NCBI GenBank assembly: GCA_944320975.1
Contig: CALUJM010000004.1
Coordinates: 1-64,000 of the forward strand
Reading direction: 5' to 3'
Source of the DNA: an uncultured Atopobiaceae bacterium
GTDB taxonomy: Bacteria; Actinomycetota; Coriobacteriia; Coriobacteriales; Atopobiaceae
DNA length: 64,000 nucleotides
The notes beneath the pieces were generated by a model. The model did not search any database. It had not been told where the DNA came from and saw only the letters and a list, made by a program, of their open reading frames with translations. Positions 1 through 64,000 of this stretch are shown here, piece after piece. The translations under genes were made by a program, and so were the position numbers. Each line of letters starts with the position of its first letter. Position 1 is the stretch's first letter.

Positions 1-37
1 GTCGTCACCAATCGTATTTCCGGGACCCGGAGGAATA

Positions 38-66
38 CAAAAGAGCCGACCCGAAGGTCGGCTCAA
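38..66 (-). terminator. Rho-independent terminator of the EamA gene
   Basis: On the minus strand a 9-bp stem GAGCCGACC / GGTCGGCTC with a TTCG loop is followed by TTTTGT. It lies just past the stop codon of the EamA gene, so it is that gene's terminator. Between positions 14 and 38 there is a further small hairpin (GTATT...AATAC arms) of unknown role. Confidence 0.85.
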
Positions 67-99
67 ACTGTAATGGGCGAGTCGGCCAGCGGCGGTGCG

Positions 100-1059
100 T
101 CAGTCCTTCTCCGGGCGGTTCACGATGACGATGCCCAGGCTCACGAGCACGAGCGCCGCCACCGCGACGACGGGGCTCACGACGTCAGTCTCGCCGAGAA
201 GGACCGCGGAGAGCAGCACGCCGAAGACGGGGTTCATGAAGCCGAAGACCGCCACGCGCGAGACGGGGTTGGCCGCCAGCGCGAGCGACCACAGCGAGTA
301 GGCGGCAGCGGAAATAAAGCCTAGGTAGGCGAGAAGCGCGAGCGCCGGGAGCGGGTTGGCCGCATCCGCCGGAGCGACGTGGCCTCCCGCGGCCAGGCCC
401 ACGGCGAGCATGATCGCTCCGCCGAGGACGAACTGCCAGCCCGAGAGCAGCACGGGGTCGTGCTCGAGCGAGAAGCGCTTGGCGAGGTTGCTCGAGGTGG
501 CGGCGGCGAGCGTCGACGCAAGCACCATGCCCTCCCCGGCGAGCGTGAAGCTGAAGCCTCCCGACTCGCCCGTCACGTTGACGAGCACCACGCCCGCAAA
601 GCCCACGAGGCATCCGAGCACCTTGCGCCCTGTGAGACGCTCGAAGCGGAAGACCAGCGCGGCCAGGAGCACGCAGAGAAAGGAGTTGCTCGCCTCCAGA
701 ATCGAGCTCGTCACTCCGGCACAGTTGGCGAGGCCCACGTAGAAAAGGACGTACTGCAGCACGGTCTGAAAGAGGGAGAGCGTGCCGATGGCGGGCAGGT
801 CGCGCCGCTCGGGCACGAAGGCGCGACGCCGGGCCACGCTCATGCCCGCGACGACCATGAGCCCCGCGATGACGAAGCGCGTGCCCGCGAAGGCCAGGAT
901 CGACGGCACGTCCGCGGCGTCGACGGCAAACAGCTCGTAGCCGATCTTCACGCACGGAAACGCCGACCCCCACAGAAAGCACGCCGCCAGGCACGCCAGC
1001 ACCACGCCCGGCAGCGTGGCGATGAAGGGCTTGTTCTCTTTATCTGTAATCACGTCCAA
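100..1059 (-). CDS. EamA/DMT-family permease
   Basis: This 319-residue membrane protein has about ten hydrophobic segments, arranged as two EamA repeats (roughly residues 15-155 and 170-310). The first repeat has the typical 'FLWGSAFPCVKIG' start. The Drug/Metabolite Transporter family exports or exchanges small metabolites such as amino acids, but the substrate cannot be read from the sequence. The gene stands alone, downstream of purL on the same strand, and has its own terminator. The family assignment is firm; the substrate is unknown. Confidence 0.85.
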   Translation of the reverse strand: MDVITDKENKPFIATLPGVVLACLAACFLWGSAFPCVKIGYELFAVDAADVPSILAFAGTRFVIAGLMVVAGMSVARRRAFVPERRDLPAIGTLSLFQTVLQYVLFYVGLANCAGVTSSILEASNSFLCVLLAALVFRFERLTGRKVLGCLVGFAGVVLVNVTGESGGFSFTLAGEGMVLASTLAAATSSNLAKRFSLEHDPVLLSGWQFVLGGAIMLAVGLAAGGHVAPADAANPLPALALLAYLGFISAAAYSLWSLALAANPVSRVAVFGFMNPVFGVLLSAVLLGETDVVSPVVAVAALVLVSLGIVIVNRPEKD

Positions 1060-1104
1060 CTCCTCAGGCGGCGTTTGTGCTGCGTGAATACCATGTCAGC
1101 AGCA

Positions 1105-1172
1105 GGCCGCCCCGACTTTCTAAGCAGGAATCTTCCGCGAAGCGCAGTTCCTGCGTGAAAGTCGGGGCGGCC
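1105..1172. repeat. Intergenic inverted repeat, 16-bp arms
   Basis: Arms GGCCGCCCCGACTTTC (1105-1120) and its exact reverse complement (1157-1172) enclose 36 nt that hold a second nested hairpin (GCAGGAA...TTCCTGC). There is no T-run on either side, so it is not a classical intrinsic terminator. It lies between the purL stop and the EamA start. The arm sequence does not recur in the window. Confidence 0.8.
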
Positions 1173-1188
1173 ACCCTTGCTCTTACGT

Positions 1189-4100
1189 CTACTCGGTGAA
1201 GTAGCTCACGCCGCCTTCAATCAGAGGCTGGTACGCGTTGCCCGGCACGTTCTTGTAGAGCCCGGCGCCGGAGCGCTCGGTGTGGCCCATCTTGCCGAGG
1301 ATGCGGCCGTCCGGTGAGGTGATGCCCTCGATTGCGAGGACGGACCCGTTGGGGTTCACGTCGAGGCTCATGCCGGGCACGCCGTCCTCGTCCACGTACT
1401 GCGTGGCCACCTGACCGGCGGCGATGAGCTTCTCGAGCAGCTCGGGAGAGGCGACGAAGCGGCCCTCGCCGTGGGAGATAGCGATGTTGTGGACGTCGCC
1501 GACCTCGCACTTGGAGAGCCAGGGGCTGAGCGTGGACGCCACGCGCGTGCGCACCAGACGGCTCTGGTGGCGGCCGATGGTGTTGAACGTGAGGGTGGGA
1601 CAGGCGTCGTCCATCGGGCGGATGTCGCCGTAGGGCACCAGTCCCAGCTTGATGAGGGCCTGGAAGCCGTTGCAGATGCCCAGCATGAGGCCGTCGCGGG
1701 ACTGGAGCAGCTCGCGCACCGCCTCGGTCACCTCAGGAGCGCGGAAGAACGCCGTGATGAACTTGGCGGAGCCGTCGGGCTCGTCGCCGCCGGAGAAGCC
1801 GCCCGGGATCATGATGATCTGGCTCTCGCGGATGCGGCGCGCGAGCTCGTGGGTGCTCTCGGCCACAGCCTCGGGCGTGAGGTTATTGATGACGAAGACG
1901 TCGGCCTTGGCGCCGGCGCGCTCGAAGGCGTGCGCGGTGTCGTACTCGCAGTTGGTGCCCGGGAAGACGGGGATGATCACGCGCGGGCGCGCGACGTGGA
2001 CGGCTGGCGTCGGACGCGTCGCGCCGGAGGCGGCGAGGTCGAACGAGACCGCCTCGACCTTCTCGCCCTCCGCGCGGTACGGGAAGACGGACTCGATGGC
2101 GCCCTCCCAGGCCTCCTGGAGCTCCGCCAGGTCCATGGCCTCTCCGGAGACGACGAGCTGGTAGGCGTTGGTCGTGGTGCCGAAGGCGGAGACAGTCACG
2201 CCGGCGGGCGCGCCGGGCACCGGGGCATCGTCGGCTAGCTCCACGATGAAGCTGCCGTAGGACGGGCAGAAGAGGGCGTCCGCGCCAAAGGCGGGAGCGA
2301 TCTCGAGGCCGATCCGGTTGCCCACGCACATCTTGAACGCGGCCTCTGCGGCGCCGCCGTAGCCGGGCGTGGAGATGGCGAGCGTCTCGCCGCGCCCGAC
2401 CATGCCCTCGACGAGGGAGAGCGTGGAGAGGAAGGCCTCGGGGTCGGGGGTGAGGCCGTCGTCGGCATAGTCGGGGACGATGACCAGCACACGGTGGCCG
2501 GCACCCTTGAACTCGGGCGACGTCACGTGCTCGACGGTGCCGAGGCCCGTGGCAAACGAGACGAGCGTGGGCGGCACGTCGAGGTCCTCGAAGCTGCCGG
2601 ACATGGAGTCCTTGCCGCCGATGGAGGCGATGCCGAGGTCGACCTGGGCCATGAGGGCGCCGAGAAGCGCCGCGGTGGGCTTGCCCCAGCGGCTGGGGTC
2701 GTCGCGCAGGCGCTCGAAGTACTCCTGGAACGTGAGGTAGAGGCTCTCGTGCTCGAAGCCGGCGGCCGCCATGCGGGCGACGGACTCCACGACGGAGAGG
2801 TACGCGCCGGTGTAGGGGTTTGCGCTCATGAGGTAGGGGTTGAAGCCCCAGGCCATTCCGGAGCACGTGGTGGTCTCGCCGTCCACAGGGAGCTTGGCGA
2901 CCATGGCCATCGTCGGGGTGAGCTGGGTGCGGCCGCCGAAGGGCATGAGGACCGTGGCGGCGCCGATCGTGGAGTCGAAGCGCTCGGAGAGGCCCTTGTT
3001 GGAGGCGACGTTGAGGTCGGTCACGAGCGAGCGCATCTTCTCGGCCACGGTGTCGCCGGGCCAGGTGTGCTCGAACTCCCGGGGGGCGTCGACGTGCACC
3101 GAAGTGCTCTTGGGCGCGCCGTTGGAGGAGAGGAACTCGCGGCTCACGTCCACGATGACGTTTCCGCGCCAGTGCATGCGCAGGCGCGGCTCGGCGGTGA
3201 CGGTGGCGACGACGGTCGCCTCGAGGTTCTCCTCGCGGGCGTAGCGCATGAACTCGTCGACGTCCTCCGGCGCAAGCGCTACGGCCATGCGCTCCTGGCT
3301 CTCGGAGATGGCGAGCTCGGTGCCGTCGAGGCCCTCGTACTTCTTGGGGACGAGGTCGAGGTCGATGTCCAGGCCGTCGGCCAGCTCGCCGATGGCGACG
3401 GAGACGCCGCCCGCGCCGAAGTCGTTGCAGCGCTTGATCAGGCGGCACGCGTCCTCGCGGCGGAAGAGGCGCTGGAGCTTGCGCTCGATGGGCGGGTTGC
3501 CCTTCTGGACCTCGGCACCGTCCTTCTCGAGGGACTCGACGTTGTGGGCCTTGGAGGAGCCGGTGGCGCCGCCGATGCCGTCACGGCCGGTGCGGCCTCC
3601 CAGCAGCACGATCTTGTCGCCCGGCGCAGGGCACTCGCGGCGCACGTGGGATGCCGGGGTGGCGCCCACGACCGCGCCGATCTCCATGCGCTTGGCCACG
3701 TAGCCGGGGTGGTAGAGCTCGCTGACCTGTCCCGTGGCGAGGCCGATCTGGTTGCCGTAGCTGGAGTAGCCTGCCGCGGCGGTGGTCACGAGCTTGCGCT
3801 GCGGGAGCTTGCCGGTCATGGTCTCGGAGACCGGGACCGTGGGGTCTGCGGCTCCGGTGACGCGCATGGCCTGGTAGACGTAGCTGCGCCCGGAGAGCGG
3901 GTCGCGGATGGCGCCGCCGATGCAGGTTGCCGCGCCGCCGAAGGGCTCGATCTCGGTGGGGTGGTTGTGGGTCTCGTTCTTGAAGAGGAACAGCCAGTCC
4001 TCGGGCGTGCCGTTGACGTCGACCTTGACCTTGACGGTGCAGGCGTTGATCTCCTCGGACTCGTCGAGGTTCTTGAGCTGGCCGGTGTGCTTGAGCCACT

Positions 4101-4923
4101 TGGCGCCGAGGGTGCCCATGTCCATGAGGCACACGGGCTTGGCGTCGCGGCCGAGCTCGTGGCGCATCTCCAGGTAGCGATCGAAGGCGGCGCGCACCAC
4201 CTGGTCGTCAAACTCGATGTGGTCGAGCGCTGTGCCGAAGGTGGTGTGGCGGCAGTGGTCGGACCAGTAGGTGTCGATCATCTTGATCTCGGTGATCGTG
4301 GGGACGCGGCCCTCGCCGGCGAAGTAGCTCTGGCAGAAGGTGATGTCCGCGAGGTCCATCGCCAGACCGCGCTCGTCGATGAAGGCCTGGAGCTGGCCCT
4401 GGTCGAGCGTGAGGAAGTCCTCGAGAACCTCGACGTCGGCGGGCTCGGGGTAGTCCTGCCGCAGCGTCTCGCGCGCCTCGAGCGACGCCTCGCGCGCCTC
4501 GACGGGGTTGATGACGTAGTGCTTGACGGCGGCGACGTCGGCGTCGGTGAGGGAGCCCTCGAGGACATAGACCTTGGCGGAGCGCACGATGGGGCGCTCG
4601 CCCTGGCTGATGAGCTGGATGCACTCGCTCGCGGAGTCGGCGCGCTGGTCGAACTGGCCGGGGAGGAACTCCACGGCGAAGACGACGGCGCCTGCGGCGA
4701 CCTCGGGCATCTCGGTGGTCGCGACGTCGGTCTGCGGCTCCGAGAAGACCGTGGGGACGCAGCTCTCGAAGAGCTCGGGCGTTATGCCCTCCACGTCATA
4801 GCGGTTGATGAGCCGCAGGTTGGTGAGGGCGTCGATGCCGAGAAGCGTCTTGAGCTCGCGCTCGAGCGACTGCGCCTCGCCGTCAAACCCGGGCTTCTTC
4901 TCCACGTAGATGCGAGAGACCAT
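1189..4923 (-). CDS. purL: Phosphoribosylformylglycinamidine synthase, PurL with fused glutaminase
   Basis: This 1244-residue enzyme converts FGAR to FGAM with ATP and glutamine, the fourth step of purine synthesis. It is the single-chain type. A PurS-like N terminus (about 1-80) is followed by the synthetase core with 'YWSDHCRHTTF' near residue 220 and 'ETHNHPTEIEPFGG' near 315. A C-terminal class I glutaminase begins near residue 975 ('PVFPGTNCEYD'), with the catalytic Cys in 'LGICNGFQ' and the His/Glu pair in 'SHGEGRF'. No other purine genes are adjacent. The ATG start has an AGGAGG ribosome site about 8 nt upstream. An apparently complete, active enzyme. Confidence 0.97.
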   Translation of the reverse strand: MVSRIYVEKKPGFDGEAQSLERELKTLLGIDALTNLRLINRYDVEGITPELFESCVPTVFSEPQTDVATTEMPEVAAGAVVFAVEFLPGQFDQRADSASECIQLISQGERPIVRSAKVYVLEGSLTDADVAAVKHYVINPVEAREASLEARETLRQDYPEPADVEVLEDFLTLDQGQLQAFIDERGLAMDLADITFCQSYFAGEGRVPTITEIKMIDTYWSDHCRHTTFGTALDHIEFDDQVVRAAFDRYLEMRHELGRDAKPVCLMDMGTLGAKWLKHTGQLKNLDESEEINACTVKVKVDVNGTPEDWLFLFKNETHNHPTEIEPFGGAATCIGGAIRDPLSGRSYVYQAMRVTGAADPTVPVSETMTGKLPQRKLVTTAAAGYSSYGNQIGLATGQVSELYHPGYVAKRMEIGAVVGATPASHVRRECPAPGDKIVLLGGRTGRDGIGGATGSSKAHNVESLEKDGAEVQKGNPPIERKLQRLFRREDACRLIKRCNDFGAGGVSVAIGELADGLDIDLDLVPKKYEGLDGTELAISESQERMAVALAPEDVDEFMRYAREENLEATVVATVTAEPRLRMHWRGNVIVDVSREFLSSNGAPKSTSVHVDAPREFEHTWPGDTVAEKMRSLVTDLNVASNKGLSERFDSTIGAATVLMPFGGRTQLTPTMAMVAKLPVDGETTTCSGMAWGFNPYLMSANPYTGAYLSVVESVARMAAAGFEHESLYLTFQEYFERLRDDPSRWGKPTAALLGALMAQVDLGIASIGGKDSMSGSFEDLDVPPTLVSFATGLGTVEHVTSPEFKGAGHRVLVIVPDYADDGLTPDPEAFLSTLSLVEGMVGRGETLAISTPGYGGAAEAAFKMCVGNRIGLEIAPAFGADALFCPSYGSFIVELADDAPVPGAPAGVTVSAFGTTTNAYQLVVSGEAMDLAELQEAWEGAIESVFPYRAEGEKVEAVSFDLAASGATRPTPAVHVARPRVIIPVFPGTNCEYDTAHAFERAGAKADVFVINNLTPEAVAESTHELARRIRESQIIMIPGGFSGGDEPDGSAKFITAFFRAPEVTEAVRELLQSRDGLMLGICNGFQALIKLGLVPYGDIRPMDDACPTLTFNTIGRHQSRLVRTRVASTLSPWLSKCEVGDVHNIAISHGEGRFVASPELLEKLIAAGQVATQYVDEDGVPGMSLDVNPNGSVLAIEGITSPDGRILGKMGHTERSGAGLYKNVPGNAYQPLIEGGVSYFTE

Positions 4924-5048
4924 GCGCTGCTACCTCCTGAGTGCCGAGGAAGTTGAAAGATACCTACCATTCTACGGCAAAATCCTACCGCTCGCGGGGA
5001 CGCTCGGACCCATCTTGAGGGTGTCGCATCGCCTGCGCGTTCGTATGC

Positions 5049-5140
5049 GTTCCTGCCCTCTTGGGAGGACGGGAACGGGGGCGCCGGGTTGAGATCTGGA
5101 TTCGACAGGTCCGTTCCTGCCCCCTTGGGAGGGAAGGAAC
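5049..5140. repeat. Two similar G/C hairpins between purL and ecfT
   Basis: Two hairpins share the left arm GTTCCTGCCC(T/C)C and the loop TTGGG. They occupy 5049-5076 and 5113-5140, with imperfect right arms. The second lies 2 nt from the ecfT stop codon. They may act as 3'-end structures for the ECF mRNA, but neither has a T-tract. The rest of the 4924-5142 gap carries the purL upstream region, where I see no convincing promoter. Confidence 0.55.
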
Positions 5141-5142
5141 CG

Positions 5143-5946
5143 CTAGAAGAGAAATCCCAGAAGGGCGAGAAGTGCGACGAAGGCCGCCGTCACGAGCGCG
5201 GCAACGACCTCGCGCGCCCCGAGGTGCTGCTCATGGAAATGGGTCCGGCCGGCGCCCCCCTCGTAGCAGCGGGCATCGAGCGCGCGAGAGAGGCCGTCCG
5301 CATGTCTTAGGCCGCTTGCGAGCAGGGCGACCACCACGGGCACGATGGAGCGCACGCGGCGTACGGGGCCACCTTCGTCGAAGGCTCCGCCGCGCAGCGA
5401 CTGGGCGTCGATGATCGCCGAGGTCTCGTCGGCGAGGGTGGGGACGAAGCGCATCATGAGCGAGAAGACCATGGCGATCTCGTGGCCGGGGATGCCGACT
5501 CGCGAGAGCGGGGAGAGCATTCGGTCGAATGCGTCTGCGAGCTGGGTGGGCGTGGTGGTGAGCATCACGAGCGAGCCGGCCACGAGCGCGAGGGCAAACC
5601 GCGCGGTGTAGAGGGCGGCGGCGGTGATTCCTCCCGAGGTCACCGAGAGCGGTCCGAGGGTGGCCACGACCTCGCCTGTCCTCACGAAGAGGAGGTTGAA
5701 GAGCGACAGCACGGCGAGAAAGACCATGAGAGGCCGGACGGAGGCGACGACGCGCCCGGCGGGGACCCTTGCAATCGCAAGGAGCGCGGCGACGAACCCC
5801 GCCGCAAGCAGGAGCTGGGCGGCGTTGGACGTGCAGAAGACCGCCACGAGCACCGTGAGGACGCACCACAGCTTGACGCGCGCGTCGAGGGCGTGGACGG
5901 TGGACGCGGCGGCGTAGTACTGGCCGATCGAGATCTTAAGCGCCAC
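5143..5946 (-). CDS. ecfT: ECF transporter transmembrane component EcfT (riboflavin module)
   Basis: This 267-residue membrane protein couples ATP hydrolysis by the EcfA subunits to movement of the substrate-binding S component. It has several hydrophobic helices, then two cytoplasmic coupling motifs of the EcfT type: 'AQSLRGG' near residue 183 and 'ALDARCYEGG' near 226. Its start abuts the stop of the fused ATPase gene with no gap, so the two are translationally coupled. It is the last gene of the operon S component, EcfA-EcfA, EcfT, which is controlled by the FMN riboswitch at 8338-8466. Confidence 0.92.
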   Translation of the reverse strand: MALKISIGQYYAAASTVHALDARVKLWCVLTVLVAVFCTSNAAQLLLAAGFVAALLAIARVPAGRVVASVRPLMVFLAVLSLFNLLFVRTGEVVATLGPLSVTSGGITAAALYTARFALALVAGSLVMLTTTPTQLADAFDRMLSPLSRVGIPGHEIAMVFSLMMRFVPTLADETSAIIDAQSLRGGAFDEGGPVRRVRSIVPVVVALLASGLRHADGLSRALDARCYEGGAGRTHFHEQHLGAREVVAALVTAAFVALLALLGFLF

Positions 5947-7731
5947 CTACCTCACCTCCTGGGGTGAGACAAACGTACCTGTCCCCACTGTCTCACCGGC
6001 AAACGCGCCCGTCCCCGCCGTCTCGCCGATTGCCGCGACGAGCTCGTCGGTGGTGAGGGGGTCGCCGAGCGCGGGCCAGCCCCGGCGCTCGAGCTCGCGT
6101 GCCACGCGCAGCGAGCGCGGGATGCCGAGGCCGCCCTTCGTGAGGCGTTCCTCGTTCTCGGGCGAGAAGACCTCGCGCGGCGTCCCGACGGCGACGAGGT
6201 GCGACTGGTCGAGGGCGACGACGCGGTCGCAGCGCGCGGCGTCCTCCATCGAGTGCGTGACCTGAACGAGGGTGATGCCCCGCTCGCGGAGGCGCACGAG
6301 GACGCGGCGAAGCATCGCGCGGCCGCGCGGATCGAGGCCGGCCGTGGGCTCGTCGAGGATGAGGACCTCGGGCTCCATGGCGAGGATGCCCGCGAGCGCG
6401 CAGAGGCGGCGCTGGCCTCCGGAGAGCTGGAAGGGGGATGCCTCGCGCTTGCCGGCGAGCCCGACGAGCTCGAGCGCCCGGTTCACGCGACGGCTCACCT
6501 CGTCTGCGGAAAGCCGCAGGTTGCGCGGGCCAAACGCCACGTCCTTCTCGACCGTCTCTGCGAAGAGCTGGCGCTCGGGATGCTGCATCACGTAGCCGAC
6601 GACCCTGCGCACTGCCTTTCGTCCGCGCTTGGTTGAGGTGTCGTTGCCGGCGACGACGATGCGTCCGGAGTCGGGCACCTCGAGGCCGCAGAACAGGCGC
6701 AGCAGCGTCGACTTGCCCGACCCCGTCTGCCCGATGATTGCCGTGGACACTCCGGGCGCGACCTCGAGCGAAACGTCGTCGAGCGCTTGGGCACGCCCGC
6801 TGTACGAGAAGGACGCATGCTCGACTGAGATGAGGTGTCCCATTTGGGGACAGGACGCTTTTGGGACATCGGGCCGATGTCCCAAAAGCGTCCTGTCCCC
6901 AAATGGGACACCGGCAATGGCGTCCACCACGTCCTTCTCGCTGCAGGTCCAGGGAAGGCCGAGGCGCTGGGAGAGGCGTGCGGCAAACGGCACCTCGAGG
7001 CCAAGGTCTGCCAGCTCTGCGCCGCGGGCGAAGACCTCCTCCGGGGTCCCCTCGAGGGCGATGCGCCCGCGGTCGAGGACGATCACGCGGTCCGCCTCGA
7101 CGGCCTCCTCCATGAAGTGGGTCACATGTACGAGCGTGGTGCCCGCCTTGGCGAGCCTGCCCATCACGCGCAGGATTGCGGCGCGGCCGCGCACGTCGAG
7201 CAGCGACCCCGGCTCGTCGAGTACGAGCACGTCGGGCTCCATGGCGAGCGCCCCGGCGATGGCGACGCGCTGCTTCTGCCCGCCCGAGAGGCGGGACGGG
7301 TCGGCGTGCGCATAGTCGTCGAGCGCAACGCGGTGCAGCTCGCGAGTCACGCGGGAGGCGATCTCCTCGCGCGGGAGGCCGAGGTTCTCCGGTCCGAAGG
7401 CGACGTCGTCCTCGACGACGCTCGTTACGATCTGGTCGTCCGGGTTCTGGAAGACGAGGCCCAGGTTGCGCCGGGCGCGGCGATAGGCCTCGAGGTCGGG
7501 GCGCCCGTCTGAGCACACGTGCTCGCCGGCGAGCTCGACCTCGCCTGCGTCGGGGGCGAGAAGCCCGCAGACGACGGAGGCGAGCGTCGACTTTCCGGAG
7601 CCGTTGGCCCCGAGGACGCAGATGCGCTCGCCGCGGGCGACCTCGAGGGAGACGTCGTCAAGTGCGACGACGCCCCCCTCGTAGACGAGGCTCACGTGCG
7701 AGAGGCGTATGGGGACGGCCGCGGAGGTCAC
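5947..7731 (-). CDS. ecfA: Fused EcfA-EcfA' ATPase of the riboflavin ECF module
   Basis: This 594-residue protein carries two complete ABC ATPase domains. The first spans about residues 7-245 (Walker A 'GANGSGKST', signature 'LSGGQKQR', Walker B 'VLVLDEP'). The second spans about 302-540 (Walker A 'GQTGSGKST', signature 'LSGGQRR', 'VLILDEP'). Both lie in the cytoplasm and drive the EcfT/S-component pair. The odd feature is the linker at about residues 274-300: it is encoded by a 79-bp perfect palindrome (6834-6912) that reads through in frame. The C terminus has a degenerate 'ETAGTGAFAGETVGTGTF' repeat. The second ECF operon in this window has a fused ATPase without any palindrome in its linker. 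Confidence 0.93.
   Translation of the reverse strand: MTSAAVPIRLSHVSLVYEGGVVALDDVSLEVARGERICVLGANGSGKSTLASVVCGLLAPDAGEVELAGEHVCSDGRPDLEAYRRARRNLGLVFQNPDDQIVTSVVEDDVAFGPENLGLPREEIASRVTRELHRVALDDYAHADPSRLSGGQKQRVAIAGALAMEPDVLVLDEPGSLLDVRGRAAILRVMGRLAKAGTTLVHVTHFMEEAVEADRVIVLDRGRIALEGTPEEVFARGAELADLGLEVPFAARLSQRLGLPWTCSEKDVVDAIAGVPFGDRTLLGHRPDVPKASCPQMGHLISVEHASFSYSGRAQALDDVSLEVAPGVSTAIIGQTGSGKSTLLRLFCGLEVPDSGRIVVAGNDTSTKRGRKAVRRVVGYVMQHPERQLFAETVEKDVAFGPRNLRLSADEVSRRVNRALELVGLAGKREASPFQLSGGQRRLCALAGILAMEPEVLILDEPTAGLDPRGRAMLRRVLVRLRERGITLVQVTHSMEDAARCDRVVALDQSHLVAVGTPREVFSPENEERLTKGGLGIPRSLRVARELERRGWPALGDPLTTDELVAAIGETAGTGAFAGETVGTGTFVSPQEVR
6834..6912. repeat. 79-bp perfect palindrome inside the ecfA coding sequence
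   Basis: Two 39-bp arms (6834-6872 and 6874-6912) are exact reverse complements around a single central base. Each arm is itself a hairpin, because TGTCCCA pairs with TGGGACA. Each arm contains the GGGGACAGG core seen in the other long palindromes of this window. It lies in frame between the two ATPase domains and adds about 26 residues to the linker. The mRNA would fold into a very stable hairpin in mid-gene. Confidence 0.97.
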
Positions 7732-7749
7732 GTTCTTCTCGCCTGCCGG

Positions 7750-8325
7750 CTACCGGGAGACCACCTGCGTGACGGGCTTCTGGATGAGGGCCGTCACGAC
7801 GCAGTTGATGACGATCTTGAGGGCGTTGAACGGCAGCAGGATCGGCACGATCATGGCGATGACCTGGTCGGTGGAGACCGCGGTGTAGAGCGGGGTGACG
7901 ATGATGTTGCCGACGATGCACGCGGCGAGCGCGATGACGGCGCCCGCGACCATGCCGGCGACGAGGCCGCGCGTCCCGCCCATGCGGCGGGCGATGAGGG
8001 CGGCGGGGATGCACAGAGCCACGCCCGCGACGATCGCCATCACGTGCCCCCAGACGTTGAAGGTGAAAAGCGTCTTGAGCACCCAGGGGAGGATGACGAC
8101 GATCGCGCCCGTGCTCGGGCCAAACGCAAGGGCGGCGACAAAGGCGACGATGCCCGACGGGTCGTACATGAGCCACGGCGCCGGCGGGAAGATGGGGATC
8201 TCCACGAAGGTGAGGACGAAGGCGAGCGCGCAGAACAGCGCGGTCGTCGCGATGCGCCGGGTGGACCAGGCGCCGCCTGCGGTGGTGGAGTGGGTGTCGT
8301 GCGAGACATGCGTGGAAGCAGCCAT
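7750..8325 (-). CDS. ribU: ECF transporter S component, riboflavin type (RibU-like)
   Basis: This roughly 191-residue integral membrane protein with about six helices binds the vitamin and hands it to the EcfA/EcfT engine encoded just downstream (18-nt gap). The substrate is inferred mainly from the FMN riboswitch directly upstream. The fold and the N-terminal 'RRIATTALFCALAFVLTFVEI' helix fit S components. I chose the ATG at 8325 (protein begins MAAST) because GGAGG lies a few bases before it. A longer frame from 8346 would start inside the riboswitch. Confidence 0.88.
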   Translation of the reverse strand: MAASTHVSHDTHSTTAGGAWSTRRIATTALFCALAFVLTFVEIPIFPPAPWLMYDPSGIVAFVAALAFGPSTGAIVVILPWVLKTLFTFNVWGHVMAIVAGVALCIPAALIARRMGGTRGLVAGMVAGAVIALAACIVGNIIVTPLYTAVSTDQVIAMIVPILLPFNALKIVINCVVTALIQKPVTQVVSR

Positions 8326-8337
8326 GATGGCCTCCGT

Positions 8338-8466
8338 TTCTTCCATCCGGACTGTGACCGTTGGTCCCGGACTCTCACCGGGTCAGCCGCGTATTCGCGG
8401 GTCGCGGACTTCGGGGCGCGCACGCCGCCGTCACCGCCAGTGGGGACTTTCACCCCGCCCTGAAAC
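8338..8466 (-). promoter_or_regulatory. FMN riboswitch (RFN element)
   Basis: Read on the minus strand, the leader has the conserved RFN blocks in order: 'GGGCGGGGTGAAAG', 'CTGGCGGT', 'GACCCGGTGAGAGTCC' and 'ACAGTCCGGATGGAAG'. These form the multi-branched FMN-binding aptamer. The ribosome site of the S-component gene (GGAGG) follows within about 10 nt of the aptamer's 3' end and there is no obvious T-tract. Control is therefore probably at translation initiation: FMN bound, riboflavin uptake off. Confidence 0.95.
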
Positions 8467-8505
8467 TGACAGCGCGAGTGTAGCACTAATCGCGCACCTG
8501 CGCGC

Positions 8506-8514
8506 TGTTATACT
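8506..8514 (+). promoter_or_regulatory. Probable -10 element of the murB promoter
   Basis: TATACT at 8509-8514 is preceded by TGT, giving an extended -10 shape. The murB ATG follows 32 nt later. No good -35 hexamer is visible at the usual spacing. Confidence 0.45.
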
Positions 8515-8546
8515 GAGCTTGCCTGTCAGTCCACAGAGGGGAAGCC

Positions 8547-9470
8547 ATGTCAGAGAGCGACGGCGGCAGAGAGCCGCTTGCCTGGCGCCTGCGCGCCATC
8601 GTTGGCGAGGACAACGTCCTCGAGATGGAGCCGATGAGCGAGCACACCACCTTCGAGGTGGGAGGTCCTGCTGACCTCTACGTGATCCCGGAGGACTTCG
8701 ACGAGGTGCGCGACGTGCTGCGCGCCTGCGACGAGGCCGAGGTGCAGCGCTTTGTCCTGGGCCGCGGCTCTGACCTGCTCGTCTCTGACGAGGGGTACCG
8801 CGGCGTCATCGTTGCCGTGGCGGACGGGCTCGTTGGCGTGTCCGTCGACGGCGAGGAGATGACCTGCCAGGCGGGCGTCGACCTGCGCGAGGCCTCGGAG
8901 ATGGCGTGCGAGCTGGGCCTCTCGGGTCTCGAGTTCGCGTGCGGCATCCCCGGCTCGGTGGGCGGGGCCTGCTTCATGAACGCGGGCGCCTACGGTGGGT
9001 CGATGGCCGACGTGCTCAAGTGCGTGCGCGTGGTCACGCCCGACGGCTCCCTCGAGACGATCGATGCGGCCGACCTCGACCTGGGGTATCGCCGCAGCCG
9101 CGTTGCCACGGACGGTCTGGTGGTGCTCGCCGCGACCTTCGCCCTGCGCAAGGGCGACCCCGAGAAGATCCGCGCCACGATGGACGACCTCATGCGCCAG
9201 CGCGAGGAGAAGCAGCCGCTCGACCTGCCGAGCGCCGGCTCCACGTTCAAGCGCCCCGAGGGCCACTTCGCGGGCAAGCTGATCATGGACGCGGGCCTGC
9301 AGGGCTATCAGGTGGGCGGCGCTGCCGTCTCCAAGAAGCACGCCGGGTTCGTCGTGAACGTTGGGGGCGCCACCGCCGCCGACGTGCATGCCGTGATCGA
9401 GCACGTGCAGGACGAGGTCGAGCGTCAGTTCGGCGTGCGCCTGGAGCCCGAGGTCCGCTTCCTGGGGTAG
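8547..9470 (+). CDS. murB: UDP-N-acetylmuramate dehydrogenase MurB
   Basis: This 307-residue cytoplasmic flavoenzyme reduces UDP-GlcNAc-enolpyruvate to UDP-MurNAc in peptidoglycan synthesis. The FAD-binding region has 'FVLGRGSDLLV' near residue 71 and 'GIPGSVGGACFMNAGAYGG' near 132-150. The substrate domain carries the 'YRRSR' motif and a 'PSAGSTFKRP' motif with the catalytic Ser near residue 231. The C-terminal Glu lies in 'LEPEVRF'. It is a type I MurB of normal length, transcribed divergently from the ECF operon. The ATG has GAGGGGAAG upstream. Confidence 0.97.
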   Translation: MSESDGGREPLAWRLRAIVGEDNVLEMEPMSEHTTFEVGGPADLYVIPEDFDEVRDVLRACDEAEVQRFVLGRGSDLLVSDEGYRGVIVAVADGLVGVSVDGEEMTCQAGVDLREASEMACELGLSGLEFACGIPGSVGGACFMNAGAYGGSMADVLKCVRVVTPDGSLETIDAADLDLGYRRSRVATDGLVVLAATFALRKGDPEKIRATMDDLMRQREEKQPLDLPSAGSTFKRPEGHFAGKLIMDAGLQGYQVGGAAVSKKHAGFVVNVGGATAADVHAVIEHVQDEVERQFGVRLEPEVRFLG

Positions 9471-9536
9471 CGTGCGGGCCGCGCGCTCTTCTCGCTTGAG
9501 GTCCTTCTCGCCTGCAAATCGGCGCCGCTCGCCGGA

Positions 9537-9633
9537 AAACCTCACAGGTAGTGGTACGTACCACAAGCATTAACTAAATTAAAACCAATACTAAGATAAG
9601 ATATTTTTTAGAGAGAAACTACCTGTGAGGTTT
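9537..9633. repeat. 97-bp inverted-repeat element, left copy
   Basis: Arms AAACCTCACAGGTAGT (9537-9552) and ACTACCTGTGAGGTTT (9618-9633) enclose a 65-nt interior that is very AT-rich in a GC-rich genome. Next to the left arm is a small palindrome GTGGTACGTACCAC (9551-9564). Next to the right arm is ATTTTTTAGAG. A second element of the same total length and the same arms lies at 10862-10958, so the pair brackets the gene at 9709. Confidence 0.93.
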
Positions 9634-9708
9634 GTGGGCAGTGCGCCGACGCACGGAAAAGCCAGCGGCCCGGCGTTGCCCGCTCCCCAACCGCCGAGAG
9701 GGGCCGTC

Positions 9709-10824
9709 ATGTACGCCGTCCTGAGTCACGAGTCCGCCTGCGATGCGCTTCGCCTGCTCTATTCTGCCGAGAAGAGCCCGCGGGTTCCGCGCATCCCGCG
9801 GGGCGCGACGCGCCTGGCTCGGGACGTGTGCGTCTCTGGGCAGCGCGCCTTCAAGGCGGCGCACGTTGCGGAGGCTCTCTCCGGGATCGGTCTGACTTCA
9901 CGGCCCGCCGACCTCCTGGTGCCCACACAGACGTCGCGCAGCAACGGCGACGAGGCTCGCTTCCACGTGTGGGGTGGCATCGTCCCGCGGGAATCCCTTC
10001 TGCGCGTGTCGGATAATCTGCTGGTCAGCGGGCCTGAGCTCATCATTGTCCAGCTCTGCTCAACCCAGGGGAAGCTCGATTCTCTTCTCGATGCGCACGT
10101 TGCCGCCGTGCGCGCGGAGGCCGATGTCGTGACAACCCTCGACCGGGAGGCAAAGCAGGTGATCGACCACCCCCTGGAGTGGGAGCGCATCCGGCGCCTT
10201 GTTGCCGCAACGGTAGTTGCCTGCGAGTTTGCCGGCACGTATCGACTGGGCGTCGGGTCCGGAAAGACGGCGTATCATGCCACGCGGCTTCTGGACGCGT
10301 GCAGCCTCGAGCGGGCTATCGCGGAGGTCGGGAAGTCCCAGGGCACGATCCGCGCGCGTCGCGTTGGCGAGCTCATGCTAGAGGGCTCTGCCTCGCCCAT
10401 GGAGACGGCGCTTGCGCTCATGCTGACGCTACCCGTTGACTTTGGCGGCTTTGGGCTCGAACGGCCGCGGCTCAACCAGGCGATCGGCGTGCGGCATCTT
10501 CGCGAGACGCTCTCTGACCGCGATGTCGTGACCCCGGATTTCCTCTGGCAGAACCAGGGAGTTGCGCTCGAGTATGACAGCGCCGAGTTCCACGCAGCTC
10601 GCGGGAAGGGTCAGCTCAGCAGGGACGCAGCGCGCGCAAACATCCTCACGACGGCGGGGTATCGCGTGTTCAGGGTGACGTCGCAGGTGGCGAGGTCTCT
10701 GCCGAGGCTGTCCCTTTTGGCAAGGCAGCTTGCCTGCGCGCTGGACGTCGAGCTGCCCGAGGCGACGCCGCTCCAGGAGCTCCGCCGCCACAAACTCTAC
10801 TTGATGCTGATGCCTCGGGCGTAA
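9709..10824 (+). CDS. Nuclease-like accessory protein with C-terminal PD-(D/E)XK/Vsr-like region
   Basis: I place the start at the ATG at 9709, which follows a GAGAGGGG ribosome site, giving about 371 residues. The frame opens earlier, at a GTG inside the right arm of the flanking repeat, but that start has no ribosome site. The last third has 'DFLWQNQGVALEYDSAEFH' followed by 'ARANILTTAGYRVFRVT'. That pattern of an acidic residue, E-x-D and a downstream strand fits Vsr/DUF559-like endonuclease folds. The N-terminal half is not recognised. It could be an AbiEi-like or orphan nuclease of a defence module. The flanking 97-bp repeats suggest it is accessory. Confidence 0.6.
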   Translation: MYAVLSHESACDALRLLYSAEKSPRVPRIPRGATRLARDVCVSGQRAFKAAHVAEALSGIGLTSRPADLLVPTQTSRSNGDEARFHVWGGIVPRESLLRVSDNLLVSGPELIIVQLCSTQGKLDSLLDAHVAAVRAEADVVTTLDREAKQVIDHPLEWERIRRLVAATVVACEFAGTYRLGVGSGKTAYHATRLLDACSLERAIAEVGKSQGTIRARRVGELMLEGSASPMETALALMLTLPVDFGGFGLERPRLNQAIGVRHLRETLSDRDVVTPDFLWQNQGVALEYDSAEFHAARGKGQLSRDAARANILTTAGYRVFRVTSQVARSLPRLSLLARQLACALDVELPEATPLQELRRHKLYLMLMPRA

Positions 10825-10861
10825 GGTTGCGGCAGGGCTCTTTTTGAGGTGCCGTGCGCGG

Positions 10862-10958
10862 AAACCTCACAGGTAGTGGTTACTACCACATCTAACAATT
10901 TAATCGATATGGCTAACAGTTAGAGAAATTTTTTTGAGTAACACTACCTGTGAGGTTT
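10862..10958. repeat. 97-bp inverted-repeat element, right copy
   Basis: Arms AAACCTCACAGGTAGT (10862-10877) and ACTACCTGTGAGGTTT (10943-10958) are identical to those at 9537-9633, and the length is the same. The first 28 nt differ from the left copy only in the GTGG(TACG/TTAC)TACCAC block. The middle has diverged but stays AT-rich. It starts 37 nt after the nuclease-like gene. Confidence 0.93.
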
Positions 10959-10961
10959 ACT

Positions 10962-11046
10962 GGGCCGAGAAGGACTGTGGGCCGAGAAGGACTGTGGGGC
11001 GAGAAGGGCCGCGGGGCGAGAAAAACGCGCGGCCGAGAAGGACCTC
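10962..11046. repeat. Degenerate 17-nt tandem repeat with GCGAGAAGGAC-type motif
   Basis: Units begin at 10962, 10979, 10996, 11013 and about 11031. The first two are identical (GGGCCGAGAAGGACTGT) and the next ones keep G(G/C)CGAGAAG. The last unit is part of the terminator stem. The core motif GAGAAGGAC also recurs singly in many other intergenic gaps of this window. Confidence 0.75.
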
Positions 11047-11062
11047 GGGCCGCGCGTTTTTT
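11021..11062. terminator. Bidirectional terminator between convergent genes
   Basis: The stem ACGCGCGGCC / GGCCGCGCGT is flanked by AAAAA on the left and TTTTTT on the right. It can therefore end the UPF0210 transcript from the right and any read-through of the nuclease-like gene from the left. The loop contains GAGAAGGACCTC. Confidence 0.85.
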
Positions 11063-11080
11063 CGCTGGCTGGTGGGTCGC

Positions 11081-12445
11081 CTAGTTCTTGAGGCTGTTGA
11101 GCGGGGCGGGGAAGCGGCCGCCGCGGTGCGCGAAGACGCTGCCCGCGTGCCTGTTGACGGGCATGACCGGCGCGGAGCCGAACAGGCCGCCGAACTCGAG
11201 CATGTCGCCCTCGGCCTTGCCGATGGCCGGGATGAGACGCACCGCCGTGGTCTTGGTGTTGATGACGCCGATCGCCATCTCGTCGGCGATGATGCCGGCG
11301 ATGGTCTCCACCGAGGTGTCGCCGGGCACGGCGATCATGTCCAGGCCGACGGAGCACACGCAGGTCATGGCCTCGAGCTTCTCGAGGGAGAGGGCGCCGT
11401 CGACGGCCGCGCGGATCATGCCGGCGTCCTCGGAGACGGGGATGAAGGCACCGGAGAGGCCGCCCACGCTCGAGGAGGCCATGACGCCGCCCTTCTTGAC
11501 GGCGTCGTTGAGCAGGGCGAGCGCGCAGGTGGTGCCGGGGCCGCCGCACTCGCCGACGCCGATGATCTCGAGGATCTTGGCCACGGAGTCGCCCGCGGCC
11601 GGCGTCGGGGCGAGCGAGAGGTCCACGATGCCCTTCTCCACGCCCAGGCGGCGGCTGGCCTCGCGGCTCATGAGCTCGCCGGCGCGCGTGATCTTGAAGG
11701 CGGTCTGCTTGATCTTCTCGGCCACGTCCATGAGGTTCGCGGACTCCGGCAGCTCGGCCAGCGCGGCGGCCATGACGCCGGGGCCGGAGACGCCCACGTT
11801 GATGACGGCGTCGGCCTCGCCGGAGCCGTGCACGGCGCCCGCCATGAACGGCGAGTCCTCGACCATGTTGGCAAAGACGACGAACTTGGCCGCGCCGTAG
11901 CAGTCGATGTCGACCGTGCGGCGCGCGCACTCGAGGATGGTCTCGGCGGAGAGCAGCACGGCATCCATGTTGATGCCGGCGCGCGTGGAGGCGATGTTGA
12001 GCGAGGAGCAGACGCGGTCCGTGGTGGCCAGCGCCTCGGGGACGGACGCGATGAGGCGACGGTCGGTGTTGCCCATGCCCTTCTGGACGAGCGCGGAGAA
12101 GCCGCCCATGAAGTCGATGCCGAGGGTCTCGGCCGCGCGGTCCATGGCGTGGGCGAGCGGGGAGAGGTCCTCGTCCGGGCAGCCGGCGGCGATCTGGGCG
12201 ATCGGCGTCACCGAGACGCGCTTGTTGGCGATGGGGATGCCGTACTCGGCCTGCAGGTCGTCGGCGGTCTCGACGAGGTGCTCGGCGGTGTGCGTGATGC
12301 GGTCGTAGACCTTGTCGCACATGCGGCCCATGTCCTCGTCGGCGCAGCCCGAAAGCGAGATGCCCATCGTGATCGTGCGGAGGTCGAGGTTCTGCTCGGA
12401 GACCATCGAGAGGGTCTCGGCAACTTCCTGCGGTGTGATGTCCAT
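11081..12445 (-). CDS. UPF0210 / PFL-family protein
   Basis: This 454-residue cytoplasmic protein belongs to the UPF0210 family, which is related in fold to pyruvate formate-lyase and class III ribonucleotide reductase barrels but has no established reaction. Conserved stretches include '[15 protein letters not shown]' near residue 25, '[13 protein letters not shown]' near 78 and '[19 protein letters not shown]' near 325. In many bacteria it follows an ACT-domain gene (UPF0237), which is absent here. The ATG at 12445 has a GAAAGG ribosome site. A longer frame extending to 12655 lacks family similarity. Confidence 0.9.
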
Positions 12446-12524
12446 GGCTGCGCCTTTCTCGCGCGGGTGGTTGCAGCTGCCCATTATAGGTGAAAGGCGG
12501 TGAGGGCCCCTCGCGGCAGAATGG

Positions 12525-13271
12525 CTACGCGCCCGCGATTGACGCGACGATCTGCGCGAGGATGCGCCGCTTGCGGATGCCGTAGAAGCCGTGCCCGGCG
12601 TCGTGGACCACCTCGAGCTCGGCGTTGGTGTAGGTGCGCGCCGCGCGCTCGGCATAGGCGAGCGGCACGAGCGGGTCGGCGTCGCCCTGCCAGATGCGCA
12701 CGGGGCCGGGGTAGCTCATGTGCTCGAACGGGTCCCAGGACATGGCGTCCACGGCATAGCGGCGGCCGAGCTCCACCCACATCTCGTAGGTCTCGGGGAC
12801 GTTCTCCGGCGCGCCAAAGCGCTCGACGGCGTCGTCGTGGATCACGAGCGCGGGGTAGAGCAGGAAGAGGCCCGCCACGTCGGCAGGCCGCTCGTCGGCG
12901 ACCATCGTGCTCACGAAGCCGCCCTGGCTCTGTCCGAGCAGGTAGACACGGTCGGAATCCACCTCGGGCAGCGCGCGCACGACGTCGAGCATCGCGGAGA
13001 GGTCGGCCGCCTGCGTGCAGACGGACATCTCGGTGGTGCGACCGCCCGAGCGCGAGTGCGGCGTGCCGCCGAAGAAGTCGATCGCGCAGGTGACGATGCC
13101 CGCCTCCGCGAGCGGCGCGGCCCACTCCCCGGCCGTCTCGTGGTCGCCGCTGAAAAACGGCGAGCAGATCACGGCGGGCAGGGGAGCGGCGGCGTCCGGC
13201 ACGCGCAGCCGGCCGTACACGCGGATACCGTCGTGCTCCGCCCAGAGGTCCTTCTCGGTGATGTGTGCCAT
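12525..13271 (-). CDS. Alpha/beta hydrolase (dienelactone hydrolase/acyl esterase-like)
   Basis: This roughly 248-residue cytoplasmic hydrolase has a full catalytic triad. The nucleophile Ser is in 'LLGQSQGG', the acid is probably Asp in '[10 protein letters not shown]', and the His is in 'HDAGHGFYG'. An oxyanion-type '[10 protein letters not shown]' follows the first strands. The substrate is unknown. I chose ATG 13271 (MAHITE), preceded by GAGGG, rather than the upstream in-frame start at 13322, which would place the inverted repeat at 13295-13367 across the N terminus. Confidence 0.85.
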
Positions 13272-13294
13272 GACACCCTCGCTTGCTGGAATGC

Positions 13295-13367
13295 TAGTAC
13301 GCACAGTTCGGTTGATTTTCATATATTCCCAGTTTGATTTTATGCAAAACTAGAGCTATGCGTACTA
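13295..13367. repeat. Intergenic inverted repeat, 9-bp arms
   Basis: TAGTACGCA (13295-13303) and TGCGTACTA (13359-13367) enclose a 55-nt AT-rich interior that probably holds the hydrolase promoter. It may be an operator or one of the intergenic fold-back elements listed elsewhere. Confidence 0.5.
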
Positions 13368-13387
13368 TGAGGCGGAGGAAGGGCGGT

Positions 13388-14113
13388 CTACAGCTCGCGC
13401 TTCTCGTAGAGCTTGAGCGAGACGGCTGCGGAGATCGCCAGCGCCACGGCCGACAGGGCGATAAGAACGATGCAGCCCACGGCCATGCCGGCCGGCGTGT
13501 CGAGCGCCTCGAGCGCGGCGGAGAGAAGCTCCATGCCGGGAATGCCGCCGTCGAGCATGCCGCTGTTGCCCAGGATGACCACCGGCACCACGAAGAGCAG
13601 CACGATCACCGTGGGCAGGATCTGCGTGGCGCGCGTCTGGCCCAGGCGGAAGTAGAGCGGCGTCACGATGCTCGCCACCACGGAGCCGATGAGCAGGGTG
13701 AAGCAGGCGACGACGGCCATGACGGAGAGCATGCCCGGATCGAACGCGAACGCCTCGCCGACCTCGCCGGGCAGCCCGATCGCTGAGACGACGGCCGTCG
13801 CCGCGAGCGCCGCGACCACGCCCACGACCATGCCGGTGAGGCCAAACGTCACGATGGCGGCGTAGCGGCCGAGCACGACGTCGCGCCGGGAGAGCGGCAG
13901 CGTCAGCCGGAAGAGCTCCCAGTGGTTGAGCTGGTCGTAGGCCGCCAGGCCCATCGCGCTCATCATGAAGAACATGCAGGTGAGGGTGGCCGGCATCGCG
14001 AGCGGCGTCTGCATGCCGAGCCCGATGCACAGGCTCACGAGAAGCCCCAGGCCCACGAGCTGGCGGGCGTAGTCGCGGAAGATCGTCATCTCAAGGAGGA
14101 ACGCGCGCTTCAT
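13388..14113 (-). CDS. ABC-2 type transporter permease
   Basis: This 241-residue protein has about six membrane helices in the ABC-2 permease layout, with a cytoplasmic 'NHWELFRLTLPLSRRDVVLGRY' segment that normally contacts the ATPase. Its start codon overlaps the stop of the ATPase gene by a base or so. It therefore forms a coupled exporter unit with that ATPase and the GntR regulator upstream (15062). YtrA-regulated exporters often respond to cell-envelope stress or peptides; the substrate here is not known. Confidence 0.85.
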   Translation of the reverse strand: MKRAFLLEMTIFRDYARQLVGLGLLVSLCIGLGMQTPLAMPATLTCMFFMMSAMGLAAYDQLNHWELFRLTLPLSRRDVVLGRYAAIVTFGLTGMVVGVVAALAATAVVSAIGLPGEVGEAFAFDPGMLSVMAVVACFTLLIGSVVASIVTPLYFRLGQTRATQILPTVIVLLFVVPVVILGNSGMLDGGIPGMELLSAALEALDTPAGMAVGCIVLIALSAVALAISAAVSLKLYEKREL

Positions 14114-15003
14114 TATCGGGCACCGCCCTTCAGCGTCAGGGTCATGTAGTCGTCGATGGTCATGCGGTCGACCGGGATCTCCGGGAAGCTCTCCGCAAAG
14201 GCGAAGCGGTCGGGGACGAGCACGTCGATGCCGTAGTCGTGGCGCAGGTAGCGCAGCTCGGCATCCGGGACGACGCCCGAGTCCGCGATCTTCTCGAGGT
14301 CCGCCACGCGGCAGCGCGCGACGCCCATCTCATCGGTGATGACGTCCTTGGGCAGGTCGAAGACGACGCGCCCGGCGTCGATGCACACGATGCGGTCCGC
14401 GATGCGCTCGAGGTCGCTCGTGATGTGGCTGCTCATGAGGATGGCGTGGCCGGGCTGCGCCACAAAGTCGCGCAGCAGGTCGAGCACCTCGTCGCGCGCC
14501 ATGGGGTCCAGGCCGGCCGTGGCCTCGTCGAGGATGAGCAGGCGCGCCCCATGCGCGAGAGCGCAGGCCAGGGAGAGCTTCATGCCCATGCCGCGCGAGA
14601 GGCTCTTCACGGTCTTTTTGGCGTCCAGGCCAAACTCGGCGGCAAGGCGTCCGAAGCGGCGCGCGTCCCAGGTGGCGTAGGCGCGCTCGTAGATGCGGCC
14701 CACGTCAGCGACCTTGAGGTGCTCCGGCAGCGAGATCGCGTCAAAGACCACGCCGACCTGCTCCTTCACCTCCGCGCCGGACGCGCGCGAGAGCTCGTCG
14801 CTCGGCACGCCGAGCACGCTCGAGGAGCCGCCGTCGGTGGGGAAGAGGCCGAGAAGAGCCTTGATGGTGGTGGACTTGCCGGCGCCGTTCTGGCCGATGA
14901 AGCCCACGACCTCGCCCTCGCTCACCGTGAGGCTCACGCCCTCCAGGGAGAACCCGTCGTAGTGCTTGGTGAGTCCGCGGGCCTCTATGAGGTTGCCACT
15001 CAT
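14113..15003 (-). CDS. ABC transporter ATP-binding protein (YtrB-like)
   Basis: This roughly 296-residue ATPase has Walker A 'GQNGAGKSTT' near residue 36, a variant signature 'LSRGMGMKLSLA', Walker B 'LLILDEA' and the H-loop 'SSHIT'. It powers the ABC-2 permease that follows. I chose the ATG at 15003 (MSGNLIE), which has AAAGGACG before it. The frame extends upstream only because it reads through the 33-bp palindrome at 15018-15050. It is the middle gene of a GntR-ATPase-permease operon. Confidence 0.92.
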   Translation of the reverse strand: MSGNLIEARGLTKHYDGFSLEGVSLTVSEGEVVGFIGQNGAGKSTTIKALLGLFPTDGGSSSVLGVPSDELSRASGAEVKEQVGVVFDAISLPEHLKVADVGRIYERAYATWDARRFGRLAAEFGLDAKKTVKSLSRGMGMKLSLACALAHGARLLILDEATAGLDPMARDEVLDLLRDFVAQPGHAILMSSHITSDLERIADRIVCIDAGRVVFDLPKDVITDEMGVARCRVADLEKIADSGVVPDAELRYLRHDYGIDVLVPDRFAFAESFPEIPVDRMTIDDYMTLTLKGGAR

Positions 15004-15017
15004 GATGACGTCCTTTC

Positions 15018-15050
15018 TGATCCAAAAGGGGACAGTCCCCTTTTTGATCA
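15018..15050. repeat. 33-bp palindrome between gntR and ABC ATPase genes
   Basis: The sequence runs TGATCCAAAAGGGGAC, then A, then GTCCCCTTTTTGATCA, with one mismatched pair. It belongs to the AAAAGGGGAC subgroup also found at 36161-36193 and 45707-45743. All three lie inside transporter operons. Confidence 0.9.
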
Positions 15051-15061
15051 CTTCTTGTGCG

Positions 15062-15430
15062 TCACTCCAGCGTCAGGGCGAACATCTCGACAAGCTCGTC
15101 GTCGGTCAGGCCCATTGCGCGCCCGGCGTCAACCGCGCGCGTCATATGCGCCTCCACCTGGCGGAGCTGCTCCTCGCGGATGAGCTCGGCGTTTCCGCCC
15201 GCGACGAAGCAGCCCTTGCCCTGCACGGTCTCGATGAGGCCGGCCGCCTCCAGGTCCGCGTAGGCGCGCTTGGTGGTGATCGCGCTCACGCGCAGGCTGT
15301 TGGCCAGGGCGCGGATGCTGGGGAGCTGCTCGCCCTCCGCGAGCTCGCCCGAGACGATCGCCGCCTTGATTTGGTCGATGATCTGCTCGTAGATGGGCTT
15401 GCCATTGGAGTTGGAGATGATGATGTCCAA
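15062..15430 (-). CDS. GntR-family regulator, YtrA subfamily
   Basis: This protein of about 122 residues has a winged-helix domain ('IYEQIIDQIKAAIVSGEL', 'LPSIRALANSLRVSAIT') and the short C-terminal dimer helix typical of YtrA. It lacks the large effector domain of other GntR proteins. It heads the exporter operon and probably represses it. I chose a TTG start at 15430 because GGAAGGAC precedes it; the upstream extension would begin inside the promoter. Confidence 0.88.
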   Translation of the reverse strand: MDIIISNSNGKPIYEQIIDQIKAAIVSGELAEGEQLPSIRALANSLRVSAITTKRAYADLEAAGLIETVQGKGCFVAGGNAELIREEQLRQVEAHMTRAVDAGRAMGLTDDELVEMFALTLE

Positions 15431-15498
15431 ATCGCGTCCTTCCGTGCCGGCTCGCCAGGACGTCTCCCACGAGCCAACCGTGTATACCCGGTAAGTAC

Positions 15499-15526
15499 AG
15501 TATATACACACCTATACACAGTGCAA
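15499..15526 (-). promoter_or_regulatory. Promoter and likely operator of the gntR-ABC operon
   Basis: On the minus strand TTGCAC (15526-15521) and TATACT (15504-15499) are separated by 16 nt. The spacer and -10 contain GTGTATAGGTGTGTATATAC, an alternating GTATA/TATAC pattern like YtrA operators. Autoregulation is likely. Confidence 0.7.
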
Positions 15527-15601
15527 GGGGGAATTTGGGGAAAGGACCGAAAGGGCCTCTGTCAAAATGGGCTCGAGCACCCTTGGGAGAAGGAGCCGCG
15601 C

Positions 15602-16207
15602 GTGATCTACGTCATCGATTCGCCTGAGCACCCGCTACCTGTGGCTGAGGCGACGGCCGGCCTGCGCTCGCGCGTGACGCGCGTGCCCGTGGGGGACTGG
15701 GGCGATGCGCTCACGCCGTGGCCCGCTCCAGCGCTGCGCCCGGGCGAGAAGGACTTCGGCGGCCGTGCGGACAAGACGCTCGCCTCGCTCGCCGAGCTGC
15801 TGGACCGGGCCGCCGGCCCCCATGCCATCTGCGGCTACTCGCTCGGAGGGCTCTTCGCGCTCTACGCGTTCGCGCGCGAGCCGCGTTTTTCGGCGTGCGC
15901 GTGCCTCTCGGGCTCCGTCTGGTACGAGGGTTGGGTCGACTGGTTGCGCGCGAACGCGCCGGAGGGCTCCGGGCGCTACGTGTACTTCTCGGTGGGGAAG
16001 AAGGAGAAGCGCGCGGGCCTGCCGTTTCGCCACGTCGAGGGGGACCTCGCCGCCTGCGCGGACATCCTGCGCGAGCGCGGCTGCGCGGTGGATGTGACGC
16101 TCGGCCCCGGCAATCACATGCAGCATGTCGCCGAGCGCCTGTCCTCCGGCCTCGCCGCGCTCGACTCTGTTAATTGGGGACTGTCCCCAATTAACAGGCG
16201 CATGTAG
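15602..16207 (+). CDS. Small alpha/beta-fold esterase
   Basis: This 201-residue protein has a nucleophile elbow 'CGYSLGG' near residue 80 and a C-terminal His in 'GPGNHMQHV', resembling esterase-D type hydrolases. The GTG start follows GAAGGAG. Its last 13 residues (SVNWGLSPINRRM) come from a 31-bp palindrome at 16167-16197, and the CDS overlaps the convergent GNAT gene by 94 bp. The native C terminus has probably been replaced by the inserted palindrome. The substrate is unknown. Confidence 0.75.
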   Translation: MIYVIDSPEHPLPVAEATAGLRSRVTRVPVGDWGDALTPWPAPALRPGEKDFGGRADKTLASLAELLDRAAGPHAICGYSLGGLFALYAFAREPRFSACACLSGSVWYEGWVDWLRANAPEGSGRYVYFSVGKKEKRAGLPFRHVEGDLAACADILRERGCAVDVTLGPGNHMQHVAERLSSGLAALDSVNWGLSPINRRM

Positions 16208-16644
16208 AGCAGCGGGTAGGGGCGGCCCTCCTCGTCGAGCTCGGTGCGACGGTAGGTCGAGAAGCCCAGGTGCTCGTAGAAGCCCACGGCCTGCGGGTTC
16301 TGCTCGTTGACGGTCAGCTCGCCCACGCCGAGGTGCTCGATGCCGTGCTCGAGGAGCTGTCGGCCGAGGCCCTGGCCGCGTGCCCCCGGTTCGAGGAAGA
16401 GCATCTCCAGACGGCCGCCCTCCACGCCCATGAAGCCCACGGGCGCGTCGCCCTTCTCGGCCACGACGAGCGTCTCCACGCCTGCGAGCGCCTGCGGGAC
16501 GAACGGCTTGATTTCGGCGATCTCCGCCTCGGAGAGAAACGTGTGCGTGGCGCGCACGGAGCGCTCCCACACGCGGGTGAGCTGGTCGATGAGCTCGGGA
16601 GCGCGCTCGGTGACGGTGCGGATTTCCGCGTTATTGGCTGTCAT
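16114..16644 (-). CDS. GNAT-family N-acetyltransferase
   Basis: This 176-residue protein has the GNAT core: 'LVVAEKGDAPVGFMGVEGG', the acetyl-CoA-binding 'LEPGARGQGLGRQLL' near residue 85, and 'NEQNPQAVGFYEHLGFSTYRR' near 114. The natural family end is around 'LLYMRLL'. The final 30 or so residues are read through the palindrome at 16167-16197 into the antisense of the esterase gene. It is probably functional despite the extension. The acceptor substrate is unknown. Confidence 0.85.
   Translation of the reverse strand: MTANNAEIRTVTERAPELIDQLTRVWERSVRATHTFLSEAEIAEIKPFVPQALAGVETLVVAEKGDAPVGFMGVEGGRLEMLFLEPGARGQGLGRQLLEHGIEHLGVGELTVNEQNPQAVGFYEHLGFSTYRRTELDEEGRPYPLLYMRLLIGDSPQLTESSAARPEDRRSATCCM
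16167..16197. repeat. 31-bp perfect palindrome spanning two convergent gene ends
   Basis: CTGTTAATTGGGGAC, then a single T, then the exact reverse complement. It carries the AATTGGGGAC arm of the larger palindromes at 23244 and 28539. Both convergent reading frames run through it and finish beyond it. Confidence 0.95.
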
Positions 16645-16703
16645 GTTGGTCCTTTCTCGGCGGCAGACGCGATAGATGTTATCCGAGAAGCGCCTCTCCG
16701 AGC

Positions 16704-16757
16704 TTATGCGTCTTATGCGTCTTATGCGTCTTATGCGTCTTATGCGTCTTATGCGAA
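16704..16757. repeat. 9-bp tandem repeat upstream of an AAA ATPase gene
   Basis: Five perfect copies of TTATGCGTC (16704-16748) are followed by TTATGCG. A possible -10 (GATAAT or TAATAG, about 16760) lies immediately after, and the ATPase start is 38 nt beyond the repeat. Copy-number change would shift the spacing to any upstream promoter element. The accidental KTH-repeat frame on the other strand is not a gene. Confidence 0.92.
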
Positions 16758-16795
16758 GGGATAATAGAAGGCGTTTCTAGGGGAAGGACGGCAGG

Positions 16796-17926
16796 ATGAA
16801 GTATCGCAATCCCTTCAAGCCGACGGCAGGCAAGATGCCGCCGGTACTGGTCGGTAGGGACAAGGTTATCAACGACTTTATCGAGGGGCTCGAGAATGGC
16901 GAGGGAGCTCCGGGACGGCTGATGCGCATCACGGGTCCTCGAGGCTCCGGAAAGACCGTGCTTCTCTCGGAGTTGGCCTCGATTGCGGGCGAGCAAGGCT
17001 GGCTTGTCGTCAACGTGTCGGCGTCGGGCGATCTTCTCGAGTCAATCAGAAAGAAGCTGCTGAAGGTTGCGGCACTTGAACCCAACACGATTAAGGTGGG
17101 CGTGGGGTCCGTCACCGTCGAGGCAAGTCGCGCGACATCGGACTCCGAGGATTTCGAGACGGTATTTGAGCGCAAGGCACGGGAGATGACGTCGCGCGGC
17201 AAGGGGCTTCTTGTGACGATGGACGAGGTCCAGGATGCATCGCGCAACGACGTGCGGGAGATTGCGACGGCAGTTCAGTTCCTGATTAGAGAGGACCAAA
17301 ACATAGCCCTCGTGTTCGCGGGCATCACGACGGGGGTCCTCGATCTTCTGAACGGCAAGGCCATGACGTTCCTGCGCAGGGCGAAGCCAGAGGAGCTCGA
17401 CGCCATCCCCATTGATGAGGTGAGCGACTCGCTTCGAACGGCCGTCGAGGAATCCGGCTTCTCCATCGAGGATGCGGCCCTCGAGAGGGCGGCGTCAGCG
17501 ACGGCGGGATATGCCTATCTAATCCAGCTGGTGGGATACCATATCTGGCGCGCCGCCTGGCTGAGGTGCCGCGAGAGGAGCGATGGCGGCATCGTGATTT
17601 CTTCTGTAGATGCCGAGAAGGGCATTGGGGAGGCGATGGAGGAGTTCAAGGAGGCGGTGCTGGAGACGGCAATCGCCGGCCTGCCCAGGACGGCGGTGGA
17701 GTTTGCGCTTGCCATGAGCGAGGCTCCCGGTAGGGTGGTGTCGACGTCTGACATTGCTGCGCGTCTGGGAAAAAGCACAGGCTACCTCAGCCCCTATCGC
17801 CGCCAGCTCATCGCCCGGCAGATCATCGAGCAGACTGCCCCGGGGTACGTCACGTTTTCAATCCCGTTCATGAGGGAGTTTCTAGTTGAGCGCCGCGGAG
17901 AGATATTGGCTCGCTACGGAGGGTGA
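16796..17926 (+). CDS. AAA ATPase (ORC/STAND-like, unknown role)
   Basis: This 376-residue protein has Walker A 'GPRGSGKT' near residue 45, Walker B 'LLVTMDEVQDA' near 140, and a C-terminal winged-helix-like region ('VVSTSDIAARLGKSTGYLSPYRRQLI'). It belongs to the broad group of stand-alone AAA ATPases that act in DNA transactions or as toxin/defence regulators. Base composition is lower in GC than its neighbours, suggesting acquisition. No partner gene is adjacent. The nine-base tandem repeat upstream could make its expression variable. Confidence 0.8.
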   Translation: MKYRNPFKPTAGKMPPVLVGRDKVINDFIEGLENGEGAPGRLMRITGPRGSGKTVLLSELASIAGEQGWLVVNVSASGDLLESIRKKLLKVAALEPNTIKVGVGSVTVEASRATSDSEDFETVFERKAREMTSRGKGLLVTMDEVQDASRNDVREIATAVQFLIREDQNIALVFAGITTGVLDLLNGKAMTFLRRAKPEELDAIPIDEVSDSLRTAVEESGFSIEDAALERAASATAGYAYLIQLVGYHIWRAAWLRCRERSDGGIVISSVDAEKGIGEAMEEFKEAVLETAIAGLPRTAVEFALAMSEAPGRVVSTSDIAARLGKSTGYLSPYRRQLIARQIIEQTAPGYVTFSIPFMREFLVERRGEILARYGG

Positions 17927-18022
17927 CAGGCAGCGGGATGCCGGGGCTCAAGTGACGTTTTGTCTGGTGACGCAGGTCGGAGCCGCCGACCTTGCCGCGC
18001 GCCTCTTCGACGGAGCCTCGGC

Positions 18023-18607
18023 TCACTCCATGCCGGCGAACCCCGTCTGCCGCAAGGCCTCGTAGAGCACGATGGCCGCGGCGTTGGAGAGGTTGAGCGC
18101 GCTGATGCGGTAGTCCTCCGGGTTCACGAAGTTGCCGCAGACGTCCTGGGCGAGAAGCGCGGCGTGGTCGTTCTTCTCGCCGGAGCCCCAGCTTGACGCG
18201 TTGTCGAGCGAGGCGGCGTCAGGCAGCATGGGGATGCGCTCGCAGCAATCCGCATGGACGGCGAGAAGGTCCTCGGGCAGACCCACGCTCTCGCAGCCAA
18301 AGACGAGGTAGTCGCCGTCGTTGTAGCTGGCATCGACATAGGTGCGGCGGGCCTTCTTTGTGAGCAGGTGCAGGCGCGCGTCGGCGTGGGCGAGCTCGTT
18401 CTTCTCTGCAAACTCACCCCAGCCCTTATAGACCGTGACGTCGAGGCTCTCCCAGTAGCCAAGGCCCGCGCGGCGCAGCGACCTTTCGTCCAGCGAGAAC
18501 CCGAGCGGGCCCACGAGGTGTAGGCGCGACCCCGTGACCACGCAGGTGCGCCCTATGTTTCCCGTGTTTGCCGGAATCTCAGGCGCCACGAGCACGACGT
18601 TGAACAA
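18023..18607 (-). CDS. trmL: tRNA (cytidine(34)-2'-O)-methyltransferase TrmL, with insertion
   Basis: This 194-residue SPOUT methyltransferase modifies the wobble base of tRNA-Leu. It has 'PEIPANTGNIGRTC' at residues 9-22, 'LRRAGLGYWE' near 45, 'DYLVFGCESVGLP' near 100 and the terminal 'ALNLSNAAAIVLYEALRQ'. Usual family length is about 155. The extra residues (about 133-168, 'SSWGSGEKNDHAALL...') lie between 'IPMLPD' and 'LNLSN', within the cofactor-binding knot motif. A TTG start preceded by GAGGAGG fits best. The 96-nt gap before it (17927-18022) shows nothing recognisable. Confidence 0.88.
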   Translation of the reverse strand: MFNVVLVAPEIPANTGNIGRTCVVTGSRLHLVGPLGFSLDERSLRRAGLGYWESLDVTVYKGWGEFAEKNELAHADARLHLLTKKARRTYVDASYNDGDYLVFGCESVGLPEDLLAVHADCCERIPMLPDAASLDNASSWGSGEKNDHAALLAQDVCGNFVNPEDYRISALNLSNAAAIVLYEALRQTGFAGME

Positions 18608-18628
18608 GCTTCCTCCTCATGGGCCGGC

Positions 18629-20170
18629 TCAGAGCCGGTGGCTCTCGACGAGGTCGTCGCCGACCTCCGCCTGGTCGTCCAGGGCTACGATGACGACCTC
18701 GTGGCCGCCAAACGCCACCGACCCGAGCGTGCCCTCGGTGAAGCAGGCGACAATCGCATGGTCGGTGCGATAGATGAAGGTGCGATTCTCGAGGAACAGG
18801 TCGTTCACCGCGCGATCGTAGTCGATGTCGCCGCCGAGGTCGCTCGGGTTCTTGGCGAGAAACGCCTGGAGGCCGGACTTTGCGGCGAGCTTGAGCTCGT
18901 TCTCGCTCATGCCAAGGGCCTCGGTTGCCGGAATCTCCGTGCCCGCATCGAGGTCGTAGAACTTTCCGCTCACGTAGCGGGTTCCGTGCGCCCCGCCGTA
19001 GTAGGAGTAGCGGTCCAGACGGACGCTCGCGACCGAGCCGTCTATGGAGGCGGTGGTGTCGTAGCACCAGAGAATCTGCTCGGCGGCGCCGCTGCCGTCT
19101 CCCGCCGCGCCCTCGGCGGTCATCAGCCTCTGTGCGGCGAGGCGCCCCACAAACTCCTGCTCGAGGGTCTCGTTGAGACGTGCCAGCTGCTCGGGCTCCT
19201 CTCCGTCCGAGGTCTTGAACTGGGGATAAGACCAGAGGTTCGTCTCCTCCCAGGAGCCCGAGCCGGCCTGGTAGGCGGAGACGGTTATCTCCTGGGGGAC
19301 GTCTGCCGCGACATAGGCGGTCTCGCCGGCGCGGTCATCTGCGCCGCTGGCGACGGAGTCCTCGAGCAGGGCGATCACGCGCTGCGCCTCGGCCACCGTC
19401 TCGGGAACGGTGTGCAGGGTCACGCCCTCGCCCGGCGCGGCGGCACCGTAGCCCATGAGCGACCAGTAGTCGCTGGTCACGGGACGTTCCATGGCGGCGC
19501 GATAGCCCTCGGCGCTGCTCTGCGCCCCGTTGACCGTGAAGACGTTGACGCTTCCGTCGAAGCTGTACTCCTGCAGATAGGAGAGGACCTCGACGAAGGA
19601 GCCGTCGCGCAGGGCGTATGCGCCTCCGCCGGAGCGCTCCCCGACCTCCGAGGGCCCGTATGTCGTGGTGAGCACGACGGGCTCCCCGTCGATCGTGGCG
19701 TCCTCAAAGCCGGTGAGCACGTCCTGCCCATGTGAGAACGCGTCGGGGTCGTCGAGCGCGCAGACCAGCCCGCCGTCGCGGACCGCCCAGACCTCCACCA
19801 CGTAGGGGTGCATGTAGTCGGACTCGTCCGGGTTGCGGTGGCCGAGCACGAGCTCCTCGATGCCGTCACCGTCGTAGTCCCTAAGCAGCACGAGGTTGAG
19901 GCCGGTGCCCGTCTGAGTCTCGTAGCCCGATTCAGCGGGACCCTCGTAGGAGGGCTCCCCGTAGAGGGCGACATATTCTGCGACCTTGGCGGCGTAGAGG
20001 CCATAGGCCTCCTGGTGCGGGTCCGGCTCGGCCGTCTCGGCGGGCCCCGCCGCAGGCGCCAGCTCTCCAATCGAATTCAATGTCTCTTGGATTTCCGTCG
20101 AGCAGCCCGCAAGGGCAATCGTCCCAATGAGGGCCGCCGCAATCAGTGTCCGTGTGAGTTGGCCGCGCAT
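18629..20170 (-). CDS. Lipoprotein with DUF3298/RsiV-like C-terminal domain
   Basis: This roughly 513-residue secreted lipoprotein has a signal peptide ending in the lipobox 'LAGC'. The N-terminal half has '[17 protein letters not shown]', an EF-hand/FG-GAP-like calcium loop. The C-terminal half ('[26 protein letters not shown]' ... '[11 protein letters not shown]') matches the DUF3298/RsiV extracellular fold. I chose the ATG at 20170 (MRGQLTRT) because it gives a proper signal peptide and follows GGGGGCGG. The function is not known, but it is anchored on the outside of the membrane. Confidence 0.75.
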
Positions 20171-20330
20171 GATGGTCCGCCCCCGATCCTCCGCCCTTGC
20201 CCGTACCCCAAGTGTAGGGCCTTCGCGTCCGGGCGAGTGACGGGAGGGGTGCTTTTCGGGGAGCGCGACGGCAGGCATCCCTGCCCGCTATAATTGCGTG
20301 AGCAACGCCTCCAAACCCGAAAGGACCCTC

Positions 20331-20750
20331 ATGATCAAGGACCTGGTGCACGACGACGCCATCCTCTCCACCCCGTGTGAGCCCGCGACCGCCGAGGACG
20401 CCCCGGTCGCGCAGGACCTCGTCGACACGCTTGCCGCCATCGACGACGCGGTCTGCCTCGCGGCCAACCAGATCGGCGTGACCAAGGCCATCATCGCCTT
20501 CCAGGACGACAAGGACGAGGTCCACGTCATGTACAACCCCAAGGTCCTCATGGGCCTGGGCGGGGCCAAGGTCGAGGAGAACTGCCTCACGCACGAGGAG
20601 GTCACCAAGGTCACGCGCTTCGCCAAGATCAAGGTTTCCTTCGACGAGCTCGTCGACGGCCAGCTCAAGGCCCGTCGTCGCGACTACATCGGCTGGACGG
20701 CCCAGATGATCCAGCACATGGTCGACCACTGCAAGGGCAAGCTGGTCTAG
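20331..20750 (+). CDS. Peptide deformylase-like protein with altered active-site motifs
   Basis: This 139-residue protein aligns with short peptide deformylases: motif 1 is 'CLAANQIG', motif 2 has Cys in 'ENCLT' where the family has EGCLS, and motif 3 reads 'QHMVDH' where the family has QHExDH. The metal ligands Cys and both His are kept, but the catalytic Glu of HExxH is Met. Normal deformylase activity is therefore doubtful. It might be a metal-binding homologue with another job. The ATG at 20331 follows GAAAGGA. The UvrA-like gene follows after one base, so they are cotranscribed. Confidence 0.8.
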
Positions 20751-20751
20751 C

Positions 20752-23243
<2,492 letters not shown>

Positions 23244-23244
<1 letters not shown>

Positions 23245-23338
23245 ATTGGGGACGGGTTATTTCGCGCAGACCGGTTGGGACAGGTTTGTCCATCAAACCT
23301 GTCCCAACCGGTCTGCGCGAAATAACCCGTCCCCAATT
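23244..23338. repeat. 95-bp palindrome, 45-bp perfect arms
   Basis: Arms 23244-23288 and 23294-23338 are exact reverse complements around a 5-nt loop. Each arm holds two core units in a row: AATTGGGGACGGGTTATTTCG then CCGGTTGGGACAGG. It begins on the stop codon of the UvrA-like gene and ends just before the nth stop, between convergent genes. Confidence 0.97.
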
Positions 23339-23349
23339 AGCAGAAAACC

Positions 23350-24012
23350 CTAGCAGCGGTGGGCGCTCGGGCAGATGTCCTCGAGGATACAGTCGTCGCA
23401 CTTGGGGGAGCGCGCCGAGCACGTGTCGCGCCCGTGCTTGATCCACTGGTGGTTGACGGGGCCCCAGAGCTCGCGCGGCAGCAGCTTGAGCAGGTCCTGC
23501 TCGGTCTTGAGAGGCTCCTTCTCGTGCGTCTTGGGCGAGAGCGCGAGTCGGTGCGCAATGCGGTTGACGTGCGTGTCCACCGCAATGCCCTCGACGATGC
23601 CAAAGCCCACGTTCATCACGATGTTGGCGGTCTTGCGCCCCACGCCGGGAAGGCGCGTGAGCTCCTCCATCGTGTGCGGAACCTCGCCGCCAAACTCGGA
23701 GACTATCATCTGCGCGCACTCGACGCAGTGGCGCGCCTTCGACTTGTAGAAGCCGAGGCTGTGGATGTACTCCGCCACCTCGGCGGGCGATGCCGCGGCC
23801 ATGGCCTCGGGTGTGGGGAAGCGCTCAAAGAGCGCCGGCGTCACCTTGTTGACTTGGGCATCGGTGGTCTGGGCGGAGAGCAGCACGGCAATGGTCAGCC
23901 GGAAGGGGCTGGCATGGTCGAGAAAGCACTCGACCGGACCGTACTTCTCGTCAAGGCGCCTGCACACCTCGACGGCTCGGTCGATCTTGGCCTGCTTGGT
24001 CTCTCTGGGCAT
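23350..24012 (-). CDS. nth: Endonuclease III
   Basis: This 220-residue base-excision repair glycosylase/AP lyase removes oxidised pyrimidines. It has the helix-hairpin-helix 'LPGVGRKTANIV' near residue 122, the catalytic Lys within that motif, the catalytic Asp in 'AVDTHVNR', and the C-terminal [4Fe-4S] ligands C-x6-C-x2-C-x5-C ('CSARSPKCDDCILEDIC'). It is of normal length and complete, convergent with the UvrA-like gene across a long palindrome. Confidence 0.96.
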   Translation of the reverse strand: MPRETKQAKIDRAVEVCRRLDEKYGPVECFLDHASPFRLTIAVLLSAQTTDAQVNKVTPALFERFPTPEAMAAASPAEVAEYIHSLGFYKSKARHCVECAQMIVSEFGGEVPHTMEELTRLPGVGRKTANIVMNVGFGIVEGIAVDTHVNRIAHRLALSPKTHEKEPLKTEQDLLKLLPRELWGPVNHQWIKHGRDTCSARSPKCDDCILEDICPSAHRC

Positions 24013-24075
24013 GGTGCCTCCCTGCGCTCAATGCGTTCATACTGAGTGATGATACCGATAAGAGCGGGGGAGAAG

Positions 24076-24575
24076 ATGAACATCAGCTGGGATGCGGAGG
24101 GCTACCGGAGGAACTTCTCGTTCGTGCCGGCGTACGGTGGAGCGGTCGTCGACCTCGTCGGTGCGGGGCCGGGCGCGCGGTGTCTGGACCTGGGCTGCGG
24201 AAGCGGTGCGCTCACGGCGGAGCTTGCGGCGCGCGGGTTCACGAGGCGCTTGCCCATGCGTTCGCGCGTCGGGATTTGGCCTACGAGGTGCCGTTCTTTT
24301 TTCCCACGGTGGGGGAGTACGCGCCGCTCGTCGAGGCGGCGGGCATTCGCGTGACCTACGCGACGCTCTTTGACCGTCCGACGGCTCAGGTCGGGCCCGA
24401 CGGCATGGCAAACTGGATCCGCATGTTCGTGAGGCACCCCTTTGACGGGATGGATTCCGCAGAGGCAGGGGGGATCGTCTCGGAGGCGGTGGCGGAGCTC
24501 CGACCCACGATGCTGCGCGACGGGACCTGGTTCGTTGACTACACTCGCCTGCGCATGCGCGCCGTGAGAATATAA
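24076..24575 (+). pseudogene. SAM-dependent methyltransferase remnant with internal deletion
   Basis: The first part (24076 to about 24243) encodes a normal methyltransferase start with motif I 'CLDLGCGSGALTAELAARGF'. The frame then fails. A second frame (about 24243-24575) encodes what looks like the family's C-terminal part: 'EALAHAFARRDLAYEVPFFFP' ... 'VGEYAPLVEAAGI' ... 'TWFVDYTRLRMRAV'. Roughly 100 residues between them are missing, and the junction lies near GGGTTCACGAGG. A single out-of-frame internal deletion explains this. A ribosome site (GGGGGAGAAG) is still present. Confidence 0.8.
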
Positions 24576-24598
24576 ACCAGGACGTCTATTCTCGGAAA

Positions 24599-24676
24599 GT
24601 TCAATTTGAATCTGTGCTAGAGTGTCGACATTGAACTTGTTGCGAGAGAAGTTCAATTTAGTTACCAGAATTGAAC
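24599..24676. promoter_or_regulatory. Array of four GTTCAAT/ATTGAAC half-sites
   Basis: GTTCAAT at 24599-24605 and 24651-24657 alternates with ATTGAAC at 24630-24636 and 24670-24676. The middle pair forms an inverted repeat with a 14-nt gap. The array occupies the whole region just before the HTH-aminotransferase gene and is the obvious candidate operator for its own XRE domain. Confidence 0.65.
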
Positions 24677-24689
24677 CACAGGAGACCGG

Positions 24690-26204
24690 ATGTCCCAGGA
24701 GACCTTTGCGGACCGCCTTCGTCAGGCGATGGGCGAGAAGGACCTCAAGCAGGCGGACCTCATCCACGCTGCGGAGCAGCGCGGCGAGAAGCTCGGAAAG
24801 AGCCAGGTCAGCCAGTATGTGAGCGGCAAGGTCGTCCCGCGTGCGGCGACGCTGCGCCTGCTTGCCGACATCCTGGGCGTCCCGGAGGCGTGGCTTGCCA
24901 CGGGGGACGGCGCGCGAGCTGCCGCGCGGCCTGAGACCGCTCCCACGACCCCCTCTGCCAGCACGTCCATGAAAAGGAGCACGACCATGCGTGAGTTCAA
25001 GAAGTCCAACAAGCTCGACAACGTCCTCTACGACGTCCGCGGTCCCGTGGCCGACGAGGCTGCCCGCATGGAGGACGAGGGCCTGCGCATCCTCAAGCTC
25101 AACATCGGCAACCCCGCGCCCTTCGGCTTCCGCACGCCCGACGAGGTCGTGCACGACATGCGCCAGCAGCTGCCCGACTGCGAGGGCTACTCGGACTCCC
25201 GAGGCCTCTTCTCCGCGCGCAAGGCCATCATGCAGTACGCGCAGATCAAGCATCTGCCCAATGTGAGCATGGACGGCATCTACACGGGCAACGGCGTCTC
25301 CGAGCTCATCCAGCTCTGCATGAACGCGCTGCTCGACACCGGCGACGAGATTCTCATCCCGAGCCCCGACTACCCGCTCTGGACCGCGTGCGCCACGCTC
25401 GCGGGCGGCACCCCCGTCCACTACCTCTGCGACGAGCAGGCCGAGTGGACGCCCGACCTCGCCGACATGGAGTCCAAGGTCACAAGCAACACCAAGGCCA
25501 TCGTCATCATCAACCCCAACAACCCCACGGGCGCGGTCTACCCGCGCGAGGTGCTCGAGCAGATCGTTGAGATCGCGCGCCGCCACCAGCTCATGATCTT
25601 CTCGGACGAGATCTACGACCGCCTGTGCATGGACGGCCATGAGCACATCTCCATCGCCTCCCTCGCGCCCGACCTGCCGTGCGTCACGTTCTCCGGCCTC
25701 TCCAAGTCCCACATGGTCGCCGGCTACCGCATCGGCTGGATGGTCCTCTCCGGCAACAAGCGCTGCATGCGCGACTTCATCTACGGCATCAACATGCTCT
25801 CCAACATGCGCCTGTGCTCCAACGTGCCCGCCCAGTCCATCGTCCAGACGGCGCTCGGCGGCTACCAGAGCGTAGAGCGCTACGTGGAACCGGGCGGCCG
25901 CGTCTACGAGCAGCGCAACTACGTCTACGAGGCCCTCAACGCCATCGACGGCATCACGGCGGTCAAGCCCAAGGCGGCGTTCTACATCTTCCCCAAGATC
26001 GACGTGAAGAAGTTCAACATCACCGACGACGAGCAGTTCGCTCTCGACCTGCTGCACGAGAAGCGCATCCTCATCACGCGCGGCGGTGGCTTCAACTGGC
26101 CGGAGCCCGACCACTTCCGCATCGTCTACCTCCCGCGCATGGAGGTGCTGCGCGAGGCCATGACGGACCTTGCGGACTTCTTCGCGCACTATCGTCAGGC
26201 ATAG
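24690..26204 (+). CDS. XRE helix-turn-helix fused to AlaA-type alanine aminotransferase
   Basis: This is a 504-residue fusion. Residues 1-70 are a Cro/CI-type helix-turn-helix ('FADRLRQAMGEKDLKQADLI', 'GKSQVSQYVSGK'), followed by a Pro/Ala/Thr linker. From about residue 100 it is an AlaA-type class I aminotransferase (pyruvate-glutamate/alanine): 'LNIGNPAPFGF', 'NPNNPTGAVYP', the PLP Lys in 'SGLSKSHMVAGYR', and 'MRLCSNVPAQ'. A strong internal ribosome site and ATG at 24987 could also yield the enzyme alone. The architecture recalls MocR regulators (GntR plus aminotransferase) but with a different DNA-binding domain. It overlaps the convergent yolD gene by 10 bp. Confidence 0.93.
   Translation: MSQETFADRLRQAMGEKDLKQADLIHAAEQRGEKLGKSQVSQYVSGKVVPRAATLRLLADILGVPEAWLATGDGARAAARPETAPTTPSASTSMKRSTTMREFKKSNKLDNVLYDVRGPVADEAARMEDEGLRILKLNIGNPAPFGFRTPDEVVHDMRQQLPDCEGYSDSRGLFSARKAIMQYAQIKHLPNVSMDGIYTGNGVSELIQLCMNALLDTGDEILIPSPDYPLWTACATLAGGTPVHYLCDEQAEWTPDLADMESKVTSNTKAIVIINPNNPTGAVYPREVLEQIVEIARRHQLMIFSDEIYDRLCMDGHEHISIASLAPDLPCVTFSGLSKSHMVAGYRIGWMVLSGNKRCMRDFIYGINMLSNMRLCSNVPAQSIVQTALGGYQSVERYVEPGGRVYEQRNYVYEALNAIDGITAVKPKAAFYIFPKIDVKKFNITDDEQFALDLLHEKRILITRGGGFNWPEPDHFRIVYLPRMEVLREAMTDLADFFAHYRQA
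24974..24989 (+). promoter_or_regulatory. Internal ribosome site and ATG within the HTH-aminotransferase gene
   Basis: AAGGAG (24974-24979) stands 7 nt before the in-frame ATG at 24987. Translation from here gives MREFKKSNKLDN, which is where free-standing AlaA proteins begin. A second, enzyme-only product is therefore plausible. Confidence 0.6.
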
Positions 26205-26554
26205 GGTTCGCCCTGCGCCCGGGTGGGCGGAATCGGGCCGATGCTCCAGACGTCATCGAAGGGAATGCGCGTGCGCACGACCGAGAGCTCGCGCCTCACG
26301 GGGTCGATTCCGGTCACGACTCCGCTGACGGTGACGTAGGCGTCGGTCTGGTAGTAGACCACGCGGACAAGGTCGCCCCTGCGCACGCGCGAGAGCTCCG
26401 CCGAGATGCGCGCCTCGTCCTCATCTCCGGGGTCTCGGCGCCGCTCGCGGACGCGCTCTTTCCTGCGGACGAGGTCATAGTAGCCGGTGAGCGCGGCAAA
26501 CGGCATGAACTGCGCCGCGCGCTCGGCGCGTCTTCCCCTCCTCCCGCTACTCAT
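26195..26554 (-). CDS. YolD-like protein
   Basis: This 119-residue protein has the YolD signature: N-terminal 'RRAERAAQFMPFAALTGYYDLVRRKE', a charged helix, then a small beta domain 'VRVVYYQTDAYVTVSGVVTGID'. YolD-like genes accompany Y-family polymerases and are thought to assist or control them. The ATG at 26554 overlaps the polymerase stop by 8 bp and follows GGGAGG, so the two are coupled. Confidence 0.85.
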   Translation of the reverse strand: MSSGRRGRRAERAAQFMPFAALTGYYDLVRRKERVRERRRDPGDEDEARISAELSRVRRGDLVRVVYYQTDAYVTVSGVVTGIDPVRRELSVVRTRIPFDDVWSIGPIPPTRAQGEPYA

Positions 26555-27878
26555 GGTGACCTCCCACCTGCCGGTTTCTGTCGCGCCCCGTGGCCTCCGG
26601 CCGCAGGCTGATGCCGCGCACGAGGGCGTTCTTGCCAAACCTGCGCTTCACGGCCATCGTGGCGCGCGCGAGGCTCCTCTCGGCCGAATCGGCGGCGGGG
26701 TCCGAGAAGAGCGTGAGCTCGGCATGCTCCTCCGCCGCGAGCCCGCCCGCGGCTATGTTGATGCGCCTGACGGGGCGGTTGGGGTCCACGATCTCGGCGA
26801 AGAGGGTCAGAAACGCCGCGATGAGCGCCTCGCGCGAGCTGGTGGCCTCGTCGAGCTTGCGCGAGGCGTTGGCGGCCTCCCCGCGCCGGCCGACTATGCG
26901 CGTCCCGTGCTCTCCCGTGAAGGTCCGCGCAGGCGCGCCCCCCGGGCCCGCCTCGCCCCCGCGCTCGCGCGCGTAGCCCACGAAGAGCGAGACATGGCTG
27001 CAGACCAGGCCCTTGTCGACGAGGTCGAGCACGAGGCCGTCCACCATCTCGCGCAAGATCGTCTCGGCCTCCTCGAAGCTGTAGTCGCGCATGAGGACCT
27101 GTCCGGAGCCCATGGAGTGCGCGCGCGGCCGATATGCGTGAATCTCCGCCATGGTGCAGGGCTCGATGCCCCAGGCATGGTCTATGAGCAGCTCGGCGTT
27201 GATGCCAAACTCGTCGTAGAGCTTTCGCTCGTCCAGCAGGGCCACGCCGCCCATGTCGCGCGCCCCCATCCGAGCCAGCCGTCGCGCGATGCCCGGGCCG
27301 ATGCCCCAGATGTCCGTGATGGGCCGGTGCGGCCAGATGAGGCACTTGTAGCGCTCCTCGTCCAGCTCCCCTATGTGGTCCTCCACGTGCTTGGCCGTGA
27401 TGTCGAGCGCCACCTTGGCGAGGAAGAGGTTGGTGCCGATCCCCGCGGTGGCGCACACGCCCGTCTCCCGGAGCACGAGGTCCATGAGCATCATGGCGAG
27501 TTCGCGCGGCGTCTTGCCGTAGAGGTTGAGATAGGGCGTCACGTCTATGAAGCACTCGTCTACGGAGTAGACGTGGATGTCCTCCGGCGAGAAGTACCTC
27601 AAGTAGAGCCCGTAGATGTCTGCCGAGACCTCCATGTAGCGGCGCATGCGCGGAGGCGCCATCTCGTAATCAAGACCCTCCGGGATCTCGAAGACGCGGC
27701 ATCGGTTGCGCACCCCGAGCGCCTTCATGGCCGGTGAGATGGCGAGGCAGATGGTGGTGGGGCCGCGTGAGGGGTCTGCCACCACGAGGCGATGCTCGAA
27801 GGGGTCGTAGCCTCGGTCGACGCACTCGACCGAGGCATAGAAGCACTTGAGGTCGATGCAGAGATAGGATCGGTCCAC
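26547..27878 (-). CDS. Y-family translesion DNA polymerase (UmuC/DinB type)
   Basis: This 443-residue polymerase copies damaged DNA. It has 'CIDLKCFYASVEC' with the first metal ligand, 'YSVDECFIDVTPYL' with the catalytic Asp-Glu, 'GIGTNLFLAKVALD', and a helix-hairpin-helix 'DIWGIGPGIARRL'. The proportions resemble the UvrX/YqjW and UmuC branch more than DinB proper. I chose the GTG at 27878 (VDRSYLCID) because GAAGGGAG precedes it. Using the earlier ATG (27917) would put the SOS-like box at 27892-27903 inside the gene. It is coupled to yolD. Confidence 0.9.
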   Translation of the reverse strand: MDRSYLCIDLKCFYASVECVDRGYDPFEHRLVVADPSRGPTTICLAISPAMKALGVRNRCRVFEIPEGLDYEMAPPRMRRYMEVSADIYGLYLRYFSPEDIHVYSVDECFIDVTPYLNLYGKTPRELAMMLMDLVLRETGVCATAGIGTNLFLAKVALDITAKHVEDHIGELDEERYKCLIWPHRPITDIWGIGPGIARRLARMGARDMGGVALLDERKLYDEFGINAELLIDHAWGIEPCTMAEIHAYRPRAHSMGSGQVLMRDYSFEEAETILREMVDGLVLDLVDKGLVCSHVSLFVGYARERGGEAGPGGAPARTFTGEHGTRIVGRRGEAANASRKLDEATSSREALIAAFLTLFAEIVDPNRPVRRINIAAGGLAAEEHAELTLFSDPAADSAERSLARATMAVKRRFGKNALVRGISLRPEATGRDRNRQVGGHHE

Positions 27879-27891
27879 GACGGCTCCCTTC

Positions 27892-27903
27892 AAACATGTG
27901 TTC
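27892..27903. promoter_or_regulatory. SOS-like box upstream of the Y-family polymerase
   Basis: AAAC-ATGT-GTTC resembles the Gram-positive/actinobacterial LexA site GAAC-N4-GTTC. It sits 13 nt before the chosen polymerase start. LexA control is expected for this enzyme type, but LexA itself is not in the window. Confidence 0.5.
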
Positions 27904-27971
27904 TCGTGTGAACTCATGATGCCCCGGGGACCGGACAGAAATTGACCCTCGGATCCCGGTCACAAATACTG

Positions 27972-27983
27972 CAACACTTGTTC
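27972..27983. promoter_or_regulatory. Second SOS-like box at the thpR promoter
   Basis: CAAC-ACTT-GTTC precedes TATAGT (27987-27992), the probable -10 of thpR. It has the same pattern as the box 70 bp away, so the divergent pair may share control. Confidence 0.4.
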
Positions 27984-28012
27984 TGGTATAGTGGCTAGGA
28001 GAGGAGGGGCAC

Positions 28013-28537
28013 ATGAGGGCGTTCATTGCGCTGGAGTTGCCGGATGCGTTTGCCGACGAGGTCGCCGCCCTGTCGCGGCAGCTGGAGGCTGTCTGCTCGG
28101 GCCGGTTCGTGCCGGACGAGAACCACCATCTCACCCTGGCGTTTCTCGGAGAGGCGGGGGAGGCGGAGGCGCGCTCGGCCATGGCGGCGCTCGATGCGGC
28201 GTGCCTGGACGCAGGCCCCGTTCACCTGCGCGCGACGGGTCTTGGTACCTTCGGGCGCGCCCGCGACGCCACGCTCTGGCTGGGAATCGAAAAGGACCCT
28301 CAGCTCATGGACCTTGCCGCGCGGGTGCGCTCAGAGCTCTCCGCCCGCGGGCTTGCCTATGACGAGAAGGACTTCCTGCCGCACGTGACCCTCGCCCGGC
28401 GCGCCCGCGTGCCCCGTGGGGCGCTGGGGGACCTGGCCTTCCCGCTGCCGGACGAGGCGACGCGCATCACGCTCTTCCGCAGCATCCTCGAGCCCGATGG
28501 CGCCCGCTACAAGCCGCTCTATACGGTGGCGTTATAG
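28013..28537 (+). CDS. thpR: RNA 2',3'-cyclic phosphodiesterase ThpR
   Basis: This 174-residue 2H phosphoesterase opens 2',3'-cyclic phosphates at RNA ends. It has the two required HxT motifs, 'HHLTLAF' near residue 40 and 'PHVTLAR' near 124. It is divergent from the polymerase gene. The ATG has a strong GAGGAGGGG site. The stop is 1 nt from a 117-bp palindrome. Confidence 0.93.
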   Translation: MRAFIALELPDAFADEVAALSRQLEAVCSGRFVPDENHHLTLAFLGEAGEAEARSAMAALDAACLDAGPVHLRATGLGTFGRARDATLWLGIEKDPQLMDLAARVRSELSARGLAYDEKDFLPHVTLARRARVPRGALGDLAFPLPDEATRITLFRSILEPDGARYKPLYTVAL

Positions 28538-28538
28538 T

Positions 28539-28655
28539 CTGCCGGTTGGGGACGGGTTCTCTGCCAATTGGGGACGTGTTATTTCGTGCAGACGCTTTCC
28601 GTCTGCACGAAATAACACGTCCCCAATTGGCAGAGAACCCGTCCCCAACCGGCAG
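28539..28655. repeat. 117-bp palindrome, 56-bp perfect arms
   Basis: Arms 28539-28594 and 28600-28655 are exact reverse complements around the 5-nt loop CTTTC. Each arm contains two tandem units that begin alike: CTGCCGGTTGGGGACGGGTT and CTGCCAATTGGGGACGTGTT. It fills the gap between thpR and the convergent recQ and has no T-tract. Confidence 0.98.
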
Positions 28656-28666
28656 GAAATCCGCTG

Positions 28667-30553
28667 CTACTCGTTGATTTTCTCGAGGAAGAGCTCGCCG
28701 TAGCGCTCGGCCTTCTTGGCACCCACGCCGGAGACGCCGAGCAGCTCGTCGGCGTTTCTCGGCCGCTTGGCGCACATGTCCACGAGGGTGGCGTTGGAGA
28801 AGATGAAGTACGACGGCACGCCCTGCTCGCGCGCGAGACCGTTGCGCAGCTCCGTGAGCTCGGCATAGAGTGCCTGGCCCGCCTCGTCAAGCTCGGAGAC
28901 GTCCGTCGCGGCGCGTGTCTTGGCAGGCGCGGCGGGAATGCGCTCGACGCGCGGAGCACCCTTGGCGACCTTGAGCACGAACGGCTCGTCCCAGGGCGCC
29001 TCGCGGCGCAGGAACGCTCCCGAGGCCCCTGCAAGTGCGATGGTGGGGTAGTCCCCGCCCGTGCGCGCGAGCACGCCGTGGAAGACCAGCTCGTCAATGA
29101 TGGCGCGCACATGCGCCGCCGAGGCGTCGGCCATGATGCCATAGGTGGAGAGGGTATCGAATCCGCGGCGCAGGACCTTCTCGCCGCGCGAGCCGCGCAG
29201 CACGTCTACGATCATGGTCGCCCCGACGCTTCGCCCTCGCTGGGCGATGCGCGCCACGCAGCTCACGACCTTGAGGGCATCCGTGGTGGCGTCCACCTCC
29301 TCGAAGTCCGTGAGGCAGTTCCCGCAGTTGCCGCAGTAGGCGGGCGCCTCCTCGCCAAAGTAGCGCAGGATGTGGGCACGCAAGCACTCGGTGGTCGTGG
29401 CGTAGAAGACCATCTGGCGCAGCCGCTCGGCGTCACGGTCGGCGAGTGCCTCGATCTGCTCGGGCGTGAGCCCCTCGCGAGGCTTGCTCCGTGAAAGCAG
29501 AAACTCTGCCGTATGGACGTCGCCGGGAGAGTAGAGCAGCAGGCAGTCCGCCTTGGTGCCGTCGCGGCCGGCACGGCCGGCCTCCTGGTAGTAGTTCTCA
29601 AGGCTGAGCGGCAGGTTGTAGTGCGCCACATAGTTCACGTTGGACTTGTCGATGCCCATGCCAAAGGCGTTGGTCGCCACCATCACGCGGGCGCGGTCGT
29701 AGAGGAAGTCCTCCTGGTTGCGCTCACGCTCCTCGGCGGACAGGCCGGCGTGGTAGCGCGTGGCGGCAAGCCCCTCGTCGCGCAGCAGGTCACACACTTC
29801 TTCCACGGCGCGCCTGCTCGAGCAGTAGACAATCCCTGAGCGATCGGAGCGCTGCCTGACGAAGGCAACGAGCATGCGGTCCTTCTCGGCGCCGCCCCGC
29901 GGGCGGGAAACAGCAAAGGAGAGGTTGGGACGGTCGAAGCTGGCTATGACCACGAACGGGTCTCTCAGGCCCAGAGCGGACACGATGTCCTTGCGGACCG
30001 CGCGCGTGGCCGTTGCCGTGAGCGCCATCACCGGCGGACGTGCGGGAAGTGCCTCGAGAAACTCAATGATGCGCTGGTAGCTGGGCCTGAAGTCGTTGCC
30101 CCACTGCGAGATGCAATGAGCCTCGTCCACAGCGAGCAATGCCGCGCCGCGTGCGGCGACGGTCTCGAGGAAGGCCGGGTCGTCGAGGCGCTCCGGCGCC
30201 ACGTAGACGAGCGCCAGGGCGCCCGACGCTATGCCGTGGAGCACGCTTGCGCGCTCGCCCGCGGAGAGGGTGGAGTTGAGGAAGCTCGCCGCTACGCCCG
30301 TCTGTCGCAGCGCACCAACCTGGTCGGCCATGAGGGAGATGAGCGGGGAGACCACGAGCGTGAGGCCTCCCGTGCGCGCGGACAGCGCGAGGGCGGGTAC
30401 CTGGTAGCAGACGGACTTGCCCGCCGAGGTGGGCATGACGGCCAGGACGTCGCGCCCGGCGAGCGCGGCGTCCACGATCTCGGCTTGGTGCGGGCGGAAG
30501 CTCGGGTAGCCGAAGGTGGTGCGCAGGATGTCGAGGGGCGTGGGGTCGGCCAT
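28667..30553 (-). CDS. recQ: ATP-dependent DNA helicase RecQ
   Basis: This 628-residue RecQ unwinds DNA in recombination and fork repair. It has motif 0/I 'RPHQAEIVDAAL' and 'MPTSAGKSVCYQ', the DEAH-type box 'AVDEAHCISQWGNDFR', 'QEAGRAGRDG', the zinc-binding 'CLRAHILRYFGEEAPAYCGNCGNC', a winged helix, and a C-terminal HRDC domain ('QALYAELTELRNGLAREQGV' onward). All domains of a full RecQ are present. I chose the ATG at 30553 (MADPTPL), with AGGAG just upstream, over a longer frame with no family similarity. Confidence 0.96.
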   Translation of the reverse strand: MADPTPLDILRTTFGYPSFRPHQAEIVDAALAGRDVLAVMPTSAGKSVCYQVPALALSARTGGLTLVVSPLISLMADQVGALRQTGVAASFLNSTLSAGERASVLHGIASGALALVYVAPERLDDPAFLETVAARGAALLAVDEAHCISQWGNDFRPSYQRIIEFLEALPARPPVMALTATATRAVRKDIVSALGLRDPFVVIASFDRPNLSFAVSRPRGGAEKDRMLVAFVRQRSDRSGIVYCSSRRAVEEVCDLLRDEGLAATRYHAGLSAEERERNQEDFLYDRARVMVATNAFGMGIDKSNVNYVAHYNLPLSLENYYQEAGRAGRDGTKADCLLLYSPGDVHTAEFLLSRSKPREGLTPEQIEALADRDAERLRQMVFYATTTECLRAHILRYFGEEAPAYCGNCGNCLTDFEEVDATTDALKVVSCVARIAQRGRSVGATMIVDVLRGSRGEKVLRRGFDTLSTYGIMADASAAHVRAIIDELVFHGVLARTGGDYPTIALAGASGAFLRREAPWDEPFVLKVAKGAPRVERIPAAPAKTRAATDVSELDEAGQALYAELTELRNGLAREQGVPSYFIFSNATLVDMCAKRPRNADELLGVSGVGAKKAERYGELFLEKINE

Positions 30554-30628
30554 GGGGCTCCTGTCGTCGGGTTCTTCTCGCCCCATTATGCGCCTTGGCC
30601 CGGACGGAAAGGGGCTGTGGTCGTCTCT

Positions 30629-30717
30629 GGGCTCGCTAGTATGCCTTTCGTGACTGCTCGCTCGCATTTGCCCAGTTGGCGAGAAAAGCCTTGCGGAGGG
30701 GGCATACTAGCGAGCCC
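30629..30717. repeat. Intergenic inverted repeat, 17-bp arms
   Basis: GGGCTCGCTAGTATGCC (30629-30645) and its reverse complement (30701-30717) enclose 55 nt. The element lies in the 303-nt gap between recQ and sigI, which otherwise holds the SigI-type promoter at 30806. The arms occur nowhere else in the window. Confidence 0.85.
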
Positions 30718-30805
30718 GGTTTTGCCGCCCGCCGCTTCTTACACGGGGCTTACGTTGTTGCGGAATGGGGCCGGTAACCTGAGCCTTTCAGGCATTTTCT
30801 GCAAA

Positions 30806-30835
30806 CGACCCCGGTTTTGGAGCGGTGCCTTCGCA
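30806..30835 (+). promoter_or_regulatory. Putative SigI-dependent promoter of sigI-rsgI
   Basis: CGACCCCGGTTTTGG (30806-30820), then 11 nt, then CGCA (30832-30835). The same 15-mer, the same 11-nt spacing and CGCA recur at 32493-32522. The ACCCC element resembles the -35 of SigI promoters in Firmicutes, which suggests SigI drives its own operon. Confidence 0.75.
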
Positions 30836-30856
30836 TCCTGTTGTTGAGGGGAGACG

Positions 30857-31600
30857 ATGAGAGAGAACAGGGAGATAGCCGTTCGCGTCCGTGCGGCCAA
30901 GCGGGACCCGCGTGCCGCCGACGAGCTGGTGCGAAGCTACCTCCCGTTCATCAAGGCGGAGACGGCCAAGTTCATGGGCCGGCCTCCGCGGGAGGGGCGC
31001 GACGACGAGCTGGGGATTGCCATGTTTGCCTTTCACGAGGCGGTTATGTCATACGATCGGTCCCGGGGCGCATTTCTTCCCCTTGCGGCCCTGAGCATCA
31101 AGAACCGCCTGATTGACTTCAGGCGTCGCGAATGCCGTCACACCGAGGTTCTCTCCCTCGACGAGCGTCGGTCGACGGCCGACGACGAGGACGACCGCCC
31201 GCTTGTCGAGACGCTTGCTGCCGAGAAGGACGAGCTCGCGGAGCGCGAGGCGCGCCTTGCGAGCCGGGCGGAAATCGCGGAGTTCGCGGCGCAGCTCAAG
31301 GAGTTTGGCATCACGCTCTTTGACGTGACCGAGAGCTGCCCGCGCCAGCAGCGCACGCTCGAGGCGTGCGGGCGGGCGCTCGCGCATGCCCGTGCCAACC
31401 CTGGCCTCCTGGAGCGGCTCCTTGCCACCAAGAAGCTGCCGATCTCCGATCTCGCTCGCGGCTCTGGGGTCGAGAAGAAGACGCTCGAGCGCCATCGAAC
31501 CTACCTCGTGGCGCTGCTGCTTGCCTACACCAACGGGTTCGAAATCATTCGTGGCCACCTGTGCAAAATCGTGGGCAGCGGGGGAGGTGACGGTCGATGA
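30857..31600 (+). CDS. sigI: RNA polymerase sigma factor SigI
   Basis: This 247-residue sigma-70 family protein is of the SigI group. It has a region 2-like part ('ADELVRSYLPFIKAETAKFM', 'EAVMSYDRSRGAFLPLAALSIKNRLIDFRRRE') and a C-terminal SigI-type domain ('LKEFGITLFDVTESCPRQ' ... 'RGSGVEKKTLERHRTYLVALLLAYTNGFEIIRGHL'). SigI factors respond to envelope or polysaccharide signals through a membrane RsgI partner. Here that partner overlaps by 4 bp (ATGA), and both lie behind a promoter that the sigma probably recognises. Confidence 0.92.
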   Translation: MRENREIAVRVRAAKRDPRAADELVRSYLPFIKAETAKFMGRPPREGRDDELGIAMFAFHEAVMSYDRSRGAFLPLAALSIKNRLIDFRRRECRHTEVLSLDERRSTADDEDDRPLVETLAAEKDELAEREARLASRAEIAEFAAQLKEFGITLFDVTESCPRQQRTLEACGRALAHARANPGLLERLLATKKLPISDLARGSGVEKKTLERHRTYLVALLLAYTNGFEIIRGHLCKIVGSGGGDGR

Positions 31601-32448
31601 GCTACCTGATCTTGGAGTGCGCTGCGAGCTATGCCGTGGCGCTCGACGAGGAGGGGCGCTTCGTGCGGGTTCCCAACCTCGGATACGAAGTCGGCCAGGA
31701 GGTCGATGACGTCGTCATCTTTGATGAGGGTCAGCTGCTCGCCTTCGAGGCGCGGAAGGCGAGAAGGACGCGCAGGCGCGTGGGACTGATCGCTGCCGCG
31801 GCGTGTCTCGTCGTCGCCGTCATCGCCGGCGGCGTCGTGTGGCGCCTACCCATTGGCACCGTCTACATGCGCATCAACCCCGAGGTGAGCATGGAGGTCA
31901 ACCGCTTTGACCGCGTCGTGGACGTGGAGGGAGAAAACGCTGACGGCGAGGCGCTTGTGAGCGGGTTCTCGTTCTACGGAAGGACGATCGACGACGTCTC
32001 GGACGACCTGGCAAATAGGGCCGAGGAGCAGGGCTATCTCAAGGAGGGCGGCACCATCGAGTTGACCGTGGAGTCGGGTGACGAGGAGTGGAAGACGGCG
32101 ACCGAGGACCGGCTCGTGATCGAGCTGGAGGTCCACCTCGACCATCGCGTGGTGGTCGAGGGATCGGGGGTGCCGGTTGGCGGCGCGCCTGACGACGATG
32201 GCCTTGACGATGCGGACGACTGGGACGATGACGGTTTTGACGATCTTGACAATGACGAAGACGACGGAGTCGCGCCGGTTCCGCCCGAGACCGATACAGC
32301 GCCCGCGCCCAATCCGCCCGCGCCACAAGCCCCCTTGGCCATCGATGACGACGAGGACGATGACGACGGCTGGGACGACGATGACGACGAGGACGATGAC
32401 GACGGTTGGGACGACGATGATGACGATGGGGACGACGATGACGACTAG
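31597..32448 (+). CDS. RsgI-like membrane anti-sigma factor with Asp-rich tail
   Basis: This is a 283-residue single-pass protein. Residues 1-45 ('LILECAASYAVALDEEGRFVRVPN') are the RsgI_N domain that holds SigI. A basic stretch precedes the membrane helix at about 67-88. The outside part has the RsgI juxtamembrane fold ('VYMRINPEVSMEVNRFDRVVDVEGEN'). The C-terminal 90 residues are an acidic Asp/Trp/Pro tail ('DDDDGWDDDDDE'-type repeats) in place of the carbohydrate-binding modules seen in clostridial RsgI. A calcium- or cation-binding sensor is possible. Confidence 0.88.
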   Translation: MSYLILECAASYAVALDEEGRFVRVPNLGYEVGQEVDDVVIFDEGQLLAFEARKARRTRRRVGLIAAAACLVVAVIAGGVVWRLPIGTVYMRINPEVSMEVNRFDRVVDVEGENADGEALVSGFSFYGRTIDDVSDDLANRAEEQGYLKEGGTIELTVESGDEEWKTATEDRLVIELEVHLDHRVVVEGSGVPVGGAPDDDGLDDADDWDDDGFDDLDNDEDDGVAPVPPETDTAPAPNPPAPQAPLAIDDDEDDDDGWDDDDDEDDDDGWDDDDDDGDDDDD

Positions 32449-32492
32449 CCGCGTCGCACGTTTTTCTCGCCTGGCGGATATTTCTTTCTGAG

Positions 32493-32522
32493 CGACCCCG
32501 GTTTTGGTGGGGCGCCTGCGCA
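32493..32522 (+). promoter_or_regulatory. Second copy of the SigI-type promoter
   Basis: CGACCCCGGTTTTGG (32493-32507), 11 nt, then CGCA (32519-32522), identical in layout to 30806-30835. The lipoprotein gene starts 49 nt downstream. It makes the lipoprotein a separately initiated member of the SigI regulon. Confidence 0.75.
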
Positions 32523-32570
32523 ACCTCTCACTGCAAGGCAAAACTGAGGTTACGACCCAAGGAGGACACC

Positions 32571-33473
32571 ATGAAGACCACGAGCCTGAAGAACATCCTG
32601 ACCGGCGCGACCATGGGCATCGCCCTCACGGCGGTTTTGGCGGGCTGCGGGACGACGCCCGCCGCGACGCAGACGGCGGACGGTGCCGGCGAGACCCCGA
32701 TCGCCCAGGCGTCCCAGGCGGCGGGAACCCTGCTTCTGAGCGTCAACCCCGAGATTGAGATCGAGTATGACGACGATGGCCTCGTCACCGAGGTCGAGGG
32801 CGTGAACGACGAGGGCCGCGGGGTGACGAGCGGGTACGGGGGCTACGAGGGACGCCAGTGCCGGGAGGTCGTCTCCGACCTGGTGGAGGAGATTTACGAG
32901 GCAGGGCACTTCAACCAGACGGTTGACGGCCACGACCGCAATGTGGTCGTGAAGCTTCAGCAGGGCTCGAGCTATCCCGGGGAGGACTTCTTGCGGGGAA
33001 TCGAGGACGATGTGCGCGCAACGGTGGGCGGCTTTGGCCTTGCCTCCGACGCGCTGACGGTGGCGCCCGAGCAGCTCGATGACCGCGGATATATTGGTCT
33101 CGACGCTGCGAAGGACATCGTGCTCTCCCAGCTCGGGCTGACCGAGGCGAGCTTCAACGACCACGAGTACGAGCTGGATGACGGCGTGTACGAGATGGAG
33201 TTCACGTCTGGAGGCGTCGAGTACGAGTACGAGGTGGACGCCCGCACGGGCAAGGTCCTCGAGGCCGACGTCGACGGCAATGACGACTGGGACGACCGTG
33301 ACGACTGGGATGACTGGCACGAGGACCGCTACGACCGCGATGACGACTGGGGCGACGCGGATGACGACCGCGACGACGACTGGGATGACGACCGCGACGA
33401 CCTGGATGACCGCGACGACGATTGGGATGACGACCGCGACGACGATTGGGATGACGACCGCGACGACGACTAG
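32571..33473 (+). CDS. Asp-rich lipoprotein with PepSY-like domains
   Basis: This 300-residue lipoprotein has a signal peptide with lipobox 'LAGC' near residue 26. Residues 45-130 repeat the RsgI-type motif ('LLLSVNPEIEIEYDDDGLVTEVEG'). A PepSY-like domain follows ('IGLDAAKDIVLSQLGL' ... 'YEMEFTSGGVEYEYEVDARTGKVLE'). The last 60 residues are an acidic tail of DDRDDDWDD-type repeats, similar in character to the tail of the RsgI-like protein. It probably works outside the membrane with that protein, perhaps as a competing sensor. AAGGAGG precedes the ATG. Confidence 0.8.
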   Translation: MKTTSLKNILTGATMGIALTAVLAGCGTTPAATQTADGAGETPIAQASQAAGTLLLSVNPEIEIEYDDDGLVTEVEGVNDEGRGVTSGYGGYEGRQCREVVSDLVEEIYEAGHFNQTVDGHDRNVVVKLQQGSSYPGEDFLRGIEDDVRATVGGFGLASDALTVAPEQLDDRGYIGLDAAKDIVLSQLGLTEASFNDHEYELDDGVYEMEFTSGGVEYEYEVDARTGKVLEADVDGNDDWDDRDDWDDWHEDRYDRDDDWGDADDDRDDDWDDDRDDLDDRDDDWDDDRDDDWDDDRDDD

Positions 33474-33493
33474 CCCGAGCCTCAGCTCCCCTG

Positions 33494-33524
33494 CGACCCC
33501 GTCCTCATGGGCGGGGTCGATTTG
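33494..33524 (+). terminator. Terminator of the SigI-regulon lipoprotein gene
   Basis: An 8-bp stem CGACCCCG / CGGGGTCG with a 10-nt loop is followed by ATTTGTGT. It sits 20 nt after the stop codon. Confidence 0.65.
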
Positions 33525-33544
33525 TGTCGCCTCTTGCGGGGGAA

Positions 33545-33619
33545 TTAGTGTACAAAATCAGAGTTGTTCGGAAAAACCAACTGCAGATATAGATAGTGAA
33601 ATCTGATTTTGTACACTAA
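33545..33619. repeat. 75-bp intergenic inverted repeat, 18-bp arms
   Basis: TTAGTGTACAAAATCAGA (33545-33562) and its exact reverse complement (33602-33619) enclose a 39-nt AT-rich interior with AACTGCAG. It lies between the convergent lipoprotein and ecfT genes. It resembles the 97-bp elements at 9537 in layout, but not in arm sequence. Confidence 0.9.
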
Positions 33620-33659
33620 ATCGCCGGGCTGGGGTGGCGCCCGGGACGGCTCGGCGCGC

Positions 33660-34406
33660 CTACAGCACCACGCCCAGGGCCACGAGCGCCACGCAGCACG
33701 CGAGCACGATCCAGTCGCGCGCTACGAGCGGATAGCGCTTGAAGCTGCTCTCGCGCGTGCGCAGGTAGAAGCCGCGCTGCTCGGCGGCAAGCGCCGTGGC
33801 CTCGGTCTTGCCCACGGAGCTCACGAGCAGCGGCACGCAGAGAGGCAGCATGAGCTGCAGCTTGCGGATGGGGTTGCGCGTGTCGTACTCCACGCCTCGG
33901 GCGGTCTGGGCCTCCATGATCGCGTTCATCTCCTGCGAGAACACGGGGACGAAGCGCAGCGCCGTGGTGAACGTGAACGCGTAGCGGTACGGGACGCGCA
34001 GCACCTCGACGCAGGCGTTTGCGAGGTCGGTGAGCCTGGTCACCATGAGCATGAGCACGAGCGGCAGCGCCACGCCCATGAGGCGCAGACATACCTTGGG
34101 GCCCGTGAGCAGGCCGTCGGTGGTCACAAAGCCCCAGACAACGCCACCGGTGCGGGTGAAGATGAGCTGGAAGACAAACATCACCACGCCGAGGGGAACC
34201 ACGAGCTTGAGCAGGCGCGCAAGCCGTCCGGGCACGCCGGCGTACGCGGCGAGCGCAAATGTGAGGGCGAGAAGGGCGAGCAGCAGCGGGTAGGTGTCCG
34301 CCAGCAGCGTCGCTGCGATGATGGCGGCGGCCAGGGCGAGCTTGGTCACGGGGTTGAGCCGGTGGAGCAGGGTGTCCCCGGGAACGTAGTCGATGACGCT
34401 GGTCAC
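33660..34406 (-). CDS. ecfT: ECF transporter EcfT (predicted tryptophan module)
   Basis: This 248-residue membrane subunit has the coupling motifs 'AQTARGVEY' near residue 153 and 'AAEQRGFY' near 191. The start is a GTG at 34406 that overlaps the ATPase stop (GTGA), so the two are coupled. It is the last gene of a second S-A-A-T ECF operon. The leader with three consecutive Trp codons at the head of the operon indicates a role in tryptophan uptake. Confidence 0.9.
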   Translation of the reverse strand: MTSVIDYVPGDTLLHRLNPVTKLALAAAIIAATLLADTYPLLLALLALTFALAAYAGVPGRLARLLKLVVPLGVVMFVFQLIFTRTGGVVWGFVTTDGLLTGPKVCLRLMGVALPLVLMLMVTRLTDLANACVEVLRVPYRYAFTFTTALRFVPVFSQEMNAIMEAQTARGVEYDTRNPIRKLQLMLPLCVPLLVSSVGKTEATALAAEQRGFYLRTRESSFKRYPLVARDWIVLACCVALVALGVVL

Positions 34407-36148
34407 TTGAGCATCCCCTCCACGGTGTCGACGATGTCGGAGACCTGGGAGGCCCCCGCAAAGGCGGGCGAGACGTCGCGCGCGAGCTCGGCGGCAAGGC
34501 GCACGACCTGCGGCGCCTCGACGTCGGCGCGGGCCATGAGCCCGGCGTCCGCAAAGACCTGGTCCGCGGGACCCTGCCCGAGGATGCGCCCGTCGGCCAT
34601 GACGATGACGCGCTCGGCAAAGTCCGAGACGACCTCCATGTCGTGGCAGACCATGACGACGGCGCAGCCCTTCTCGGCCATCTCGCGCACCGTCTCCATG
34701 ACCGTCATGCACTCGCGGTAGTCGAGGCCGCTCGTGGGCTCGTCGAGAAGGACCACCTCCGGCTCCATCACGACCACGGAGGCCAGGGCGACCATCTGTC
34801 GCTGTCCGCGGGAGAGCGAGAAGGGCGCGGCGTCGAGGGACAGGCCGAAGCGCTCGGCGACGGAGCGTGCGCGCTCTCGGGCCTCGCCTGCTCCGACCCC
34901 CGTGAGCTCGAGGCCAAAGGCGAGCTCGTCGAGGACGGTGTCCTTGCAGAGCTGGCGGTCGGGGTTCTGGAAGAGCGTGGAGACGTGCGCGGCCAGGCGG
35001 CTCGTGGGGGTGTCGCGCGTGTCGAGGCCGGCTACGAGCACCTCGCCGGAGGCGGGCTTGAACAGCCCGTTCAGGAGCTTGGTGAGGGTCGTCTTGCCGG
35101 CGCCGTTCTGCCCGACGATGCCCACGATCTCGCCGGGCCGCGCGTCGAAGCTGAGGTGCTCTACGGTGGCGCGGCTCCCGGGGTAGGCGAAGCTGACGTC
35201 GCGGAAGCTGACCACGGGGTCGGCGGTTCGGGCGGGGCGGGGCTTTGCGGGGGTGCCTGCTGCCGCGTTCTTCTCGCCTGCGGCTCGTCCGCGGACGAGG
35301 TCGGCCACGAGGTCGCGCGCCTCGGCCACGCTGAGATAGGGCGCCCCGGGCTCGATGACGCCGTGCTCGGCCAGGCTGTTGGAGATGCGCGCCACGCGGG
35401 GGCTGTCCACGCCGAGCGCCCGCAGCTCGCGCCCGTGCGAGAAGACCGTGCGCGGCGTGCCCTCAAAGGCGACCTGGCCCCGGTCCATAACGACGATGCG
35501 GTCGCAGTGCTCGCAGAGCAGGGCGACCTTCTGCTCGATGACCACGACGGTGATGCCGGCGTCCCGGTTGAGCGCGCGCAGCGTCTCGAAGACCGTGCTC
35601 GACGAGACGGGGTCGAGTGCGGCGGTGGGCTCGTCGAGGACGAGCACGCGCGGGCGCAGCGCCAGCATGGCGGCGATGGCGACCTTTTGCTTCTGGCCGC
35701 CGGAGAGCGTTGCGATCTCACGCTCGCGCAGTTCGGCGATGCCGACGGTCTCGAGCGCGCTGGCGAGGCGGCCGGGAATCTGGTCGTGGGGCACGCCGAA
35801 GTTCTCGAGGCCGAAGAGCAGCTCGTCCTCCACCACGGAGGCGACCATCTGGGCGTCGATGTCCTGGCTGATGCTGCCCACGACGCGAGAGATGTCCGTG
35901 AGCGTGACCTCGCAGGTGTCGCGTCCGTCCACGGTCACGGCCCCGAAGAGCTGTCCGCGATAGTGATGGGGGATGGCGCCGGACAGGGCGGCGGCGAGCG
36001 TGGACTTGCCGGCTCCCGAGGGTCCGATCACGCCCACGAACTCCCCCGGCGCGATGCCGAGGGAGACGTGGTCGAGCGCGGGAGTCGCGGACGCGCCGTA
36101 CGAGAACGAGACGTCGTCGAGCCGGATGATGGGGGAGGGCTGGGCCAT
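34403..36148 (-). CDS. ecfA: Fused EcfA-EcfA' ATPase (predicted tryptophan module)
   Basis: This 581-residue double ATPase has Walker A 'GPSGAGKST' near residue 40, 'LSGGQKQK' and 'VLVLDEP' in the first domain. The second has 'GQNGAGKTT' near 345, the variant signature 'LSRGQRQM' and 'VVLLDEP'. An Ala/Pro-rich linker joins the halves near residues 290-305. It drives the EcfT encoded downstream and the S component encoded upstream. A 33-bp palindrome lies between it and the S-component gene. Confidence 0.92.
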   Translation of the reverse strand: MAQPSPIIRLDDVSFSYGASATPALDHVSLGIAPGEFVGVIGPSGAGKSTLAAALSGAIPHHYRGQLFGAVTVDGRDTCEVTLTDISRVVGSISQDIDAQMVASVVEDELLFGLENFGVPHDQIPGRLASALETVGIAELREREIATLSGGQKQKVAIAAMLALRPRVLVLDEPTAALDPVSSSTVFETLRALNRDAGITVVVIEQKVALLCEHCDRIVVMDRGQVAFEGTPRTVFSHGRELRALGVDSPRVARISNSLAEHGVIEPGAPYLSVAEARDLVADLVRGRAAGEKNAAAGTPAKPRPARTADPVVSFRDVSFAYPGSRATVEHLSFDARPGEIVGIVGQNGAGKTTLTKLLNGLFKPASGEVLVAGLDTRDTPTSRLAAHVSTLFQNPDRQLCKDTVLDELAFGLELTGVGAGEARERARSVAERFGLSLDAAPFSLSRGQRQMVALASVVVMEPEVVLLDEPTSGLDYRECMTVMETVREMAEKGCAVVMVCHDMEVVSDFAERVIVMADGRILGQGPADQVFADAGLMARADVEAPQVVRLAAELARDVSPAFAGASQVSDIVDTVEGMLK

Positions 36149-36160
36149 GGCGACCTTTCT

Positions 36161-36193
36161 TGATTCAAAAGGGGTCTGACCCCTTTTGGATCA
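36161..36193. repeat. 33-bp palindrome inside the second ECF operon
   Basis: TGATTCAAAAGGGGTC, one base, then GACCCCTTTTGGATCA, with a single mismatch. It has the same arm type as 15018-15050. It sits between the S-component stop and the ATPase ribosome site, so it would form an intercistronic mRNA hairpin. Confidence 0.9.
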
Positions 36194-36200
36194 TTGCGTG

Positions 36201-36776
36201 TTAGTCGGCGATCTTGAGGGCGGCCTTGATGGGCAGGTAGAGCGCGCTTACGAGGATGGCGTTGAAGACGCCGGTGAGCAGGACCACGGGCAGCATCGCC
36301 GCAGCGAGCTCGGCCGCGCCGCCGACCATGGCGATCTTGATGAGCATGAAGATGACGCCGGAGACCACGGTGGTGACGAAGGAACCGGCGAGCGGGACAA
36401 ACTTCTTTGCGGGGGAGGCCATGCCGGCGGCGACGATGAGCGCCATGAGCATCGCGGCGATGCCCTCGGCGGCAAAGTCGATGAAGGGCGAGGTGGTGGT
36501 GACCTGGATGACGGCGGCGGAGATGAGGCCGATCACGAGCGCCTGGCCGATGTTGGGGCGCACCACGAGGATGGTGAGGCAGAAGGCGGAGATGATGAAC
36601 TCGGGGCTGATGAGGCCGCCGGAGATGCCGGAGATGGCCTTGCCCACGGTGAAGTTGAGGATGAACCCGGCGGCCAGGAGGACAGCGAGAAGGACGAGGG
36701 CCTGGATGTCGAGCTTGCCGTGGTCGGCGGTGGCGACGGTGCGGGCGGCGGTCTGGGTGGCGGTGTTCTCGGACAT
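36201..36776 (-). CDS. ECF transporter S component, predicted tryptophan-specific
   Basis: This 191-residue protein has about six hydrophobic helices ('IQALVLLAVLLAAGFILNF', 'LTILVVRPNIGQALVIGLI', 'TTVVSGVIFMLIKIAM') and ends with 'FNAILVSALYLPIKAAL', typical of S components. It is the first structural gene of the operon. I assign tryptophan as substrate because the RNA leader just upstream encodes a peptide with WWW and ends in an attenuator. The protein sequence alone would not tell me. It may be a TrpP-like or a distinct family. Confidence 0.8.
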   Translation of the reverse strand: MSENTATQTAARTVATADHGKLDIQALVLLAVLLAAGFILNFTVGKAISGISGGLISPEFIISAFCLTILVVRPNIGQALVIGLISAAVIQVTTTSPFIDFAAEGIAAMLMALIVAAGMASPAKKFVPLAGSFVTTVVSGVIFMLIKIAMVGGAAELAAAMLPVVLLTGVFNAILVSALYLPIKAALKIAD

Positions 36777-36857
36777 GGTGGGTTCCTTTCTGGGAGAGGT
36801 TCTTGATCGAGGTTCTTGTCGGCGTGCTTTTCGGTTGCCGGCGATGATGGCGTCACA

Positions 36858-36890
36858 AGAAAAGGGCCCCCGGTCTTCCGGGAGCCCTTT
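36858..36890 (-). terminator. Attenuator terminator of the Trp leader
   Basis: On the minus strand AAAGGGCTCCCGG and CCGGGGGCCCTTT form a 13-bp stem (one G-T pair) with an AAGA loop, followed by TCTTG. It lies 29 nt after the leader stop codon and 82 nt before the S-component gene. It would end transcription unless an alternative fold forms while a ribosome stalls on the Trp codons. Confidence 0.88.
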
Positions 36891-36918
36891 CAGCGCAAAT
36901 GGATATGGCGCGTGAGAC

Positions 36919-36999
36919 TCACCATCGACCGAGCGAGGAGAAGTTGCGCCACCACCAGTTCATGGACGTGCGAACGCTGACGTTGACGACGTTGCTCAT
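36919..36999 (-). CDS. trpL: Tryptophan leader peptide controlling the ECF operon
   Basis: A 26-codon open frame starts with ATG at 36999 and ends with TGA at 36919-36921. Its product contains NWWWR at residues 14-18 and a final Trp at residue 26, so four of 26 codons are Trp, three of them consecutive. A full AAAGGAG ribosome site precedes it. The attenuator hairpin follows. Actinobacterial trp biosynthesis leaders have the same NWWW pattern. Here the controlled operon is a transporter. The segment TGGCGCAA over the Trp/Arg/Asn codons can pair with TTTGCGC just before the terminator, offering an alternative fold. Confidence 0.9.
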   Translation of the reverse strand: MSNVVNVSVRTSMNWWWRNFSSLGRW

Positions 37000-37047
37000 G
37001 CTCCGGCGCTCCTTTCGCTTCTGGTCGAGGTCCTTTGTGTTGTGGAC

Positions 37048-37076
37048 AAGATACGCGCACGACGTGACGGGCGCAA
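37048..37076 (-). promoter_or_regulatory. Promoter of the trpL-ECF operon
   Basis: On the minus strand TTGCGC (37076-37071), a 17-nt spacer and TATCTT (37053-37048) form a good housekeeping promoter. Its transcript would start some 40 nt before the leader ATG. The stretch from here to 37193 contains repeated GCATGCGG but no gene. Confidence 0.65.
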
Positions 37077-37193
37077 GGGAGTTTTCTGGCCCGAAACAAT
37101 CGATTTTGCATGCGGGGCGGCCGAATTATGGATTGAAGGGCAATGCTGCATGCGGAAAGCCGCAAGGGGGCATATGAATATCGCGTGCTGCGC

Positions 37194-37238
37194 TTGAAGC
37201 GGTACCACGCTCGGCCATAATGTCAATTAGTTAACATT
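37194..37238 (+). promoter_or_regulatory. marR promoter with overlapping operator
   Basis: TTGAAG (37194-37199), an 18-nt spacer and TAATGT (37218-37223) form the promoter. The imperfect palindrome AATGTCAATTAGTTAACATT (37219-37238) covers the -10 and is of the AT-rich type that MarR proteins bind, suggesting autoregulation. Confidence 0.6.
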
Positions 37239-37261
37239 TGAACGCGTTGGAGGAAGGCGTT

Positions 37262-37720
37262 TTGGGAGAGACCCGCTTCGAGGACTTCGTCGGCATCATC
37301 AGCGCCCTCAACAAGGAGATTCAGCGCATCAAGACCGCCGAGGCAAAGCGCCTGGGCTTTCGCGGCTCTGACGTCATGTGCCTGTACTACCTGGTCAAGC
37401 ATCCTGACGGGCTCACCGCTTCCGAGCTGGCTCGCGTCGTAGACGTGAGCCGCGCGGCGATGTCTCGCACCATCGCCCATCTTGCGGAGGACGGGTTTGT
37501 CGAGGTGGGAGACGCCGATGATGAGGACGCCTCCCGCTACCGCGCGCCCGTGCGCCTGACCGAGAAGGGCCATGAGGCGGCTCGCCCGCTCGACGACATC
37601 ATTCACCGAGTGCTTGACGAGGCTGGCGGGGAGCTTGCCATGAGGCAGCGCCTTCAGATGTACGATTCGCTCAACCACATTCTCGAGAGGCTCAAGACGT
37701 TCGGGCGTGACGGCCAGTAG
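37262..37720 (+). CDS. MarR-family regulator
   Basis: This roughly 152-residue protein has a winged helix: 'VMCLYYLVKHPDGLTASELARVV', the recognition helix 'VSRAAMSRTIAHLAEDG' and the wing 'DDEDASRYRAPVRLTEKG'. Flanking helices make the dimer. I chose a TTG start at 37262 because GGAGG sits 8 nt upstream; a TTG at 37238 is the other option. The divergent trpL-ECF operon and the DegV gene downstream are its neighbours, so either could be its target. Confidence 0.85.
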   Translation: MGETRFEDFVGIISALNKEIQRIKTAEAKRLGFRGSDVMCLYYLVKHPDGLTASELARVVDVSRAAMSRTIAHLAEDGFVEVGDADDEDASRYRAPVRLTEKGHEAARPLDDIIHRVLDEAGGELAMRQRLQMYDSLNHILERLKTFGRDGQ

Positions 37721-37747
37721 GCCGTGCTCGGGCAGAAGGGAAGCGCA

Positions 37748-38593
37748 ATGTCCGTCCGCATCATCACCGATTCCGGGATCGACCTCCCCGGCGAGCTCGA
37801 CCCCCGTCTCACGGTCATCCCGCTGGGCATCACGTTTGGCGCGACCACGTACGCCGACGGCGTCGACCTCACCAACGACCGCTTCTACGAGATGCTCATC
37901 GAGAGCGACGAGCTGCCCAAGACGAGCCAGGCCACGCCGTATGCCTACCAGCAGGTCCTTGAGCAGGTGCGTTCCGCGGGCGAGGAGGCCGTGGTGATCA
38001 CCCTCTCATCGGCGCTCTCGGGCACCTATCAGAGCGCGGTCACCGCCGCCGCGGACTATCCCGAGGTCCATGTGGTCGATAGCAAAAACGTCACCATCGG
38101 GCAGAGCCTTCTCGTGCTCTACGCGCTGCGCCTCGTCGACGAGGGCCTGGGAGCCGCCGAGATCGCCGAGAAGGTCGAGGCGGTCGTGGGCCGCGTCTGC
38201 CTGCTCGCGCTGCTCGACACGCTCGAGTACCTCAAGCGCGGCGGACGTATCCCCAAGAGCGTGGGCGCCATCGGCGAGCTGCTGTCCATCAAGCCCGTCG
38301 TGGGCGTGGAGGACGGCGAGGTCGTGATGCTGGGCAAGGCGCGCGGCTCCAAGAACGGGCGCAACCAGCTTCACCAGCAGGTCGAGAAGCACGGCATCGA
38401 CTTCACGATGCCGGTGCTGCTGGGCTACACGGGCCTCTCCCAGAAGCTGCTGAAGAAGTACCTGGACGACAACCGCGCCATCTGGGAGGGCGTGGTCGCC
38501 GAGGAGGACCTGCCCATCACCTCCGTGGGCGCCACCATCGGCACGCACGTGGGGCCGGGCGCCATCGCGCTCGCGTTCTTCGCCAAGAACTAG
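37748..38593 (+). CDS. DegV-family fatty-acid-binding protein
   Basis: This 281-residue cytoplasmic protein of the DegV/FakB fold begins with 'IITDSGIDLPGEL' and has 'LSSALSGTYQSA' near residue 88, 'VDSKNVTIGQ' and 'LEYLKRGGRIPKS' near 160. FakB-type members present fatty acids to the kinase FakA. No fakA is nearby, so the role in this organism is open. It follows marR by 27 nt and is probably cotranscribed. Confidence 0.9.
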   Translation: MSVRIITDSGIDLPGELDPRLTVIPLGITFGATTYADGVDLTNDRFYEMLIESDELPKTSQATPYAYQQVLEQVRSAGEEAVVITLSSALSGTYQSAVTAAADYPEVHVVDSKNVTIGQSLLVLYALRLVDEGLGAAEIAEKVEAVVGRVCLLALLDTLEYLKRGGRIPKSVGAIGELLSIKPVVGVEDGEVVMLGKARGSKNGRNQLHQQVEKHGIDFTMPVLLGYTGLSQKLLKKYLDDNRAIWEGVVAEEDLPITSVGATIGTHVGPGAIALAFFAKN

Positions 38594-38614
38594 CTGGCTC
38601 TCTTTCTTCCGACC

Positions 38615-38731
38615 GGGCGCGTGACAATCAGGGCGGGCGTGACAATTAGGACAGGTTGGATTGTCACATCGAGGGCATGTGACAATCCAACCTGTCCTAA
38701 TTGTCACGCCCGCCCTGATTGTCACGCGCCC
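38615..38731. repeat. 117-bp palindrome, 55-bp perfect arms (GTGACAATTAGGACAGGTT type)
   Basis: Arms 38615-38669 and 38677-38731 are exact reverse complements around a 7-nt loop. Each arm has two units, GCGTGACAATCAGGGCGG then GCGTGACAATTAGGACAGG, and the second is itself a hairpin (GTGACAAT / ATTGTCAC). It lies between degV and the convergent tetR gene. Sibling copies are at 44196, 49184 and 50587. Confidence 0.97.
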
Positions 38732-38733
38732 CG

Positions 38734-39279
38734 CTATAACACGATATGCATTACGAGCTCGATGAGCTGCTCGATGGGCATGGGGTCGTCCTCCGAGGTC
38801 CAGATTCTGATCGTGGCCAGGATTCCCGAGAGGTAGAACTCGCGCGCGATGCGCTCGCCCTGGTCTCCGAGCTCCTCGCCCGGCAGGAAGAAGCGGTCCA
38901 CGAGCGGGCTTATCACCTGCTTGAGCCGCTGGGTGAACGCCGGGTCGCCGTGCGGGCCCAGCAGCACGCGCGTGTAGTCGCGCGAGCGTTGGGCCAGGCG
39001 CAGGATGAGCCCCATGTGCTGCGAGAAGTCAAGGCGATCGCCCTTGAGCAGGCGCTCGTTGACCAGGCGCTCGATGTTGCCGAGCACCTGGTCCTCGATC
39101 TCTGCCAGCAGCTCGTAGACGTCGTGGTAGTAGAGGTAGAAGGTCGCGCGGTTGTAGCCCGCGCGGTCGGTGATCTCGCGGACCGAGATCTTCTCCACGG
39201 GCTTCTCGGCGTAGAGCTCCCAGAACGCCTGGCGGAGATTGGCCCTTGTCTGCTCCGTGACTTGCGGCTGCTTTCTCAT
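38734..39279 (-). CDS. TetR-family regulator of the adjacent exporter
   Basis: This 181-residue protein has a TetR helix-turn-helix ('TRANLRQAFWELYAEKPVEKISVREITDRAGYNRATFYLYYHD') and an all-helical ligand domain with 'RDYTRVLLGPHGD', similar to DhaS-type TetR proteins. The ATG at 39279 follows GGAGGG. It is divergent from the ABC/FtsX genes, which it probably controls through the CGACAC-N11-GTGTCG site at 39327. Confidence 0.88.
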   Translation of the reverse strand: MRKQPQVTEQTRANLRQAFWELYAEKPVEKISVREITDRAGYNRATFYLYYHDVYELLAEIEDQVLGNIERLVNERLLKGDRLDFSQHMGLILRLAQRSRDYTRVLLGPHGDPAFTQRLKQVISPLVDRFFLPGEELGDQGERIAREFYLSGILATIRIWTSEDDPMPIEQLIELVMHIVL

Positions 39280-39292
39280 GGCGCCCTCCAGT

Positions 39293-39321
39293 CGTGCAAA
39301 AGTGCCTGCCCCTTTTGCACG
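39293..39321. repeat. 29-bp palindrome in the tetR leader
   Basis: CGTGCAAAAG (39293-39302) and CTTTTGCACG (39312-39321) enclose TGCCTGCCC. On the minus strand the middle reads GGGGCAGG, a variant of the core in the longer palindromes. It lies immediately upstream of the tetR ribosome site. Confidence 0.75.
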
Positions 39322-39326
39322 TTTCA

Positions 39327-39349
39327 CGACACTTGCGCGACGCGTGTCG
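39327..39349. promoter_or_regulatory. Possible TetR operator
   Basis: CGACAC (39327-39332) and GTGTCG (39344-39349) are separated by 11 nt, in the gap between tetR and the ABC operon. A TATACT -10 for the ABC genes is at 39381-39386. Confidence 0.5.
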
Positions 39350-39424
39350 AGCGGTGGTTCTTCTCGCCCGCCAACCCCAGTATACTTCGATTAGACAACA
39401 CGCTGTCGAGCAATCGGAGCCGAC

Positions 39425-40126
39425 ATGGCCTATATAGACTTCCTGGACGTCGTGCGGACCTATGGAGAGGGCTCCGCCAAGATCAACGCCCTCGACGGTG
39501 CGAGCTTCACCGTCGAGAAGGGCGAGCTCGCCGTCATCCTGGGCGCCTCGGGCGCGGGCAAGACCACCGCCCTCAACATCCTGGGCGGCATGGACAGCGC
39601 CACCTCCGGCACCGTCCGCGTGGACGGCCGCGACCTTTCCGGCGCGAGCGAGAACGACCTCGTGCTGTACCGCCGTGCCGACGTGGGCTTTGTCTTCCAG
39701 TTCTACAACCTCGTGCCCAACCTCACCGCGCTCGAGAACGTTGAGCTTGCCACGCAGATCTGCCCCGACTCGCTCGACCCCGCGGAGACGCTCGCGAAGG
39801 TGGGCCTGGCCGAGCGCCTCGCCAACTTCCCCGCGCAGCTCTCCGGCGGCGAGCAGCAGCGCGTCTCCATCGCACGCGCCATGGCCAAGAACCCCAAGCT
39901 GCTGCTGTGCGACGAGCCCACCGGCGCGCTCGATTACCAGACGGGCAAGCAGATCCTGCAGCTCCTGCAGGACATGTGTCGCAACGAGGGCATTACCGTC
40001 ATCATCGTCACGCACAACGCCGCGCTCGCGGACATGGCCGACCGGCTCATCCGCTTCAAGAGCGGCCAGGTGACGAGCATGACGACCAACGATGACCCCA
40101 AGCCGATCGCAGAGATCGAGTGGTAG
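39425..40126 (+). CDS. ABC exporter ATPase (LolD/MacB type)
   Basis: This 233-residue ATPase has Walker A '[10 protein letters not shown]' near residue 39, 'QLSGGEQQR' near 139, Walker B '[12 protein letters not shown]' and an H-loop 'VTHNA'. It belongs to the group that partners FtsX-like permeases, and the permease gene starts 3 nt downstream. Such systems act as mechanotransducers or exporters of lipids and peptides. Confidence 0.93.
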
Positions 40127-40128
40127 CC

Positions 40129-43100
40129 ATGTCGTCGGCCGCGTCACACAGCGCCTTCACGCGCGACATCCTGCGCACGGTGCGCGGGAGCCTCAAGCGC
40201 TTCGTGGCGCTCGCCACGATCACGGCGCTCGGCGTGACGATGCTCACGGGCCTGCGCGCCTCCTGCGTGGACCTGCGCAACTCGGCCGACGCGTTTTTTG
40301 ACGAGCAGGGTCTCTTCGACGTGCGCGTCCAGTCCACCCTCGGCCTCACGGACGAGGACGTGGAGGCGCTCGCTGCGCTCGAGGGCGTGGAGGCGGCGGA
40401 GGGCGGCTACGTGGAGACCGCCTACACGACGGTGGGCTCGGTCTCCGAGAAGGTCGACGTCAAGGCGCTCTCGCCCTCCGGCATGAACGAGCCGCTCGTA
40501 CTCGAGGGGCGCCTGCCCGAGAGCGAGGACGAGATCGCCGTCACGCAGCGCTACCTCAAGGACTCCGGCCTCTCCATCGGCGACACGGTGACCTTCCACG
40601 GCGCGGACGACGAGGCGGATGTCGAGAAGGACGAGGGGCTCGACGCGCTCGACTCCGGCTCCGCGGAGGTCTTCGAGCGCCGCGACTACACGATCGTGGG
40701 GTCGGTGCTCGACCCGATGGATGTCAACGCCGGCGAGGGGACGATGTCGTTCCGCTCGAGCGGCGGCTCGCAGTACTCCTTCTTCGTGGTGCCGGAGTGC
40801 GCGACGGCGGAGGCGTACACGGTGGCGTACCTCACCGTGGAGGGCGCGGACGAGCCGCTGTGCTACTCCGCCGAGCACGAGCAGATCATTGACGCCGTGA
40901 AGCAGCGCGTCGAGGATGCGCGCGGCGAGCGAGAGCGAGCTCGCGGGGAGGGGGTCCGCGCGGACGCCACCGAGGAGGTCGACGAGGCGGAGGCCGAGGC
41001 GCTCGAGGAGCTCGCGGACGCCGAGCAGGAGATAGCCGACGGCCAGGCCGAGCTCGACGACGGACGCGCCGAGGTGGCAGACGGTCAGGCCGAGCTCGAC
41101 GAGCAGCGCGCCGACGCACTGAGCCAGCTCGACGACGCGCAGGCGGAGATCGACGACGGGCGCGCGCAGCTCGAGGACGGCGCCGCTCAGCTCGCCGACG
41201 GCAAGGCGGAGCTCGCCGCCGGCATCGAGGAGTACAACGCGGCGCTCCCGGGAGCCGAGCAGCAGCTGAGGGACGGCCAGGCGCAGCTCGACGCCGCGCG
41301 CGACGAGTTCTATACAACGACGATCGCGGACCTCGAGGCGCAGCGCGCCGAGGTCGCAACGACCGTGGACAGCCTGACGCAGACCATATCGACGCTCGAC
41401 GGCAGCGTCGCGGAGATGGCCGACGGGCTCGACGCGATGGCGGGCTCGCTGCCGCAGGGCGGCGAGGCGCTCTCGGGCGTCGCGGCGCAGGTGCGCGCAG
41501 CCTGGGAGCAGGTTAAGGCCGCGGATGCGGGCAGTGCCGAGGCGGCGGCCGGGACGTTCTCGAGCGCGATGGGCCAGGCGGCCTCCGCGCTGATGCCCGT
41601 CTCGGAGTCCCTGGGGCAGGCGGCCGGGCAGCTCCAGGCACAGGCCGAGGAGCTCACGGGCCAGATTGCGACCATCGATGCCGCGCTCGGAGAGCTCGAC
41701 GCCGGCATCGCGCAGACGCAGGCGGCGCTCGATGCCGTCGACGCCCAGATTGCGGCGCTCGAGCAGGACGGGACGGGTAGCACGGAGGAGCCTGAGGACA
41801 CCGCCGGCGCGGAGGGGCCCGAGGAGGGCGCGACCTCCGAGGCGGCAGCGCCGCAGACGAGTCCGGAGCTCGAGGCACTTCTCGCCCAGCGCGAGCAGCT
41901 GCAGGCCACGCTGGACGGCCTCACGGCGCAGCGCGCGGAGCTCCAGGCATCCCGCGACGCCGCGCAGCAGGGGATCGAGACCATCCAGGGCCAGCTTGCA
42001 AGCCTCGAGAGCTCACAGGCGGGCCTCCAGCAGATCATCGCCCTGGGCTCGGCGGACCCCGCGAGCGAGCAGAGCGCCGCCGCCCTGGCGAGCGGGCGCA
42101 TCCAGGCCGCGGCGGGCCTCGTGAAGGCCAGCGACGGCCTCGCGCAGCTGGATGCCGGCATCGAGCAGGCCAAGACCACCGCCGAGGCGGAGTTTGCCAA
42201 GCAGCAGGCCCTCATCGACGAGGGCTGGCAGGACCTTCGCGACGCCTACGACCAGCTCGTCTCCGCGCAGGCCACGCTCGAGCAGAGCGAGCGCGAGCTC
42301 GCCGACGGCTGGGCGGAGCTCGAGGAGGGGCAGGCCGAGCTCGACCGCCAGCGCGCAGACGCCCTCGAGCAGCTGGCCGACGCGCAGCGCCAGCTCGATG
42401 ACGCCCTCGCCGAGATCGCAGACGGCCAGGCCGAGCTCGACGACGCCCGCGCGACCTTCGAGTCCGAGCGCGACGACGCCCTCGCCGAGATCGCCGACGC
42501 GCGCGCCGAGATCGAGGGCCTGCCCGATGCCACGTGGTACGTGCAGGACCGCTCGAGCCTCTCGAGCTACGCGAGCGTGGACTCCGACGCCTCCTCGATC
42601 GAGGCCATCGGCACCGTGATCCCCATCGTGTTCTTCGTGGTGGCGGTGCTCATCAGCCTCACCACCATGACGCGCATGGTCGAGGAGGAGCGCGGGCTCA
42701 TCGGCGTCTACAAGGCGCTCGGGTACTCGCGCGGCCGCATCCTCTCCAAGTACGCGCTCTACGCGCTGGCGGCCTGCATCGTGGGCGCGATCGTGGGCAA
42801 CGTGCTCGGCTTCGTCGTGCTGCCCGCCATCATCTTCACGATCTTCTCGACCATGTACGCCCTGCCGGGCTTCATGTACGGCTTCGAGCCCGCAAGCTCG
42901 CTTCTGGCCTTTGCGCTCTTCGCGCTGGGCATCGTGGGGGCGACGCTTTTCACCTGCTGGCAGGAGCTCAGGGAGACCCCCGCCGAGCTCATGCGTCCCA
43001 AGGCGCCGCGCGCGGGCTCGCGCATCCTGCTCGAGCACATCACGCCCGTGTGGAACAGATTCAGCTTCCTCAACAAGGTCACGGCGCGCAACCTCTTCCG

Positions 43101-44193
43101 CTACAAGCGCCGCTTCCTCATGACGACCTTTGGCATCGCGGGGTGCGTGGCGCTGCTCATCACGGGCTTTGGCATCCGCGACACGGTTCTCTCGCTCTCG
43201 CCGCGCCAGTATGGCGACGCGGGCGTGACCCGCTACGACCTCATGGCCGTGAGCTCCTCCGACGACCTCGATGCCGTGGTGGCGGACCTCGAGGACGATT
43301 CCGAGGTCGAGAGCCTCGTGCGCGTCTACATCGACAGCCTCACGGTGAGCTACGGCGACGACAAGGAGACCGTGCAGCTCGTGGTGGTTCCCGAGGCCGC
43401 CGACCTTGCGGGTTACGCGCAGCTCGAGGACGAGGGCGGCGGCGAGCTTTCGCTCACGGATGACGGTGCGGTCATCACCAAGAACGCCGAGCAGGTCATG
43501 GGCTTTGCGGTGGGCGACGAGCTGGCGCTGCAGGACTCCACGCTCGCCGAGGGCAGCGTGCGGGTGGACGGCATCGCCCTCAACTACCTGAGCAACACGA
43601 TCTTCATGACCGCAGACGCCTACGAGGGCGCATTTGGTGAGAAGTGCGAGATGAACGGTGTGCTCGCGCACCTCTCCGGCACGAGCGAGGAGCAGATCGC
43701 GCTCTCCGAGCGCCTCACGCAGGACGACCGCCTGCTCTCCGTGGTCTCCACGGCCAAGCTCGTGCGCGATTTCTCGAGCGCCTTCACGCTCATCAACACC
43801 GTGGTCTACGTGGTCATCGTTCTTGCCGCGGCCCTCTCGTTCACGGTGGTCTTCACGCTCTCCAACACCAACATCTCCGAGCGCGAGCGCGAGCTCGCGA
43901 CGCTCAAGGTTCTGGGCTTCAAGCGGCCAGAGGTCCACAGCTACATCAACAAGGAGACGCTCATCCTCACGGGCATCGGCGTGGTGCTCGGAATGCCGCT
44001 GGGCTACTTCCTCGCGCGTTCGCTCACGTGGATTCTGCGCATGCCGTCGCTGTACTTCGACGTGGTGGTGGACCCGCTCACGTACGTTATCTCTGCGGTC
44101 CTGGCGTTCGTGTTCACGGTGATGGTGAACCTCATCACCGACCGCTCGCTTGACCGCATCGACATGGTGGGCGCCCTCAAGTCCGCAGAGTAG
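40129..44193 (+). CDS. Giant FtsX-like permease with long coiled-coil insert
   Basis: This 1354-residue permease has a membrane helix near residues 28-48. An extracellular part follows, then a long, almost uninterrupted coiled coil at about residues 265-800, made of ADGQAEL/DDGRAEV-type heptads with a Gln/Ala-rich centre. It ends with two FtsX blocks: helices after 'IGTVIPIVFFVVAVLISLTTM' near 830, a second periplasmic-type domain near 1030-1200, and final helices to 1340. The insert is far longer than in MacB. It resembles YhgE/Pip-type stalks and could reach across the peptidoglycan. It is coupled to the ATPase and probably regulated by the TetR. Confidence 0.9.
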   Translation: MSSAASHSAFTRDILRTVRGSLKRFVALATITALGVTMLTGLRASCVDLRNSADAFFDEQGLFDVRVQSTLGLTDEDVEALAALEGVEAAEGGYVETAYTTVGSVSEKVDVKALSPSGMNEPLVLEGRLPESEDEIAVTQRYLKDSGLSIGDTVTFHGADDEADVEKDEGLDALDSGSAEVFERRDYTIVGSVLDPMDVNAGEGTMSFRSSGGSQYSFFVVPECATAEAYTVAYLTVEGADEPLCYSAEHEQIIDAVKQRVEDARGERERARGEGVRADATEEVDEAEAEALEELADAEQEIADGQAELDDGRAEVADGQAELDEQRADALSQLDDAQAEIDDGRAQLEDGAAQLADGKAELAAGIEEYNAALPGAEQQLRDGQAQLDAARDEFYTTTIADLEAQRAEVATTVDSLTQTISTLDGSVAEMADGLDAMAGSLPQGGEALSGVAAQVRAAWEQVKAADAGSAEAAAGTFSSAMGQAASALMPVSESLGQAAGQLQAQAEELTGQIATIDAALGELDAGIAQTQAALDAVDAQIAALEQDGTGSTEEPEDTAGAEGPEEGATSEAAAPQTSPELEALLAQREQLQATLDGLTAQRAELQASRDAAQQGIETIQGQLASLESSQAGLQQIIALGSADPASEQSAAALASGRIQAAAGLVKASDGLAQLDAGIEQAKTTAEAEFAKQQALIDEGWQDLRDAYDQLVSAQATLEQSERELADGWAELEEGQAELDRQRADALEQLADAQRQLDDALAEIADGQAELDDARATFESERDDALAEIADARAEIEGLPDATWYVQDRSSLSSYASVDSDASSIEAIGTVIPIVFFVVAVLISLTTMTRMVEEERGLIGVYKALGYSRGRILSKYALYALAACIVGAIVGNVLGFVVLPAIIFTIFSTMYALPGFMYGFEPASSLLAFALFALGIVGATLFTCWQELRETPAELMRPKAPRAGSRILLEHITPVWNRFSFLNKVTARNLFRYKRRFLMTTFGIAGCVALLITGFGIRDTVLSLSPRQYGDAGVTRYDLMAVSSSDDLDAVVADLEDDSEVESLVRVYIDSLTVSYGDDKETVQLVVVPEAADLAGYAQLEDEGGGELSLTDDGAVITKNAEQVMGFAVGDELALQDSTLAEGSVRVDGIALNYLSNTIFMTADAYEGAFGEKCEMNGVLAHLSGTSEEQIALSERLTQDDRLLSVVSTAKLVRDFSSAFTLINTVVYVVIVLAAALSFTVVFTLSNTNISERERELATLKVLGFKRPEVHSYINKETLILTGIGVVLGMPLGYFLARSLTWILRMPSLYFDVVVDPLTYVISAVLAFVFTVMVNLITDRSLDRIDMVGALKSAE

Positions 44194-44195
44194 GT

Positions 44196-44265
44196 GTGAC
44201 AATTAGGACAGGTTGGATTGTCACACCGCCCGCGGTGTGACAATCCAACCTGTCCTAATTGTCAC
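44196..44265. repeat. 70-bp palindrome, 34-bp perfect arms (GTGACAATTAGGACAGGTT type)
   Basis: Arms 44196-44229 and 44232-44265 are exact reverse complements around CC. Each arm is itself a hairpin (GTGACAAT / ATTGTCAC). It lies between the FtsX stop and the convergent ABC ATPase stop. Confidence 0.97.
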
Positions 44266-44275
44266 GTCCGAGGCG

Positions 44276-45043
44276 CTACTCGCGCTGGGCGAGAAACGCG
44301 CGGGTCCGTGCCTCGCGCGGGTGGTCGATGACCTGCTCGGCCGGGCCCTGCTCCACGATTACGCCGCCGTCCATGAAGATCACGCGGTCCGCGACCTCGC
44401 GCGCAAAGCCCATCTCGTGCGTCACGATGACGAGCGTCATGTTCTCTGCGGCGAGCTGCTTGATGACGCGCAGGACCTCCGCGGTGAGCTCGGGGTCGAG
44501 CGCGCTCGTGGGCTCGTCGAAGTAGACGATCTGCGGGTGCATGGCCAGGGCCCGGGCGATGCTCGCGCGCTGCTGCTGGCCGCCCGAGAGCTGACAGGGC
44601 ACCTTGTCCTCGTTGCCGGCGAGGCCCATCTTGGCAAGAAGCGCGCGGGCCTCGCTCTCGGCCTCGGCGCGATTGCGCCTCTGCACGCACACGGGCGCGT
44701 CCATCACATTGCGTAGCACCGAAAAGTGCGGGAAGAGGTTGTAGTTCTGGAACACCAGGCCAAAGCGGCCTCGCGCCTGGGCGAGCACGTTCTTGTCGCC
44801 ATACGTGCCCCCGCGGGCAACGATCACGTCTTCGTAGGAGAGATCCCCGCCGTCGAGACGCTCGAGCAGGGTGAGGCAGCGCAGCAGGGTGGACTTGCCG
44901 CCGCCGGAGGGACCGATGATGGCAACGACCTCGCCGGGCGAGACGGAGAGCGAGATGTCGTGCAGGACCTCGACGTCGCCGAAGCTCTTGCGGGCGTGCT
45001 CGAGAGAGACCACGGGACGTGCGTCGTTCTTCTCGCTAGTCAT
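44276..45043 (-). CDS. glnQ: Polar amino-acid ABC transporter ATPase
   Basis: This 255-residue ATPase is of the GlnQ/HisP type: Walker A 'GPSGGGKST' near residue 43, '[17 protein letters not shown]', 'LSGGQQQR', Walker B '[15 protein letters not shown]', '[18 protein letters not shown]'. It energises import by the permease encoded upstream (8-bp overlap) and the lipoprotein binding protein. The exact amino acid is not clear from sequence, so glnQ denotes the type. Confidence 0.92.
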
Positions 45044-45689
45044 GGTAGTAGCTCAGCTTTCTCTCGATGCGCCCGGCGACGAAGTCGATGAGCAGGTTGA
45101 AGACCCAGTAGAAGACCGCCGCGATGGCAAAGGGCAGCATGCTCACCTCGCTGGCCACGAGCTGCTTGGCCACGGTGAACATCTCGATGACGCCGATGGA
45201 GAAGGCAAGCGACGTGTCCTTGACCAGCGTGATGACCTCGTTGGTCATTGAGGGCATGATGCGCTTGACCACCTGGGGCAAGACGATCCGGAAAAACGTC
45301 TGCGCCTTTGAGTAGCCCAGGACCTCCGCCGCCTCGTGCTGGCCGCGCGGGATGGACTGGATGCCGGAGCGGTAGATCTCCGCGAAGTAGGCGGCGTAGT
45401 TGACGACGAAAGCCACGATCGTGGCGTACCACTTGCTGTCCGTGGTGAGGCTGATGCCAAAGACGTAGTACGGCACGAAGTAGATGGCAAACATCTGCAG
45501 CATGAGCGGGGTGCCGCGCATGACCGATATGTAGAGGCGGGCGAGAAGCGCGAGCGGCTTGAAGCGGCTCATGCGCGCGAATGCCACGAGCATGCCGAGG
45601 GGCAGCGACCCCACGAGCGTAAGCGCGAAGATCTGCAGGCTGACGAGAAACCCCTCGCCAAGCAGGCTGACCATGGTGAGCGTGTCCAC
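45036..45689 (-). CDS. Polar amino-acid ABC transporter permease
   Basis: This protein of about 217 residues has the HisM/GlnP layout: '[20 protein letters not shown]', '[15 protein letters not shown]', and the EAA loop '[23 protein letters not shown]'. The best start is the GTG at 45689, with AAAGGAG in front. The frame continues upstream only because it enters the palindrome at 45707-45743. Middle gene of the operon. Confidence 0.92.
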
Positions 45690-45706
45690 GCCTCTCCTTT
45701 CACGGA

Positions 45707-45743
45707 AATGAGTCAAAAGGGGACTGTCCCCTTTTGACTCATT
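45707..45743. repeat. 37-bp perfect palindrome between binding-protein and permease genes
   Basis: AATGAGTCAAAAGGGGAC (45707-45724), a T, then its exact reverse complement (45726-45743). Its position after the binding-protein gene and before the permease is the same as that of the E. coli malE-malF REP sequence, which stabilises the upstream mRNA. Confidence 0.95.
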
Positions 45744-45764
45744 GGGAGGAACATCTGGCCCGAG

Positions 45765-46631
45765 TTACTCCAGGCACCAGTTGAGGTAGTCGATTCCCTG
45801 GTCGGCGTACTTCTCGCAGAGCTCCTCGACGAAGCCCTCCTCGTCCATGGCGCGCAGGGTCTCGGTGACCGTCTCCGCGGTGGCTTCGTCGCCGAGCTTG
45901 AAGCCGACGGCGTAGTGCTCCTCGGAGAGGGACTCGTCGAGCTGGACGTAGGCGTCGGGCTTGGCGGCGAGCTGATATGCGGCGATGGAGAGGTCACATG
46001 CCACGGCGTCGACGGCGCCGGACTCGAGCTGCATGAAGGCGGTGTTGTAGTCGCCGATGGTCTCGAGGCTGGCAAAGGTGGCGGCGAGGTCCGCCTGAGC
46101 GGCGTCCTCCCCGGCGAGGACGTTGTAGGCTGCGGAGTCGACCTGCGTGATCACGGCCTTGCCGGCCAGACCGTCAAAGTCCTCGATGCCGGAGCCGGCG
46201 CGCGCGACGATGACCTGGGCGTTGAGCATGTACGGCTCGGAGAAGGCGTAGTCGTCCTCGCGGCCCTCCATGGTGAAGCCGTTCCAGATGCAGTTGATGG
46301 CGCCGCTGCCGAGCAGGGTGTCCTTGGCGTCCCAGTCGATGGGCTCGAGCTGGACCTCCCAGTCGTTGCGGCTGGCGACCTCCTGGGCGAGCTCGAGGTC
46401 AAAGCCCGTGTACTCGCCGTCGTCGTCGCGATAGCCGTAGGGTGGATAGGAGGCGTCAAAGCCCACGATGAGCGTGCCCGTGTCGACGGCCCCGGTGCCG
46501 GCCTCGTCGGCGGTGGCGTCAGAGGCGGGGGCGTCGTCGGCCGCGTCAGTGGCGTTGTTGCAGCCGGCGAGCGCGCTCACGGAGAGGGCCGCGGCAGAGA
46601 GGGAGGTGAGGATGAACGATCTTCTGTCCAT
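45765..46631 (-). CDS. Amino-acid ABC transporter substrate-binding lipoprotein
   Basis: This 288-residue lipoprotein has lipobox 'LAGC' near residue 24 and an SBP_bac_3 fold: 'LIVGFDASYPPYGYRDDDGEYTGFDLELAQEVA' is the ligand-binding start, with 'DCIWNGFT'-like and 'FSEPYM' elements after it. It captures a polar amino acid outside the cell and delivers it to the permease and ATPase encoded downstream. Confidence 0.93.
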   Translation of the reverse strand: MDRRSFILTSLSAAALSVSALAGCNNATDAADDAPASDATADEAGTGAVDTGTLIVGFDASYPPYGYRDDDGEYTGFDLELAQEVASRNDWEVQLEPIDWDAKDTLLGSGAINCIWNGFTMEGREDDYAFSEPYMLNAQVIVARAGSGIEDFDGLAGKAVITQVDSAAYNVLAGEDAAQADLAATFASLETIGDYNTAFMQLESGAVDAVACDLSIAAYQLAAKPDAYVQLDESLSEEHYAVGFKLGDEATAETVTETLRAMDEEGFVEELCEKYADQGIDYLNWCLE

Positions 46632-46681
46632 GGCAGTTCCTTTCAGGGGCCGAGGTCCTTCTCGGCAAGCACTTTACTTGA

Positions 46682-46724
46682 CTAAAGCACGGACGAATAT
46701 ACGCTTTAGCGTGATGGAGTGCAA
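46682..46724 (-). promoter_or_regulatory. Promoter and operator of the amino-acid ABC operon
   Basis: On the minus strand TTGCAC (46724-46719), 16 nt and TATATT (46702-46697) form the promoter. The inverted repeat CTAAAGC-N14-GCTTTAG (46682-46688 and 46703-46709) brackets the -10 and is a likely repressor site. The regulator is not identified. Confidence 0.6.
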
Positions 46725-46775
46725 GGACGGTCGCGACGGGTTTTCAGGTTGGAAACAGTGGCGCTGTGGTAAGAT

Positions 46776-46860
46776 GGCGCCTCACGAGGGAGTAGTGGCA
46801 TGCCTGCGGGCATGTGGCACGTCAACATGCTGGCGGAAAACGCCTGGCGCGCCTTAATCA
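46776..46860 (+). promoter_or_regulatory. Manganese riboswitch (yybP-ykoY family)
   Basis: The leader carries the conserved 5' block 'GAGGGAGTAGTGG', a variable hairpin ('CATGCCTGCGGGCATG'), then 'GTCAACATGCTGGCGG' and a closing hairpin 'GGCGGAAAACGCC'. This matches the yybP-ykoY aptamer. A terminator follows at 46864 and then mntP, a manganese exporter, so Mn binding is expected to prevent termination. Confidence 0.9.
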
Positions 46861-46863
46861 ACG

Positions 46864-46906
46864 AGACTCGCGACGAGGGTGAGGCCCTTGTCGCGAGTCT
46901 TTTTGT
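46864..46906 (+). terminator. Riboswitch-controlled terminator before mntP
   Basis: AGACTCGCGAC and GTCGCGAGTCT form an 11-bp stem, with GGG/CCC pairing higher up, followed by TTTTTG. It lies between the Mn aptamer and the mntP ribosome site. Confidence 0.9.
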
Positions 46907-46930
46907 TTGACGCCAAGGAGAGGGGACGTC

Positions 46931-47506
46931 ATGGGAATCGTCGAGCTGGTGCTCATCGCCGTGGGGCTTTCGATGGACGCGTTCGCGGTCTCGGTCTGTC
47001 GCGGCCTGGGGATGCGGAAGCTCAACCTGCGCACGGCCGCGGTGCTCGCGCTTTTCTTCGGCGGCTTCCAGGCGCTCATGCCGCTCATCGGCTGGGCTCT
47101 CGGGACGCAGTTCATGTGGCTGATCGAGCCGGTCGACCACTGGGTGGCCTTTGTGCTGCTCGCCTTCATCGGCGGAAAGATGCTCTGGGAGGCCTTCCAC
47201 GAGGAGGATGACTGCGGGTGCGAGGACACGAGCGGCATCGATCTGCGCGAGTTCCTCGTGCTGGCGGTGGCGACGTCCATCGATGCGCTGGCGGCCGGCA
47301 TCTCGTTTGCGGCGCTCAACGTGGACATCGTGGCATCGGTGGCGCTCATCGGCGTCATCACGTTTGGGCTGTCGTTTATCGGCGTGGCCGTGGGCCACTT
47401 CTTTGGTGCGCGCTACGAGAAGCCCGCGAGCATTGTGGGCGGCGTCGTGCTGATACTGATCGGTCTCAAGGTGCTGCTCGAGCACTTGGGCCTGTTGGCG
47501 TTGTGA
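46931..47506 (+). CDS. mntP: Manganese efflux pump MntP
   Basis: This 191-residue membrane protein with six helices in two repeats exports Mn2+. The two Asp-containing motifs of the family are present: 'GLSMDAFAVSV' near residue 13 and 'ATSIDALAAGISF' near 115. It is the only gene after the Mn riboswitch. The ATG at 46931 follows AAGGAGAGGGG. Confidence 0.95.
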   Translation: MGIVELVLIAVGLSMDAFAVSVCRGLGMRKLNLRTAAVLALFFGGFQALMPLIGWALGTQFMWLIEPVDHWVAFVLLAFIGGKMLWEAFHEEDDCGCEDTSGIDLREFLVLAVATSIDALAAGISFAALNVDIVASVALIGVITFGLSFIGVAVGHFFGARYEKPASIVGGVVLILIGLKVLLEHLGLLAL

Positions 47507-47536
47507 GGAATCCGGAGCCGTTTTTCGGCCGCTCTC

Positions 47537-47661
47537 ATTTGTAGGGTACTATTTGGGAGAACCTGTAAGTACCCTACAAATTAGCAATGGTATCTACCTG
47601 CAGTTTTATGCGCGTGTATTTGTAGGGTACTTTGCCAAAATGAAATAAAGTACCCTACAAA
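47537..47661. repeat. Tandem pair of TTTGTAGGGTACT hairpins
   Basis: Four copies of TTTGTAGGGTACT alternate in orientation: first hairpin 47537-47550 / 47568-47581, second 47619-47633 / 47647-47661. Outer copies can also pair with each other. The 37 nt between them contain CCTGCAGTTTTA. The element fills the gap between the convergent mntP and engB genes. Confidence 0.93.
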
Positions 47662-47684
47662 CGAAGGCTTCCGATTCCGAGCCT

Positions 47685-48275
47685 CTACAGGCAGGCGTCG
47701 GCGATGCGGCGGCGCAGCTCGTCGATGCCCTGGCCGGTCTCGGACGAGGTGATTACGACCTGCTCGCGGTCAATGCCGAGCTGCTTGGCGATGGTCGTGG
47801 CCTGCTGCATCTGCTTCGAGCGGCCGAGCTTGTCCGCCTTGGTGAGCGCCACCACGAAGGGCAGCTCGCTCTCCCGCAGGAACCCGACCATCTCGTGGTC
47901 GAGCTTCTGGGCGTCGTGGCGGATGTCGACGAGCGCGATCACGAGGTTGAAGCTCCGCTCCTGGGCAAAGTAGCCGGAGATGAGGTTGGCCCAGCGCTGC
48001 TTCTCCTTCTGCGAGACCTTGGCAAAGCCGTATCCCGGCAGGTCCACGAAGCGGACGCCGTCGACGTCGAAAAAGTTGATGTTGGCGGTCTTGCCGGGGG
48101 TGCTCGAGACCTTGACCAGGCCCTTGCGGTTGAAGAGCTTGTTGAGCAGCGACGACTTGCCGACGTTGGAGCGGCCGGCCACCGCGACCTCGGGCGTGGT
48201 GGAGGCGGGGAGCTGCGCCACGGTGCCGTATGACGCCTCGAAGCGCGCGAGCTGATAGTTGATGCTGCCGGCCAT
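47685..48275 (-). CDS. engB: Ribosome biogenesis GTPase EngB (YsxC/YihA)
   Basis: This 196-residue GTPase is needed for large-subunit assembly. It has G1 'GRSNVGKSSLLNKLFNRK', G2 'SSTPGKTANINFF', G3 'DLPGYGFAK', G4 'TKADK' and the G5 region 'TSSETGQGIDELR'. Normal length and complete. Confidence 0.96.
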   Translation of the reverse strand: MAGSINYQLARFEASYGTVAQLPASTTPEVAVAGRSNVGKSSLLNKLFNRKGLVKVSSTPGKTANINFFDVDGVRFVDLPGYGFAKVSQKEKQRWANLISGYFAQERSFNLVIALVDIRHDAQKLDHEMVGFLRESELPFVVALTKADKLGRSKQMQQATTIAKQLGIDREQVVITSSETGQGIDELRRRIADACL

Positions 48276-48358
48276 GATGGTCCTTTCGGTCGTCTGCTTG
48301 GGGCACTATTGTACCCATGGACTTTCGAGGTTAGAAAAGCTGCACAAAGGGGGCGCCG

Positions 48359-49171
48359 ATGCAGGAGACGTTCGTGAAGACGGCCGGGTATGGCGACAAC
48401 CTGCCGGGTGAGGCTGCGGCGCTGCGGTGGCTTGCGGAGGCCGAGGAAAACGGCGGAGTCCGCATCGTGCGCGTGCTTAGCGTGACTGAGAACGAGCTCG
48501 TCGAGGAGCGCGTGCGGACCGGTGTCCCATCGGTCGAGGCAGCCCGCCGCACGGGTGCTGCGCTGGCGCGCATGCACGCTGAGGGCGCTCCGTGGTACGG
48601 CTGCGCGCCCGAGGGTTGGACGGGTAACCCGTGGTGCGGGCGTGCGCGTACGCCCTACGTGGCGCGTGAGGACGCCGCCTCGAGCTGGGGTGCGTTCTTC
48701 GCAGGGCACCGCATCATGAACTACGTGCGCGACCTCGTTGACAGCGAGGAGTTTGGTCCTTCTGAGCTGCGGCTCTTTGAGCGCGTTGCGGCGCGGCTTG
48801 CGGCCGGGGAGTTCGACGCGCCGCAGCCCGGGCTCGTGCGCGCCGCGGGCGCGCCCTGCGCGCGCCTTCACGGAGACCTTTGGTCTGGCAACGTGCTCTG
48901 GGACGGCGACCCCGAGGCGCCGACGGGTAGCGTCCTGATCGACCCTATGGCCTACGGCGGTCACGCCGAGACGGACCTCGCGATGCTTGCGCTCTTTGGC
49001 CACCCGCTGCTGGAGGAGGTTCTTCTCGGCTATGATGAGGCGTCGCCGCTCGCTGACGGCTGGCGGGAGCGCATGGGCCTCCACCAGCTGGCGCCGCTGC
49101 TCCTGCACTGCGTGCTCTTTGGTGGCTGGTATCTGGGCGAGGCCGTGGCGATGGCGCGCCGCTACGCGTGA
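48359..49171 (+). CDS. Fructosamine kinase family protein
   Basis: This 270-residue kinase has the aminoglycoside-phosphotransferase fold: an N-terminal lobe, the catalytic loop 'CARLHGDLWSGNVLWDG' near residue 168, and the metal-binding 'LIDPMAYGGHAETDLAML'. Family members phosphorylate fructosamines or ribulosamines so that glycated proteins and amines can be repaired. It stands alone between engB and a palindrome. Confidence 0.9.
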   Translation: MQETFVKTAGYGDNLPGEAAALRWLAEAEENGGVRIVRVLSVTENELVEERVRTGVPSVEAARRTGAALARMHAEGAPWYGCAPEGWTGNPWCGRARTPYVAREDAASSWGAFFAGHRIMNYVRDLVDSEEFGPSELRLFERVAARLAAGEFDAPQPGLVRAAGAPCARLHGDLWSGNVLWDGDPEAPTGSVLIDPMAYGGHAETDLAMLALFGHPLLEEVLLGYDEASPLADGWRERMGLHQLAPLLLHCVLFGGWYLGEAVAMARRYA

Positions 49172-49183
49172 GCCCGCCGATTG

Positions 49184-49266
49184 GGGGCGTGTGACAATTA
49201 GGACAGGTTGAATTGTCACGCGCTCGCGTTGTGACAATTCAACCTGTCCTAATTGTCACACGCCCC
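49184..49266. repeat. 83-bp palindrome, 36-bp perfect arms (GTGACAATTAGGACAGGTT type)
   Basis: Arms 49184-49219 and 49231-49266 match exactly around an 11-nt loop. After the shared GTGACAATTAGGACAGGTT the arm reads GAATTGTCAC, where the siblings read GGATTGTCAC or CGATTGTCAC. The change is mirrored in both arms. Confidence 0.97.
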
Positions 49267-49277
49267 AGCCAGCGGGA

Positions 49278-50528
49278 TCAGCTGCGGAGAAGGGCGTCCA
49301 CGAGCTCGTTGTCCTCGGGATCGGGCGAGCCGAGCGGCAGGCCGCAGGCCTCAAAGAAGTGGCTCCCCGCAAACTGGCGCGCGCGGAAGGTGCCGTGTGC
49401 GCCGTCGCTGAGGTAGCGCACGCGCGAGAGGCAGTCGGTGGTCGCGCAGTAGAGCACGCCGTGCTTCTCGGCATAGCGGAGATAGGTCTCGTCGTCGGAC
49501 CAGAGGGTCACTCCCGCCATGTTCTCGAGCTCGTAGGCCACGGCGTATTCCTGCCAGGGGATGTCGCGCTTGCGAACGTAGTGATCGAGCAGCGTCGCCA
49601 TGCGCTTTACGCGACTGAGCGTCGCCGCAGCGTCGATAAGGCGCGCCCCCTCGGCGGGCGGGAAGAGCGCGCGGCGCGTCATCGTATCAAGCGCCCGGTC
49701 ACGCTCGGCTCCTTCGAGCAGAACGGCCGGCACGGAGAGCTTCATCGACTCGTTGGGGAAGAGCTCGATCGCGGAGTGCGGCACCACGGTCTCGTCGCGC
49801 GCGGGGATGCGAAAGACGAGGCTGTCGTGGGCATGCTGGATGCGGCAGTCAAGTCCGCGCTGCCCGAACGCCGCGCGCATCGCGACCACGGTATCGTTTG
49901 ACCGGTCGCGCGAGAAGGCCTCCTCGGAGTCGCGCCCCATCCTGAAGAGGTAGAGGTTGAAGAGCGGCAGCTCCCTGCGACGGGCGTCGGGCATGGGGTA
50001 GTAGACGGTGCGCTGGCAGAAGGCCCGTACCTCGAGACGGCGGCGGGTCGCCTTGTCGTAGAGGTCAACGAGCGCGGTGCCCGCGGCCGGCCCTGACGTC
50101 GAACCCTCGCGAATCTCCACGATGCCGTCGGCCACATAGGGCGGGAAGTCTCCCTCGAGGACCTGCACCAGGATGGCGCCCTGCTCGGGGTTGGCGGGGT
50201 CGGGCAGGAAGCGCGCGGCAAAGCGCGGCGCGGGAGAGACGTGGCGCCGGCAGAGCTCGCCGATGATCTGGCTCACGTCGGCCCCGGGGCGGGGCACGGG
50301 GCACACGTCCTTCTCGGCATCGGAGACGCCTATGACGAGCCAGCCGCCGCGCGAGTTGGCAAACGAGGCCACGATCTTGGGAATCTTGCGGCGCACGCTG
50401 GGCGAGAAGGTCTGCTTGAGTTCGAGGGCAAAGCCCTCCTCGAGGTCGCGCAGCTGCTCGAGGTCGGCGTAGTCGACCTCGCCGATCGTTTTGGGCGTGC
50501 CCTGCTCGCTGCGGAAGGGGCTGAACAT
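49278..50528 (-). CDS. AlbA_2 (Schlafen-like) domain protein
   Basis: This 416-residue protein has an N-terminal AlbA_2 nucleic-acid-binding/ATPase-like domain: 'LEEGFALELKQTFSPSVRRKIPKIVASFANSRGGWLVIGVSD' at about 28-70, then 'PPYVADGIVEIREGSTS' near 128. The C-terminal 250 residues are not recognised. Such proteins often act as regulators or in phage defence; here no partner gene is adjacent. It ends at one palindrome and starts near another. Confidence 0.78.
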   Translation of the reverse strand: MFSPFRSEQGTPKTIGEVDYADLEQLRDLEEGFALELKQTFSPSVRRKIPKIVASFANSRGGWLVIGVSDAEKDVCPVPRPGADVSQIIGELCRRHVSPAPRFAARFLPDPANPEQGAILVQVLEGDFPPYVADGIVEIREGSTSGPAAGTALVDLYDKATRRRLEVRAFCQRTVYYPMPDARRRELPLFNLYLFRMGRDSEEAFSRDRSNDTVVAMRAAFGQRGLDCRIQHAHDSLVFRIPARDETVVPHSAIELFPNESMKLSVPAVLLEGAERDRALDTMTRRALFPPAEGARLIDAAATLSRVKRMATLLDHYVRKRDIPWQEYAVAYELENMAGVTLWSDDETYLRYAEKHGVLYCATTDCLSRVRYLSDGAHGTFRARQFAGSHFFEACGLPLGSPDPEDNELVDALLRS

Positions 50529-50586
50529 GGGACCTCCTCGCCTGCGCCGGTTGTTGCCCTATTGTCTCACGTTCCTCTTATCCGGC

Positions 50587-50669
50587 GGGGGATGTGACAA
50601 TTAGGACAGGTTCGATTGTCACATAGGGACGATGTGACAATCGAACCTGTCCTAATTGTCACATCCCCC
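50587..50669. repeat. 83-bp palindrome, 38-bp perfect arms (GTGACAATTAGGACAGGTT type)
   Basis: Arms 50587-50624 and 50632-50669 match exactly around a 7-nt loop. The internal hairpin stem is GTGACAAT / ATTGTCAC, and the variable dinucleotide after GGTT is CG. It lies upstream of the AlbA_2 gene and downstream of helD. Confidence 0.97.
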
Positions 50670-50682
50670 TGACTGCCTCGAC

Positions 50683-52809
50683 TTACAGAAGCGGGGTGAG
50701 CGGGCCCTGGGCGAGCACGGTCACGCGGTGCATCGCGCGGGAGAGCGCCGTGTAGAGGCGCCGGCGCGCGAGCGGGGTGTCCGGGTAGACCTCCTCCTGC
50801 GCGTCGGGCACGATGACGTGGTCGAACTCCAGGCCCTTGGCCACGCGCAGCGGCAGCAGGACCACGCCCTCAGCGGGCAGCGCCGCGTGCTTTCCCAGCA
50901 CCGTCGCGGCGTCGCCGAGCTGCTTGGCAAGCCAGCTCACGCGCGCGTCGCTCTCGGCCACGACGGCGGTGAGGCCCTCATCGGGCTCGGCCACCGCGGC
51001 GCGCAGGGCCGCCAGGTACTTCTCGCGGTCGTCGAACGCGCGGATGACGGGCTCCACGCCGGCGCGCTGCACCGAAGTGAGCCTCAGCTGCTCGTCCTTC
51101 TCGAGAAGCCCGGTGAACAGCGCCGTGATCTCCGGGGAGGAGCGGTAGCTCGTGAGCAGGCGGCATTCGTCCACGCTGCCGTGGGTCTCGCGGAAGATCT
51201 CCGCGATGCGGTCGAAGGCGGCCGTGCCCTCGAAGATGGCCTGGTTCTCGTCGCCCAGCAGCAGGAAGTGCGCGCGCGAGAAGTGCCGCGCGATGACCAT
51301 GAGCTGGGCCTCGGTGTAGTCCTGCACCTCGTCGACCATGACGAAGCGCGCGCTCTTGTCGCCCGTGCCGGTAAAGAGGAGACGCAGGAACAGCCACTCG
51401 GTCGCGGAGAGCGCGTGCGTCCCGAGCAGGCGCATGCCGATGCGGTCGAAGCGCAGCCACTCGAGGCGCTCGATGCACTCGTGCGCGCCGGCGTAGCGCG
51501 CCTCCACGAGGCGACGCGCGTACTCGACGGTTTCCGCCTCGTCATCGGGGGAGATGGTCTCGCCGAAGACCTCGACCTGCTGCTCGATGTCCATCTCGAG
51601 CATCTCCTCCTGCAGCTCCTCGCTCTTGGCCATCTGCGAGAAGCGCCGCTCGAGGCGGCTGTGCAGCTCGTCCTTCACGAGCGCGGTGAAGCGCGGGCCC
51701 ACGGGGAACTGCGAGAACTTCTCGACGGCGCCCTGGACCTGCCCCAGCTTGAGCAGGACCTCGCCGTTCATGCGGATCTCGCGCAGGTCGTCTGCCTCGA
51801 GCGCGAGGTCGGCGGCCGCGGCCTCGAGGCGGCGCAGCGACGCGGGGTCGGTGTCGAGGCCCAGGTCGCGCTCGCCGGCGCCCTGCGCCTCCACGAACGC
51901 GCGCCAGGTCACGGTCTGCGGGTTGGCCTCGCCCATGGAGGGCAGCACGGTGTCGATGTAGCTCTCGAAGACGGTGTTGGGCGTGAAGAGCCACACCTGG
52001 TCCGGGGAAAGCGTTGCGCGCTCGCGGTACAGCAGAAACGCGATGCGCTGCAGCAGCACCGACGTCTTGCCTGAGCCCGCGATGCCGTTGACGAGAAGAA
52101 CGGGCACGTCGTCATGGCGCACGACCTCGTTCTGCTCGCGCTGGATGGTGGCCGTGATGGCCTGGAGCTTCTCGGTGTGGCGCTTCTTGAGGGCGCCCAG
52201 GAGCAGCGAGTCCTGGATCGCGATCGTGGTGTCGAAGTACATGTTGAGCTGGTCGCGCACGATGTCGAACTGGCGGCGCAGCGTGAGGTTGACCGTGCGG
52301 GTCTTGCCGTCTACCTGGTAGGAGGTGGGGCCCATCTCCTGGTTGTAGTAGGTCTCGGCCACGGGGGAGCGCCAGTCCACCACGAGCGGGCGGCTGCGCT
52401 CGTCGGTCATGCCCGCGGCGCCGATGTAGACGTCGCGCGGCGGGCGGCCCGGGCGCATCTCGAGCGTGACCTTCGCGAAGTAGGGCTGCATGAGCAGAAG
52501 CATCACGCGGCGCAGCTTGTCCACGTTGAAGTCGTGGTACTGGTTGTAGGCGTCGATGACGGAGTTGAGCGTCTCGATGGCGGCGAGCGTCTCGATGGTC
52601 TCGTCCGCGCCGCCAAAGTCCAGGCGCACCTCCTCGGACATGTCGATGAGGTCCTGCTTGGCGCCGCGGTGGTTGCTCTCGAGGTCCTCGGAGATCTCGT
52701 CGCGAATCTGCAGCAGCTTGGCGTAGAGCTCGGAGAGATGAGCCTGCTCCTGCTGGAAGATGGGGTCGTCTGCGTGGGCGCCCTGGGCGCTCTCGAGGTT
52801 CTCGGCCAT
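50683..52809 (-). CDS. helD: HelD-like RNA polymerase-associated helicase
   Basis: This 708-residue UvrD-fold ATPase of the HelD type rescues stalled RNA polymerase. A long N-terminal coiled coil ('FQQEQAHLSELYAKLLQIRDEI') is followed by 'YIGAAGMTDE', 'VVDWRSPVAETYY', Walker A 'NGIAGSGKTSVLLQR' near residue 243, Walker B 'FVMVDEVQDYTEAQLM' near 490, and motif VI 'YTALSRAMHRVTVL'. No UvrD-type C-terminal partner contacts are seen. It is of normal length for HelD. Confidence 0.93.
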   Translation of the reverse strand: MAENLESAQGAHADDPIFQQEQAHLSELYAKLLQIRDEISEDLESNHRGAKQDLIDMSEEVRLDFGGADETIETLAAIETLNSVIDAYNQYHDFNVDKLRRVMLLLMQPYFAKVTLEMRPGRPPRDVYIGAAGMTDERSRPLVVDWRSPVAETYYNQEMGPTSYQVDGKTRTVNLTLRRQFDIVRDQLNMYFDTTIAIQDSLLLGALKKRHTEKLQAITATIQREQNEVVRHDDVPVLLVNGIAGSGKTSVLLQRIAFLLYRERATLSPDQVWLFTPNTVFESYIDTVLPSMGEANPQTVTWRAFVEAQGAGERDLGLDTDPASLRRLEAAAADLALEADDLREIRMNGEVLLKLGQVQGAVEKFSQFPVGPRFTALVKDELHSRLERRFSQMAKSEELQEEMLEMDIEQQVEVFGETISPDDEAETVEYARRLVEARYAGAHECIERLEWLRFDRIGMRLLGTHALSATEWLFLRLLFTGTGDKSARFVMVDEVQDYTEAQLMVIARHFSRAHFLLLGDENQAIFEGTAAFDRIAEIFRETHGSVDECRLLTSYRSSPEITALFTGLLEKDEQLRLTSVQRAGVEPVIRAFDDREKYLAALRAAVAEPDEGLTAVVAESDARVSWLAKQLGDAATVLGKHAALPAEGVVLLPLRVAKGLEFDHVIVPDAQEEVYPDTPLARRRLYTALSRAMHRVTVLAQGPLTPLL

Positions 52810-52887
52810 GTGCCTCCTCCTGCTGCCGCGCGGAATATCGAGTAAATAATGTTACGCCATAGCGGCGGACGCGTACAGAATTGACAA

Positions 52888-52915
52888 GTGACAATACGTC
52901 GCCAAAATATATAAT
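52888..52915 (+). promoter_or_regulatory. Promoter of the DUF362 gene
   Basis: GTGACA (52888-52893), a 16-nt spacer and TATAAT (52910-52915). A TTGACA also starts at 52881 but its spacing is too long. The start codon is 34 nt past the -10, with CGAGGAGG before it. Confidence 0.65.
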
Positions 52916-52948
52916 AAGAACCACAGCAACTCCAAACGAGGAGGCATC

Positions 52949-53950
52949 ATGGCCGAGGAGAACCCGCAGCCCGGTATCGGCGGAGAGCGCTACGTCCCCT
53001 ACGAGGAGCGCAGCGGCAACGAGTCGATCGTCTACTTCACGCGCGACCTCTCCGCGGAGGGCCTGCGTCGTGCGTACGAGCAGGTGAGCGGTAACGTCAG
53101 CGGCAAGGTGGCCGTCAAGCTCCACACCGGCGAGCGGCACGGGCCCAACATCATCCCGCGCCCGTGGGTGGCGAAGCTCCTGGGGGCCGACCTCCCGGGC
53201 GCGACCATCGTGGAGACCAACAGCTACTACGCCGGTGACCGCGACACCACCGAGAAGCACCGCGCGACCCTCGAGGTCAACGGCTGGACCTTCGCGCCCG
53301 TGGACATCATGGACGAGGACGGCGCCACGCCCTTCCACGTTGAGGGCGGGAAGTGGTTCGACGAGGTGCATATGGGCTCGCACCTGGCCAACTACGACTC
53401 TCTGCTCGTGCTTACGCACTTCAAGGGGCACACGAAGGGTGGCTTTGGCGGCTCTGCCAAGAACATCGGCATCGGCTGCGCCGACGGCAAGATCGGCAAG
53501 AAGGAGATTCACACCACGCCTGGCTCCGACGACATGTGGGACATCTCTGACGAGGAGTTCATGGAGCGCATGATGGAGTCCGCCAAGGCCGTGTGCGACC
53601 ACTTCGGCGAGCGCATCACCTTCGTGAACGTGATGCGCAACATGTCCGTCTCCTGCGACTGCGAGGGCACCGCGGCCGAGCCCGTGGTCACGCCCAACGT
53701 GGGCATCCTGGCCTCCACGGACATCCTCGCGATCGACCAGGCCTGCGTCGACCTGGTCTATGCCATGAAGGAGGAGGACCGCCACGCCCTCGTGGAGCGC
53801 ATGGAGACCCGTCACGGCCTGCGCCAGCTCTCCTACATGAAGGAGCTCGGCATGGGCAACAACCGCTACGTGCTCGTGGACCTCGACAACGGCGGCTCTC
53901 GTATCCAGCCGGCGGACGCCGTGGCCCACGTGGTGCCGTTTGCGGGCTAG
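52949..53950 (+). CDS. DUF362 domain protein
   Basis: This 333-residue protein has the DUF362 core: 'SGKVAVKLHTGERHGPNIIPRPWVAKLL' near residue 53, 'LLVLTHFKGHTKGGFGGSAKNIGIGCADGKIGKKEIHT' near 155, and 'ILASTDILAIDQACVDLVY' near 255. Related proteins often carry ferredoxin-type four-Cys motifs; this one shows only a 'CDC' pair, so iron-sulphur clusters are not expected. The reaction is unknown. It has its own strong promoter and terminator. Confidence 0.88.
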   Translation: MAEENPQPGIGGERYVPYEERSGNESIVYFTRDLSAEGLRRAYEQVSGNVSGKVAVKLHTGERHGPNIIPRPWVAKLLGADLPGATIVETNSYYAGDRDTTEKHRATLEVNGWTFAPVDIMDEDGATPFHVEGGKWFDEVHMGSHLANYDSLLVLTHFKGHTKGGFGGSAKNIGIGCADGKIGKKEIHTTPGSDDMWDISDEEFMERMMESAKAVCDHFGERITFVNVMRNMSVSCDCEGTAAEPVVTPNVGILASTDILAIDQACVDLVYAMKEEDRHALVERMETRHGLRQLSYMKELGMGNNRYVLVDLDNGGSRIQPADAVAHVVPFAG

Positions 53951-54040
53951 CGACGTTCGAGGCGGGGCCTGCGGAGGCGCAGACGGCACCCGTCAAAAAA
54001 CGCGCACGGATTGCTTCAATTCTATATATTACCAGGAAAA

Positions 54041-54076
54041 AATAACGCGCACTGCAAACCGTGCGCGTTATTTTCC
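54041..54076. terminator. Bidirectional terminator between DUF362 and helicase genes
   Basis: AATAACGCGCAC (54041-54052) and GTGCGCGTTATT (54061-54072) form a 12-bp stem with an 8-nt loop. AAAAA lies to the left and TTTTCC to the right, so it serves both convergent transcripts. Confidence 0.88.
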
Positions 54077-54122
54077 ATGTCGACCTAAGAACCCGCTGCC
54101 GAGAAGGGCGCGCGGTCGCGGC

Positions 54123-56714
54123 CTATTCGTCGTCCACGAAGCCCACGCGGTAGCTCGAGAACACCACGGCGCCCTCGTTCTGCGTGGCGTCGAGGTCCAC
54201 GTCTCCCCAGATGCCGAAGTCGCGGTCGTCATCGGAGTCGCGGAAGATCTGGTGCACGTGCCAGACGCGGGAAGTCTTCTCGTCGGACTCGTCGATCGTG
54301 TAGTACGCCGTCGAGCGCGCGTCGCCGTCGAGCACAATCTCGTCGTGCTCCTCGTAGAAGCGGTCCAGCGCGCGCTGCCACACGGGCGCGCGCCAGCCCC
54401 AGTCGCCGTCGAGCTTACCGAGCTCGTCGACACTGCCGAACGCCGCCAGCCGCACGCGGGCGAACAGGGCGTTGCGCACGAGCAGGGTGAGGCCGCGGCG
54501 GTCGTGCACGACCTCGTCGGCGGCAGGCGGCGCGGCGTCGAGCCCCTCCGCCGAGCCCTCGCCGGCGGCCGCCCACTCGTCGACGAGCGAGGAGTCCACA
54601 GTGCGCACCACGAGGCCCAGCCATGCGACGATGTCGTTCAGGCGCTCGTCGCGCTTGTCGAGCGGCACGGTGCGGTCGAGCGCGCGGAACGCCTCGGAGA
54701 GGTAGCGCAGCAGCAGGCCCTCGGAGCGCGCGATGCCGTAGCGGCCCACGTACTCCTTGAAGTCGCTCGCCGTCTCCACCATGTCGCGAAGGATGGACTT
54801 GGGACTCAGGGCAAAGTCGCGCGCCCACGGCACCTTCTCGCAGTACTCGGCGAACGCGGCGTCGAGCAGCTCCTCGAGCGGCTTGGGCCACGTGACCTCC
54901 TGCAGACGCTCCATGCGCTCGTCGTACTCGATGCCCTCGGCCTTCATCTCGGACATCGCGCGGTCGCGGGCGGCGCGCTGCTGAGCGCGCAGGATCTGGA
55001 ACGGGTCCTCGAGCGTGGCCTCGGCCATGGAGATGACGTCGAGCGCATAGGTGTCCGACTCGGGGTCCAAAAGCTCGAGCGCCGCCAGCAGAAACGGCGA
55101 CAGGGGCTGGTCGAGCGCAAAGTCGTCCGGCAGGTCGACGGTCGTGGACCACTTCGTGCCGCCGTCGGGCAGCTCCTCTCGCGTGACCACGCCGGCATCG
55201 AGCAGGGTGGCGAAGATCTCGTCGGCGCGCGTGGCGAGCGCCTCCTTCTCCGCATCGGGCTGGGCGGACTCGCCGATGAGCGCGTGCACGCGCGCCCAGG
55301 CGTCGCCGCCCTGCTCGACCTCGGCGAGGACCATCGAGTGCGTCACCTTCATGCGAGGCCTAAGCGCCTCCGGCTCGGCGGCGATGAGGCGCTCGAAGGT
55401 CTGCTTGTTCCAGCCGACAAAGCCCTCGGGCGGCTTCTTGGTCTTGATCTTGCGTGCCTTCTTGGGGTCGCCGCCGGCCTTGGCGAGCGCGCGGGCGTTC
55501 TCGATGTCGTACTCGGTGGCCTCGGCGATGACGTGGCCCTCGGTGTCAAAGCCGGCGCGCCCGGCGCGGCCCACGATCTGGTGGAACTCGCGCGCGTTGA
55601 GGTGGCGCATGCGCCGGCCGTCGAACTTGGAGAGCGCCGTGAGCACCACGGTGTGGATGGGCACGTTGATGCCCACGCCCAGCGTGTCCGTGCCGCAGAT
55701 GACCGGCAGCAGGCCCTGCTGAGCGAGCTTCTCCACGAGCAGGCGGTAGCGCGGCAGCATGCCGGCGTGGTGCACGCCCACGCCGCAGCCCAGCAGGCGC
55801 TGCAGCGTCTTGCCGAAGGTCGTGGTGAAGCGCGTGCCCTTGATTGCCTCCTTGATTGCCTCGCGCTGCTCCTTGGTGGAGACGCCGTAGCTGGCGAGGC
55901 TCTGCGCGCTCGCAAGCGCCGCGTCCTGGGCAAAGTGCACGATGTAGAGCGGCGCCTCGCCCGCTCGCAGGGCGAGCTCTACGGTGCCCTCGAGCGCCGT
56001 GTCCACGAACTCGTAGGAGAGCGGCACGGGGCGCGGGGCGTCGGCGATGACGTCCACCGTGCGCCCGCCCGTGTGCTCCGTGAGCGACGCCGCGATGGCG
56101 GAGGTGTCTCCCAGTGTGGCGCTCATGAGCAGGAACTGCACGTGGGGGAGGGTGAGCAGCGGGACCTGCCAGGCCCAGCCGCGGTCGGGGTCCGCATAGA
56201 AGTGGAACTCGTCCATGGCCACGCAGCCCACGTCGCACTTCTCGCCCTCGCGCAGGGCCTGGTTGGCGAGGATCTCCGCGGTGCAGCAGATGATCGGGGC
56301 GTCGGCGTTGATCGCCGCGTCGCCGGTGATCATGCCCACGTTCTCGCGGCCAAAGAGATCGACGAGGTCAAAGAACTTCTCGCTCACCAGGGCCTTGATT
56401 GGCGCGGCGTAGTAGGCGCGCCGGTCGGTGCACACGCTCATGAAGCACATGCCCAGCGCCACCATCGACTTTCCCGAGCCGGTGGGCGTGCCCAGGATCA
56501 GGTGGTCGCCTGCCGCGAGGGACAGGAGCGCCTCCTCCTGGTGGGGCCAGAGCTCGATGCCGCGTGACTCCACCCAGCCCAGGAAGAGGTCGAGCGCCTC
56601 CTCTGCGGGGATGTTGGGGTAGGTCTCGTCATCGGGCCAGGGAATGAGCCTGCCCAGCGAGCCCGTGCCGTTGGGCCCCTCGTCGACGGTCGTGGGTGCG
56701 TCTGCGTCTGCCAT
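54123..56714 (-). CDS. DEAD/DEAH-box helicase with DUF3516 (Ski2-like)
   Basis: This 863-residue helicase is of the Ski2/Mtr4-like group common in actinobacteria. It has 'LWPHQEEALLSLAAGDHLILGTPTGSGKSMVAL' near residue 50, a DExH-like 'VAMDEFHFYADPDRGWAWQ', 'LLMSATLGDTSAI', 'GTDTLGVGINVPIHTVVLT', 'FHQIVGRAGRAGFDTEG', then the C-terminal DUF3516 region. It is likely to unwind RNA in decay or repair, but the target is not known. The ATG at 56714 follows TAGGAG. The frame extends to 57386 without family similarity. Confidence 0.93.
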   Translation of the reverse strand: MADADAPTTVDEGPNGTGSLGRLIPWPDDETYPNIPAEEALDLFLGWVESRGIELWPHQEEALLSLAAGDHLILGTPTGSGKSMVALGMCFMSVCTDRRAYYAAPIKALVSEKFFDLVDLFGRENVGMITGDAAINADAPIICCTAEILANQALREGEKCDVGCVAMDEFHFYADPDRGWAWQVPLLTLPHVQFLLMSATLGDTSAIAASLTEHTGGRTVDVIADAPRPVPLSYEFVDTALEGTVELALRAGEAPLYIVHFAQDAALASAQSLASYGVSTKEQREAIKEAIKGTRFTTTFGKTLQRLLGCGVGVHHAGMLPRYRLLVEKLAQQGLLPVICGTDTLGVGINVPIHTVVLTALSKFDGRRMRHLNAREFHQIVGRAGRAGFDTEGHVIAEATEYDIENARALAKAGGDPKKARKIKTKKPPEGFVGWNKQTFERLIAAEPEALRPRMKVTHSMVLAEVEQGGDAWARVHALIGESAQPDAEKEALATRADEIFATLLDAGVVTREELPDGGTKWSTTVDLPDDFALDQPLSPFLLAALELLDPESDTYALDVISMAEATLEDPFQILRAQQRAARDRAMSEMKAEGIEYDERMERLQEVTWPKPLEELLDAAFAEYCEKVPWARDFALSPKSILRDMVETASDFKEYVGRYGIARSEGLLLRYLSEAFRALDRTVPLDKRDERLNDIVAWLGLVVRTVDSSLVDEWAAAGEGSAEGLDAAPPAADEVVHDRRGLTLLVRNALFARVRLAAFGSVDELGKLDGDWGWRAPVWQRALDRFYEEHDEIVLDGDARSTAYYTIDESDEKTSRVWHVHQIFRDSDDDRDFGIWGDVDLDATQNEGAVVFSSYRVGFVDDE

Positions 56715-56798
56715 GCGTCTCCTATCAGGTGGTGGACCCTCCATTCTAGCGTGCGCCGAGGGTATACTCGAGCCATCCATCGACGTGAGGGGGTTCCC

Positions 56799-57314
56799 AT
56801 GACCGACTTCCTGCAGCTCGCCCGCGACCGCTACTCCTGCCGCGCCTTCTCCGACGCGCCCGTGGAGGCCGAGAAGATCCAGGCGCTCGTCGACGCCGCC
56901 GTCGCCGCGCCGACGGCGGTGGACAAGCAGCCCTGGCACCTCTGGGTCGTGGAGAGCCCGGAGGCGGTTGAGCGACTCTCCGCGCTCACGCGCTTCAGCT
57001 TTGGCACCAAGGTCATCCTTGCGCTGGGCGCTGCCGCCGACGAGGCGTGGGTGCGCAAGTACGACGGGCGTAACTTCGCGGACGTCGACGCGTCGATCGT
57101 GGGTACCCACATCATGCTCGCGGCGCACGACCTGGGCCTGGGCACCACGTGGGTCGGCCACTTTGACGCACCCGCGGTGAAGGAGGCCTTCCCCGAGATG
57201 GCCGACTACGACCTCGTGGCGCTCTTCCCGCTGGGCTACCCGGCAGAGGGCGACGAGCCCGCGGCCAAGCACTTCGAGCGCAAGCCCGCGGAGGAGCTCG
57301 TCTCGCGTCTGTAA
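56799..57314 (+). CDS. Nitroreductase family protein
   Basis: This 171-residue FMN-binding oxidoreductase is of the short nitroreductase type: 'RYSCRAFSD' near residue 10, 'AAVAAPTAVDKQPWHLWVV' near 35, 'IVGTHIMLAAHDLGLGTTWVGHF' near 105, and 'FPLGYPAEGDEP' near 145. The physiological substrate is unknown. The ATG follows GAGGGGG, divergent from the helicase gene. Confidence 0.92.
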   Translation: MTDFLQLARDRYSCRAFSDAPVEAEKIQALVDAAVAAPTAVDKQPWHLWVVESPEAVERLSALTRFSFGTKVILALGAAADEAWVRKYDGRNFADVDASIVGTHIMLAAHDLGLGTTWVGHFDAPAVKEAFPEMADYDLVALFPLGYPAEGDEPAAKHFERKPAEELVSRL

Positions 57315-57455
57315 CAACGTGTGGCGGGCGTCCGGCGGCACAGCGGTCTCCGGCGCCCGTTCCACCGGGGGCTGGAGATTATGCACCCTCGGTTAAGTGA
57401 CGCGACCGTCATGGAAGGGGTCCTTCCGAACTGATAGGCTGAGAGGTGCGCGGGC

Positions 57456-57470
57456 ATGCCGAATTGGCAT
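57456..57470. other. Small palindrome upstream of the deacetylase gene
   Basis: ATGCC-GAATT-GGCAT is a perfect short palindrome about 40-60 nt before the deacetylase start, downstream of a possible -10 (GATAGGCT). It could be an operator. Nothing else is visible in the 57315-57507 gap. Confidence 0.3.
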
Positions 57471-57516
57471 AACGCATCAGTATCAGACCACGTCCCCGCG
57501 CGAACGGATGGAACCC

Positions 57517-58821
57517 ATGAGCGAGATGAACTACTCTCGTCGTCGCACCAATCCCAACTCCACCTCTCCGCTTCGCCCCGCCCCGCGCCGCCAGCCCCGT
57601 CGGCCGCAGCGCCGTGGCGGACGCGAGAACAGGCTGGTAGCCGTCGTGGCGCTTCTCGTCATCGCCGCCGTCGTGGGGGGCGGCGTATGGATTTGGCTCA
57701 ACCGCACGGTTCGCGTGATCGTCAACGGAACGGGGGCGGACGTCCGGGCAAACGCCTCCATCGAGCAGATCATGGAGTCCGAGGGCATCTCCCCTCAGCC
57801 CGGTGACCTCGTCTCGTTGAACGGCAACGTGCTCGAGGAGGGCGGAGGAGCTGCGTATACCGCCACTGTCAACGGCGAGGCGCTTGACGCCGCTGCGGCC
57901 GAGGCCTTCCGGGCAAAGGGCAACGAGACGATCACGATCGGGGACGGCACGGACGTGACCGAGTCCTCCCATGAGGAGGAGCGCGAGGTCCAGCCCCAGC
58001 TCGAGCCCGCCGACTCCGTGGGCGCCATCACCTTCGTCTCCCAGTACGGCAAGGTCGGCAGGCAGAAGTTCGCGGTCGGCGACGTCTCCGGCGAGACGGT
58101 CGCCGGCGAGGTGATCGAGCCCGTCCAAAACGTCAAGCTCGAGAGCATCAACCCGCGCCCGGAGGGCAACCGCAAGGTCGTCGCAATCACCTTTGACGAT
58201 GGCCCCAGCGACTACACGCAGCGCTATCTTGACATCCTGAGCGAGCACGGCGCTCGCGCGACGTTCTTCTGCCTGGGGTCGCAAGTCCCGGGGCGCGAAA
58301 ACCTCGTGCAGGCGATCAAGGCGCAGGGCTCGCAGGTGTGCTCGCACACGCAGAACCACGAGCAGCTCACGGCCATCGATGCCGCGACGCTGCAGTCAGA
58401 GATCGGAGACGCCTTCGCGGCCATCTCGACTGCGGGCGGCGGAGACACCACGACGCTGCGCCCGCCCTACGGCGCGCTTGACGCGCAGGCGTGGGTCAAC
58501 TCGGGCGGGAACTTCTCGGCATCCGTGATCTGGAACCTCGACAGCCTCGACTGGGAGCTCCCCGGCGTCGACACCATCGTCAGCAACTGCACCGATGGCA
58601 TCTGGAGCGGGGCCATCATCCTCATGCACGACGGCGGCGGCAACCGCGACCAGGACCTCGAGGCCCTGCCCAAGATTTTGGAGAAGCTCCAGGGCGAGGG
58701 CTACGAGTTCGTGACGCTCTCCGAGCTCTTCGCGCTCGACAGCCGCATTCCCGATGACGTGGCGGCCGGAAATGCTCGCATGCCCGAGGGCTCCGTCTGG
58801 GCGACGAGCGTGGCTGAGTAG
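57517..58821 (+). CDS. Membrane-anchored polysaccharide deacetylase
   Basis: This roughly 434-residue protein has a basic N terminus, one membrane helix ('LVAVVALLVIAAVVGGGVWIWL' near 42-63), a beta-rich stalk and a C-terminal NodB domain. The NodB motifs are 'ITFDDGPS' (catalytic Asp) near residue 225, 'HTQNHEQ' (metal His), 'RPPYGA' and 'ILMHDGGG'. It acts outside the cell on peptidoglycan or polysaccharide N-acetyl groups. The start is uncertain: ATGs at 57508, 57517 and 57526 are all in frame, and none has a strong ribosome site. Confidence 0.88.
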   Translation: MSEMNYSRRRTNPNSTSPLRPAPRRQPRRPQRRGGRENRLVAVVALLVIAAVVGGGVWIWLNRTVRVIVNGTGADVRANASIEQIMESEGISPQPGDLVSLNGNVLEEGGGAAYTATVNGEALDAAAAEAFRAKGNETITIGDGTDVTESSHEEEREVQPQLEPADSVGAITFVSQYGKVGRQKFAVGDVSGETVAGEVIEPVQNVKLESINPRPEGNRKVVAITFDDGPSDYTQRYLDILSEHGARATFFCLGSQVPGRENLVQAIKAQGSQVCSHTQNHEQLTAIDAATLQSEIGDAFAAISTAGGGDTTTLRPPYGALDAQAWVNSGGNFSASVIWNLDSLDWELPGVDTIVSNCTDGIWSGAIILMHDGGGNRDQDLEALPKILEKLQGEGYEFVTLSELFALDSRIPDDVAAGNARMPEGSVWATSVAE

Positions 58822-58827
58822 CCGCTA

Positions 58828-58970
58828 GGGCATTCAAAAAGGGACGGGTGCAGAGCCCCAGTTTAAACCTGTCAAAAGTGAGTCACTTTTGACAGGTTTA
58901 AACTGGGGCTCTGCACCCGTCCCTTTTTGAATGTAACTGGGGCTCTGCACCCGTCCCTTTTTGAATGCCC
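58828..58970. repeat. Compound palindrome with duplicated right arm
   Basis: Arms 58831-58881 and 58883-58933 are a perfect 51-bp inverted repeat around one base. Each contains AAAAAGGGACGGGTGCAGAG and, nested inside, CCTGTCAAAAGTGA. The outer half of the right arm is then repeated directly at 58937-58967, ending in GCCC that pairs with the GGGC at 58828. The order is A-B-B'-A'-A'. It separates the deacetylase gene from the convergent pyrE. Confidence 0.95.
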
Positions 58971-58988
58971 GGTGTTTCTCGGCGTGCG

Positions 58989-59651
58989 CTACTTGACGCC
59001 GTACTGCTCGTAGTAGGCGTCGATCGCGGCGCGCAGCTCGGGCGTGATGACGGTGCCGTCGAGGGCCTCGACGACCTCGGCCATGCTCACGATGCTGGCC
59101 ACGGGGAAGCCGTACTTCTCCTGGATCTCCTGCTGGGCGGTAACGACGCCGCCCTTGCCGACCTCCATGCGGTTGAGGCTCACGATGAGGCCCTTGATCT
59201 CCACGTTTGCGGCACCGGTGACCTTGGGGTAGGTCTCGTCGATGGACTTGCCGGAGGTGGTGACGTCCTCGATCATGACCACGCGGTCGCCGTCGACGAG
59301 CTTGGTGCCGAGCAGGCCGCCCTTGTCGGCGCCGTGGTCCTTCTCCTCCTTGCGGTCGGAGCAGTAGCGGACCTCCTTGCCGTACAGGTCGTGCAGGGCG
59401 ATGGCGGTGGTCACGGCCAGCGGGATGCCCTTGTAGGCAGGCCCAAAGAGCACGTCAAAGTCCAGGCCAAAGTTGTCGTGGATGGCGTGAGCGTAGTACT
59501 CGCCCAGGCGCTTGAGCTGGGAGCCCGTCACGTAGGCTCCGGCGTTCATGAAGAACGGGGACTTGCGACCGCTCTTGAGCGTGAAGTCTCCGAACTTCAG
59601 GACGTTGGACTCGACCATGAACTCAATGAACTCGCGCTTGTAGGTTTCCAT
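58989..59651 (-). CDS. pyrE: Orotate phosphoribosyltransferase
   Basis: This 220-residue enzyme makes OMP from orotate and PRPP in pyrimidine synthesis. It has 'LKSGRKSPFFMNAG' near residue 26, 'GPAYKGIPLA' near 70 and the PRPP-binding loop 'VVMIEDVTTSGKSIDET' near 124. I chose the ATG at 59651 (METYKRE), after GGAAGGAG. Other pyr genes are not in the window. Confidence 0.96.
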   Translation of the reverse strand: METYKREFIEFMVESNVLKFGDFTLKSGRKSPFFMNAGAYVTGSQLKRLGEYYAHAIHDNFGLDFDVLFGPAYKGIPLAVTTAIALHDLYGKEVRYCSDRKEEKDHGADKGGLLGTKLVDGDRVVMIEDVTTSGKSIDETYPKVTGAANVEIKGLIVSLNRMEVGKGGVVTAQQEIQEKYGFPVASIVSMAEVVEALDGTVITPELRAAIDAYYEQYGVK

Positions 59652-59698
59652 GCGTTCTCCTTCCGGCGGCCGCGCCGCGTCGTATGCGTAACTAGATT

Positions 59699-61072
59699 CT
59701 ACTTGTCCGCAGCGACCGCATTGCTCGAGAGAAGCCACTTCCAGGCAGGCACCTGGGTAATGCGCCCGGCATCTGATTCATATGTTGCCGAAGGTCCGTT
59801 TCCCACAATGATGAGGCTCTCGTCAAGGCGCGATTCCCTCATCGCCTCCCAGAGCGCGCGGGTCTCCCTCTCGATGGTCTTTGGTTCGTCCATGCGTTCC
59901 GTGACCTGGATGAGCTCGTACGGGGCGCCATCGAGAACGTCCCCGACCACAAAGTCAACCTCGTAGCCGTGCTCGCGGGTGTGGAGCGTGGAGATGGTTC
60001 CCTCGCGAGCTGACGGGTTCTTCCTGCGCAGCTCGAGGTATACGGCGTCCTCGAGTCGTTGGCCTCGGTCGCTCGCGCCGGCTCTGCTGTTGGCGAGCGC
60101 AAGCCCCGGGTCTATCGCGTAGATCTTGGGCTGCGCGGTCGTGACCTCCGAAAGCGAGCGCGAGTACTCCTTTACCTGAAACAGGAGGTATGCCTCCTCG
60201 AAGTAGGAGACGAGCCCCGAAAGGTACCCTCGCCCTGTGGCGAGGCCCGCCGAGCGCAGGTCGTTCTCGATCTTTCTCACGGAGAGCTGTCGGACGTTGA
60301 GCCCGAGAAGCCTTGTTGCCAGGGCGGATGCGACGCGCGGCCTCGACAGGTCGTGGCGCTCCACCACGTCTTTGGCCACGACGCGCTGGGCATATGACTG
60401 GAGCAGGGCATTTGCCCTTGGGCGAGGCAAGTCTTGAACTGCGGGGAAGCCGCCCTTGTCAAGATAAGCGTCAAGAAGCGCCTGCAGCTTGGCTTGCCGT
60501 GACGAAGGGTGAGCCGGGTCATCTCGATGGGCGGCGAGTGAGGGATCTTGCGAGACGACCTCGCCGAAGGAGAAGGGGAGCAGCTCAAAGTCGAGAGCTC
60601 GTCCACGAAACTCGGTGGATATCTCCCTGGACAGCATCTTCGAGGAAGATCCGGTCACATAGATCGTTGCGCGGGTTGTATCGACGATGCGGCGCAGCCA
60701 TCTGCCCCACCCATCCATCTCCTGGAGCTCGTCAAGAAAGAGATAGAGCCCCTCTTCGGAGGATGCTTCGGGATTGAGGTAGCGAAACGTCTCGAGAAGG
60801 TCGTCTCCCGTGCGCGGGGTCACGGGGCCCAGACGGTCGTCGTCAAAGTTGAAGTAGCATATGCGCCTCTCGGGAATGCCCGCGGCGATAAGGGCGTCCA
60901 TCTCCTGAAACAGGCGATAGGACTTGCCCGAGCGCCTCATGCCCGTGATGACCTTGACGAGGTTGCCGGCACGCGGGATGAGGGGCTCGCCAAGATTGAG
61001 GTCGCGCGCAATGATGGGCCGATAGAGGTCGAGCGAGAACTCTTGAAGTATGGCGGCGATCGTCTCGTTCAT
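59699..61072 (-). CDS. AAA ATPase with DUF4143
   Basis: This 457-residue protein has an N-terminal AAA_14 ATPase (Walker A 'GMRRSGKSY' near residue 44, Walker B 'LYLFLDELQEM' near 110, sensor 'YVTGSSSKMLSREI') and a C-terminal DUF4143 region that includes a nuclease-like 'GYEVDFVV' motif near 385. The family is widespread, accessory and of unknown function. It is lower in GC than its neighbours and has an operator-like repeat array upstream. Confidence 0.88.
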   Translation of the reverse strand: MNETIAAILQEFSLDLYRPIIARDLNLGEPLIPRAGNLVKVITGMRRSGKSYRLFQEMDALIAAGIPERRICYFNFDDDRLGPVTPRTGDDLLETFRYLNPEASSEEGLYLFLDELQEMDGWGRWLRRIVDTTRATIYVTGSSSKMLSREISTEFRGRALDFELLPFSFGEVVSQDPSLAAHRDDPAHPSSRQAKLQALLDAYLDKGGFPAVQDLPRPRANALLQSYAQRVVAKDVVERHDLSRPRVASALATRLLGLNVRQLSVRKIENDLRSAGLATGRGYLSGLVSYFEEAYLLFQVKEYSRSLSEVTTAQPKIYAIDPGLALANSRAGASDRGQRLEDAVYLELRRKNPSAREGTISTLHTREHGYEVDFVVGDVLDGAPYELIQVTERMDEPKTIERETRALWEAMRESRLDESLIIVGNGPSATYESDAGRITQVPAWKWLLSSNAVAADK

Positions 61073-61085
61073 GAGGGCTCTCCAA

Positions 61086-61142
61086 ACTGGTAACTTTACA
61101 TTACCAATAATAGCAAAACTGGTAATCTCAGATGACCAGTTA
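61086..61142. promoter_or_regulatory. Repeated ACTGGTAA/TTACCAGT half-sites
   Basis: ACTGGTAA (61086-61093), TTACCAAT (61101-61108), ACTGGTAAT (61118-61126) and ACCAGTTA (61135-61142) alternate in orientation, forming two inverted repeats with short gaps. The array covers the AT-rich promoter region of the DUF4143 gene. Confidence 0.6.
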
Positions 61143-61243
61143 TCGCTACATGGTCACGGCGACCGTCCTTCTCGCCTGCCGTGCGTTGCGCTAGAGTAGG
61201 ACCGGCATATCGAGAAGAACCTCGTCTCGCAAAAGGAGTACCC

Positions 61244-62647
61244 GTGGAACGCACCCACATCTCTCAGCTCTTCGCCGACATGGACCAGCTCGGCGGCACC
61301 ACCGTCACCGTGGCGGGCTGGGTCCGCTCGGTCCGCGACATGAAGAACTTTGGCTTCGTCATGCTCAACGACGGCTCCTGCTTCAAGGACCTGCAGGTCG
61401 TCATGAACCGCGAGACGCTCGCAAACTACGACGAGATCGCCGCGACGGGCGTGGGCTCGGCGCTCGTGGTCACGGGCACGCTCGCGCTGACCCCCGAGCG
61501 CCCGCAGCCCTTTGAGCTGCAGGCCGCGACCATCGTGGTGGAGGGCCCCTCCGCGCCGGACTACCCCATGCAGAAGAAGCGCCAGACCCGCGAGTTCCTG
61601 CGCACCCAGCAGCACCTGCGCAGCCGCACCAACCTCTTCCGCGCCGTGTTCCGCGTGCGCTCCGTGGCGGCCTTCGCCATCCACCAGTTCTTCCAGGAGC
61701 GCGGCTTCGTCTACGTGAACACGCCGATCATCACCACCTCCGACGCCGAGGGCGCCGGCGAGATGTTCCGCGTGACCACGCTCGACCTCGAGAACCCGCC
61801 GCGCACCGAGCAGGGCCAGATCGACTGGTCGCAGGACTTCTTCGGCCACGCCGCCAACCTCACCGTCTCCGGCCAGCTCCAGGCCGAGAACTTTGCGCTG
61901 GCCTTTGGTGACGTCTACACCTTCGGCCCCACCTTCCGCGCCGAGAACTCCAACACGCGCCGTCATGCCGCCGAGTTCTGGATGGTCGAGCCCGAGATGG
62001 CCTTCTGCGACCTCGCCGGCGACATGGCGTGCGTCGAGGACATGCTCAAGTACGTGATCAACTACGTGATGGAGCACTGCCCGGACGAGATGGAGTTCTT
62101 CAACAAGTTCGTGGACAAGGGCCTCATCGAGCGCCTCACCCACGTGGCCACTTCCGACTTTGCTCACGTCACCTATACCGAGGCCATCCAGATCTTGCAG
62201 GATGCCGCGGCCGCCGGCCACGTCTTCGAGTACCCGGTGGACTGGGGCTCCGACCTGCAGACCGAGCACGAGCGCTACCTCACCGAGGAGCACTTCAAGC
62301 GCCCGACCTTCGTGACCGACTATCCCGCTGCAATCAAGGCCTTCTACATGCGCCTCAATGACGACGGCAAGACCGTGGCCGCCGTGGACTGCCTCGTGCC
62401 GGGCATCGGCGAGATCGTGGGCGGCTCGCAGCGCGAGGAGCGCCTCGACGTGCTCGAGCGCCGCATCGCGGAGCTGGGCATGGAGCCCGAGCAGTACAAG
62501 TACTACCTCGACCTGCGCCGCTACGGCGGCTGCCAGCACGCGGGCTTTGGCCTGGGCTTCGAGCGCATGGTCATGTACCTGACCGGCGTCGACAACATCC
62601 GCGACGTCATCCCGCACCCGCGCACCGTGGGCAACGCGGACTTCTAA
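61244..62647 (+). CDS. asnS: Asparagine--tRNA ligase
   Basis: This 467-residue class IIb synthetase has an OB-fold anticodon domain ('[25 protein letters not shown]' near residue 20) and a catalytic core: motif 2 '[24 protein letters not shown]' near 230, '[12 protein letters not shown]' near 395 and motif 3 '[15 protein letters not shown]' near 430. The start is a GTG with AAAGGAG upstream. No T-box is visible. Confidence 0.96.
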
Positions 62648-62658
62648 GGTGAGCTCCG

Positions 62659-62684
62659 GGGCCGGCCGCGCGCCGGCCCTTTTT
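62659..62684 (+). terminator. Terminator of asnS
   Basis: GGGCCGGC and GCCGGCCC form a stem with a short CG-rich loop, followed by TTTTTC, 12 nt after the stop codon. Confidence 0.88.
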
Positions 62685-62727
62685 CTGTCTTGAGGTTCTT
62701 CTCGGCCCAAGAACCGCCCGACTGCGG

Positions 62728-62793
62728 CGAGTAAGAGTTTCTTGCGAGAAGTGCCTCCATTTGGTCCCGCTTCTTGCAAGAAACTCTTACTCG
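62728..62793. repeat. 66-bp intergenic inverted repeat, 18-bp arms
   Basis: CGAGTAAGAGTTTCTTGC (62728-62745) and its reverse complement (62776-62793) enclose 30 nt whose ends GAGAAG / CTTCTT extend the pairing. It lies between the asnS terminator and the CapA-like gene. The arms are unique in the window. Confidence 0.9.
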
Positions 62794-62872
62794 GTGCCGG
62801 TGCCGAGAGGCGCGTCAGGCGAGAAGAACGTGCGACAATGGGACCACGCGCACCCGTTGCAAGGAGGTCACC

Positions 62873-64000
62873 GTGGCCCGCATGATGCTCACGCGTCGCT
62901 CGTTCTTCTCGGCCGCCGCTCTTGCGGGGCTGGGAGCGTTGACGGGCTGTTCCAGCGCGCCCGCGCCGGAGGCGGGGCGCGAGCCGTCGACGGTCTACGA
63001 CCGCGCGTACGATGGGGAGGCCGCGTCAGATGCGTTCACGATCATGGCGATCGGAGACGTGCTCCTGCACCCGAGCGTGCAGGACAGCGGCCTGCGCGCG
63101 GACGGCCCCCGCGACTACACCCACTTCTTTGCGCACATCGTGGGGGACGTGGAGGCGGCGGACCTCGCGCTCGTGAGCCAGGAGACGCTTCTGGGCGGCG
63201 AGGCGCTTGGCCTCTCGGGCTATCCCAGCTTCAACGGCCCGCAGGAGGTCGGCGATGCCGAGGTCGCCGCGGGCTTTGACGTGGTGCTCCACGCCAACAA
63301 CCACGCGCTCGACCGCGGGCTGGACGGTATAGCGGCCGAGCTCGCCTACTGGCGCTCCGCGCATCCGGACATGCTGGTCACGGGCATCGCGGACAGCCAG
63401 GAGGCAGCCGGCGAGCCGCCCCTCATAGAGCGCGCGGGCCATGTGGTCGCCGTGCTCAACTACGCCACGTACCTGAACGGCATTCCGCTGCCGGAGCCTT
63501 GGGCGGTGCGCATGATGGATACCGAGCTCGTCGCGGCCGACGTCGCCGCCGCGCGCTCGGCCGGGGCCGACCTCATCGTGGCCTGCCCGCATTGGGGCGA
63601 CGAGTACGCCGCCGAGCCCAACGCCGACCAGCGCGGCTGGGCCCAGACGCTTGCCGACGCCGGCGTGGACGTCATCATCGGCGGGCATCCCCACGTGCTG
63701 CAGCCTTTTGAGACGCTGGCCTCGGCGGATGGGCGGACGGTGCCCGTGTTCTGGTCCGTGGGCAACTTCGTCTCGGGCCAGAGCCGCATGGACACGATGG
63801 TGGGCGGCATGGCACAGGTGAGCGTGTCCTTCTCGGACGCGGGCGCGCACGTTGACGAGTGCCGCCTCACGGCGCTGGTCACGCAGCGAGCGGAGGGGGA
63901 GGACTTCACCACCCGCCGCCTTGCCGACTATACCGAGGAGCTCGCCGCGGCGAACGGCATCCGCGCCTTCGAGGGCTGCGGGGGCTTCACGCGTCAGTGG
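62873..64000 (+). CDS. CapA-family lipoprotein (partial, runs off the window)
   Basis: The GTG at 62873 follows AAGGAGG and opens a frame of 376 codons with no stop before the window edge. A twin-Arg-like 'LTRRSFFSAAALAGLGALTGC' signal with lipobox 'LTGC' is followed by the PGA_cap/CapA metallophosphatase-like fold: 'IMAIGDVLLHPSV' near residue 63, 'VLHANNHALDRG', 'IVACPHWGDEYA' and 'IIGGHPHVLQPFE'. The protein is a surface lipoprotein probably involved in envelope polymer synthesis. The C terminus is missing. Confidence 0.9.
   Translation, partial: MARMMLTRRSFFSAAALAGLGALTGCSSAPAPEAGREPSTVYDRAYDGEAASDAFTIMAIGDVLLHPSVQDSGLRADGPRDYTHFFAHIVGDVEAADLALVSQETLLGGEALGLSGYPSFNGPQEVGDAEVAAGFDVVLHANNHALDRGLDGIAAELAYWRSAHPDMLVTGIADSQEAAGEPPLIERAGHVVAVLNYATYLNGIPLPEPWAVRMMDTELVAADVAAARSAGADLIVACPHWGDEYAAEPNADQRGWAQTLADAGVDVIIGGHPHVLQPFETLASADGRTVPVFWSVGNFVSGQSRMDTMVGGMAQVSVSFSDAGAHVDECRLTALVTQRAEGEDFTTRRLADYTEELAAANGIRAFEGCGGFTRQW

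Follow-up and report, generated by a model that had tools for sequence, protein, structure and literature searches.

The gene analysed here encodes a nuclease-like protein and lies between two palindromic elements in a 64,000-nucleotide stretch of Atopobiaceae DNA, which we call the window. This locus is best read as a member of a system that resembles the REPtrons and is built on a non-HUH nuclease, a reading to which we give a probability of roughly 0.55. We observed, in gut bacteria related to Olsenella, that many genes of this nuclease family are bracketed by palindromes, that cognate copies of the palindromes are scattered through the genomes, that the arms match within genomes and differ between them, and that the elements have a fixed length. 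We infer that each nuclease recognises its own palindrome and, with less certainty, that it has spread it at least once.

The element pair and the bracketed gene

The first-pass annotation had described two elements of exactly 97 bp, with identical 16-bp arms, around a single gene, and this was confirmed (Table 1). The arm AAACCTCACAGGTAGT and its complement are exact at all four ends of the pair (17 bp in the right element). The 64-kb window contains four exact arms, whereas shuffled sequences gave a mean of 0.13 with up to three mismatches allowed. All 16 arm positions pair in both elements, a pairing too perfect, and too free of extrahelical bases, for an integron attC cassette, which was rejected as a candidate. 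The similar ends and diverged AT-rich middles of the same description also held: left and right elements are 90% identical over the first 29 nt and 86% over the last 35 nt, with a core identity of 0.42. In a sister species the cores are kept by side (0.89 for left to left, 0.92 for right to right). Both elements are oriented as the gene that they bracket and, sharing one orientation, they are direct repeats.

Table 1. Features of the nuclease-like locus (positions in the window).
Feature	Position	Strand	Remarks
Left (upstream) 97-bp palindromic element	9537..9633	+	Arms 9537-9552 and 9618-9633; inner hairpin GTGGTACGTACCAC at 9551-9564; AT-rich core; T-run
Nuclease-like gene	9709..10824	+	371 aa from ATG; 399 aa if begun at the in-frame GTG (9625) within the left element
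N-terminal, AbiEi-like half (lead)	9709..10377	+	VIA-align Z 7.2 over 120 residues to 6y8q; next unrelated row 4.8
C-terminal nuclease domain, residues 229-347	10393..10749	+	Predicted Vsr/EDxHD fold; family-invariant S229, P230, E232, D277 and H295, near-invariant E288
Right (downstream) 97-bp palindromic element	10862..10958	+	Same orientation as the left element

Three further details of the immediate surroundings were recorded. The in-frame GTG falls within the right arm of the left element, and a start there would add 28 codons (9625-9708). Three species share identical DNA directly 3' of the left element, whereas their element cores differ. Directly downstream of the right element come a 17-bp tandem-like repeat (GGGCCGAGAAGGACTGT) and, after it, a GC-rich hairpin with a T-run (10945-11061).

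A Vsr/DUF559-type nuclease had been suspected in the C-terminal half from the sequence, and the predicted fold upholds this. Pfam matches to this half were sub-threshold (MTES_1575, E 6e-4; DUF559, E 0.016), the protein scoring below the curated cut-offs of both REase_MTES_1575 (PF18741; 20.2 of 38.2 bits) and DUF559 (PF04480; 15.5 of 20.6 bits). These were the only resemblances shown by Pfam, with none to the HUH/Y1 transposases (PF01797). An AlphaFold2 model was built from 62 family members (mean pLDDT 87.9), and its residues 229-347 superposed on all 97 residues of the I-Bth0305I structure 3r3p (Z 8.5, rmsd 2.4) and on Vsr (1cw0, Z 6.3). The best sequence-profile match, weak (E 0.016) and independent of the fold comparison, was to the same I-Bth0305I chain. 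In addition to the invariant residues of Table 1, G247 and N256 are invariant across the 62 family members. The model thus supports a Vsr/EDxHD nuclease fold for the C-terminal half. This domain resembles DUF559, REase_MTES_1575 and Vsr proteins in sequence and predicted fold; the window protein differs from them in its AbiEi-like N-terminal half and in its dedicated palindromes.

The modelled likeness of the N-terminal half to AbiEi, the antitoxin of a type IV toxin-antitoxin system, is a lead, since Z values below 8 can reflect chance arrangements. The binding sites of AbiEi proteins are paired inverted repeats in their own promoter (PMC7319586), and the domain with which these proteins bind DNA is a winged helix. 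The match is to the C-terminal domain of AbiEi and not to this winged helix, and no DNA-binding motif was identified in the window protein. The locus also differs from AbiE systems in having no AbiEii toxin as a neighbour (murB and DUF711 in all carriers) and in the fusion of this half to a nuclease domain.

Orthologs and the murB-DUF711 site

Orthologs of the window gene were found in 13 of 31 congeneric species, many of whose genomes are drafts, with 51-97% identity and with hosts in Atopobiaceae, Olsenella and Thermophilibacter. In all 13 carriers the gene lies between murB and a DUF711 gene. Among carriers, identity is 84-99% for murB and 95-99% for the DUF711 gene; the neighbours being far more conserved, the nuclease gene evolves much faster. 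The element pair brackets all 12 orthologs for which both flanks are available. The thirteenth ortholog, that of G003, is truncated and retains the right element alone. Elements were present in 13/13 genomes with the gene and absent from 11 of the 18 without it (p 4e-4), several species retaining elements without the gene. The 12 testable orthologs, together with the pairs found at over half of the genus's family loci, strongly support the first proposal in so far as it treats the gene and its paired elements as a single unit.

The earlier proposal went further and took the locus for a cassette or defence-gene slot, with cargo exchanged through recombination between the two elements. As direct repeats, the elements could indeed recombine, and an empty site of the predicted kind was found in one species, G015, whose murB-DUF711 junction holds exactly one element and no gene. 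From its core, which has an identity of 0.68 to the right element of the relative G024 and 0.37 to the left, this element descends from the right-hand one, and loss through the direct repeats is the simplest reading of G015. The exchange of cargo fared otherwise: among the 31 species no alternative cargo was seen between these elements at this site, the 13 carriers hold only orthologs, and the locus is co-linear in every one of them. No PADLOC or NCBIfam defence-family model matched the window gene either, and its identification as a defence gene was set aside. The cargo-exchange reading is already largely refuted, and we consider it very improbable.

The expectation that such pairs flank other genes was borne out once, elsewhere in the genome of G003, and never at the murB-DUF711 site: two elements of the same superfamily (L344, 844-942 and 2094-2192) flank a gene for a VanZ-like membrane protein, outside the nuclease family. 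At the murB-DUF711 site itself, several other gene-less species have no element of the 97-bp family, and two (G020 and G007) have an element of a different palindromic family. For the window lineage, the picture is now one of an old, mostly vertically inherited system more than of one still on the move.

Scattered elements, paralogs and the co-change of arms and protein

Searches of the window's own genome (G000) by pattern and by model gave 21 matches to the arm with at most two mismatches, and none to a reversed-order control. These arms pair into 11 elements, the two of the window included, of which ten are 96-98 bp long and one 87 bp; this dispersal ruled out the reading of the elements as a local pair. 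Their consensus runs from AAACSTCACAGGTAGTGGTACGTACCAC through a variable AT-rich stretch of about 38 bases to ATTTTTTTGAGTNASACTACCTGTGASGTTT; length is near-constant and the core variable. The bases preceding the arm vary among copies, AGGTAGT falling within the arm. At the element ends we found no target-site duplication and no flanking bases in common among the G000 copies, such as would mark a DDE insertion sequence or MITE. A bias of orientation relative to the upstream gene was considered and dropped, several sites being convergent (and uninformative) and one tandem site reversed. No recent insertion of the 97-bp family was recognised, every hand-paired dispersed element of G000 having a counterpart in G017. 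At the ogt-flavodoxin site the element is present or absent depending on the species; the flanks there are too diverged for an insertion junction to be defined.

Nearly all G000 elements lie 3' of a gene, 30-160 nt past the stop codon, and the arms show compensatory changes, with four pairs in which both partners are altered (15 cells, where shuffles gave 5.9). Both observations would suit an element acting at the RNA level, as a 3'-UTR terminator or stabiliser whose link to the nuclease is secondary. We consider this improbable: a search of Rfam with the element returned nothing at gathering score, and an RNA role leaves unexplained why species-specific arm versions are tied to the nuclease gene.

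This tie was seen first among the orthologs, which carry clade-specific arms (AAACCTCACAGGTAGT, AAACCTAGCAGGTAGT, AAACCTCGCACCTAGT, AAACCTCACAGGTGGT and AAACTCCACACGTGGT) that agree exactly or nearly between the left and right of a given gene. Most scattered elements bear the arm version of their own genome. When the arms of 42 scattered elements from eight genomes, entered by hand, were compared with the brackets, they were nearest to their own bracket arm to a degree that none of 10,000 shuffles equalled, and their own labelling was the best of 24 clade permutations. One genome, G008, is an exception, two of its five scattered elements bearing arms of another clade. Arms are specific to each gene, and across the 50 bracketed loci of the family their similarity was correlated with protein identity (Mantel r 0.53, or 0.40 for the 40 non-orthologs; p 2e-4), the correlation in the non-orthologs being driven mainly by pairs above 50% identity.

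Coevolution of arms and protein is equally at home in the main rival to our reading, which we regard as unlikely. There, the palindromes would serve as operators or self-recognition sites for the protein, itself either a regulator that binds DNA or a nuclease of defence; the gene would be autoregulated through its bracket and neighbouring genes controlled through the scattered copies, with nothing mobilised. The AbiEi-like half fits such a role, AbiEi proteins being known to bind inverted-repeat pairs in their promoter (PMC7319586), and the left element ends 75 bp ahead of the nuclease start codon. However, most scattered copies lie at the 3' ends of genes rather than at promoters, a scan of the region for sigma-70 promoters gave no match, so that a promoter within the element was rejected, and operators leave both the downstream copy of the bracket and the spread to species-specific sites unexplained. 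An alternative in the first-pass annotation, that the elements are boxes bound by the gene product, comes close to the REPtron-like reading that we prefer, to which the latter adds dispersal.

The REPtron-like reading extends to the paralogs of the window gene, of which there are about 7-13 per genome. The ortholog alignment served as query for the profile search, the 62-member alignment being too diverse. Each family locus was scored for a left-flank hairpin, a right-flank hairpin and the agreement of their arms, 36 of 42 being a pass. Matched hairpin pairs were found at 50 of 86 family loci; among 102 control ORFs of those genomes, one passed (Fisher 6e-21). About 42% of the genus loci had no matched pair at this threshold. 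Excluding the 13 window orthologs left 40 of 73 loci bracketed (4e-18). Elsewhere in the Coriobacteriia (Gordonibacter and lineages from termite guts among them), the counts were 16/65 loci and 0/32 controls (p 0.001), bringing the controls to 134 ORFs in total. All three further bracketed paralogs that were tested have scattered cognate arms. In G000, the arm GAGGGTATGTACACC occurs 77 times (control, 0) and ACACCCGTCATTT 13 times (control, 0), all complete pairs of the latter spanning 46 bp. In the single-contig genome G026, CGACCATACCCGAACGC gave 25 arms (control, 1) and 11 elements of exactly 65 bp each. Length is therefore fixed, at 46 or 65 bp, in two of the three families. Viral contigs yielded no relative and no exact core.

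Could the palindromes be ordinary REPs or MITEs mobilised by a different enzyme, a RAYT for example, the nuclease genes merely sitting in element-rich intergenic DNA? Y1 transposase genes are present in 28 of the 31 genomes, and a different type of REP-like repeat is frequent here. Against this, matched brackets are rare around other genes (1/102), arms track the version of the nuclease, and G026 has no Y1_Tnp match and yet holds at least 11 cognate 65-bp elements, so that no RAYT now in G026 can be the mover of that family. This explanation appears very improbable to us.

Several other repeats were noted in the window. Long perfect or near-perfect palindromes with arms of 39-56 nt and tiny loops lie at 28539-28655, 58831-58933, 23238-23344 and 6834-6912; several contain GGGGACGTG or GGGACAGG motifs, and they are likely REP-type repeats. 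Palindromes of the GACAATTAGGACAGGTT kind are present in G000 (L417, L419) and missing from the same sites of G017 (L418, L420), REP-like repeats having apparently been gained or lost there recently. Counting both strands, the window has 40 copies of the motif GAGAAGRAC, against 1.3 expected under a second-order Markov model, and in related loci the motif recurs intergenically and inside palindromic elements. The 150-bp element at 47525-47674 (inverted arms of 26 nt, loop of 98 nt) may represent another family of the same kind. Two copies of another palindrome (TGTGACAATTAGGACAGGTT...; 49184-50669) flank a gene on the minus strand (49278-50528) for an AlbA_2-type-looking protein, which is the sole control ORF with a matched bracket (1/102); further copies lie at 38615-38731 and 44196-44265.

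Comparison with known systems and a possible mechanism

In REPtrons, a RAYT gene lies between two cognate REP palindromes, copies of which are scattered between genes; protein and palindrome change together, and complementary changes preserve the palindrome (PMC2817692, PMC8266576). The present system shares the bracketing of a gene by two cognate palindromes, the copies in intergenic DNA, the co-change of protein and palindrome and the complementary changes, and the gene itself likewise behaves as vertical. It differs in its enzyme, predicted to have a Vsr/EDxHD-type fold whereas TnpAREP/RAYT proteins are HUH/Y1, and in its elements, which are about 46-130 bp long, mostly with long loops, whereas REPs measure 20-50 nt. 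No GTAG tetranucleotide precedes the palindrome here, several paralogous nuclease-palindrome pairs coexist in a genome, and the brackets of the window family are direct. With the arrangement matched and the enzyme non-HUH, the system would work like a REPtron without being one.

I-Bth0305I, which the predicted catalytic domain resembles in fold, is an EDxHD homing endonuclease that acts as a dimer on a very long target of near 60 bp (PMC3943268), and the predicted likeness covers the whole of its solved domain. Unlike such endonucleases, the window gene belongs to a bacterial chromosomal multigene family and is not in an intron or intein; it is intergenic, its presumed target is uninterrupted, with an intact element on each side, and intact presumed targets remain in the genome.

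The nuclease protein probably recognises its cognate arms. It might read them as a dimer that spans both arms, or in the form of an extruded hairpin; by analogy with the dimeric, long-target I-Bth0305I, two arms some 80 bp apart might be read by one complex. The nuclease would then nick or cut the element, which would be copied or moved elsewhere between genes. Through the bracket, the gene would stay linked with its own substrate, and the direct repeats could permit loss or movement of the gene. That the nuclease drives the dispersal of the element is less certain than recognition, falling a little short of probable. We extend the proposal to all Coriobacteriia more tentatively still: AbiEi-Vsr/EDxHD fusion nucleases, with many paralogs per genome, may each be bracketed by, and disperse, their own coevolving palindrome of fixed length, independently of HUH transposases.

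Searches of the open-access literature on DUF559 combined with inverted repeats or AbiEi, and on related subjects, turned up no account of such a system. The origin of scattered palindrome families is an old question for which, to our knowledge, there has so far been one main enzyme answer, the HUH protein TnpAREP. If our reading is true, an unrelated nuclease fold with the same arrangement would mean that this arrangement arose by convergent evolution, and a function would be suggested for a large set of uncharacterised DUF559/MTES_1575-like proteins. The many natural pairs of protein and target, several per genome, would also provide material on how nucleases and their DNA targets change together.
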